NCBI GenBank assembly: GCA_031283105.1
Contig: JAITCL010000048.1
Coordinates: 1 to 37,188, forward strand
Direction of reading: 5' to 3'
Source of the DNA: Treponema sp.
GTDB taxonomy: Bacteria; Spirochaetota; Spirochaetia; Treponematales; Breznakiellaceae
DNA length: 37,188 nt
A program made the position numbers and the translations under genes. The stretch's first letter is position 1, and every line of letters starts with the position of its first letter. The notes beneath the pieces were generated by a model, which was not told where the DNA came from, ran no database searches, and worked only from the letters and a program-made list of their open reading frames with translations. Shown piece by piece: positions 1 through 37,188 of the stretch.

Positions 1-960
1 ACAGTTGATTTACTTAAAAAAAATATGCGCCCGTTATTAATTTATTTTTACGCGGCGTTTTTTCTTCCGACTCTGCTAATGACCGCGATTATCGCCATCT
101 CGTTCACAAGACGCATAACACGCCCGATTGTAGAATTAACTGAAGCGACACGGCGCGTTGCCGAAGGGGATTTCTCTTTTCAGATTTTATCGCGCCGTAA
201 TGACGAGCTTGGCATTCTTATCCGTTCTTTTAACTCAATGGTTCAGGATTTGGAAAAAACAAGAGAAGCCCTTGTAAAAAACGAAAAAATATCAATTTGG
301 CAGAACATGGCTCAGCAGCTTGCCCACGAAATTAAAAATCCGCTAACGCCGATAAAACTTTCAGCAGAGCGCGTACTCCGAAGATGGCAGAATAACCCGG
401 AACAAATAGGCGATATTATTGAAAGTTCCATGATGGCGATTATTCAGGAAACGGAAGGGCTTTCCGTTTTGTTAAACGAATTCAGAACATTATCAAAACC
501 GATGGAACCGTCCAAGTCATTGATAAATTTAAAAGTCCCTATAGAAGAAGTTATAAACGAATATTCGGGCTTATACCCGAAAGTGAAATTCAATTTTACG
601 CATATTCAGGAAGACGTACAGGTAAAAATCGATAAACACCGTCTTTCGCAAATTCTTACAAACCTTGTAATAAACGCCATTGATTCAATGTCAGGAAACG
701 GAGAAATTGAAATGAGGACCGATATTGTCAAAAAAAGAGAAGTTTGTTACTGTAGAATAAGCGTCAAGGATTCGGGTAAGGGAATCAGCGAACAGGAAGG
801 GCGTCAAATTTTTACTCCGTATTTTACAACTAAAAAATCAGGCACAGGGTTGGGGCTTCCCATTGTTGAACGAATTGTCACGGATCATGGCGGAACAATC
901 TGGTTTGATTCGGCGGAAGGTGTAGGATCAACATTCTATATCGATCTGCCATCGGCTTGA
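1..960 (+). CDS. NtrY-like sensor histidine kinase, C-terminal part (truncated by window edge)
   Basis: The frame is open to the left edge of the window, so the true start lies outside. Numbering from the ATG at 25, one membrane helix is seen at about 5-27, then a HAMP linker (about 28-80). The dimerisation/phosphoacceptor helix has the H-box LAHEIKNPLTPIK with His101. The ATPase domain has the N-box LTNLVINAID (211-220), a G1 box DSGKGI (249-254) and a G2 box GTGLGLPI (273-280). The wording of the H-box, with NPLTPIKLSAER, is typical of NtrY kinases. It should autophosphorylate and pass phosphate to the NtrX-like regulator that follows directly. The sensory domain is not in the window, so the signal cannot be named. 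Confidence 0.9.
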   Translation, partial: TVDLLKKNMRPLLIYFYAAFFLPTLLMTAIIAISFTRRITRPIVELTEATRRVAEGDFSFQILSRRNDELGILIRSFNSMVQDLEKTREALVKNEKISIWQNMAQQLAHEIKNPLTPIKLSAERVLRRWQNNPEQIGDIIESSMMAIIQETEGLSVLLNEFRTLSKPMEPSKSLINLKVPIEEVINEYSGLYPKVKFNFTHIQEDVQVKIDKHRLSQILTNLVINAIDSMSGNGEIEMRTDIVKKREVCYCRISVKDSGKGISEQEGRQIFTPYFTTKKSGTGLGLPIVERIVTDHGGTIWFDSAEGVGSTFYIDLPSA

Positions 961-968
961 GGTTTAAT

Positions 969-2357
969 ATGCCGTCAATACTAATTATAGACGATGAACC
1001 CGGTATACGAGTAACTCTCGCGTCCGTTCTTGAAGATGAAAAATATAAAGTCTTTACTTCCGAAGACGCGCTTGCCGGAATTGAAACGTTAAAACGCGAA
1101 GTAATTGATCTTGTCTTCCTTGACGTTCTTCTGCCAAAACTTGGCGGCATTAAAGCGTTAGAACAAATACGCAAAGAATGGTCTGTTACGGAAGTTGTCA
1201 TGATTTCGGGTCACGCAAATATCGAAATGGCAGTAAACGCCGTCAAACTGGGAGCTTTTGATTTTTTGGAAAAACCGTTGTCGCTCGATAAAGTTCTTAC
1301 GGTATGCAGAAACGCGCTTGCGATAAAAAAATTACGCGAAGAAAATAAAACATTAAAAAAAATATATGGTTTTAAAAGCGAAGATATAATCGGTACAAGC
1401 ATGGTCGTCAGAAATATACGAGAAGCGGTAAAACAGGCGGCGGCAAGCGACGCGAGAATATTAATCACAGGTGAAAACGGTTCGGGAAAAGAAGTAATCG
1501 CAAGGGCGATCCATTTGTGTTCCGCGCGCGCGGACAACCCGTTTATTGACGTAAACTGCGCGGCAATACCGGAAACGCTGATAGAAAGCGAACTCTTTGG
1601 ACACGAAAAAGGCGCTTTTACGGACGCGGTTTCTACGCGCAAGGGGCGGTTTGAATTAGCGCACGGCGGGACGCTCTTCCTTGATGAAATAGGCGACATG
1701 AGCCTTTCCGCGCAGGCGAAAGTTTTGCGCGTAATTCAGGAACAGAAAATAGAACGTGTCGGCGGAGAAAAAACAATTGAAACCGACGTGCGCATAATAG
1801 CGGCTACAAATCAGGATTTGGAAAAAGCCTGCAAAGAAGGGCGGTTCAGGCAGGATTTATTTTTCAGGTTAAATGTAATCCCGATTCATTCTCCTCCTTT
1901 GCGTGAAAGGAAGGAGGATATTCCGCACCTGCTCTGCCATTTTTTAAAAGTTTTAAACAAGGAAATAACTCTGGAATCCGGTGCTCTGGAACTTCTTGCT
2001 AGCCATGATTGGCAGGGAAATGTCAGAGAACTGAAAAATTTAGCGGAACGAATGGCGGTAATGCACCAGAGGAACGCCATAAACGGGGAAGAACTTGGAA
2101 AACTGCTTAATATAAGGGGAAAAAAGCCCGTAAATACGGCGCAAACCGGCACGGAGCCTGCGTTAACTTCAAACATTTTAGAACAAAATTATAATGAGGC
2201 AAAAGACGGTTTTGAAAAATATTATTTAGAATACCAACTTTTGAAAAACAATGGTATAATATCAAGAACAGCGGAAGCTATCGGAATTTATCCGAGCAAC
2301 CTTCACGCTAAAATAAGAAAGTACGGTATTACAACGGCAAAAAATAGGGAGCAATGA
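969..2357 (+). CDS. NtrX-like sigma54-dependent response regulator
   Basis: 462-residue activator: receiver domain (about 1-120, phosphoacceptor Asp52 in VFLDVLLPK), sigma54 AAA+ domain (about 140-370) and a C-terminal Fis-type HTH (about 415-455). The Walker A is GENGSGKE and the Walker B is GGTLFLDEIGD. The sigma54-contacting loop reads GAFTDA rather than the usual GAFTGA; this variant leaves sigma54 interaction likely but worth noting. The frame opens at a TTG at 957, but the ATG at 969 is preferred because GAGG at 959-962 sits six bases upstream. It follows the kinase immediately, so the two form a two-component pair that should turn on sigma54 promoters; no sigma54 gene is in the window. 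Confidence 0.92.
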   Translation: MPSILIIDDEPGIRVTLASVLEDEKYKVFTSEDALAGIETLKREVIDLVFLDVLLPKLGGIKALEQIRKEWSVTEVVMISGHANIEMAVNAVKLGAFDFLEKPLSLDKVLTVCRNALAIKKLREENKTLKKIYGFKSEDIIGTSMVVRNIREAVKQAAASDARILITGENGSGKEVIARAIHLCSARADNPFIDVNCAAIPETLIESELFGHEKGAFTDAVSTRKGRFELAHGGTLFLDEIGDMSLSAQAKVLRVIQEQKIERVGGEKTIETDVRIIAATNQDLEKACKEGRFRQDLFFRLNVIPIHSPPLRERKEDIPHLLCHFLKVLNKEITLESGALELLASHDWQGNVRELKNLAERMAVMHQRNAINGEELGKLLNIRGKKPVNTAQTGTEPALTSNILEQNYNEAKDGFEKYYLEYQLLKNNGIISRTAEAIGIYPSNLHAKIRKYGITTAKNREQ

Positions 2358-2363
2358 TAATTT

Positions 2364-2966
2364 ATGAAAGAATTGACAGATCGTCAAAAACAGGTCATAT
2401 CCTTTATCGCTAACTATATTAAGAAAAATTCATACCCGCCAACAATAAGAGAGATTGCGGAGCATTTTGGAATTTCGGTAAAAGGAGCGCATGATCACAT
2501 TACCGCCCTGCGTAAAAAAGGACATCTAAAACAGGTTGATAAAAGACCGAGAACAATGGGTCTGATCCATTCAAGACCGGAAGACGCGGATTTAGCGGAA
2601 ATCCCCCTGCTTGGAACAGTCGCCGCAGGGTTACCAATTCTGGCGGAGGAAAATTTTGACGGAAATATTTTGTTTCATCGTTCTATGTTAAGGAAAAATA
2701 AAAAATATTTCGCGCTTAAAGTAAAAGGCGATTCAATGTCCGGCGCGGGTATTCTTGAAGGCGATACCGCTATTATCGAAAAGCAGAATTCAGTCCATAA
2801 CGGTGAAATTGCCGTAGCGGTAATAGATGACGCTGTAACGCTGAAGAGGTTTTTCAGGGAAAGCTCAAGGGTAAGATTGCAGGCGGAAAATCCCGCGTAC
2901 AAGCCGCTTTATAGCCAGGAAGTAAAAATTCTGGGCAGATTATTTACAATAATTCGATCTTATTAA
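2364..2966 (+). CDS. lexA: LexA repressor (SOS regulator, self-cleaving)
   Basis: 200 residues, the usual LexA length. The N-terminal winged HTH (about 1-65) begins with LTDRQKQVISFI and contains PPTIREIAEHFGIS. The C-terminal S24-type latent peptidase carries the Ala88-Gly89 cleavage bond in VAAGLP, the nucleophile Ser124 in GDSM and the general-base Lys161 in VTLKRF, so all self-cleavage residues are intact. It represses DNA-damage genes and is inactivated by RecA-stimulated autocleavage. It starts six bases after the NtrX-like stop; the nearest purine-rich stretch, GGGAG at about 2348, is 11-12 bases upstream of the ATG, so initiation may depend on coupling. No autoregulatory operator was recognised by eye, and the spirochaete LexA box is not assumed. 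Confidence 0.95.
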   Translation: MKELTDRQKQVISFIANYIKKNSYPPTIREIAEHFGISVKGAHDHITALRKKGHLKQVDKRPRTMGLIHSRPEDADLAEIPLLGTVAAGLPILAEENFDGNILFHRSMLRKNKKYFALKVKGDSMSGAGILEGDTAIIEKQNSVHNGEIAVAVIDDAVTLKRFFRESSRVRLQAENPAYKPLYSQEVKILGRLFTIIRSY

Positions 2967-2967
2967 C

Positions 2968-3945
2968 ATGGCTAATTCACCTAACGCATATATTTTTCTT
3001 GGTCCCGAACTTGGAAAAAAGCAGGACGAAGTAGACGCAATAAAACAAAAATTACCAAATGCGGAAACAACGGTTTTTTACGCGGGAGAAACACCTGTCA
3101 GTACAATTGCCGATATAATTCAAAACAGCAGTCTTTTTTCGGAAAAACGTCTGATAATTATAAAAAGCGCGGAAGTAATCAAAAAAAAAGACGAGGTTGA
3201 ACTTCTTGCGTCCTGCATAAACAATATTGACGAAAACACGTCCATTATTCTGCTCTCCGATGAAATAAAACTTGCCGCAGGTTTGGATGACGCTGTTCCG
3301 AAGAACAACCGAAAGATTTTTTACGAGTTATTTGAAAGGGAAAAAAACGAGTGGCTGAAACAATTTTTCAGGCGCGAAGGGTTTAACATTGATAAAGACT
3401 GTATCGCCATAATTCTGGAAATGGTAGAAAACAATACTGAAGCGTTAAAAAGAGAATGTTCGCGCCTTGTGTGTTTTTTACCGCGAAACAAAGACAAAGA
3501 AGAAAACCAGATTAAAGCCGAAGATATTGAGAAATGGCTTTCTCATAACAGGGAGGAATCGGCTTTTACGCTTTTTTCCCGTATTGCCGCAGGCGATTTA
3601 TCAAAAGCGCTTGAATCGCTGTCCGTTATGTTAGCTGCAAAAGAAAGCGCGCAAAGCATTCTTGCGGGGCTTGCGTGGTGTTTCAGGAAACTTGGCGATT
3701 ATCTGTCTCTGTTGGAAACAGGAGACGTGAACAACAGCTTTGAATTAAAAAAAATAGGGCTTTCTTCTCCTAAGGCGAAGGACGATTACTCCGCCGCCGC
3801 CCGCCGGTACAATGCGGAATCGGCGGAAACCTGCCTCGCCCTTACGGCGGAATACGATAATTTACTGCGCTCACCTGTAGGAGTAATGGAACAAATATTA
3901 ATGGACAGATATATTTATAAAATAATAGAAACCTCTAAAAACTGA
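2968..3945 (+). CDS. holA: DNA polymerase III delta subunit (clamp loader)
   Basis: 325 residues, the normal length for HolA. The N-terminal module (about 1-140) starts with the family-like YIFLGPELGKKQDEV and lacks a usable Walker A, as expected for delta. The lid and collar domains follow, with the characteristic NTEALKRECSRL segment near 160 and a C-terminal helical collar ending in the family-like LLRSPVGVMEQILMDRYI. In the clamp-loader complex delta opens the beta sliding clamp. The ATG is one base beyond the lexA stop, so translation is probably coupled. Its stop codon lies in the loop of the hairpin that ends this operon. Confidence 0.88.
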   Translation: MANSPNAYIFLGPELGKKQDEVDAIKQKLPNAETTVFYAGETPVSTIADIIQNSSLFSEKRLIIIKSAEVIKKKDEVELLASCINNIDENTSIILLSDEIKLAAGLDDAVPKNNRKIFYELFEREKNEWLKQFFRREGFNIDKDCIAIILEMVENNTEALKRECSRLVCFLPRNKDKEENQIKAEDIEKWLSHNREESAFTLFSRIAAGDLSKALESLSVMLAAKESAQSILAGLAWCFRKLGDYLSLLETGDVNNSFELKKIGLSSPKAKDDYSAAARRYNAESAETCLALTAEYDNLLRSPVGVMEQILMDRYIYKIIETSKN

Positions 3946-3956
3946 AATTTTTAGAG
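3933..3956. terminator. Bidirectional terminator between convergent holA and hybrid kinase
   Basis: Perfect nine-base stem CTCTAAAAA / TTTTTAGAG (3933-3941 and 3948-3956) around a six-base loop. Downstream on the plus strand comes a T-rich run (3961-3969); the minus side is also T-rich. It lies exactly where two converging units meet, and the holA stop codon is inside the loop. The stem is AT-rich, so strength is uncertain. Confidence 0.6.
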
Positions 3957-3961
3957 ATTCC

Positions 3962-6706
3962 CTATTTTTTGTTAAGATAATCATCAATACTTTTTATTGC
4001 TTCGTCAAATTCGCTATGCAGTAAAAACCCGGCTAAAACGCCAAGCCGCTCTTCAACGGGGGCAGACCATTCTTTTTTCTTTAATTCCGCAAGCAAATTT
4101 TTAGCGGTTTTTTTATTAAACCCGTTACACGCGGCGCGGATTTCAACTAACTTTTCTTTTAATTGAGAATAATCGCCAAGACCGTCTTTCTGTGTTTTTA
4201 ATTCTTTTTCTTCAAATTTATTAATTACAATATATAGTGATTCCATAAATGGCGGAAGTTTTTCTAAAATCAGTTTCATGTTATTATCGCGTCCTGCCTG
4301 TTCCAATATTAACGCTTCCGAGGAAAGCTCTTTTTCACCCACATTGGCAAGAGCGCTCTTCATAGCATGGACATTGATTATAAGCATGGAAATATCGTCC
4401 GCCCTGCGGCATTTGTTTATATAAATCGCTCCCAATATCGCGGCTGCTTTTTTTGCGTCACGGATAAAAAATTCCGCCAACTGCGAATCTATTGCGGTTT
4501 TATTCGCTTTATTGCCAATCATTTCTTTTTGCTTGCGCGCGGCTTCGACAATTTCCGGCGGGTACTTATCACGGATTAATTTGTTAAGAGTCATATTTAA
4601 CTGGCGAATATCAATCGGCTTGGAGATAAAATCATCAAAACCGTTTTTCAGGAACATTTCCGCCTGTCCTGCGAGGGCGTTTGCCGTTAATGCGACAATA
4701 GAGTTTGTATATCCCATACTGCGAATTATTTTTGTCGCTTCAATCCCGTCCATTTTGGGCATCATGTGATCCATAAAAATAACATCGTAATCGCATTTGT
4801 TCCTGATTTTATCAATCGCTTCAAACCCGCTCATCGCTATATCAATAGAAAGATCATAAGACGCCATTAACCCTCTTGCGACATAAAGATTTGTTTCCAC
4901 GTCATCAACGATTAAAACACGCCCATAAGGCATATATTCACGTTTTATCTGCAAGTTTCTTATTCTCTGCTCATTAATAAAGTTAAGCCGCATCAGGTTT
5001 TCCGCAATTTCCTTGCCAATCGTGTCATGATCCGTACATTTTTGCGGTATGCGTATTGTGAACGTAGAACCTACATTCGGCGTGCTTTCTATATCAATAC
5101 TCCCGTTCATCAGCCGCAAAAGGTTACGTGTAATGTTCATGCCAAGCCCGGTGCCTTCAGTCTTGCGATTTGCTTCCATGTTAAACCGGGAATACTCATC
5201 ACCCAACTTTCGCACCTGCTCAGCCGTCATGCCCTGCCCGGTATCACTGATGCAAAAGATAATCGTTACATTATCATCGATTTCAGATTCAGATGAAATA
5301 ACAAGACTTATCGAACCTTCCTGCGTATACTTAAACGCATTAGAAAGCAGGTTGTTTAAAATTTGTTTTATGCGAAGTTCATCGCCAAAAAGCATAACGG
5401 GAACATTCTCATCTACTTTCAGCTTGAATTCGATAGGTTTGCTTTCGTAGCGCATCATGTTCAATTGAACAGTATCGTGAATAAGACTTGCTATATCATA
5501 TTGAATCGGAATTAATTCAAGTTTGCCGGCTTCGATTTTGGAAAGGTCAAGTATATCATTAATTATTCCAAGCAGAAGGTCTGCGGAATTGTAAATCCTC
5601 TCAAGCGCTTCCTTTACAGCTTTGGGAAGCGATTCATCTTGAAGCTGAATTTCCGTAATGCCTAAAATAGCGTTCATGGGCGTGCGAATTTCATGGCTCA
5701 TCTTTGCGAGAAAGTCGCTTTTTGCCTTACTGCTTTCTTCGGCAATTTCAGCTTTACGCATTTCAGCTATCATCGCTCTTTGTTCACGAAGGTCCCTTAT
5801 GTATTCCGTAACAATAAATTCATTCTTGTACTTAACACGGATACAAATTACTTCAACAGGCAATTGTTCCCCGTTCACTTTATGATGCATCCATTCAAAA
5901 CGGCTATAACCATTTCTTAAAGCATCGCCGACAAGTTCAATGCCTTTATCTTTTGAAAGAAGACCGTCAGGCTGATATTCAGGAGAAAGAAGATAAAAAT
6001 TATCCATAAAATTCTGCTTATCTATCATCTCGAACATCTTTACCGATTCCTGATTACAATCAATAAGTCTTAAATCTTTGTCCCAAAAAATCACGCAAAA
6101 AGGAGCGGCATCAAGCATTATCCTGTTACGTTCATCAGCCTCACGGACTTTCATTACCTGATTATTATGATCTACTGTTGTACTTATTATGAGTCCTGTC
6201 GATCTTAATATTTTGATTTCTTCATCTGAAAAAGTACGCTCGTTACGGCAGTCATGTATACTGAAAAAACCCCAGAAATCACTTTCCAGAAACATCGGTA
6301 AAATTACTACGGATTTCGTTTCGTAGTAACCTAGAAAGTTACGATCTTCTTCCGGTAATTCAGATAACGGAGCATTTATATAACTGCCATTTAAAAACAA
6401 ATCTTCCCATTTTTTCTTCATGTTGGATGAAAATTGCAAACCGTACGGAACCTGTATGCGATTTTTACCATAATCGCTAAGCCACTCATACCATAAAATA
6501 AAACGCTGTTCCCCGTTGATTTTTTCGTTACGCCAAATTTGAACGCGATCAACATCTAGGCAGCGTCCTACAACATCAAAACTTTTTAATAATGTCGTTT
6601 CAAATGAAGCGTTTTCATTACCTGCTAATAAAATGGCGGCGACAGTATTTACCGTATCAAGCAAACGCGCCTGTTTTTTTAAATCTTCTTCCTTGTCGAA
6701 AGGCAT
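3962..6706 (-). CDS. Cytoplasmic hybrid histidine kinase, GAF-PAS-HisKA-HATPase-REC-HPt
   Basis: 914 residues with no signal peptide or membrane helix. Order: GAF-like sensor (about 20-180), PAS (about 190-310), a coiled linker, HisKA with His338 in MSHEIRTPMN, HATPase with N-box NNLLSNAFKYT (451-461), G1 box SDTGQGM (487-493) and G2 box GTGLGM. A receiver follows with acidic pair Asp601/602, phosphoacceptor Asp646 in IFMDHMMP and Lys696, then an HPt domain with His780 in VHAMKSALANVG. A full phosphorelay is thus on one chain. The core closely resembles the kinase at 10084-12912, differing mainly in the sensor. It overlaps the HD-GYP regulator gene by one base (TAATG), so the HD-GYP protein is the likely output partner. 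Confidence 0.9.
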   Translation of the reverse strand: MPFDKEEDLKKQARLLDTVNTVAAILLAGNENASFETTLLKSFDVVGRCLDVDRVQIWRNEKINGEQRFILWYEWLSDYGKNRIQVPYGLQFSSNMKKKWEDLFLNGSYINAPLSELPEEDRNFLGYYETKSVVILPMFLESDFWGFFSIHDCRNERTFSDEEIKILRSTGLIISTTVDHNNQVMKVREADERNRIMLDAAPFCVIFWDKDLRLIDCNQESVKMFEMIDKQNFMDNFYLLSPEYQPDGLLSKDKGIELVGDALRNGYSRFEWMHHKVNGEQLPVEVICIRVKYKNEFIVTEYIRDLREQRAMIAEMRKAEIAEESSKAKSDFLAKMSHEIRTPMNAILGITEIQLQDESLPKAVKEALERIYNSADLLLGIINDILDLSKIEAGKLELIPIQYDIASLIHDTVQLNMMRYESKPIEFKLKVDENVPVMLFGDELRIKQILNNLLSNAFKYTQEGSISLVISSESEIDDNVTIIFCISDTGQGMTAEQVRKLGDEYSRFNMEANRKTEGTGLGMNITRNLLRLMNGSIDIESTPNVGSTFTIRIPQKCTDHDTIGKEIAENLMRLNFINEQRIRNLQIKREYMPYGRVLIVDDVETNLYVARGLMASYDLSIDIAMSGFEAIDKIRNKCDYDVIFMDHMMPKMDGIEATKIIRSMGYTNSIVALTANALAGQAEMFLKNGFDDFISKPIDIRQLNMTLNKLIRDKYPPEIVEAARKQKEMIGNKANKTAIDSQLAEFFIRDAKKAAAILGAIYINKCRRADDISMLIINVHAMKSALANVGEKELSSEALILEQAGRDNNMKLILEKLPPFMESLYIVINKFEEKELKTQKDGLGDYSQLKEKLVEIRAACNGFNKKTAKNLLAELKKKEWSAPVEERLGVLAGFLLHSEFDEAIKSIDDYLNKK

Positions 6707-7725
6707 TAAATACGCTTCCTTGCCTCTTTAAAAAGGTCTTTAGCTTCAAAAAAGACCTCAGCTATTTTTGGATCGTAATGAGTACCGGCATTCTCCATAA
6801 TAATTTGAACTGCTTCTTCGTCTGTAAACGCTTTCTTATACGTGCGCTCGGAAACAAGAGCGTCATACACATCTACAATTGCCATAATGCGCCCTTGCAG
6901 GGGAATATCTTCTCCTCTAAGACTATGCGGATAACCTCTTCCGTCCCAGCGTTCATGATGGCTTCCCGCAAATAATCTCGCGTTTCGTAAAAATTCGCCC
7001 TCGCCCGTCCGCGCGATAATTTGATCAATTATCCGCTCGCCTTCTTCGGCGTGGGTTTTCATAATTTCGTATTCTGTGTCTGTAAGTTTACCGGGTTTGT
7101 TTATGATTAAGTCAGTAATAGAAATTTTCCCCAAATCGTGCATACGCGCCGAAGAAATCATTTTTTCAATATCCCAACTGGAAATTACATCTGCATAAAC
7201 TCCGCGTTTTTGCATTTCATTAATCAATATTTTAATATAAGCCGAAGTACGTTCAATATGACCGCCGGTTCCCTTGTCGCGGTTTTCGACAATATTCGCC
7301 AAAACCGAGATTATGCTGTTCTGCAGTCTGTTTAACTGCGCCGTCCGTTCGCGGATTAATTCATCTATTTCAAGATGGGTTTTAATACGGTTTATCAGCA
7401 CAGGCGCGGAGAACGGCTTTGTAATAAAATCCATAGCTCCCATTTCAAACCCATGTACTTCCACTGTCGCGTCAGTGCGCCCTGTTAAAAATACAACGGG
7501 AATATTTACCCATAAACTTTCGGCTTTTAGTCTGCTGAGAGCCTCAAACCCGTCCATCTCGGGCATTTCTATGTCTAAAAGAATAAGATCGGGGATTATT
7601 TTCTCCAAAAGAGAGAACATTTTTGCCGCTGAAGGCATTGTCATAACCCTATATAACTTGTCTAGCGCTTCCTCAGCCATAGAAAGATTAGTATCACTGT
7701 CGTCTACAACAAAAATTGTTTTCAT
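6706..7725 (-). CDS. Response regulator with HD-GYP c-di-GMP phosphodiesterase domain (RpfG-like)
   Basis: 339 residues. The N-terminal receiver (1-120) has Asp8/Asp9, phosphoacceptor Asp51 in LILLDIEMP and Lys103 in ITKPF. The HD-GYP domain (about 135-335) has the metal-binding His196-Asp197 in RMHDLGK, His256-His257 in SHHERWDGRGYP and an intact GYP at 264-266. These residues fit an active cyclic-di-GMP hydrolase, switched by phosphorylation. Downstream and overlapping by one base is a hybrid kinase ending in an HPt domain, the obvious phosphodonor. No convincing ribosome-binding site precedes the ATG; a TATAAT lies only nine bases before it (7735-7740), so a very short or absent leader is possible. 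Confidence 0.92.
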   Translation of the reverse strand: MKTIFVVDDSDTNLSMAEEALDKLYRVMTMPSAAKMFSLLEKIIPDLILLDIEMPEMDGFEALSRLKAESLWVNIPVVFLTGRTDATVEVHGFEMGAMDFITKPFSAPVLINRIKTHLEIDELIRERTAQLNRLQNSIISVLANIVENRDKGTGGHIERTSAYIKILINEMQKRGVYADVISSWDIEKMISSARMHDLGKISITDLIINKPGKLTDTEYEIMKTHAEEGERIIDQIIARTGEGEFLRNARLFAGSHHERWDGRGYPHSLRGEDIPLQGRIMAIVDVYDALVSERTYKKAFTDEEAVQIIMENAGTHYDPKIAEVFFEAKDLFKEARKRI

Positions 7726-7879
7726 TATTATTTAATTATAATATAGATTCGCGGTTTTGAACAGAAAAATTGAAGAATTTATCATATTTATAAACCCTTT
7801 GAGCGTAAAAAAAATAATAAAGTAGTATAAATAAAACGAAAATAATAAGACTAAAGTATATGATAATATTATAAACTAT

Positions 7880-7899
7880 AATTTCTAAACAGAGAAATT
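7880..7899 (-). terminator. AT-rich hairpin downstream of the binding-lipoprotein genes
   Basis: Seven-base stem AATTTCT / AGAAATT with a six-base loop, 21 bases after the stop codon of the lipoprotein gene. The 195-base gap 7726-7920 is otherwise AT-rich and empty. No clean U-tract follows, so this is only a possible end or processing point between the lipoprotein unit and the HD-GYP/kinase unit. Confidence 0.3.
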
Positions 7900-7920
7900 T
7901 TAAATCAGTTATGCAAACAT

Positions 7921-8853
7921 TTATTGCCAGCCGTCAGTATCGTACTCGGCAATATTTTCCTGATTGATCATGAATGTCCTAACCGGGACTTTCTTTTCGT
8001 AAGGCTCCTTGTTCAGAATCTTATAAGCGACTACGACCGATTCCTTTGCAATGGTGATTGGGCTTTGCGCGCCCGTACCGACAAACTGACCGCCCTCGGC
8101 GATTAAGGCTTTGGTCCCCGGAGATCCGTCAATACCATATATGAGGATGTCGGCGCGGTTCGCGGCATTGCAAGCCGCAAAAGCGCCGAGCGCAGTCGGG
8201 TCATTGACGCCCATGATGGCGAGTACTTCGGGATTGGACTTGAGCATTTCTTCAGTATAGCGCAGCGCCGTGGAAAAATCGCCCCGCGAATCCCTCAAAA
8301 ACACTATAGTAAAACCCTTTCCCCCAATAGCCTCATTGAAACCATCAATGCGTTCGCGGGTCGAGAGTCTGGTCGGGGCATCGAGGACGGCGATGGGTCC
8401 GCCATTGGGTAAACGTTTTACCAAGTCAACTCCGCAGATGTAACCCGCGTTCCTGTTGTCCGAACCCACGAAAGCGGCTGCCAGATCAATATCCCTCACT
8501 TCCGAGCCAAAGTTTATGACAGGTATCTTAGCCTGGTTAAGGGAAACCAACGCGGATCGGATCGTTTCCGAGTCAATAGGATGGAGAAAAATAGCGTCGA
8601 TTTTCCGGGAGATCAGCTCCTCGATCTGACTGATCTGTTTATCTGAATCCAGGGCAGAATCAACGGTAATCAGCCTGTCGCCGTTCTTCTCCACTTCTTC
8701 GCGGATTGTTTGCTCCAGAATTGCAAAGAACGGATTATTAATATTATTACAGGTGAACCCGAATGTCTTTGCCTTTTTCTCATGTTTGCAACCGACAAAC
8801 GACACACCCACCACGAGAAGCGCCAATAAAAAGATTGTCATAATCCTTCTCAT
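7921..8853 (-). CDS. RbsB-like sugar-binding lipoprotein, copy 1
   Basis: 310 residues. The start at 8853 is chosen because GGAGG lies just upstream, giving a signal peptide with lipobox VSFVGC (Cys22); the open frame runs 38 codons further without support. The mature part is a type 1 periplasmic-binding fold (Peripla_BP_4 / RbsB family) with NNPFF after the first strand, QISQIEELISRKIDAIF, a GSDN segment followed by NAGY, and GVNDPTALGAFA. It binds a sugar or related small ligand outside the inner membrane. No ABC permease or ATPase gene is nearby; instead two hybrid kinases flank it. It is a close paralogue of the next gene upstream (8936-9868), and the differences include predicted ligand-site residues. 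Confidence 0.88.
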   Translation of the reverse strand: MRRIMTIFLLALLVVGVSFVGCKHEKKAKTFGFTCNNINNPFFAILEQTIREEVEKNGDRLITVDSALDSDKQISQIEELISRKIDAIFLHPIDSETIRSALVSLNQAKIPVINFGSEVRDIDLAAAFVGSDNRNAGYICGVDLVKRLPNGGPIAVLDAPTRLSTRERIDGFNEAIGGKGFTIVFLRDSRGDFSTALRYTEEMLKSNPEVLAIMGVNDPTALGAFAACNAANRADILIYGIDGSPGTKALIAEGGQFVGTGAQSPITIAKESVVVAYKILNKEPYEKKVPVRTFMINQENIAEYDTDGWQ

Positions 8854-8871
8854 GCCATTTCCTCCGAATCT

Positions 8872-8877
8872 ATTATA
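8872..8877 (-). promoter_or_regulatory. Candidate -10 hexamer for the copy 1 lipoprotein
   Basis: A perfect TATAAT on the minus strand, 18 bases upstream of the ATG at 8853 and between the two tandem lipoprotein genes. No good -35 is visible at the usual distance, so it may be weak or activator-dependent. It suggests copy 1 can be expressed apart from copy 2. Confidence 0.35.
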
Positions 8878-8935
8878 TTTTTTTTCTACTATTGTGAGAG
8901 GTCTTCCTTCTTCTTTGTGAGAAATTTTTGGGATA

Positions 8936-9868
8936 CTACTGCCAGCCGTCGGTGTTATACTCGGCAATGTTTTCCTGATTGATCATGAATGTCCTAACCG
9001 TGACCTTCTTATCGTAAGCCTTCTTGTTCAGAATCTTATACGCAATTGCGGCAGATTCCTTTGCAATGGCGATTGGGCTTTGCGCGCCTGTACCGACAAA
9101 CTGACCGCCCTCGGCGATTGCGGCTTTTGCCAACGGGGAGCCGTCAACGCCGTATATGAGGATGTCGGTACGGTTCGCAGCCTTGCAGACCGCAAGAGCG
9201 GCGAGCGCTATTGGGTCATTGCCGCCCATGATGGCGAGTACTTCTGGATTAGACTTGAGCATTTCTTCGGCATGGCGCAGCGCTGTGGTAAAATCGTCTT
9301 TCGCATCCCGCAGGAACACCACAGTAAAACCCTTTCCCGCAATTGCCTCGTTGAAACCGTCGATGCGGTCTCGAATTGAACGTGTGGTCGGGGCATCGAG
9401 AACGGCGATGGGTCCGCCGTTAGGGAAACGTTTTACCATATCAATACCGCAGATATAACCCGCGTTCCAGTTGTCCGAACCCACGTAAACGGCTGCCAGA
9501 TCAATATCCCTCACTTCCGAGGCAAAGTTAATTACAGGGATTTTAGCCTGGTTAAGGGAAACCAGCGCGGGCCGGATCTCTTCCCAGTCAATAGGATTGA
9601 GAAAAATAGCGTCGATTTTCCGGGAGATCAGATCCTCGATCTGGCTGATCTGCTTTTGTATATCCAAGTCAGGATCAAACGTAATCAGCCGGTCGCCGTT
9701 CTTCTCCACTTCTTCACGGATTGTTTGCTCCAGAATGGCAAAGAACGGATTATTCATCTGTATACAGGTGTAGCCGAATGTCCTGGCTTTTTTCTCCTGT
9801 TTGCAACCGACAAACACCACACTCGCCGCAAGAAGCGTTAATAAACAGATTATCATAATCCTTTTCAT
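8936..9868 (-). CDS. RbsB-like sugar-binding lipoprotein, copy 2
   Basis: 310 residues, starting with a lipoprotein signal and lipobox VVFVGC (Cys22); GGAGG lies seven bases upstream of the ATG at 9868. Same type 1 periplasmic-binding fold and the same length as copy 1, with long identical stretches such as ILEQTIREEVEKNGDRLIT. Differences occur at likely pocket positions: IQMNNP against NNINNP, NPIDWEE against HPIDSET, DNWNAGY against DNRNAGY, and GGNDPIALAA against GVNDPTALGA. This looks like duplication followed by divergence in ligand choice. It is the first gene of the lipoprotein unit and lies divergent from a membrane hybrid kinase. It could feed a distant transporter or act as a receptor for a kinase. 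Confidence 0.88.
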   Translation of the reverse strand: MKRIMIICLLTLLAASVVFVGCKQEKKARTFGYTCIQMNNPFFAILEQTIREEVEKNGDRLITFDPDLDIQKQISQIEDLISRKIDAIFLNPIDWEEIRPALVSLNQAKIPVINFASEVRDIDLAAVYVGSDNWNAGYICGIDMVKRFPNGGPIAVLDAPTTRSIRDRIDGFNEAIAGKGFTVVFLRDAKDDFTTALRHAEEMLKSNPEVLAIMGGNDPIALAALAVCKAANRTDILIYGVDGSPLAKAAIAEGGQFVGTGAQSPIAIAKESAAIAYKILNKKAYDKKVTVRTFMINQENIAEYNTDGWQ

Positions 9869-9897
9869 GCGCTTTCCTCCAAGATCATTACATTTTA

Positions 9898-9926
9898 TTC
9901 TTACTATAGGAAAGGGATTCTGTCAA
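9898..9926 (-). promoter_or_regulatory. Candidate sigma70 promoter of the lipoprotein pair
   Basis: On the minus strand a perfect TTGACA (9921-9926) is followed after 17 bases by TAAGAA (9898-9903), a poor -10 match. The 29-base leader it implies contains the GGAGG site. Position and -35 quality support it; the -10 is the weak point. Confidence 0.45.
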
Positions 9927-10012
9927 GACGGTCAGAGCCAATCAACAAGTGTCGCTGTCAGTGGTTTCATGGGACGTATCCACTGGAAAATAACATAAAA
10001 ACTGTTTTTTTC

Positions 10013-10041
10013 TTGCTAACCAAACGATCCTGAAGTAGAAT
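10013..10041 (+). promoter_or_regulatory. Sigma70-type promoter of the membrane hybrid kinase
   Basis: TTGCTA (10013-10018), a 17-base spacer, then TAGAAT (10036-10041). Transcription would begin near 10048, which is where an upstream in-frame ATG lies; this makes the ATG at 10084, with GGAG at 10075-10078, the better start. Confidence 0.55.
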
Positions 10042-10083
10042 ATTAGTATGAATAAGATACGCTTGAAGCGACATGGAGAAGTA

Positions 10084-12912
10084 ATGCCAGACTTGCGCTC
10101 CTCATTAAAAAAAGTTAGGGCAATCACCGCTATATACTGGCAGATAATTCTTGTTTTTCTCGCTTTCACGGTAATGGTTATTTCAAGCTATCTCTACATG
10201 GAAAGACTGATGTTGGCGCGTCTGGAAGGTGAAGTTAATAACGCGCTTGATTTTATGCAGTCCAGTGTTGAAAACGACTTGCAGGAACCGGAAAAGCTCC
10301 TGCAAAGCGTTTCACAATCCATGAGGAATATGATAATCAATGGTTATAACTCCGACATGATCCAAAGCTATATAAAAGAAATTACTCCCAGTGTGATCAA
10401 ATATGAAAAGCAAAAGCTGAGCATAAACAGAATGTACGGTTATTTTGATGTTTTCAACGGTTTGCAGTTAAACAACGGAGAATGGGCGCCGACTGGGGAC
10501 AATAACCCGATGGAAAGCCCCTGGTACAAAGCGGCTGTTGAAGCAAATGGAAAAGTGGTTTATACGCTGCCGTATTTCAACGCGCGTATAAGAAGTTATG
10601 TACTCACCTATGCGTTGCAAATTTTTAAGGACGACCAACCCCTAGCGGTTCTTGCGATTGATGTTCCGATTGATAAAGTCATAGATTACGTTACCGCGAT
10701 GCAGATAGTCGAAGATGGTTATGGAATGTTAGTGGACGAGAATTTGGGAATCATCGCCCATCCGGACCCGTATCTGATAGGAAAAACGCTGCAGAGCGTG
10801 AACAACGGTCTGGCAAGCAACCTTGCCAATTATTTGGGAAACAGCGGGTATAATATTCCAAAAAGCACGACTGTTAATTACAAAGGTTTGGAATCAGTTG
10901 TTTATTCCAGAAAACTAAGGACCGATTGGTACATCAGCCTTATAGCGCCCGTCAACCAGTATTACCATGAAATCAAGAATACGGGGCTTGTCCTTGCCGC
11001 TCTTGGTCTGGCATTGGCGCTGATTTTAAGCGGTATTCTTTGGCGTATTGCCGATGCCAAAACCAAATCAGATATTAAGAACCGGCAAAAGAGTAATTTT
11101 CTCGCAACGATGAGCCATGAAATTCGTACGCCGATGAACGCAATTTTGGGTATAGCTGAAATTCAATTACAAGATGAAACACTTCCGCATGGCATCAAAG
11201 ACGCATTCTATAAAATCAACAATTCAGGCGATTTGCTTATTGGAATTATTAACGACATACTTGATATGTCCAAAATAGAAGCGGGCAAACTGGAAATGCT
11301 ACCAGCAAAGTACGATGTTCCCAGTCTGATCAATGATATTGTACAGTTGAATATCCTTCGTTTTGACAGCAAGCCAATCGAATTTAAACTGCTTGTAGAT
11401 GAAAATGTCCCGATTGAATTGATTGGCGACGAACTTAGAATTAAACAAATTTTGAATAACCTGCTTTCTAATGCGTTCAAGTATACTGAAAGCGGAGAAG
11501 TTACACTGTCTATTACCGTCGAATATCTAGCCAGGGGAGGAGCAGTTCACGTAACGCTTATTTTCCATGTAAGCGACACGGGACAGGGCATGACGGCGGA
11601 GCAAGTGCGTGACTTAGGCAATGAATATTCACGGTTTAATATGGAGGCGAACCGCACAACTGAAGGAACTGGTTTAGGCATGAGTATTACGCAAAATCTG
11701 GTGCAGTTAATGTATGGCAGTCTTTCTGTGGAAAGCAAACCGGGCAAGGGAACAACAGTTACAGTGCGGTTACCGCAAAGGACTGCCAGCACCGGCGTAT
11801 CCGGTATGATTGGCAAAGAATTGGCGGAGAGTCTGCGGCACTCTCGCTTAAACAGTGTGTCCAAAATGAAAAAGGCAAAGATAACCCGTGAACCCATGCC
11901 CTATGGTAAAGTTTTGATAGTGGATGATGTTGAATCGAATTTATATGTCGCCAAAGGGCTTATGGCTTCTTATGAATTATCAATAGATACGGCAGTAAGC
12001 GGATTTGAGGTAATAGAAAGAATAAAGAACGGCAATATTTATGATGTTATTTTCATGGATCACATGATGCCGGTAATGGACGGTATTGAAACGACAAAAA
12101 TTATACGCGGACTGGGGTATAAGGAACCTATTGTCGCATTGACAGCAAATGCGCTTACGGGGCAGATGGAAATATTTTTGACAAACGGCTTTGACGGCTT
12201 TATTTCCAAACCTATAGACATACGCCAGTTAAACGCTTCGCTTAACAAACTGGTTCGTGACAAGCAGCCGCCTGAGGTGATAGAAGCGGCGCGCCGGCAA
12301 AGAGCGGCTTCTGATCTAAAAAAAGAGGTTGATGTAACGGCTGATTCTTCTGTTAATCCGCAGTTAAAAAATATTTTTAAGCGTGACGCGGAAAAAGCTG
12401 TTCTTGAATTGGAAGCGGTGTACGAAAAACGCGATGCCTGGAATGACGATGACATACAAATGTATATCATAAATGTTCACGCAATGAAAAGCGCTCTTGC
12501 AAACATTGAAGAAGCAAACCTTTCCGGCTTTGCTTCCACGCTGGAACAGGCGGGACGGGGGCGGGACACCGCTTTAATGGCTGCTGAAACTCCGGCGTTT
12601 GTCAATTCACTGCGGGAAATAATAAGAAAAATCAAATCCACTGAAGATTCCTGGGACAGCGACGCGGCGGACGAAGACAAGGCGTACTTAAAGGAAAAAC
12701 TGCTGTCCATTCGGGAATTCTGCGCCTCATACGATAAAAAAGCCGCCAAAGACGCACTGGGCGAACTGCGGCAGAAAACATGGTCGCGCTCAACCAAAGA
12801 ACTGTTAAACGCCATTACTGAACATTTGCTGCACAGTGAGTTTGAGAAAGTTGCAGATATTGTGCGAAATAATTATAAAGATTCCACGGATAACGGTTTA
12901 GCTCCTCATTAA
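10084..12912 (+). CDS. Membrane hybrid histidine kinase, dCache-HisKA-HATPase-REC-HPt
   Basis: 942 residues from the ATG at 10084, chosen for its GGAG site and the promoter position; an upstream ATG at 10048 would add 12 residues. A membrane helix (about 18-38) leads into a roughly 260-residue extracytoplasmic Cache-type sensor containing MESPWYKAAVEANGKVVYT and IIAHPDPYLIG, then a second helix (about 301-321). The kinase core has His345 in MSHEIRTPMN, G2 box GTGLGM, a receiver with Asp659 in IFMDHMMP, and an HPt domain with His799 in VHAMKSALANI. Core, receiver and HPt are paralogous to the kinase at 3962-6706. Its divergent neighbour is the sugar-binding lipoprotein pair, so direct small-ligand sensing or a lipoprotein co-receptor are both possible. 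Confidence 0.9.
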   Translation: MPDLRSSLKKVRAITAIYWQIILVFLAFTVMVISSYLYMERLMLARLEGEVNNALDFMQSSVENDLQEPEKLLQSVSQSMRNMIINGYNSDMIQSYIKEITPSVIKYEKQKLSINRMYGYFDVFNGLQLNNGEWAPTGDNNPMESPWYKAAVEANGKVVYTLPYFNARIRSYVLTYALQIFKDDQPLAVLAIDVPIDKVIDYVTAMQIVEDGYGMLVDENLGIIAHPDPYLIGKTLQSVNNGLASNLANYLGNSGYNIPKSTTVNYKGLESVVYSRKLRTDWYISLIAPVNQYYHEIKNTGLVLAALGLALALILSGILWRIADAKTKSDIKNRQKSNFLATMSHEIRTPMNAILGIAEIQLQDETLPHGIKDAFYKINNSGDLLIGIINDILDMSKIEAGKLEMLPAKYDVPSLINDIVQLNILRFDSKPIEFKLLVDENVPIELIGDELRIKQILNNLLSNAFKYTESGEVTLSITVEYLARGGAVHVTLIFHVSDTGQGMTAEQVRDLGNEYSRFNMEANRTTEGTGLGMSITQNLVQLMYGSLSVESKPGKGTTVTVRLPQRTASTGVSGMIGKELAESLRHSRLNSVSKMKKAKITREPMPYGKVLIVDDVESNLYVAKGLMASYELSIDTAVSGFEVIERIKNGNIYDVIFMDHMMPVMDGIETTKIIRGLGYKEPIVALTANALTGQMEIFLTNGFDGFISKPIDIRQLNASLNKLVRDKQPPEVIEAARRQRAASDLKKEVDVTADSSVNPQLKNIFKRDAEKAVLELEAVYEKRDAWNDDDIQMYIINVHAMKSALANIEEANLSGFASTLEQAGRGRDTALMAAETPAFVNSLREIIRKIKSTEDSWDSDAADEDKAYLKEKLLSIREFCASYDKKAAKDALGELRQKTWSRSTKELLNAITEHLLHSEFEKVADIVRNNYKDSTDNGLAPH

Positions 12913-12994
12913 AACGGCTGAAACGAAAATAGCGCCTGTCACCCGTGCGCCGCCGATGACCGTATTCTTAAGCGGATTATGGAAGGGTAAGTAA

Positions 12995-13357
12995 TTAACA
13001 CACAAGAGAAGTGGTGGCGACAAAACGATGGCCGATGTTGTCTACCATTACGCTAAAACCTTCAATCGTCCGCACACCTAAAAGCGACATATCGCTTTCT
13101 TCCGCAAATACCACCTCGTCAATCGTGGAGTAGCCTTCGGCGGTGAGTATAGCATAGCCTATGTCGCGCTCGATCATCTGCTTGTTTGCCATCACAAACC
13201 GTTTTTTACCTTCCGGGGTTATGCCGATGTCCAGCAGTTCCTTTTTCGGCAGCCACGATACCTCCGAACCGGTATCAACCATTACCTCGACCGGCGGGGT
13301 GCGGCGTTGTCTTTCGCTCGGGTTGACGGCTGTCAGGTTCACCATGAATTTACTCAT
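12995..13357 (-). CDS. Retropepsin-like aspartyl protease family protein
   Basis: 120 residues if started at the ATG at 13357; the frame opens 12 codons earlier at a TTG that coincides with the -35 box and is rejected. The hallmark Asp28-Thr-Gly lies in EVMVDTGSEVSWLP, and a later LLGVRTIEGF segment fits the flap-side hydrophobic-Gly motif of clan AA proteases. Such short proteins act as homodimers with one Asp from each chain. No signal peptide or membrane helix is seen, so it is probably cytoplasmic. Its substrate is unknown and its neighbours do not indicate a role. A promoter ends seven bases before the ATG, so the mRNA may be leaderless. Confidence 0.75.
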   Translation of the reverse strand: MSKFMVNLTAVNPSERQRRTPPVEVMVDTGSEVSWLPKKELLDIGITPEGKKRFVMANKQMIERDIGYAILTAEGYSTIDEVVFAEESDMSLLGVRTIEGFSVMVDNIGHRFVATTSLVC

Positions 13358-13364
13358 GTTAAAC

Positions 13365-13393
13365 AGTATACCGTGACAGCCGCCTTTTTTCAA
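13365..13393 (-). promoter_or_regulatory. Sigma70-type promoter of the aspartyl protease gene
   Basis: Minus-strand TTGAAA (13388-13393), exactly 17 bases, then TATACT (13365-13370). Both boxes are near consensus. Only seven bases separate the -10 box from the ATG at 13357, placing the start of transcription at or beside the start codon. Confidence 0.6.
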
Positions 13394-13417
13394 CCGTTAG
13401 ATTCGACTCCGTAAAAC

Positions 13418-13430
13418 GGTGACAGTCACC
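13418..13430. other. Small perfect palindrome upstream of the protease promoter
   Basis: GGTGAC-A-GTCACC, two six-base arms around one base, 25 bases upstream of the -35 box of the protease promoter and just after the stop of the preceding lipoprotein gene. It could be an operator-like site or part of a transcription end; no regulator is assigned. Confidence 0.35.
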
Positions 13431-13443
13431 CGGCGCGGCCCTC

Positions 13444-14514
13444 TTACAACGCCGGCGCCGTCTGTGACGCATTAAACGCAATCTTGTATGTGCCGCTGTT
13501 GGAATTCTCTACCCTTATATAGTACTCTTGCCCTACAGTTACACCCAGGGAGGTGTATTTATTACTGTCATGTAAAGATGTCGAGTATACGATGTTGTTT
13601 GGGAGATACATCTGCACATACAGACTAGTCAACGTGCCGAAACTCGCGTGTATATACTGCGTGCTTGCGGTTGCGGTAAACATGAACCACTGTACGCCAT
13701 TTTGAGGAAGATTACCGTCTGCCCAAGTGTCCACAGTAAGCGGTGTGAATATAATGTCGTCGTCCCAGCCCCCTGCCGCGCCGGACTTGGTTGAATCAAG
13801 CGCAACCCCTGGCCCCGCAGTTTTTTCCCTGTATTTACGAATTCCTGCATACACCGCAGTAGAACCGTCGCTGTTTTGTGCGTCACTCCCCGTGATAGTT
13901 CCGCCCGTCTTGGTGAAGATTCCGCCGGACACATACACCCCGACTCCTGTATTGTTGGAGATAGTCCCGCCACTCATGGTGAAGGTTCCGCCGGACACAG
14001 ACACCCCGTAGCCGTTGGAGATAGTCCCGCCGCTCATGGTAAAGGTTCCGCCGGACACATACACTTCTCCGTATTCACCGGTAATTATCGCGCCGGTTCC
14101 CATCTCCAGTACGCCGCCTGATTCTACCCGTACCTCGCCGTACAGGGCAATCTTGTCCAATATCAGGGTAACGCCGTTTCCAATTTCAAAGAGCAGGTAG
14201 TCGTCGAACAGAAGACTGATAGCCCAGTCTCCGGTAAGCCGTATGGTGATATTGCCCTTTCCGGTTGAGGTGGGGTAGTAGAGGTAATTGTCCCCGGCAA
14301 GCGTCTCGTTCTTGTCAATGGTAATGAGATAGGAGTGGTCGCTCCGCGCGTAGTTTTTCAACCATGCCAGCTTTGCGGCGAGGTCTGCGCCAGGAACAGC
14401 GGATTCGTTACCGGACTGGCCGCCGCTGTTTGTGATATTGTCGCAACCCGCGAGAAGTATGGCTGCAGCAGCGATAAACGCCGCCATCACTCTAAAAAAA
14501 CCGTTCTTTTTCAT
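13444..14514 (-). CDS. Lipoprotein with glycine-rich beta-helix-like repeats
   Basis: 356 residues from the ATG at 14514, chosen for GGAGGG upstream and the signal peptide with lipobox ILLAGC. After a roughly 140-residue region comes a run of SGGTFTMSGGTISN units with a 20-residue period, of the kind that forms a right-handed beta-helix. The C-terminal 100 residues, including VQWFMFTATASTQYIHASF and GQEYYIRVENSNSGTYKI, resemble a PPC-type beta-sandwich. It is expected on the outer surface or in the periplasm, perhaps in binding or adhesion; no enzyme motif was found. It is divergent from a small XRE regulator, the same layout as the lipoprotein at 24098-25003. Confidence 0.8.
   Translation of the reverse strand: MKKNGFFRVMAAFIAAAAILLAGCDNITNSGGQSGNESAVPGADLAAKLAWLKNYARSDHSYLITIDKNETLAGDNYLYYPTSTGKGNITIRLTGDWAISLLFDDYLLFEIGNGVTLILDKIALYGEVRVESGGVLEMGTGAIITGEYGEVYVSGGTFTMSGGTISNGYGVSVSGGTFTMSGGTISNNTGVGVYVSGGIFTKTGGTITGSDAQNSDGSTAVYAGIRKYREKTAGPGVALDSTKSGAAGGWDDDIIFTPLTVDTWADGNLPQNGVQWFMFTATASTQYIHASFGTLTSLYVQMYLPNNIVYSTSLHDSNKYTSLGVTVGQEYYIRVENSNSGTYKIAFNASQTAPAL
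13954..14060 (-). repeat. 60-bp tandem repeat inside the lipoprotein gene
   Basis: Two nearly identical 47-base blocks at 13954-14000 and 14014-14060, repeating with a 60-base period, plus a weaker third copy near 13908-13932. Because the period is a multiple of three, copy-number change would keep the frame and add or remove 20-residue rungs of the repeat domain. Confidence 0.7.
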
Positions 14515-14574
14515 TTTTACCCTCCTCACTGGTAAAACAGTCAATACCAAACAACTCTTATAGACGTATATTAT

Positions 14575-14614
14575 ATATTCCTACTAGATATTCGCAATTC
14601 TATACTCCTACTGG
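14575..14614. promoter_or_regulatory. Direct repeats in the lipoprotein/XRE divergent region
   Basis: ATATTCCTACTAG (14575-14587) and ATACTCCTACTGG (14602-14614) are repeated with 27-base spacing in the 149-base gap between the two divergent genes. A possible inverted half-site, TTAGGTATATA, follows at about 14632. They are reasonable operators for the adjacent XRE protein, which is inference from position only. Confidence 0.4.
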
Positions 14615-14663
14615 AAAAATAGCAATAGGCTTATTAGGTATATACCCCATTAAAGTTATAGGT

Positions 14664-15005
14664 ATGAACGGAAAAGATTTAAGGGCTGTTTTAAGCAATA
14701 ACATCAAATTGTACCGTTGTAATCATGGCTGGTCACAGGCCGATTTAGCCGAAAAGGCAGAGATTTCAATTACTTTTCTGAGTAGTATTGAACGGTGCGT
14801 CAAATGGCCGTACCCCGATACTTTGGTAAAGATCGCAAAAGCGTTAAAAATCGAAGAATTCGAATTATTTCGGCTTAATAAAGCCGTCACTGATGATACT
14901 TCTACCCTTATTGAACGTCTGGTAGGGGATATTGCCCTATCGGTAAAAGATTCTATAGAAAAAACATACCGCCGTTATCGGGGGCATCTCAAACTGAAAA
15001 AATAG
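14664..15005 (+). CDS. XRE-family HTH transcriptional regulator
   Basis: 113 residues. A Cro/C1-type HTH spans about 10-65, with WSQADLAEKAEISITFLSSI as its recognition unit and the trailing YPDTLVKIAKALKIEEFELF typical of the family. The C-terminal 45 residues are charged and helical, perhaps for dimerisation. The ribosome-binding site is weak. It is divergent from the repeat lipoprotein, and the gap has paired direct repeats, so local regulation of that gene and of itself is the simplest reading. A second, similar regulator/lipoprotein pair occurs at 24098-25415. Confidence 0.85.
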   Translation: MNGKDLRAVLSNNIKLYRCNHGWSQADLAEKAEISITFLSSIERCVKWPYPDTLVKIAKALKIEEFELFRLNKAVTDDTSTLIERLVGDIALSVKDSIEKTYRRYRGHLKLKK

Positions 15006-15257
15006 CGCCTGGCAACCTTTGTTCCCTGTTTTTTCCTCCCCCTCCGTGTTCTCCGTGTCCTCCGTGGTAAATTTCTTCTCTGCTTTCTTACCCCCCATAC
15101 AGCCCCATAATTCATAAACTTTCTGTAATCCGCAGTTTATGATGTTGTGACTGATACCCGAATCGATTACGGCGTCCTATAGCCATTTTCGCCGTGTTTT
15201 TGTATGATGACAATATAAGGAAGAACAAAGTAACAGAGTGCTCTCTGAGGAAAGAAT
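15006..15257. repeat. Intergenic region with CTCCGTGG dispersed half-repeat and hairpins
   Basis: This 252-base gap holds a tract at about 15038-15092 built of CTCCGTG and CTCCGTGG units running into a wTTTCTTCtCTGCTTTCTTAC tail, which recurs at 30568-30603. It also holds a nine-base inverted repeat TCATAAACT / AGTTTATGA (15112-15120, 15134-15142) and a six-base stem ACGGCG / CGCCGT (15169-15195) followed by GTTTTTG that could be a weak terminator. No ORF is supported. Confidence 0.55.
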
Positions 15258-15809
15258 ATGATAGAAACTGACATTATCGATACTGTTATTGAAAAGATGA
15301 AAAATTGTTTTCACAATGAAAGTGAACATTTTTCTATGACACGTGATGTTTTTACCGCAAGATTACAGAGTTATATATTGGCAGGTAAAAAATATCTTGA
15401 AGCCGCGGTAATTGGCGAAATTGGCAATAATACGTTTGATCATAATTTTGTGTTTGAATTGCAATTCCCCCGCGGCGTTTATTGCAATTTGTCTTACAAG
15501 GACAGATATGTTATTATTGCCGATTACGGCAGGGGGGTGAAGGGATCATTGTTGCCTGTGGTTTCTTCAATCAGTACAGACCTTGAAGCGGTCGAAATGG
15601 CTTTTACCAGACAGATTTCAGGGAGAACTCCGGAACAAAGGGGAAACGGCTTGAAATTTGTTTCAAAAGCGGTACAGCAAAATCAATGGCATTTGTTCTT
15701 TCAATCCGGCAATGGGACTTGTTCCATCAATAAAAATGGGTTATCTTTTTTAGAAAGCAGTGTGTCTTTGACAGGATGTCTGGCAATAATATCTTTTAAT
15801 GACAGGTGA
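15258..15809 (+). CDS. GHKL-type ATPase domain protein (partner of DUF4325 protein)
   Basis: 183 residues forming a single GHKL/HATPase-like domain without a phosphoacceptor histidine domain. The N-box is EIGNNTFDHN (Glu54, Asn57/58, Asp61, His62), the G1 box is ADYGRG (Asp89, Gly91, Gly93) and the G2 box is RGNGLKF (128-134). This architecture fits a serine-kinase/anti-sigma-like or signalling ATPase rather than a classical histidine kinase. AGGAAAG precedes the ATG. Six bases downstream is a DUF4325 (STAS-like) gene, a combination reminiscent of partner-switch pairs such as SpoIIAB/SpoIIAA. Target and signal are unknown; no sigma factor or phosphatase gene is adjacent. Confidence 0.7.
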   Translation: MIETDIIDTVIEKMKNCFHNESEHFSMTRDVFTARLQSYILAGKKYLEAAVIGEIGNNTFDHNFVFELQFPRGVYCNLSYKDRYVIIADYGRGVKGSLLPVVSSISTDLEAVEMAFTRQISGRTPEQRGNGLKFVSKAVQQNQWHLFFQSGNGTCSINKNGLSFLESSVSLTGCLAIISFNDR

Positions 15810-15815
15810 CTGAAA

Positions 15816-16079
15816 ATGGTTGTAAATATCGGTAATTTTGGCGATATGCTTCTTTCGCGGCCCGCAGGCAGGGAAGCCTTTATGATGGCAAAGTCGTATG
15901 TATTTAAAGATATCGTTCCGTCTGATGAAATAGTCCTTGATTTTAATGATGTTAAAGTGCTTACCCCGTCATGGGCAGATGAATTTATTACCGGTTTCAA
16001 AGCAGAATATACTAACCCTTTGCAATATATCAATACTGAAAATCCTTCGGTTAGCGCTTCCTTAAAATACAGTGGTTAG
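15816..16079 (+). CDS. STAS-like DUF4325 domain protein
   Basis: 87 residues, filled by one small domain. The central EIVLDFNDVKVLTPSWADEF matches the typical strand-turn-helix core of DUF4325, a STAS-like family; the region after TPS is where STAS anti-anti-sigma factors carry their phosphorylated serine. It starts six bases after the GHKL ATPase stop, so the two are surely co-transcribed and probably interact. Convergent with the ParB-like gene, with a 23-base gap. Function is inferred only from the pair; it has no signal peptide or membrane segment. Confidence 0.65.
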   Translation: MVVNIGNFGDMLLSRPAGREAFMMAKSYVFKDIVPSDEIVLDFNDVKVLTPSWADEFITGFKAEYTNPLQYINTENPSVSASLKYSG

Positions 16080-16102
16080 GCGTCAATCACCTTATTTCTC
16101 CC

Positions 16103-16498
16103 CTACTCGTCCCCTATCTTAAAAAGCCATTTCAAGAACCGTATCAGCGCATTAAGAATACGACGGAAAATTCCCGGATTTTGCAAGCGGTAAATTTTTC
16201 TTGTGGCTTCCGCCACTTCTTCCATATTAAAATCACGCCGCTGCATATTTTCTTCTACTTCCAGTTCCAGCCGGGCAAGTTCGCTGGAGCTTTCCGAAAT
16301 GACCGCGTTGATACTGCGCCAGCCCAGATACTTTGCCGCTTCAAGGCGCCGTTCTCCCGCAATCAGCACGTTCTTCGCGCTGATTAAAATGGGGCTGATT
16401 TGCCCGTAACGCTTCAGGCTTTCCGCTAAAGTTTCAATGTCTCCCATATCCTTGCGTATCCGTTTTTTTACGATAATGTCTTTTATGGGTATCTGCAT
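16103..16498 (-). CDS. ParB N-terminal domain protein with C-terminal amphipathic helix
   Basis: 131 residues. The first 90 are a ParB/Srx-like N-domain with IPIKDIIVKKRIRKDMGDI, LAESLKRYGQISPILI, and the signature LIAGERRLEAAKYLGW; this fold binds CTP in true ParB proteins. The central DNA-binding HTH and C-terminal dimer domain of a chromosomal ParB are absent. Instead the chain ends in FRRILNALIRFLKWLFKIG, a cationic amphipathic helix that may contact the membrane. The ATG lies three bases after the class A PBP stop, so it is a coupled second gene. A role beside the peptidoglycan synthase rather than in chromosome partition is inferred. Confidence 0.75.
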   Translation of the reverse strand: MQIPIKDIIVKKRIRKDMGDIETLAESLKRYGQISPILISAKNVLIAGERRLEAAKYLGWRSINAVISESSSELARLELEVEENMQRRDFNMEEVAEATRKIYRLQNPGIFRRILNALIRFLKWLFKIGDE

Positions 16499-16501
16499 TT
16501 T

Positions 16502-19288
16502 TTAGTCCAACAACGGATTATACGAGGGCATCTCCAGCCCGTAGCCGGAATTCTCATCCTGATTGTTATGTGTCATCACATTCTGCAATTCATTTTTTGT
16601 TTCCGCGTTTTCAGTGAAGGCGGTATTCCGGTTTTCAGATTCGGCAGGAATATCCACAGGCGGAATATCCCCGCGTGAGCCGCCCGTATTATCATCTCCA
16701 TCCAAATGGGGGTTGTTAAAATACCATGAAAGCGGATTTTGAGCCGAGGGGGTTGAAGCGGAATTGCGGCGAGACTGGGTGTTTCTGCGGTTGTTGGCGC
16801 TGTTGTTCCGGTTATTTTGATTGCGGGCAGACGGAAGATCGGGAAAAAGGTCTGCCGGCAAACTGGGCATGGTCAGGGAACCGAGCAGGATATTATCATC
16901 CATTCCAATGGTATTGCCGCGCATGGTATTGATTGCGGTGGTGGTAAATCCGGCGTTGCCGTGTATGGTGCAGGCCTGCGTGGGCTGGGTTCCCGTAAGG
17001 AACGGCAGGGTAACTTCGCCTTCGTTGCAGGAGGGGGTTTTAAGCAACCCCGATTTGGCGCAGACGGTCGCGTCAATAATTCCGGTGGCAGGCCGGGCAA
17101 AATCCCGGCGGACAAGCCCGTGATGGATTTCCCGCATATAGTCGCCCCACACCGGGCCCGCCAAAGTGGAACCGGTAAGCTCTACGCCCAGGGAGTTGCC
17201 CGGTTTGTCAAAACCAAACCACACCGCCGTGGTATAGTAGGGACTGTAGCCCACCGCCCAAGCGTCCGACCAGTTCTGGGGGGTTCCCGTCTTGCCCGCC
17301 ACCGGCATCCTGAACGATTTGCCGTTTTCGTCTTTGAAGGTAAACTTGGCCCCCCATCCCGCGCCGTTGGCAAGACTCCCTTCTTCCACGGTCTTCTCAA
17401 GGATTCTGCTCATTATATACGCGTTTTGCGGGTTGATTATCTGGGCGTTTCCCGCGCGCCGTTGCTGCAGGCGCAGATCCCGCTCCGTATCCAGTACCAC
17501 CCGCCCGTTCCGGTCTTCCACCGAGCGTATGGCGATAGGCGTAACTTCGCGTCCCTGATTGCCGAATATGGAAAAAGCCCGCGCCATGCGCAGCGGCGAA
17601 GATGAAATAATACCCAAACCCAGCGGGTATACGCGGGGGAAAGTGTTGCGAATCTGGACCGGATCAGTTATTCCCAGCAATGCCGCGGCGCGTTCAATTG
17701 CCGCGTCAAAGCCTATCGTATCCAGCACTCTGAGGGAGGGAACGTTCATGGAATGTGACAGCGCGTCGTAGAGCAGCACCGAGCCTTTCCATTCACCCCT
17801 GAAGTTAAGGGGAATGTAGGGAGTGTTGTCTTCGTTGCGAAAGACAATGGGTATGTCATAAATAAGCGATGAAGCGGTCAGTTTTTTGCTGTCAATCGCC
17901 GCGGAGTAGTACAGGGGCTTGAATGACGATCCCGGCTGTATGTTACCCTGAGTCGCCCGTATCAACTGATTGGACTCATCGTAGCGGGAGCCGCCGACTA
18001 TGGCGGTGATATAACCGGTCTGGTTTTCAATGGAGATCAGCGCCCCTTCAACCACATTTTGCTCGGTGCTGACCTTCAGGTTGCCAAAGCCCGTATTGGT
18101 AGCCACTTTCAGGTCATGAATGCCAAAGGCCAGGGCCGCCATATCTACAACGGGGTTTATTGTTTTCGTATAACGGGAAAGGGATTTCTGCTCATTCTGC
18201 GCCGATGACGTTGAATGAATGTCGTTCAGATCGAAACACAGGGTTAAAAGGTCGACGATAGGCACATAGGTACGCTCGGCCTGTACGTTGCTTTTTCCCC
18301 TGCTTTTGGAAAATTCCCTGTTTGCTTTTGCAAGCCCCTCCGCCATGAATTTTTCCGCGGCTTCCTGATGGCGCAGATTCAGCGTGGTATGAACAACATA
18401 GCCATCGCGGTAATAGTTCATGGAACCGTACATCATGCTGTCCAGTTCGCGGCGCACATATTCACTGAACCAGGGGGCCTTGTCCTCGCGGTGGTAATAG
18501 GCAGCCGTGGAAGCGCGGGTATAATCGTAATTATCCCAGTATTCGGCAAATGACGCGTCCGCTTCTTCCCGGGTGGTATAGCCGAATTGAATCATGCGGT
18601 CGAGCACATAACGCTGGCGGTTCATGGCGACATTGGGGTTATCCAGCGGGTTGTAGCGCGAAGGGCTGGAAAGCTGAATGACCAGCAGCGCGGCCTCGGC
18701 AAGGCTTATCTCGCGGGCGCTATGGCCAAAAAAATATTTGCTCGACGCTTCCACCCCGTAGGTTCCCGGCCCCATGTACATATAGTTCAGGTAAATTTCA
18801 AGTATTTCGTTTTTCGTATAACGCCGCTCAAGCTGCAGCGCCCACCACAGTTCCTTTATTTTCCTGCGGTAGGAAATCTCGCTGCGGTCGGTATACAGGG
18901 TTCCCGCCACCTGCTGGGTAATGGTTGATCCGCCGCCAAAGTCTTTCCCGATAAGCTTCCCGAAGGCGGCGCGGCTGATAGCCCTGATGCTGAAACCCCG
19001 GTGGGAGTAGAATTGGGGGTCTTCCCGCGCAAGCGCCGCGTGAATAAGGTGGCGGGGCAGCACGCTCAATGAAATCATTTCCCGCTTTTCATCCGCCGAA
19101 AATTCGGTTATCAGCGTTCCGTTTATATCCAGTATCTTGGTCGGCAATGCGGGGGCAAATTCAACAAAATTTTCCTGATTTTTGATATTCGTCGTTTCCG
19201 CCAGGGAAAATCCCAGCCCAATACCCATAATTACCGCGCCAATAATGGTAAAAGTAACGAGAATTTTGGCAATGGAGCCGGCGGTCAA
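16502..19288 (-). CDS. Class A penicillin-binding protein (glycosyltransferase/transpeptidase)
   Basis: 928 residues, PBP1A type. An N-terminal membrane anchor (about 8-30) is followed by GT51 glycosyltransferase with Glu89 in REDPQFYSHRGF, GGGSTITQQ (118-126) and EIYLNYMYMG. The transpeptidase has the acyl-serine Ser454 in GSSFK, Ser513-Met-Asn and Lys666-Thr-Gly in VAGKTGTP, so both activities look intact. A long tail after about residue 790 is rich in Asn, Ser and Arg and probably disordered. It polymerises and cross-links peptidoglycan on the periplasmic side. The start is a TTG with GGGAGA six bases upstream (19295-19300). A ParB-N gene follows after three bases. Confidence 0.93.
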   Translation of the reverse strand: MTAGSIAKILVTFTIIGAVIMGIGLGFSLAETTNIKNQENFVEFAPALPTKILDINGTLITEFSADEKREMISLSVLPRHLIHAALAREDPQFYSHRGFSIRAISRAAFGKLIGKDFGGGSTITQQVAGTLYTDRSEISYRRKIKELWWALQLERRYTKNEILEIYLNYMYMGPGTYGVEASSKYFFGHSAREISLAEAALLVIQLSSPSRYNPLDNPNVAMNRQRYVLDRMIQFGYTTREEADASFAEYWDNYDYTRASTAAYYHREDKAPWFSEYVRRELDSMMYGSMNYYRDGYVVHTTLNLRHQEAAEKFMAEGLAKANREFSKSRGKSNVQAERTYVPIVDLLTLCFDLNDIHSTSSAQNEQKSLSRYTKTINPVVDMAALAFGIHDLKVATNTGFGNLKVSTEQNVVEGALISIENQTGYITAIVGGSRYDESNQLIRATQGNIQPGSSFKPLYYSAAIDSKKLTASSLIYDIPIVFRNEDNTPYIPLNFRGEWKGSVLLYDALSHSMNVPSLRVLDTIGFDAAIERAAALLGITDPVQIRNTFPRVYPLGLGIISSSPLRMARAFSIFGNQGREVTPIAIRSVEDRNGRVVLDTERDLRLQQRRAGNAQIINPQNAYIMSRILEKTVEEGSLANGAGWGAKFTFKDENGKSFRMPVAGKTGTPQNWSDAWAVGYSPYYTTAVWFGFDKPGNSLGVELTGSTLAGPVWGDYMREIHHGLVRRDFARPATGIIDATVCAKSGLLKTPSCNEGEVTLPFLTGTQPTQACTIHGNAGFTTTAINTMRGNTIGMDDNILLGSLTMPSLPADLFPDLPSARNQNNRNNSANNRRNTQSRRNSASTPSAQNPLSWYFNNPHLDGDDNTGGSRGDIPPVDIPAESENRNTAFTENAETKNELQNVMTHNNQDENSGYGLEMPSYNPLLD

Positions 19289-19344
19289 GAAAGTTCTCCC
19301 ATAGTTACAGATTAGGGGAGAGCGGGGAAAAAGTCAAGGTTGTC

Positions 19345-19400
19345 ATGACAGGGAAGAATCAACCACGGAGGGGAATAGACCGGTCGGAGGGGGCGGGGTA
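19345..19400. repeat. Reverse-oriented CTCCGTGG half-repeat and G-rich tract
   Basis: The gap 19289-19418 holds GAAGAATCAACCACGGAGG (about 19353-19371), the reverse complement of the CCTCCGTGGTTAATTTCTTC type of unit at 30571 and, less exactly, at 15058. It is followed by CGGAGGGGGCGGG (about 19384), also present in the left end of the element at 22154. A ten-base palindrome TGTCATGACA lies just before it. Nothing coding is seen. Confidence 0.5.
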
Positions 19401-19418
19401 TGTACCCTTCGCATACAA

Positions 19419-20486
19419 TTAATACTTTCTTAATACCTCAAGCAGCGGGTGATTTATCCGCTCACTGTTGTTGTACTGCGGAAGATTTTCGTGCAGTTTC
19501 TCTCCGGTTGAAATTATGCCGAAGTCGAGATTTTTGTAGTTCCAGTACGAGAAACCGATTTCCATCTCTTTAAGGACTGAAAGCAGGTCATCATACCAGC
19601 GTAATTGCGATTCAAGCTCAACGGGCGTATAAACGCCGAATTCATTACAGATTATGCGCACGTTGTACTTTTTACTGAATGTGTTGACCGGCGTAAATTC
19701 TTTCACCAGCCGCTCCCTATCCCAAACGCCGGCTGACATCGTTAAGCCGTATTTGCGGACAAAGCCGGGGCCGTAGTCACCCGGATACGGCCGTGCCGTC
19801 TTAATTTCAGAATTGCCGATCCACGGCGCGTTCTGGTGGGTAAAAAGCAGCGGCTCATAAAAATGTACGCTATAGATCATGTTGTCATCGTCAAAGGGCG
19901 TAAGGCTGTCAAACGTACTCGGCCAGTTCCACATATTGGAGCCGGTGATTATTGTCGATTGGGGGGCGTGGCGGCGTATTGCGCGGCAGAGCCTGTCCTT
20001 TACCTTGTTCCAAATCTCCGCGGTGGGAGCGACCGGCTCGTTGAGCGTTTCAAAAAGAACGTGATCGTTATGCGCGTAACGCCCGGCAAGGCATGCCCAA
20101 ATTTTTTCCGTTTTTTTGATGTAAGCGTCATCATCGGAGAAAAGTTTTTGAACGGGAATTTTTGCCGCTTCCGAAAAATCATGTCCCGGACACTCGTGGA
20201 GGTCAATTATCAGTTTGAGGCCGTTGCGCCGCGCATACTCTACGGCGCGGTCAAGGTTGACCAGCCTGTTTTCAACAGGCTCTTCATCTTCGGTAAAAAA
20301 CAGGTACGAATCGACGGGAAGCCGCACATGGTCAAAACCCCACTCTTTTACATTGACGAAATCCCCGTCGGCGATAAAAGTCTCCATGTGGCGGTCTATG
20401 CCGGGAAATTTATCGGGGTCTTTTTCCTGTATGGCGTCTATTTGGCTGAGCCAGCCGCCCATATTTATTCCGCGCATTCGGGACAT
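19419..20486 (-). CDS. Glycoside hydrolase family 5 endoglucanase-type enzyme, cytoplasmic
   Basis: 355 residues, a single TIM-barrel domain. The start region MRGINMGGWLSQID and the catalytic acid/base Glu150 in FETLNEP fit GH5, as does the nucleophile Glu282 in IICNEFGVY; the barrel also shows DHVRLPVDS and IYSVHFYEPL. GGAGGAAAA lies upstream of the ATG. There is no signal peptide, so it probably hydrolyses imported beta-glucan oligosaccharides (cellodextrins or similar) inside the cell. It is divergent from the GH9 gene with only 36 bases between starts, so joint regulation is expected. The exact substrate (cellulose, mannan, mixed glucan) cannot be told from these motifs. Confidence 0.88.
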   Translation of the reverse strand: MSRMRGINMGGWLSQIDAIQEKDPDKFPGIDRHMETFIADGDFVNVKEWGFDHVRLPVDSYLFFTEDEEPVENRLVNLDRAVEYARRNGLKLIIDLHECPGHDFSEAAKIPVQKLFSDDDAYIKKTEKIWACLAGRYAHNDHVLFETLNEPVAPTAEIWNKVKDRLCRAIRRHAPQSTIITGSNMWNWPSTFDSLTPFDDDNMIYSVHFYEPLLFTHQNAPWIGNSEIKTARPYPGDYGPGFVRKYGLTMSAGVWDRERLVKEFTPVNTFSKKYNVRIICNEFGVYTPVELESQLRWYDDLLSVLKEMEIGFSYWNYKNLDFGIISTGEKLHENLPQYNNSERINHPLLEVLRKY

Positions 20487-20522
20487 ATTATTTTCCTCCT
20501 GTTATAAGTATACTCTCAATAT

Positions 20523-22103
20523 ATGAATCGAATCCATATCAATCAAATGGGCTACCGTCCGCATGATCCCAAAAAAGCCGTTATCACCATTAACGCTCCC
20601 AACGATGATGCCGGAACAGATTATAAAATTGTCCGTGTGTCAGACGAAACAGTTGTCTACAGCGGAACGGCAGGCGAACCTGTTTCAGATTCCGCGTCGC
20701 AGGATACGGTACGCATCGCCGACTTTTCGAATTTTACGGAGGCGGGTGAATATGTTGTCTGTTCCGGCGCGTTACGCTCTTTTCCGTTTGTAATCGGTGA
20801 TAATCCCTACAAAGGTTTACGCGCCGCGCTGCTGGAAATGTTTCATTATCAAATATGCGGCGTTGATCTTGAATACGGCGTGTGGTCTCATCCCGCCTGT
20901 CATATAACGCCGGCAACGATTTACGGAACGGACAAAAAAAAGGATGTTTCAGGCGGCTGGCATGACGCGGGCGATTACGGACGCTACATTGTTCCCGCCG
21001 CCAAAACGGTTGCTGACTTACTGTGGGCGCATAAACTCGCCGCCCATCCTGACGAACGGCTTTTGGATACGGTGTTATTTGAAATTGAATGGATGTTGAA
21101 GATGCAGGATGGGGAATCAAGCGGCGTTTACCACAAGGTAAGCTGCGCAAATTTTAACGCGTTAGATGAAATGCCGCACGATGAACAGGGCGAACTGTTT
21201 TTGTCGCCCATTTCCCTCACGGCAACCGCCGACTTTGCCGCTTCTATGGCGCTCGCCTCGCGTTTTTATCCCGCGTATAAAGACACATTGCTGAATGCGG
21301 CACAACGCGCGTGGAATTGGTGCTGCGCACACCCTGACGCGGGCGGTTTTACGAATCCTCCCGGCATAAGCACCGGCCCCTACGGTGACGATGACGGCAG
21401 GGACGAACGTTTTTGGGCGGCTTGCGCGTTATTCGCCGCGACCGGTGATGAAACGTATCACGAGTATATTAAAAAATGCGAACTGTACACGGAAGAATGC
21501 CGCACCGATATTTTGTTCCCCTTCGGGCTGGGTTGGGGTAATGTAGAAACATACGGATTTATGGAATATCTTTTGAACGCCGCATATACAACAGATGACG
21601 GCGTAACACGACAGATGAAGGATAAACTGCTGAACTGTTGTGATATTATTATGAAATCGTATGCGGCTAATCCCTACGGCGTTTCGTTAGGTGAAGTCTA
21701 CCGGTGGGGAAGCAATATGACCGTTGCCAATAACGCCATGATGCTGATAGCAGGCAGCCGTTTTACCGCTGACAGTCGGGCGTATACCGAAGCCGCTCTG
21801 GAACATTTTCATTATCTGTTGGGCAGAAATCCGCTTTCACACAGTTACATTACCGGCTTTGGTTACCAATTTCCCCACAACCCGCATCACCGCCCTTCAG
21901 CGGCAAAAGACAGCGCTGTTCCCGGCATGGTTGTCGGAGGGCCTTGCATGAGCGTCATCAGAGACCCTGCCATTAACGCCCATTGCCCCGACGCCCCGCC
22001 CGCCAAACGTTATGTTGATCATAAAGAGAGTTTCGCTTCCAATGAAGTCGCCATTTATTGGAATTCCCCCGTGTATTTTGTTATGGCGGCTTTGGGCTTG
22101 TGA
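20523..22103 (+). CDS. Glycoside hydrolase family 9 enzyme with N-terminal Ig-like domain, cytoplasmic
   Basis: 526 residues. An Ig-like CelD-N domain (about 1-92) begins with INQMGYRPHDPKKAV, and the (alpha/alpha)6 catalytic domain follows. The catalytic base is in GGWHDAGDYGRY (Asp148 and Asp151), and the acid is Glu508 in the C-terminal NEVAIYWNSP; the His-containing ITGFGYQFPHNPHHRPS block is also present. No signal peptide or carbohydrate-binding module is seen, so this is an intracellular enzyme acting on soluble cello-oligosaccharides or similar glucans. No Shine-Dalgarno precedes the ATG; TATACT lies nine bases before it. It is divergent from the GH5 gene and they likely work as a pair. 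Confidence 0.92.
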   Translation: MNRIHINQMGYRPHDPKKAVITINAPNDDAGTDYKIVRVSDETVVYSGTAGEPVSDSASQDTVRIADFSNFTEAGEYVVCSGALRSFPFVIGDNPYKGLRAALLEMFHYQICGVDLEYGVWSHPACHITPATIYGTDKKKDVSGGWHDAGDYGRYIVPAAKTVADLLWAHKLAAHPDERLLDTVLFEIEWMLKMQDGESSGVYHKVSCANFNALDEMPHDEQGELFLSPISLTATADFAASMALASRFYPAYKDTLLNAAQRAWNWCCAHPDAGGFTNPPGISTGPYGDDDGRDERFWAACALFAATGDETYHEYIKKCELYTEECRTDILFPFGLGWGNVETYGFMEYLLNAAYTTDDGVTRQMKDKLLNCCDIIMKSYAANPYGVSLGEVYRWGSNMTVANNAMMLIAGSRFTADSRAYTEAALEHFHYLLGRNPLSHSYITGFGYQFPHNPHHRPSAAKDSAVPGMVVGGPCMSVIRDPAINAHCPDAPPAKRYVDHKESFASNEVAIYWNSPVYFVMAALGL

Positions 22104-22108
22104 GGAAG

Positions 22109-22137
22109 GGAAAAAATATTTTTTCCTGTGTAACAGG
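22109..22137 (+). terminator. Palindrome and hairpin after the GH9 gene
   Basis: A perfect 18-base palindrome GGAAAAAATATTTTTTCC (22109-22126) begins five bases after the GH9 stop, followed by a small stem CCTGT-GTA-ACAGG (22125-22137). The first is rich in A and T and could act as a termination structure. Confidence 0.4.
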
Positions 22138-22153
22138 ATAAATGCTGTTACCC

Positions 22154-22521
22154 TATGACGGTACAAGCTGGACGGAGGGGGCGGGTGGGTAGCGGAAACA
22201 TTTGGAAGCCCGCGGCGCACCCGGCTGGATTAATCCAGCCGGCATCTGTGTATGCGGTAAATATTATTGTGCGCCGGAACCGGTTGCATTTGTCCGTAAA
22301 CGCCCTTTAACAGGGCGCTGGTAGTGTGTTCCCCCGCCGGAGGAGACCAGCGGGTAACGGTAACGAGGGTAGGGACAATAAAAGCCCAGCACCTACATAC
22401 CACAATTATTACATATAACGATTCGCATAATTAATGTAGGTGCTGGGAGGCTCCGCAGGCGGGTTCTACAAGCGTTTCCGCTTGCCCGCAGCGCCCCCTC
22501 CGGCTGAATTATACGGTCATA
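22154..22521. repeat. 368-bp palindromic element A with terminal inverted repeats
   Basis: This fills most of the 531-base gap 22104-22634. Its ends (22154-22199 and 22474-22521) are imperfect inverted repeats of about 46 bases, matching over GGAGGGGGCG and AGCGGAAAC. Inside are a perfect 22-base palindrome (22221-22242), a stem CGCCCT-TTAAC-AGGGCG (22301-22317) and a perfect 14-base inverted repeat (CCCAGCACCTACAT at 22385-22398 against 22434-22447). The right end recurs in element B at 32409-32475. No ORF is credible within it. It resembles a non-autonomous, MITE-like or structured-RNA element. Confidence 0.6.
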
Positions 22522-22552
22522 AACTAAATACTGTTGTCCTGATTCTCCCTAC

Positions 22553-22581
22553 TTGACAATTTCCCTCACGCCTGATATGTT
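22553..22581 (+). promoter_or_regulatory. Extended sigma70 promoter of the trpB2-type gene
   Basis: TTGACA (22553-22558), 17 bases, then TATGTT (22576-22581) with a TG one base before it, an extended -10. Start expected near 22588, giving a leader of about 47 bases. Confidence 0.6.
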
Positions 22582-22602
22582 TCTCTATATAGAAACAATG
22601 CG

Positions 22603-22619
22603 CAGGGGCATGACCCCTG
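22603..22619 (+). promoter_or_regulatory. Leader hairpin upstream of the trpB2-type gene
   Basis: Perfect stem CAGGGG-CATGA-CCCCTG in the short leader, ending seven bases before the purine-rich ribosome-binding site AAGGAAGGA. It could affect ribosome access; no attenuator with tryptophan codons was seen. Confidence 0.35.
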
Positions 22620-22634
22620 AAAGGAAGGAACATT

Positions 22635-24014
22635 ATGGCGCAAAAAATCCCTATCCGTATCTATCTTACGGAAGACGAGACCCCTCAGTTTTGGTACAAC
22701 TTGAGGGCGGTAATGAAAGAAAAACCGGAGCCCATTTTGCATCCGGGAACCCTCAAGCCCGTGACTTCTGCGGACATGGAGGTGGTATTTTGTAAAGAGA
22801 TGGTTAAACAGGAATTGGACGAGACTACCCCCCTTATCCCCATTCCTGACGGCATTCGGGAATTCTACCGGGCATACCGGCCTTCCCCCCTGGTGCGGGC
22901 GTATTTTCTGGAGAAGGCCCTGGGAACACCGGCGGAAATATACTACAAGTTTGAGGGGACTAATACGTCCGGCTCGCACAAACTCAATTCGGCGGGGGCG
23001 CAGGCGTATTATGCGAAAGAAGAGGGGCTGACTTCGCTTACCACCGAGACCGGCGCCGGCCAGTGGGGTACGGCAATGGCAATGGCGTGCGCTTTTTACG
23101 ATCTCAAACTGACGGTGTACATGGTCAAGGTCAGTTCCGAGCAGAAGCCTTACCGCAAGGCGCTGATGGAGGCTTATGGCGCAGGCTTGATTCCTTCGCC
23201 GTCAAACACCACCGAGTCGGGCCGGAAAATCCTGGCGAACGACCCCAACACCGGTGGCTCCCTGGGCTGTGCCATTTCTGAGGCGATTGAAACCGCCGTT
23301 AAAACCGATAAATGTCGTTATGTGCTGGGCAGTGTGCTGAACCACGTACTGCTCCACCAGACGGTGATAGGGCTGGAAACCAAGACGGCGATGGACAAGT
23401 ACGGCATTAAGCCCGACATTATCATCGGCTGCGCCGGCGGCGGTTCAAATCTGGGCGGCCTGCTTGCCCCGTTCATGGGAGATAAAATCGCGGGAAAATC
23501 AAACGCGCGCTTTATTGCCGTTGAACCGGCTTCCTGCCCCTCGTTTACCCGTGGTCGCTTTGTCTACGATTTCGGCGACACGGCAAAGACCACCCCCCTT
23601 ATACGGATGCAGACTCTGGGCAACGGTTTTATCCCTTCGTCCAACCATGCCGGCGGCCTGCGCTACCACGGCATGAGCTCGATTCTGTCAAAACTCTACC
23701 ACGACGGACTGCTGGAAGCCCGCGCCGAAGTACAGACCGATGTCTTTGACGCCGCGCTTCGTTTTATGAAAACCGAAGGCATACTGCCCGCACCGGAATC
23801 CTCCCACGCGATAAAGGCTGCCATTGACGAGGCCCTTGAATGCAAGAAGACCGGCGAGAAAAAAGTGATTCTGTTCGGCCTCAGCGGGACGGGTTATTTT
23901 GACATGACCGCATATATGGCGTATAACAACAAGACGATGAACGACTACATTCCCACTGATGCGGACCTTGAAAAGGGCTTTGCTACGATACCGGATATTC
24001 CGCAGAATAAGTGA
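22635..24014 (+). CDS. trpB: TrpB2-type tryptophan synthase beta-like protein
   Basis: 459 residues, longer than TrpB1 and in the TrpB2 size range. PLP-binding Lys116 lies in GTNTSGSHKLNSA, catalytic Glu138 in TETGAGQWG, and the phosphate-binding loop is CAGGGSNLGG. The fold is a type II PLP enzyme. TrpB2 converts serine plus indole to tryptophan and usually works without TrpA. No trpA or other trp gene is in the window and the gene has its own promoter, so it may salvage free indole, plausible in a gut community, although biosynthesis with a distant trpA is not excluded. GGAAGGA precedes the ATG. Confidence 0.9.
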   Translation: MAQKIPIRIYLTEDETPQFWYNLRAVMKEKPEPILHPGTLKPVTSADMEVVFCKEMVKQELDETTPLIPIPDGIREFYRAYRPSPLVRAYFLEKALGTPAEIYYKFEGTNTSGSHKLNSAGAQAYYAKEEGLTSLTTETGAGQWGTAMAMACAFYDLKLTVYMVKVSSEQKPYRKALMEAYGAGLIPSPSNTTESGRKILANDPNTGGSLGCAISEAIETAVKTDKCRYVLGSVLNHVLLHQTVIGLETKTAMDKYGIKPDIIIGCAGGGSNLGGLLAPFMGDKIAGKSNARFIAVEPASCPSFTRGRFVYDFGDTAKTTPLIRMQTLGNGFIPSSNHAGGLRYHGMSSILSKLYHDGLLEARAEVQTDVFDAALRFMKTEGILPAPESSHAIKAAIDEALECKKTGEKKVILFGLSGTGYFDMTAYMAYNNKTMNDYIPTDADLEKGFATIPDIPQNK

Positions 24015-24020
24015 GGGAAG

Positions 24021-24070
24021 AACGGGTAACAAATAACAAAGTTTTATCTCTTTGTTAGCTGTTACCCGTT
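24021..24070. terminator. Long hairpin between convergent trpB2 and lipoprotein genes
   Basis: A 21-base arm beginning AACGGGTAACA (24021-24041) pairs with 24050-24070 with two mismatches, around an AT-rich loop. It starts seven bases after the trpB2 stop and sits between two convergent genes, as expected for a shared terminator, though no clean U-run follows. Confidence 0.55.
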
Positions 24071-24097
24071 ATGTGCTCCCTGCTCTTTTCTATTTGT

Positions 24098-25003
24098 CTA
24101 CTCCTCCAAATCGAAAAAGTAAGTAAATTTGTTGAAAGGAATTGTTGAAGTTGCCGATGTAATGTTATATTTTTGTCTTGTTCCAGTGCCGTTTGTATAA
24201 AAATACCAAGGCCCCCACTCATCTTTATCTTCTGATAAATAATCTATGATAAGATAATAATATCCGCTTCCAAACCATAGATCACCAGTTGAGGGTTCAT
24301 TTAGGTTAAATAAAACAGAATTGCCGGAAATAATCCCCCAATGAGATACAGCAACAGCACCATCATCATATAAATCATCATCAGAAACCCGGAGAACCGC
24401 GTGAACGGTTTTTTCGGGAATTCCGGTAATAGTTATGGTTTTAGGCACACCAGTGTTTTCGGTAATCGAAATAATTTTGACATAAAATGTTCCTAATTGG
24501 TCGGCGCATTGAAAGTCTAACCTGCCAGCTTTATTTTTGGGAATTACTTGTCCTGTTCTAATGTAAGTCTTCCTTGCACTTGTTAATGGAATATCAAAGC
24601 CTAACGATAGTTGATCATCATCATCCCAGTAATACTGAAGGTGCAGTACGCGCATATCTGATTCTGTCCATGCTTCAAATACATAAGTATATCTGGTATT
24701 TGCCTTTGCGGTGTACCTATATCGAGCCGCTGCTTTATATGCGTACCACCCATCTATTTCATTATGCTCCTCGGGAGTACCGCGTACGGTGATAGTACAC
24801 ACGCCATCATCAGGGTCAACTGAATAATCCAATGTAGCGGTTGATTTTGGATCTACCCATTTATCCCAGCGTTGCGCTTCCGGTAGTTGTTCCGGTGGTA
24901 TTTCCCCACCATCGCCGCCGCCAGTATCACAGGCGGCAAAACTAAAAACCAGCATAACCCCCGTAATGAGGGTCATTATTCCCCAAAGTCTTTTCTTTAA
25001 CAT
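24098..25003 (-). CDS. Treponeme-type lipoprotein with probable carbohydrate-binding beta-sandwich
   Basis: 301 residues. The signal peptide ends at lipobox SFAAC, followed by a Gly/Asp-rich linker. Residues about 45-190 resemble a CBM4/9-like beta-sandwich: YRYTAKANTRYTYVFEAW and the strand ending in LDFQCADQLGTFYVKIISI are typical of that fold. The last 110 residues look like a second beta domain and are not recognised. GGAGA lies upstream of the ATG. It should sit on the membrane surface facing outward, perhaps binding polysaccharide. A small XRE regulator is divergent from it, as in the lipoprotein/XRE pair at 13444-15005. Confidence 0.65.
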   Translation of the reverse strand: MLKKRLWGIMTLITGVMLVFSFAACDTGGGDGGEIPPEQLPEAQRWDKWVDPKSTATLDYSVDPDDGVCTITVRGTPEEHNEIDGWYAYKAAARYRYTAKANTRYTYVFEAWTESDMRVLHLQYYWDDDDQLSLGFDIPLTSARKTYIRTGQVIPKNKAGRLDFQCADQLGTFYVKIISITENTGVPKTITITGIPEKTVHAVLRVSDDDLYDDGAVAVSHWGIISGNSVLFNLNEPSTGDLWFGSGYYYLIIDYLSEDKDEWGPWYFYTNGTGTRQKYNITSATSTIPFNKFTYFFDLEE

Positions 25004-25027
25004 AGAAATCTCCTTAAATAGTTATTA

Positions 25028-25041
25028 TATCAAACATGATA
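25028..25041. promoter_or_regulatory. Possible operator between lipoprotein and XRE gene
   Basis: TATCA-AACA-TGATA, a five-base inverted repeat in the very AT-rich 97-base gap 25004-25100. Several TATATC/GATATA-like repeats surround it. Its site between divergent lipoprotein and XRE genes suggests an operator, by position only. Confidence 0.35.
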
Positions 25042-25100
25042 TAGATATATAGCAATATTGTCAATAAAAAAGATGAAGATATATCAGTAATAATATAAAA

Positions 25101-25415
25101 ATGGCATTAGACCGATTGGTTATTGACAATATCAAGCGGATTCGTAAGGAAAAGGGGATTTCTCAGGAAAAACTGGCGGATGCCTGCAATACAGCTACCA
25201 GCTACATCGGTTTAATGGAAATCTACCGGAATGTTCCCAAACTCTCCACCATAGAGCGCATTGCCAAAGCCCTGGGAGTAGACCCGCTGACGCTTTTTGA
25301 GCGAACAGACCAGTATCCTGAAGAGAAAAAAACGGCATTATTGAAAAAGAAGACGAAGATATTGGCAGTTTTGGACAAGGAAATAGAAAAAGTGCTTATT
25401 TCCCAGGATTTGTGA
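25101..25415 (+). CDS. XRE-family HTH transcriptional regulator
   Basis: 104 residues. A Cro/C1-type HTH covers about 6-62, with KGISQEKLADACNTATSYIG and the typical LSTIERIAKALGVDPLTLFE; the tail is a charged helix (about 74-100) that may dimerise. No Shine-Dalgarno site is visible before the ATG. It is divergent from the lipoprotein at 24098-25003 and is the second example in the window of this arrangement. Regulation of the neighbour and itself is inferred. Confidence 0.85.
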   Translation: MALDRLVIDNIKRIRKEKGISQEKLADACNTATSYIGLMEIYRNVPKLSTIERIAKALGVDPLTLFERTDQYPEEKKTALLKKKTKILAVLDKEIEKVLISQDL

Positions 25416-25442
25416 CCGATGACTGACACCGATTCCCAAGAA

Positions 25443-25624
25443 TCTCACAAAGACACGGAGATACAAAGAACACAAAGGGGGAAAGAGGAAATTAGGAATT
25501 AGGAGTGAGGAATTAGGAATAGCTATCTTGGTAGCTCCGTCCCGTTGACCCCGCTTTATTCCTCATTCCTACTTCCTCATTCCTCGTTTTCTTTGTGTCT
25601 TCTAACCTTGGTGTCTTTGTGTGA
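25443..25624. repeat. Heptad-armed palindromic element without a gene
   Basis: It takes up much of the 313-base gap 25416-25728. The outermost arms are a perfect 11-base inverted repeat CACAAAGACAC (25446-25456, 25611-25621). A second pair is ACACAAAG (25470-25477) with CTTTGTGT (25591-25598). Inside are heptad arrays: AATTAGG-type units at 25490-25520 and ATTCCTC-type units at 25558-25585, four per side and complementary in sense. The heptads (GAGGAAT-like when read from the right) resemble the GGGGAGT heptads that bound the insert at 27717-28220. The short core (25521-25557) has no ORF. Confidence 0.6.
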
Positions 25625-25728
25625 AATTCCTCAGGTAAAGTTCAGTATCACGGTAAATGCCGCCATCCTGCCGTATTGAACCAAACGCCCATGCTTGGTA
25701 CAATGAACAAAACAGCCAAAGAGGTACT

Positions 25729-28700
25729 ATGCAGTCACTGGGAATAAATATCGGCTCAACCAGCCTGAAAATGGCTCTTTTTGAATATGACGGCAGGGCT
25801 GACGGCGCGTCTGGCGGCGGCGTACCTAATGGTACGGCGGTATGGAGCGCGTCGGTTCCCCACGAGGGGGATTTTGCCGCGGCGGTGCGCAAGCTGCTGG
25901 CCGCAGGGAACATTCCCGCGGGGATTCCCGCCCTGGTTACCGGCAATGAAGGCCGCTTTATGTTTGACGTGTCCGGCACGCTGGAGCCGCTGTGCGTGGA
26001 GGCCGCCCTGCGCAGTCTGGGCATAAAAGCCGACGCGGTGGTCAGCATGGGCGGTGAAGACCTTATCGTCTATTCGCTGGATTCAAATGGCAAAATTATC
26101 AATAATTTTTCCGGTAACAAATGCGCCAGCGGCACGGGCGAATTCCTGAAACAGCAGCTTGCCCGCATGGACATGACTCTCGATGACATCGACAAGGTGC
26201 CTGACACCGCCCGCGTTTACGCCCTGTCCACCCGCTGTTCGGTGTTTATGAAAAGCGACTGCACCCATCGGCTGAACAAGCGGGAAGCGACAAAAGATGA
26301 TATTGTGCTGTCTTTGTCGGACGTGATGGCCGTAAAAGTGATTGACTTTTTGAAACGCGCCAAAGTGACCGAGGGGAGGGTAGCGCTGACTGGCGGGATT
26401 ACCCTGAACCGGCACATTATCCGCTTTATCCGCGAGAAGGCCCCGCAGATTGAATTTATCATTCCCGAAACCGCGCCGGTGTTTGAGGCTCTGGGCGCGG
26501 CGGTTTTGGCGCCCCAATCGGGAAGCCGTTTGCCCGCGGCGGATAAACTGCTCAAACCCAACGAGATTCGTTTTGGCACTTTGGGGGCGCTGCGGGACTG
26601 GAAAAATAAAGTACGATTTTTTGAAAAGCCGGACGGTAAAGTCCGCGCCGACCGCCGTTATATTCTCGGCGTTGACGGCGGTTCCACCACCACCAAAGCC
26701 TGTCTGGTGGACATGGAAACGTATGAAATTACCGCGAGCCATTACGGACGCACCCACGGCGATCCGGTAAAGGCCCTTAAAGAGTGTCTGGCTATCATTC
26801 AGGAAAAAGTCATCGCCGATACCGGCGGCAAAAAAATCGACATACGGCTGGTGTCCACGACCGGTTCCAGCCGGGAGATTCTTGGCGTATTTTTGGAAAC
26901 GCCGGGCGTGTACAATGAGATTATCGCCCATTCGGTAGGGACGACTTATTTTGACAAAGAAGTTGAAACGATTTTTGAAATCGGCGGCCAGGACGCGAAG
27001 TATGTGCTGTTGAAAAACGGCGTGCCGATTGATTACGCGATGAACGAAGCCTGTTCCGCGGGAACCGGTTCCTTTCTGGAGGAATCCGCATCCGGCGACC
27101 TTTCGATACACAGCGCCCATGACATCGGCCCCATTGCGCTGGAAGCGGGCGCGCCCTGCAAATTCGGCGAACATTGTTCCGCGTTTATCAACAGCGATAT
27201 TCGCAAGGCGGTACAGCAGGGGGCGGGTCGGGAAAATATCACCGCGGGGATTGTCTGTTCCATTGTGGCGAATTACCTGAACCGCGTGGTGGGTAACCGC
27301 ACCATCGGCGGGAAAATATTTTTGCAGGGCGGCGTTGCCAAAAATCCGGCGGTTCCCCTTGCCTTTGCCATGCTCCTCAACAAGGAAATTCTCGTTCCCC
27401 CTTCGCCTGAACTGACGGGCTGTTTCGGCGTGGCGTTATTGGCGCAGCGCAAACACACGGACGGCCTGCTTGAAGAACAGAGCGTTATTATCGACGATAT
27501 TATTAACCGCGAGATTGGCTACGAGCGGGTATTCACCTGTAACGCCTGCGAAAACCGCTGCCCGATTCAGGTGTTAAACGTCAACGAACACAAGTATATG
27601 TTCGGCGGGCGCTGCAATAAATACACCAATATGCGCAAACACGTCAAGGATGTGCCGGTGTTTGATTATGTCGAGAAACGGCAAAAGATGTTATTTGAGG
27701 AATTTGCCGCTCCGGTGGGGAGTGGGGAGTGGGGAGTAGGGAGTAGGGAACTGGGAATAGAGAATGGGGGGCAATATGATAAAGACCTTCAAGGATCTGA
27801 TAGTTTGGCAGGAAGCAATGAATTTGGTCGAGATGATTTACCTGCAAACGAAAACCTTTCCGAAAGAAGAAATGTACGGCTTGACCAGCCAGATCAGGCG
27901 GGCAGCCGTATCAATCCCGACCAATATAGCGGAGGGCAACGGACGGAGAAGCCGGAAGGAATATCTGAGGTTTCTGTCAATAGCAAACGGCTCAATAAAG
28001 GAACTGGAAACTCATCTACTGATAGTGGAGCGACTCAACTTTTTGCCGAAAGAAATATCGGAACAAATGCAAACACAACTACAATCGGTAGGCCGTCTAC
28101 TGACTGCCTTGAGAAAATCCCTCAGGAAGGGAATAGGGATTACGGATTAAAAACCTCACTCCCTACCCCTCAACATCCAAATCACGGTTCCCACTCCCCA
28201 CTCCCCACTCCCTACTCCCCAAAATACAAACGTTCTTTCACTGTTGGCATCCCCCGCGCGTTTTCCGTGCATACGCTGTATCCGCTGTACTCGTGGTTTT
28301 TTCACGAACTGGGGATTAAGACGTTTCTTTCGACTGAGGTGGCCCACGCCGGCGTTGCCCGCGCGGAATCGACGTACTGTTTTCCGGCGGAGATTGCCCA
28401 CGGCGCGGTGCAGGACTGTCTGGACAAGGGGGCCGATTATGTGCTGCTGCCCCATTTTCGGGATATGCCGAGTTACGAGGAAAGTGTGCACGCGAACTTT
28501 TGTCCCATAACGCAGAGTTTGCCGTATTATATCGAAAAGGCGTTTCCCGATATTGACAAGAAACGCTGGCTGCCGCTGGTGGTGAGTTTTAAATTCGGCG
28601 ACGGCAAGGCACTGGAACTTTTTTGCGAGATGACGCGGCGGCTGGGTATTGGCGAGGCGGAGACAGAAACCGCTTTCAAAACGGCAATGGCAAAACAGCA

Positions 28701-30543
28701 GGCTTATTTTGACGCGGTGCATAAGATGGGCGAACAGGCGCTGGAAGATGCCCGCAAATCCGACCGTCCGGTTATCGCCACTCTGGGACGGCCCTACAAT
28801 GCCTTTACCCCTGAGGCGAACATGGGTATTCCCCGCAAGTTTACCACGCGGGGCTATTCAATCGTTCCCTTTGATATTTTGCCGTTCCACGATGAGGAAA
28901 TTTTTCCCAATATGTACTGGTACTACGGCCAGCAGGACGTAAAGGCGGCGAACCTCCTCAAAAAAGAAGACAATATTTATCTTACTTTTATTAGCAATTT
29001 TTCCTGCGCGCCGGATTCGTTTATTCTGCATTACATCAAATGGGTGATGGGGCAGAAGCCCTTCCTCGTGCTGGAACTGGATTCCCATTCAGCCGATGCG
29101 GGGGTGGATACGCGGGTTGAAGCGTTTCTTGACATTATTGACGGTTACCGCGCGAAGAAAAACGAACTGGAGGCGGAGCGTTACGATAACGGCTGGCGTT
29201 TTATCAGCGAGAAGCGGGAGAGCGGCGGATTTGATCTGCGGATAGACAGTGTAAAAACCGGCGAGAAGGTTCCCATTGCGGGTAACAAGCGGGTGAAAGT
29301 TTTGCTCTCCAATATGGGGGCGATTTCCGCTGAATACATGGGCGCGGCGGTGCGCAGTCTGGATATCAGCGCGGAGGTTCTGCCGGTGGCGACTGCCAAA
29401 ACGATTCAAATTGCCCGTTCCCATGCGTCGGGAAAGGAGTGCGTTCCCAGCCATCTGGTGTTGGGCGGCGCGCTGGAATTCTTTTTCAGCGACAAGTACC
29501 GCAAGGATGAATTGTACCTGCTCTTTGTGCCGATTACGACCGGCCCCTGCCGCACCGGCCAGTATTATGTGTTTTATGAAAATCTGTTCCGCGACTTGCA
29601 GCTTGAAAACGTGGTGGTCTTTATATTATCAGCGGACAATTCCTACAATGAACTGGGCCCCAGTTTTGCTAAAGAGATGTGGAGGGGACTGGTGCTGTCC
29701 GATTATCTCAAGGACATTCAGTGCAGTCTGAAAGCCTGCGCCGCCGATCCGGTAAAGGCACAGGCGGATTTTGAACATTCGTGGCGCAGGGTCATGTACG
29801 CGGTTGAGCATAACCCCAAAAAATTATGGAAGGAACTCAGACACGTTGCAAAAGATGTTAAAAAAATTCCCTTAAAGCGCACGGTGGCCGACTGCCCGCG
29901 GGTGCTGATTGTCGGCGAGATTTACGTGCGCCGCGATGATTTTGCCGTAGGCGAATTAACGGACTTGATGAGCGAGCGGGGCATTGTGGTTAAGGTGGCG
30001 GGTATTTCCGAATGGATTCATTATCTTGATTTTGTGCGGGAATACGCCCTTAACAAATTAATTAAATTGCGCAAGCCCGGTACGCGGTTGTTTTCCCCGC
30101 CCTGGAAAGACCTTAAAAAACTGAAAATTGAAGAATGGTGGAAACACCATATCGAGAAAAAAGTCCTTTCTATTTTGCTGCCCACCGGCCTTATCCCCGA
30201 AACACCCCACGATATGCACGACATTATGGAGTACACTCAGGAACATTTTGTGAATCTGGAACTGAATTCGGAGATTGCCGTGTCTTCCGGTTCGGCGGCG
30301 GCGGCAATGGACGCGGGTTATTCCGGCATCGTGAACATTAGCCCCTTTGCCTGCCTTATCGGGCGGGTTATTGAGGGCCTGTTTACCCCCTGGGCGCGGG
30401 AGCGCAACTACCCGATTCTGTCGGTGGAAGTTGACGGCAATTTACTGCCGCCGAATATTGTTAATAAACTTAACATTTTTATGGTCAACGTACTGCGGTT
30501 TAAGGGTGGAAACGACCTTTCTACATTGGTGGATAAAAGGTGA
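25729..30543 (+). CDS. 2-hydroxyacyl-CoA dehydratase activase-type multidomain protein, carrying an in-frame IVS-like insert
   Basis: 1604 residues from the ATG at 25729, chosen for AGAGG upstream. Two BadF/HgdC-type ASKHA ATPase modules come first: about 1-270, with GINIGSTSLK and NKCASGTGEF, and about 310-580, with GVDGGSTTTKA, GGQDAKY and NEACSAGTGSF (Cys442). A Cys cluster follows (CNACENRC at 604-611, GGRC ending at 629). Residues about 664-831 are a low-complexity insert coded by the heptad-bounded element at 27717-28220. A DUF2229/dehydratase-like region then begins at FTVGIPRAFSVHTLYPLYS, and the C-terminal half has GKECVPSHLVLGGALEF and TGPCRTGQY. Such proteins use Fe-S-coupled, ATP-driven electron transfer to activate radical dehydratases; this one's substrate is unknown. 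Removing the insert leaves about 1436 residues, which fits an uninterrupted homologue. Confidence 0.85.
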   Translation: MQSLGINIGSTSLKMALFEYDGRADGASGGGVPNGTAVWSASVPHEGDFAAAVRKLLAAGNIPAGIPALVTGNEGRFMFDVSGTLEPLCVEAALRSLGIKADAVVSMGGEDLIVYSLDSNGKIINNFSGNKCASGTGEFLKQQLARMDMTLDDIDKVPDTARVYALSTRCSVFMKSDCTHRLNKREATKDDIVLSLSDVMAVKVIDFLKRAKVTEGRVALTGGITLNRHIIRFIREKAPQIEFIIPETAPVFEALGAAVLAPQSGSRLPAADKLLKPNEIRFGTLGALRDWKNKVRFFEKPDGKVRADRRYILGVDGGSTTTKACLVDMETYEITASHYGRTHGDPVKALKECLAIIQEKVIADTGGKKIDIRLVSTTGSSREILGVFLETPGVYNEIIAHSVGTTYFDKEVETIFEIGGQDAKYVLLKNGVPIDYAMNEACSAGTGSFLEESASGDLSIHSAHDIGPIALEAGAPCKFGEHCSAFINSDIRKAVQQGAGRENITAGIVCSIVANYLNRVVGNRTIGGKIFLQGGVAKNPAVPLAFAMLLNKEILVPPSPELTGCFGVALLAQRKHTDGLLEEQSVIIDDIINREIGYERVFTCNACENRCPIQVLNVNEHKYMFGGRCNKYTNMRKHVKDVPVFDYVEKRQKMLFEEFAAPVGSGEWGVGSRELGIENGGQYDKDLQGSDSLAGSNEFGRDDLPANENLSERRNVRLDQPDQAGSRINPDQYSGGQRTEKPEGISEVSVNSKRLNKGTGNSSTDSGATQLFAERNIGTNANTTTIGRPSTDCLEKIPQEGNRDYGLKTSLPTPQHPNHGSHSPLPTPYSPKYKRSFTVGIPRAFSVHTLYPLYSWFFHELGIKTFLSTEVAHAGVARAESTYCFPAEIAHGAVQDCLDKGADYVLLPHFRDMPSYEESVHANFCPITQSLPYYIEKAFPDIDKKRWLPLVVSFKFGDGKALELFCEMTRRLGIGEAETETAFKTAMAKQQAYFDAVHKMGEQALEDARKSDRPVIATLGRPYNAFTPEANMGIPRKFTTRGYSIVPFDILPFHDEEIFPNMYWYYGQQDVKAANLLKKEDNIYLTFISNFSCAPDSFILHYIKWVMGQKPFLVLELDSHSADAGVDTRVEAFLDIIDGYRAKKNELEAERYDNGWRFISEKRESGGFDLRIDSVKTGEKVPIAGNKRVKVLLSNMGAISAEYMGAAVRSLDISAEVLPVATAKTIQIARSHASGKECVPSHLVLGGALEFFFSDKYRKDELYLLFVPITTGPCRTGQYYVFYENLFRDLQLENVVVFILSADNSYNELGPSFAKEMWRGLVLSDYLKDIQCSLKACAADPVKAQADFEHSWRRVMYAVEHNPKKLWKELRHVAKDVKKIPLKRTVADCPRVLIVGEIYVRRDDFAVGELTDLMSERGIVVKVAGISEWIHYLDFVREYALNKLIKLRKPGTRLFSPPWKDLKKLKIEEWWKHHIEKKVLSILLPTGLIPETPHDMHDIMEYTQEHFVNLELNSEIAVSSGSAAAAMDAGYSGIVNISPFACLIGRVIEGLFTPWARERNYPILSVEVDGNLLPPNIVNKLNIFMVNVLRFKGGNDLSTLVDKR
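27717..27751 (+). repeat. Left heptad arm of the insert
   Basis: Five seven-base units: GGGGAGT three times, AGGGAGT and AGGGAAC. They pair with the right arm at 28187-28220 when transcribed. In the host frame they read as GSGEWGVGSRELG, unlike the flanking conserved protein. Confidence 0.75.
27776..28150 (+). CDS. S23 / 23S-rRNA-intervening-sequence four-helix-bundle protein (nested gene)
   Basis: 124 residues from the ATG at 27776, which has GGGGGG four bases upstream; an in-frame ATG at 27764 lacks a site. The whole family signature is present: FKDLIVWQEAMNLVEMIY, FPKEEMYGLTSQIRRAAVSI, PTNIAEGNGRRSRKEYLRFL and ANGSIKELETHL, with four predicted helices and a basic surface. This is the family known as S23 or 23S_rRNA_IVP, also related in fold to the Avd accessory protein of diversity-generating retroelements. 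It is wholly inside the dehydratase-type gene in another frame, between heptad inverted repeats. Its role is uncertain: RNA or nucleic-acid binding, or a passenger helping the element. Both frames are open here, but only this frame has family conservation. Confidence 0.88.
   Translation: MIKTFKDLIVWQEAMNLVEMIYLQTKTFPKEEMYGLTSQIRRAAVSIPTNIAEGNGRRSRKEYLRFLSIANGSIKELETHLLIVERLNFLPKEISEQMQTQLQSVGRLLTALRKSLRKGIGITD
28187..28220 (+). repeat. Right heptad arm of the insert
   Basis: GTTCCC followed by four ACTCCCY units, the reverse complement of the left arm with one indel. The conserved dehydratase sequence resumes immediately after, at KYKRSFTVGIPRAF. Confidence 0.75.
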
Positions 30544-30620
30544 CTGTCTTCGTAAGCCCCGCCTTTCTTTCCTCCGTGGTTAATTTCTTCCCTGCTTTCT
30601 TACTTCGCATTGCTTTGTTC
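30544..30620. repeat. CTCCGTGG half-repeat between convergent genes
   Basis: In the 77-base gap after the dehydratase-type gene, 30568-30603 repeats TTTCCTCCGTGGTTAATTTC and a CTTCCCTGCTTTCTTAC tail, matching the tract at 15053-15092 and, in reverse, 19353-19371. It has no visible partner arm here. It may be the remnant or one half of the palindromic CTCCGTG family seen complete at 37059-37150. Confidence 0.5.
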
Positions 30621-32090
30621 TCAACACTGACTATGCCCTACGGCTTTATGCCAGCCGGAAAGCAGAGACGCCCGTTTTTGAATATCCATCGAAGGGCTGA
30701 AAACGGCGTCGCGTTTCCAGCGGCTTTCCAGTTCGTCGGCACCTTTCCAGAAACCTGCCGCTATACCGGCAAGACAGGCCGCGCCCAAAGCGGTGGTTTC
30801 GCGGATAACGGGGCGGATTATCGCGCAGCCGGAAATATCGGCCTGAAACTGCATCAGGAAATTGTCGCGGCTTGCGCCGCCATCCGCTTTAAGTTCCGGT
30901 ATGACAAAGCCTGAATCTTTTTCCATTGCCCGCAATAAATCCGTCACCTGATAGGCGATGGATTCCTCAGCCGCCCTGATGATATGGCGGCGGTTGGTTC
31001 CGCGGGTAATGCCCACAATGCAGCCGCGGGCGTGCATATCCCAGTACGGAGCGCCCAGGCCGGCAAAAGCCGGAACCAGGTATACCCCGCCCGTATCGGC
31101 TGTCTGCGCCGCGTAATATTCAACCTCGGCGCTTTCGGCAATCAGGCCCATTTCATCGCGCAGCCAGTGAACCACCGCGCCGCCGATAAAGACCGAACCT
31201 TCCAGCGCATAACGGAGCTTGCCGGGCAGGCTTGCCGCAATAGTGGTAACCAGCCCGTTGCGGCTTTCGACGGGCTTTTCGCCGGTATTCATCAGCAGGA
31301 AGCAGCCGGTTCCGTAGGTATTCTTCGCCTGCCCTTTTTCAAAACAGCCCTGCCCGAACAGCGCCGCCTGCTGATCCCCGGCAACGCCGGCAATGGGAAT
31401 CTTCACCCCCTGAATAGTAACCGCCCCGTATTCCGCGCTTGAAGGCCGCACTTCGGGCAGCATGGAGCGGGGTATGTCCAGAGCGGACAGCAGGGTGTCA
31501 TCCCAATCGAGTTTATGAATATCGAATAACATGGTGCGGCTGGCGTTGGTATAATCGGTCAGATGAAGTCCGGAAAATTTCCAGATAAGCCAGGAGTCTA
31601 CCGTACCAAAAAGAATTTCCCCGTTACGGGCCTTCTCCCGCGCCCCTTCAACATGGTCAAGAATCCATTTAATTTTGGTCCCGGAAAAATAGGCGTCCGG
31701 CACCAGACCCGTGGTTTTTTTGATATGATCGGCAAGGCCGGCCTCAACCAGCGAATCCACGATAGAAGCCGTGCGGCGGCACTGCCAGACTATAGCGTTA
31801 TAAATGGGCCTGCCGCTTGCCCTTTCCCACAGTATCGTTGTTTCCCGCTGATTGGCAATGCCGATGGCGGCTATATCCGCCGGCGCGACGTTCTGCCGCG
31901 CCAAAAGCTCCATCATCACCGCATACTGGGATGAATAAATTTCCATCGGATCATGCTCGACCCAGCCCTCGCGGGGATAAATCTGAGTGTACTCTTTCTG
32001 TTCCTGGGCGGCGATATTCTGTTCCCGGTCAAACAAAATTGCCCGCGAACTGGTCGTCCCCTGATCCAGCGCAAGTACGTATTGGGGCAT
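30621..32090 (-). CDS. glpK: Glycerol kinase
   Basis: 489 residues, the normal length. FGGY-family kinase with [16 protein letters not shown] at the start, [11 protein letters not shown], the [18 protein letters not shown] substrate-domain block, [14 protein letters not shown] (catalytic Asp region) and the C-terminal signature [20 protein letters not shown]. It makes glycerol 3-phosphate from glycerol and ATP for lipid synthesis or glycolysis. No glpF, glpD or regulator is adjacent, so it appears to be a single-gene unit convergent with the dehydratase-type gene. No convincing ribosome-binding site lies before the ATG. Confidence 0.95.
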
Positions 32091-32199
32091 ACTTTTTACA
32101 GATTACCGCATAGTTTTTCCACCGTCAATGTTACCAAACAACACCGCCAGGAGGCATTTGTAACCTCCCGCCCTATTTTTTTGTTAACAGATATACAAT

Positions 32200-32475
32200 C
32201 ATGCCGGTACAGGCTGGCCGGAAGGGGTGAACTCCCTATGGTGAGACTATAGGTACTTGTAAGATGTATGCCTAATAAAGTAATTTGGGGGCTTTTCGGG
32301 AAAACCTTATAGGCAGCCGCACAAGCCTTTTCCGCAGGAAATGGCTTGTGCGGTGCATGTTAGAATTGCCCCCCAAGTAATATCTTTAGGCATACATCTT
32401 GATCACTTCTACAAGCGTTTCCGCCCGTTTGCGGCGCGCCCGCCCGCCCCCTCCGGCTGAATTATACAGCCATAA
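32200..32475. repeat. Palindromic element B with nested hairpins
   Basis: It fills most of the 470-base gap 32091-32560. Nested arms include AAGATGTATGCCTAA (about 32260-32274) against TTAGGCATACATCTT (about 32386-32400), then a GTAATTTGGGGGC-like arm against GCCCCCCAAGTAAT. At the centre is CCGCACAAGCC / GGCTTGTGCGG (about 32318-32354), extended by TTTCC-GCA-GGAAA. The right end shares TTCTACAAGCGTTTCCGC and a further 23-base block at about 32446-32468 with element A. The left end matches the reverse complement of the right end only weakly. The transcript would fold into one long hairpin. No ORF is supported. Confidence 0.6.
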
Positions 32476-32560
32476 AGTAAATGTTTAACCCTGTTTTATG
32501 CCGAATTCATATTGAAAAAGGCCGTCATTTTGGGGTATATTGGTAAAAGGAGTCATATTG

Positions 32561-33235
32561 ATGCAAAAGGTCCGGATTTTTTTAATACTGCTGGGGTTGT
32601 GCTGGTTTTCCGGCCAGGGTATGTTCCTGTATGCCCAGGAAGAGGACGATGATGAAGATGATGATTCGGGTTACCGTGAAGATATCCCCATAGAGTCGGA
32701 TTGGGACGGGTATATTTCGGAACTTTATTCCAAAGGGGATCAGACCATTATCATTTCTCCGGGAGTCAACTTCCCCGTCGCGTTCTACAACAACGGAAAA
32801 AAAATAGATCATCATATTGACCCGCCGGTGGGCGGCATACTGGCGTTGGGGTACACCTACTTTTTCGGCGCTCATTATTTTCTGGGAGGCGGGGTTGGTT
32901 TTTATTTTGATCATACTTTGGGTCAAAATACCGTTTTCTTTATACCTATTGGTTTACGAACCGGCTGGCAGTTTGTGCTGCGCCGTTTTGAATTTCCCCT
33001 GGAGGTGGCCGGCGGCGTTACATTTCACCGTTACCTGGACAACAGTTATACGGGGTTTTTTCTCAGAGCCGGAGCTTCCGCATACTTCCGCCTTAATCCG
33101 GACTGGTCACTTGGGATCTCCAACGATTGGAGCTGGTTTCCCCAACGACCCGAGGAAGGCGGAAGAAAGGTACCGGAAAAAAATATCGACGCGATTTTCA
33201 CCGGCCTTACCCTTTCAGCGCGTTACCATTTTTAG
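32561..33235 (+). CDS. Outer-membrane beta-barrel-like protein of treponeme type
   Basis: 224 residues from the ATG at 32561, eight bases after AAGGAG; an upstream TTG at 32540 is not needed. A cleavable signal peptide ends near FLYAQ, followed by an acidic EEDDDEDDDSG stretch. The rest is beta-rich with alternating hydrophobic strands (GYTYFFGAHYFLGGGVGFYF, FFLRAGASAYFRL) and ends in ARYHF, a terminal aromatic typical of outer-membrane barrels. It resembles the small eight-strand OmpW/opacity-type proteins known in treponemes. Function is unknown. It heads a close three-gene row with a lipoprotein and rarA. Confidence 0.65.
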   Translation: MQKVRIFLILLGLCWFSGQGMFLYAQEEDDDEDDDSGYREDIPIESDWDGYISELYSKGDQTIIISPGVNFPVAFYNNGKKIDHHIDPPVGGILALGYTYFFGAHYFLGGGVGFYFDHTLGQNTVFFIPIGLRTGWQFVLRRFEFPLEVAGGVTFHRYLDNSYTGFFLRAGASAYFRLNPDWSLGISNDWSWFPQRPEEGGRKVPEKNIDAIFTGLTLSARYHF

Positions 33236-33259
33236 GACGGAATAAGGACGAAAGAAAGA

Positions 33260-34690
33260 ATGAAAATAAATGGATTAAAAGTGATCAAAAGTTTTTACAC
33301 AACTCTCTTGCTGGGGATTCTTGCCGTATCGTGCGGGCAGGATCCTATCTTCTACATTATATCCAAGGAAACAGCCCCCATACCGCCCCGAATTCCGGGC
33401 GCCCCTACCAATATGGTGGCATTTGAACGTAATTATGAATACCTGAGTGATCCCACTGATCCTGATTCTGAGCTTAAAACCGCTACAGCTTCCCTTTTCT
33501 TTGTCGCGTCGGGCAGGCTCCACTGGTATGGAAGACGAAAAGATCCTGATGAACAACCGGGATGGGACAGGAAGGTTTACGGTATTCCGCAGCCCGGAGG
33601 AAAAATTATCGCTCTTGCCGTTACCCAAGACCGCTTGTATGCGCTGTGTCTGAACGGTGACAGTTTAACCGCGACTGTAAAATACACAGGGCATGGTCTT
33701 AATGATGACTGGGAAAAAATTGAAGGGGTAAATGAATATTCATTGATCCAGTCAATTTATGCCGATTATGACACAGGCCAGTTGTTCGCCGGCGCCCGTA
33801 AAAACAATGCGGCAACTTATGCTATTTTGTACTTGGACGGCAGTACATTGAGAATTCTCGAATCTAATACCGAAATGCTTTCAGGCGCAGCCTACCGGGA
33901 TGAGACTTACTATTTGTGTACACGGGGCAAAGGGATTTTCCGGGTAACCGAACTTGGAAAATCTTCTCAAAAAGTATTACAACTTCAAAATATCGGTATT
34001 GGAATTGAAGAAGTTGCTAATCCTGATGAAGAGTCTGATACTGATAATACCTCGCAGACAATACCTTCTCTTTTGGGAAGAAATAACAATATGCTTTTTA
34101 TGGGCATGATCAGACTGGAAGATAAAAAATCCATTATTGCTATCGGGCGCAACAACGGAATATTATACGAGATACTTGATGATGATGCTTTACTCGAAAT
34201 ATGTAAAAAAGTAGGTGAAAATAATAATGCTTATGGTGATTATGAAGAGCTATATGAGAAGATAAAAGAAGAAAATGGCGGCGCTTTCTCGCAGATGTCT
34301 TATATAAATCGTAATAGTAGTATCGCAACCGGCAATTACGCGACGGGCGCCCTTGCCCTGTGGGAAGAAAAAGACGGCTATAAGAAAAAACTTGTCGCCG
34401 GCAGACAGGGTACGTTGTTTTCCACATCTTATAACAATGGTTATATTGAATTTAATCTAAAAGCCGACGGCTCGATTGACAAAGAGAACTCCAACCGTTT
34501 AATGGATACTGTTCATGACACCGACCGTTATTCAACCAATCTCGGCAAAAACCCCATCAACCACCTGTATCAGGTACCAAAGGAAGTTGATTCTGATATG
34601 ATTTTCTTCGCGTCTACGCAAACCGCCGGTCTCTGGTCCTACCGGGACAGGCCTGGTAACGGGGGATGGCAATGGAACGCGGAAAATTAA
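33260..34690 (+). CDS. Large lipoprotein of unknown function, beta-propeller-like
   Basis: 476 residues with a lipoprotein signal ending in lipobox LAVSC (Cys25). The mature chain is made of short repeated beta-type segments (KIIALAVTQDRLYALCLNGD, GAAYRDETYYLCTRGKGIFR, LAGRNNNM-like turns) that suggest a propeller, but no family signature was recognised. It is probably anchored in the membrane facing the periplasm or surface. It follows the barrel gene by 24 bases and precedes rarA by 16, so the three are likely one transcript, although rarA's repair role does not explain the envelope partners. Confidence 0.65.
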   Translation: MKINGLKVIKSFYTTLLLGILAVSCGQDPIFYIISKETAPIPPRIPGAPTNMVAFERNYEYLSDPTDPDSELKTATASLFFVASGRLHWYGRRKDPDEQPGWDRKVYGIPQPGGKIIALAVTQDRLYALCLNGDSLTATVKYTGHGLNDDWEKIEGVNEYSLIQSIYADYDTGQLFAGARKNNAATYAILYLDGSTLRILESNTEMLSGAAYRDETYYLCTRGKGIFRVTELGKSSQKVLQLQNIGIGIEEVANPDEESDTDNTSQTIPSLLGRNNNMLFMGMIRLEDKKSIIAIGRNNGILYEILDDDALLEICKKVGENNNAYGDYEELYEKIKEENGGAFSQMSYINRNSSIATGNYATGALALWEEKDGYKKKLVAGRQGTLFSTSYNNGYIEFNLKADGSIDKENSNRLMDTVHDTDRYSTNLGKNPINHLYQVPKEVDSDMIFFASTQTAGLWSYRDRPGNGGWQWNAEN

Positions 34691-34706
34691 TTCCCGGTAA
34701 CCCCCT

Positions 34707-36959
34707 ATGGATGATCTTTTTTCTGTAAAAAATCCTGCCAGTTTGGGGAACGGAGGGCAAAGCCCCCTTGCCGACCGGATGCGCCCCCGCATTCTGGAAG
34801 ACGTTATCGGCCAGGATCACATTGTCGGCCCCGGACGGCTGCTGCGCCGGGCAATACAGGCCGACCGCCTTTCCTCGGTTATTTTTTACGGCCCGCCGGG
34901 TACGGGCAAAACCAGCCTGGCGCGGGTCATCGCCAATACCACCCGTGCGGCTTTTGAAAGCCTGAACGCGGTATTAAGCGGCGTAAAAAACATACGCGAA
35001 GCCATTGACCGCGCCGATGAGCGGTTCAGGCTGTACAGCAAACGCACCATTTTATTTGTTGATGAAGTCCACCGCTGGAACAAGGCCCAACAGGACGCCC
35101 TTTTGCCCTGGGTGGAAAACGGCACGGTGATTCTTGTGGGGGCGACTACGGAAAATCCCTTTTTTGAGGTGAACCGCGCTCTGGTCAGTCGCAGCCGCAT
35201 TTTTCAGCTCAAGCCGCTGGGCGCGGCAGATTTAATGGAAACCGCCCGCAGGGCTGTCGCCGACGCGGAACGCGGTTACGGAAAATGGCAGGTCACGTTT
35301 GAAGACGGGGCGCTTGAACATCTGGTGGAAGTCGCGTCAGGCGACGCCCGCAGTTTGTTGAACGCGCTGGAACTTGCCGTTGAAACTACCGCTTCATCAT
35401 GGCCGCCGCCGGAAAGCGCGGCGATTCACATTTCGCTGGAAGCCGCCGAGGAAAGTATCCAGCGGCGGGCGGTATTATACGACCGCGACGGCGATTATCA
35501 TTTTGACACTATCAGCGCCTTTATCAAAAGCGTGCGGGGCAGCGACCCCGATGCCGCTTTGTACTGGCTGGCAAAAATGGTTCGCGCCGGGGAAGACCCC
35601 AGCTTTATCTTCCGGCGCATGATAATCCTCGCCAGCGAAGACGTGGGACTGGCCGACCCCCACGCCCTTTCCGTCGTCATTTCCTGCGCCGAGGCGTTTG
35701 ACCGCATCGGTTTCCCCGAAGGGAATTTTCCCCTTGCCCACGCCTGCCTGTACCTTGCCACCGCGCCGAAGTCCAACACCGCGCTGGCCTTTTTTGACGC
35801 GCTCAAAGAAGTTGACCGTGAAGACGCCGAAGTTCCCAACCATCTGCGCGACTCAAGCCGCGACGCGGAAGGCTTCGGCCACGGCCAGGGCTACCTATAC
35901 CCCCACGCCTACCGCGACCACTGGGCAGCCCAGCAGTACCTTCCCACAGCCCTGCGGGGCAGGACTTTTTACATTCCTTCAATCGTTGGCTATGAAGGAA
36001 AAATCCGGGAAACAGTGCTGCAAAAACGGGAGTTACAGGCGGCGGTTGTTTTAAGCGACGGCCCGTCTGCCGGAGACGGAGAATTGCTGAGTTGGTCGGC
36101 GGCGGCAAAAGGAAGGGAGGGATGGTTCAAACGGCTGGAATCGGGCAGAAGCGCCCTGCTGCTGGGCGACCGTGACGCGCTTTTTAACGCCGCGTCCCCT
36201 GCCCGGCACTGCCGGATTCTTATCCCGCTGGCCGGTGACGGCCTGCTCCTCTGGGAAAGTTTGCGCCGCTGTCCCGAAGGTTTAAGCGCCGCGCTGGTTG
36301 GCAGCGAAGCCGCCCGTGAAGCCCTGCTCCGTTATGCGGCGGCGCTCGATCAAACCGATCAGCCGGAAATCGCCGTGCTGGAAGACGGCCCCCTCCCCTC
36401 GCCCGGGCAGGCTGCCGAATGGTTTTCCTCGCCGCAATTCGACTGTATTCTGCTGCGGGAACCCTGGCGCAAAGGTTTTGCGCAATTAAGCCCTGCGGCG
36501 GCATTTTCCCGCCTTGCATCCGCCGCGCAAGCCCTGCTCAGTTCCGGCGGCTGCCTTGCCCTGCTGTGTTCGCCGCCCGTTTTGGGACAGCGCATTTCCC
36601 GCATACTCCTCGATGAATGTAATGATAACGGTCAGCCCGCCGAAAAACTCCAACAGGCGGAAGACGCCTTCTTTTCGCAAGCCGACTCCTGGAATTGGGA
36701 TGCCGCCGCTGTATCAAGCGCCTTTGAATCGCAGGGCTTCAAAATCACTATTCAGACCATCGACCAGCAAGAAGAACGCCTTATCGGCCCCAAAGACATT
36801 GACGCATGGTTTGACCGGGAAAAATCCCGCTGGGGCGTCTTTATGGGAAAAGCCCTCGAATCGGATGATTTTACGCACATCGAAGCGGCTATCAGGCAGC
36901 GGACACAGGCGGGCCCCCTGCCCTGGAAATGGAAAAGCCTGCTGTTAACAGCCCGGTGA
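34707..36959 (+). CDS. rarA: RarA/MgsA-type AAA+ ATPase fused to a C-terminal unknown domain
   Basis: 750 residues against about 440 for ordinary RarA. The N-terminal 430 form the standard protein: PLADRMRPRILEDVIGQDHI, Walker A GPPGTGKT (62-69), Walker B ILFVDEVHRWN (115-125), VGATTENPFFEVN sensor 1 block, and the tetramerisation region ending NHLRDSS and YLYPHAYRDHW. The rest (about 440-750) resembles a worn SAM-methyltransferase-like fold, with RILIPLAGDGLLLWESLRR as a possible cofactor loop and FDCILLREPW; this matches the known "RarA/unknown domain fusion" class. RarA acts at stalled replication forks. No good ribosome-binding site precedes the ATG, and it is probably translated after the upstream lipoprotein gene. 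Confidence 0.9.
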   Translation: MDDLFSVKNPASLGNGGQSPLADRMRPRILEDVIGQDHIVGPGRLLRRAIQADRLSSVIFYGPPGTGKTSLARVIANTTRAAFESLNAVLSGVKNIREAIDRADERFRLYSKRTILFVDEVHRWNKAQQDALLPWVENGTVILVGATTENPFFEVNRALVSRSRIFQLKPLGAADLMETARRAVADAERGYGKWQVTFEDGALEHLVEVASGDARSLLNALELAVETTASSWPPPESAAIHISLEAAEESIQRRAVLYDRDGDYHFDTISAFIKSVRGSDPDAALYWLAKMVRAGEDPSFIFRRMIILASEDVGLADPHALSVVISCAEAFDRIGFPEGNFPLAHACLYLATAPKSNTALAFFDALKEVDREDAEVPNHLRDSSRDAEGFGHGQGYLYPHAYRDHWAAQQYLPTALRGRTFYIPSIVGYEGKIRETVLQKRELQAAVVLSDGPSAGDGELLSWSAAAKGREGWFKRLESGRSALLLGDRDALFNAASPARHCRILIPLAGDGLLLWESLRRCPEGLSAALVGSEAAREALLRYAAALDQTDQPEIAVLEDGPLPSPGQAAEWFSSPQFDCILLREPWRKGFAQLSPAAAFSRLASAAQALLSSGGCLALLCSPPVLGQRISRILLDECNDNGQPAEKLQQAEDAFFSQADSWNWDAAAVSSAFESQGFKITIQTIDQQEERLIGPKDIDAWFDREKSRWGVFMGKALESDDFTHIEAAIRQRTQAGPLPWKWKSLLLTAR

Positions 36960-37058
36960 GGCTTCCCATATGCGCCTTAAGAATTTTTACCACAAACCAC
37001 ACGAACTTTTTTCTAATCCTATTACTCTGTAACAGCTAAAACTTTACTTTGTTTTTTA

Positions 37059-37150
37059 TCTCACAGAGGCACAGCGGCACAGAGACACAAAGATTAGGGC
37101 GCAATTTACCAATACCGCGCCATCCTCCGTGCCTTTGTGCCTCCGTGAGA
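37059..37150. repeat. Palindromic CTCCGTG-family element
   Basis: In the 229-base gap after rarA, a 27-base left arm (37059-37085, starting TCTCACAGAGGCACA) pairs with 37124-37150 (CCTCCGTGCCTTTGTGCC and on) at 22 of 27 positions; an inner GGCGC / GCGCC stem closes the loop. It resembles the outer arms (CACAAAGACACGGAG) of the element at 25443-25624, so the two probably belong to one family. No ORF is supported. Confidence 0.55.
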
Positions 37151-37188
37151 GATCTTTTGGGATCAATGTTTTGTAGAGTTTTAGCCTT

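Follow-up and report, generated by a model that had tools for sequence, protein, structure and literature searches.

An element with an S23 gene between inverted heptad arrays lies in frame within an activase gene of a Treponema genome, and related elements occupy other bacterial protein genes

The stretch of DNA analysed here, called the window, is a 37,188-nt contig (C18, JAITCL010000048.1) of a Treponema sp. genome (GCA_031283105.1), probably that of a termite-gut spirochaete. The assembly comprises 2.79 Mb in 167 contigs and is 94.6% complete, with 7.1% estimated contamination. An acyl-CoA dehydratase activase gene of the window contains a segment with the following features.

25657..30543, + strand: host gene, acyl-CoA dehydratase activase (TIGR00241; PF01869 (BcrAD_BadFG) twice; PF09989 (DUF2229)), open through the insert
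27717..28220, + strand: whole inserted element, 504 nt or 168 codons, with no counterpart in 13 relatives read
27717..27757, + strand: left arm, a G-rich heptad array (GGGGAGT / GGGAGTA)
27766..27771, + strand: candidate weak ribosome-binding site, a run of G residues 4 nt upstream of the S23 start codon (by eye)
27776..28150, + strand: S23 (PF05635/TIGR02436) gene of 124 aa, in the +1 frame of the host; an upstream ATG is possible at 27764
28154..28181, - strand: degenerate C-rich heptad stretch in the interval between S23 and the right arm (repeat family D1, 82%)
28188..28220, - strand: right arm, a C-rich heptad array complementary to the left arm and paired in the RNA fold

The two arrays map to 27717–27757 and 28188–28220, as proposed in the sequence-only reading of this DNA, which had described a 504-nt segment bounded by inverted heptad arms. 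The best ungapped arms (27716–27747 and 28190–28221) are 32 nt long and 91% complementary, and are paired in the predicted RNA fold of 27700–28240, which has a z-score of −7.7 and was equalled in stability by none of 100 shuffled sequences. The terminal inverted repeats form a stem, as do those of the intervening sequences (IVSs) of 23S rRNA. The S23 ORF, read earlier as complete and in the +1 frame of the host, is indeed intact and matches PF05635 (E 2e-40) and TIGR02436 (E 8e-39) with 137.7 and 132.2 bits, against curated cut-offs of 33.8 and 24; the nearest solved structure is 2gsc (E 1.4e-30). S23 is the sole matched protein within 27717–28220, and no transposase was found there. An Rfam search of the window gave no match; the element lies in a protein gene, and so outside any 23S rRNA gene. 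Neither a target duplication nor a fresh copy was seen, and the linker is too variable between species to define an empty target. The S23 gene is single-copy in this genome, while heptad-armed places are many. The exact 14-mer GGGGAGTGGGGAGT occurs in 29 copies, compared to none for its reversed control, and GGGGAGT arrays are spread genome-wide rather than being peculiar to the S23 element.

The host ORF encodes 1628 residues with no stop anywhere across the insert, in agreement with the earlier description of an open host frame, and S23 is in +1 relative to it. The insert corresponds to residues 687–855, between the BcrAD_BadFG (ASKHA) and DUF2229 regions. Since the matches of most near-full orthologues begin at residues 16–25, the true start is probably the ATG at 25729 rather than 25657. 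Full-length activase orthologue ORFs of the genus are mostly 1436–1498 aa long. The distance between conserved anchors flanking the insert is 624 nt in the window versus 126–177 nt in 13 distinct relatives (plus-strand loci only), and all of these distances are divisible by three. The 13 relatives have a short, variable linker alone at this site, and the empty site upholds the proposal that an S23-type armed element entered a protein gene in frame between the ASKHA and DUF2229 regions. The expected orthologue gap at residues 664–831 is found at the same place, with a numbering that fits the later start at 25729, but it is not an exact gap of 504 nt, because the linker is hypervariable. Among the orthologues read, no conserved insert devoid of heptads and S23, the finding named beforehand as contrary evidence, was encountered. 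The nearest relative, G016 (95–98% identical around the insert), has a lone CCCCAGT/CCCCGAT-type heptad array at the insert point, and no S23 was found in a search of its genome (81% complete). At the same hypervariable spot, the activase linker of G011 (L050/L079) carries an odd peptide of another kind, LCASVSSVPPCE (by eye). The spot looks as if it collects several repeat families.

A similarity search of 195 genomes of the family gave S23 matches in 18, many of them weak, including nine at 46% identity or more and one partial copy. Seven copies are in genes. The window genome and two genomes of two other genera (G208 and G180) have S23 at one common point of the same activase gene; three genomes of the same genus as the window (G020, G034 and G060) have it inside leuS, in frame, at one common point of the editing domain; and G210 has it inside a type ISP restriction enzyme gene. 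The host frame is open in all seven, none of which was picked by openness, and S23 is always in +1. Two copies in G197 and one in G026 look intergenic by eye. The contig of the G060 leuS ends just past the insert; this copy is the same as L081 (Treponema sp. MAG, isolate Co191P3bin12), with identical DNA over 348 nt, and L081 is the closest named S23 relative in the best 80 of at least 561. In 27 other genus genomes read at the leuS point, the element is absent; where the carriers have it, most of the 27 have a loop of ~20 residues instead. The differing loop of G024 may be an element scar (by eye). No second leuS-level match was found in G020 (99% complete) or G034 (92%). By eye, the G034 leuS ORF (L061/L071) apparently holds two more small heptad-encoded inserts besides the S23 element.

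The heptads of the arms differ between these copies: GGGGAGT in the window, GGGGACT in G034, GGGATCA/GGGAATA in G020, AGTGAAGTAGTT in G208 and GGGACTT in G180. The arms resemble the genome's own dispersed heptads in the window genome, G034 and G020, the three compared in this respect; one of the dispersed-heptad patterns reads the same backwards, which makes its reversed control uninformative. The closest partner of the window S23 in the gene tree is a leuS copy from the same genus (support 85/78). The G208 activase copy groups with the window and leuS copies and the G180 copy stands apart, with weak support.

S23 genes are common in bacterial genomes, with at least 561 relatives confirmed in a scan of 84,980 species genomes. 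The best 80 of these were surveyed, 77 of which had enough flank for the arm test. An inverted-arm score of 14 or more was found at 50 of the 77 loci (27 scored lower), compared to none of 154 places taken at random from these loci and 2 of 227 cross-locus pairs. Period-7 arrays are present in both flanks at 31 of 77 loci versus 0 of 154 random places; 17 of 77 have neither arms nor period-7 or period-8 arrays in both flanks. The heptad sequence varies from genome to genome.

At 14 of the 80 loci, a second-frame ORF crosses S23 with sequence on both sides, always at the same offset; four of these (L081, L087, L100 and L141) extend only a little way on one side or meet the end of a contig. In-gene S23 elements total 23, all in +1. 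The host frame is open through S23 in 23/23 and continues beyond both arms, or to the contig end, in 22/23, the sole exception being L147 (Entotheonella), in which it is broken in the right arm. Because 16 of the 23 were found through an open frame or similarity to such hosts, frame-broken insertions may be missed. Fourteen of the 23 have clear arms (score of at least 14); the other nine score 7 (G020), 9 (L108 and L277), 10 (four elements) and 12 (two elements).

The hosts, apart from those of the seven family copies, are BREX pglX (L082, L084, L100 and L277 by PADLOC; L087 by similarity), type III methylases (L103 and L153 by PADLOC; L108, L144 and L147 by N6_N4_Mtase and similarity to L103; L141 by similarity to L153), type IIG enzymes (L126 by PADLOC; L110, with Pfam methylase domains and DUF559, IIG-like by our own reading), a hybrid histidine kinase (L083) and a DNA polymerase III alpha-family gene (L280). 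A single BREX pglX ORF (L082:397-4962) contains two intact S23 genes, both in +1. At L115 (4001-7937), a pglX without either in-gene insertion of L082 is directly preceded by an S23 gene. The L110 element is part of a contig of 2.19 Mb, which, together with same-site elements in other assemblies and arms that match the window genome's own heptads, makes an assembly or binning artefact scarcely credible, notwithstanding the 167 contigs and estimated contamination of the window genome. Heptad-armed S23 elements are widespread and in frame in several kinds of protein gene; the window element is therefore not necessarily a single import from 23S rRNA, and the 23S rRNA IVS would be one habitat of a broader element class.

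At the 66 named loci not called in-gene, the upstream neighbour is on the same strand as S23 in 47, on the opposite strand in 2 and unclear in 17, and the downstream neighbour in 36, 4 and 26, respectively, as judged from longest stop-free stretches, not gene calls. At 30 of 42 clear-armed loci, the incoming sense ORF has its stop at −16 to +7 nt relative to the start of the arm (no control set). Eight upstream neighbours tested are diverse and mostly metabolic, and one downstream neighbour is HsdR. In L119 (Flavobacteriaceae MAG) and L146 (Dysgonomonas), the S23 gene directly follows an sdhA/frdA-type gene, which suggests a recurrent operon site. Antisense hosts found no support: among the 80 named loci, an antisense ORF is open across S23 in five (L100, L116, L120, L126 and L158), of which L100 and L126 have a sense host and the antisense ORFs of the other three match no Pfam family. 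The S23 gene of L116 lies between sense aminotransferase and carbamoyltransferase genes.

Several candidate carriers or movers of S23 were considered and rejected. S23 was matched in none of 50,697 phage records and at 30 loci in 2.9 million IMG/VR contigs; at two of these 30 loci, L277 and L280, a sense ORF of more than 250 aa crosses S23. S23 occurs in 34 plasmid records, mostly cyanobacterial. An apparent two-copy recent transposition in Calothrix plasmids looks like a duplicated plasmid region, as the neighbouring genes are shared too. A reverse transcriptase acting in trans is not favored: PF00078 is found in 11 of 39 genus genomes with no association with S23, being present in the carriers G000 (the window genome) and G020 and absent from G034, G060 and G026. 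The single match of the window genome is on contig C88, not on the window's contig. An S23-like match of 25% identity beside reverse-transcriptase matches (G027:C225:2241-3787) is probably a true Avd of a diversity-generating retroelement (DGR), and was set aside.

Among the five closest S23 genes, Ka/Ks in the S23 frame is 0.04–0.09 in 9 of 10 pairs, the tenth being saturated; between the window gene and its four closest relatives, it is 0.04–0.07. In the host frame over S23, pN exceeds pS in 10/10 pairs. Therefore, S23 is under purifying selection and maintained as a protein, while the overlapping host-frame peptide drifts in amino acids and is merely kept open. At the 14 in-gene loci among the 80, the +1 frame is open across S23 in 14/14, compared to 1.3 expected from synonymous shuffles; these loci were selected by openness, so that the figure expresses improbability rather than selection. 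At the other 66 loci the +1 frame is open in 10 versus 1.0 expected, including three from Mesorhizobium (L102, L107 and L129), and selection by a host gene does not account for these ten open frames. The third sense frame is never open across the 80 S23 genes. A special hydrophilic design of the +1 frame was rejected: hydrophilicity is a generic trait of that frame, since the corresponding stretches of 57 control ORFs are even more hydrophilic (GRAVY −0.92) than those of 80 S23 genes (−0.72).

Corresponding methylase sites in different phyla hold S23, with flanks that are 33–86% identical depending on the pair and side. This retention, like the purifying selection on S23, would be expected of a domesticated nested gene, no longer mobile and kept for the benefit of its host, for example by regulating its host gene. 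We regard this explanation as rather doubtful. Presence is patchy (the 18 of 195 family genomes mentioned above, and 3 of 39 genus genomes searched for leuS), and between the pglX genes of Fibrobacter and Spirochaetaceae (L084 and L087) S23 is 89% identical, compared to 64% for the downstream part of the host. Because of this mismatch, S23 seems to have moved independently of its host. Together with the local-heptad-like arms and the grouping in the S23 tree, the mismatch fits recombination into heptad sites, and fits homing as well.

The window segment is probably a mobile S23 element, with one gene for an Avd-related four-helix-bundle protein between inverted arrays of a heptad particular to the genome, inserted in sense in the activase linker and translated through by its host. 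The host mRNA would be translated straight across, so that the activase gains a hydrophilic linker of ~168 residues made of the +1 reading of S23 and the translated heptads, and S23 would be translated from its own start nested in the same mRNA, an expression supported by the purifying selection. Open frames, a length divisible by three, the drifting host peptide and the presence of such inserts in an apparently single-copy leuS all argue for straight translation, and read-through is favored over splitting of the message, on sequence grounds, because the host frame is kept open and leuS carries such inserts. Removal at the RNA level, with RNase III cutting the arm stem and the two halves of the message working as separate polypeptides, is improbable. 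The arms do form a long stem, and excision of an S23 IVS from 23S rRNA by RNase III is reported for Coxiella (PMC4990558). A split message, however, needs neither a frame open through S23 in 23/23 elements nor one continuing past the arms in 22/23 despite drift, and a genome that is 99% complete has no second leuS-level match. Ribosome bypassing, in which ribosomes hop over the hairpin and leave the insert untranslated, has precedents in phage T4 gene 60 and the yeast mitochondrial byp elements, and the hairpin here does sit in a coding gene. Bypassing would work with a closed frame and with an insert of any length, whereas the window insert is open and divisible by three in length, and the frame is also open across the other in-gene S23 genes; we consider bypassing highly improbable. 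In the favored reading, translation through the insert, the paired arms would be at most a minor target of RNase III here, since cutting would destroy the host message. The element would ride on host transcription, in sense, within genes or close after a stop codon, and may move or recombine with a preference for certain protein loops and perhaps for existing heptad sites. Translation, RNase III cutting and mobility are what we infer from the DNA, the last from site patterns.

Heptad arrays also occur apart from S23. A degenerate heptad pattern has 60 sites in the window genome, compared to none for the reversed control, and these sites together with those of the exact 14-mer group into 33 places. 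The stretches read contain 36 array places, one of which is the window's, and 14 of the remaining 35 are spanned by an ORF. Among the 14, one (L197 at 5125) has no credible gene, leaving 13 in-frame, in-gene places without S23, all known from the window genome alone. In seven of these places (thrC, priA, recG, neuB, a hybrid histidine kinase gene, queA and purL), the arrays are paired around a short core, and the other six are lone or widely spaced arrays (in ileS, hisA-hisIE, prmC, an ABC transporter gene and, twice, a methyltransferase ORF). A lipoyl-domain gene (L192) that has a paired heptad element extends as far as the end of its contig. The paired elements without S23 are 82–191 nt long, mostly with a short core, ~54 nt in several. 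Armed elements with cores of 54–58 nt, several with TTGTT...AACAAC-type inner ends, were observed at L191, L196, L200, L203, L205 and L207 of the window genome. The short-core armed elements represent a MITE-like family distinct from the S23 element. The remaining array places were judged intergenic by ORF ends; Pfam was run at ten, two of which have no family. The window-genome stretches read contain no clear case of an in-gene array that breaks the frame. S23 as the sole cause of heptad arrays was rejected: arrays are numerous in the genus members G025, G029 and G014, all without an S23 match, and S23 thus need not be what spreads them.

The window element resembles the 23S rRNA IVSs of Leptospira and Coxiella in having an S23 ORF between stem-forming terminal inverted repeats and in size. 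It differs in lying in a protein gene with an open host frame and in its heptad arms. The Coxiella IVS is 428 nt long, and its S23 ORF is reported to be subject to reductive evolution and probably not made (PMC4990558), in contrast to the strong purifying selection on the window S23. Rickettsia palindromic elements (RPEs), which are hairpins, are likewise inserted in frame in conserved protein genes, as are other protein-coding MITEs, and the window element shares this kind of insertion. The host protein Gmk is translated and active with its RPE, a precedent for straight translation through the S23 insert; RPEs are 105–146 bp long with no separate gene described in the accessible part of that account (PMC2229807), whereas the window element has an intact gene of its own, under selection, in another frame. 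The paired heptad elements without S23 (82–191 nt) resemble RPEs more than the S23 element does.

Period-7 G-rich heptad repeats are reported from Xanthomonas (GGGAATC) and Nostoc (GGGGA[C/T]T), two Xanthomonas genomes having 70 and 75 inverted heptad pairs, in many cases close to stop codons; the sections of the report at hand describe them as generally not found with mobile elements and do not mention S23 (PMC4692102). Here, heptads of that kind flank S23 genes, and the S23 arms of L158 (Dyella) are GGGAATA/GGGAATC, the type given there as a genome-wide Xanthomonas repeat (PMC4692102). PF05635 is stated to resemble Avd (PMC10053308). The window S23 is a distant homologue of the Avd of DGRs, scoring 33.1 bits with the NCBIfam Avd model, below its cut-off of 80. 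Unlike DGRs, it has no reverse-transcriptase match on its contig, and none was found in G034, G060 or G026.

To our knowledge, S23 genes have no agreed function, and relatives of Avd bind RNA. A wider reading, which we offer only tentatively, is that S23 elements are phylum-spanning, frame-transparent mobile genes, armed with heptads, placed in sense in host transcripts and shaped to remain open in +1, whose S23 protein acts on the RNA of the arms and so protects or tunes the host message. Frame transparency would then enable them to live, with a homing-like site preference, in working genes such as leuS and the BREX and restriction-modification methylases. In the open-access literature, searched by title and the start of the abstract, with subscription journals mostly outside, we found no report of S23 elements in protein genes or of heptad-armed S23. 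If S23 genes are generally heptad-armed, mobile and in frame in essential and defence genes, the family gains a natural history and a connection with the G-rich heptads known from Xanthomonas and Nostoc. The in-gene elements would also be natural cases of overprinting, with selection acting on one frame as a protein and on the other only for openness. For annotation, host proteins would include well over 100 unusual residues, and the S23 genes nested in their reading frames may be overlooked.

Elsewhere in the window, positions 13894–14064 hold a tandem repeat of 2.8 copies of a 60-nt unit with 83% matches.
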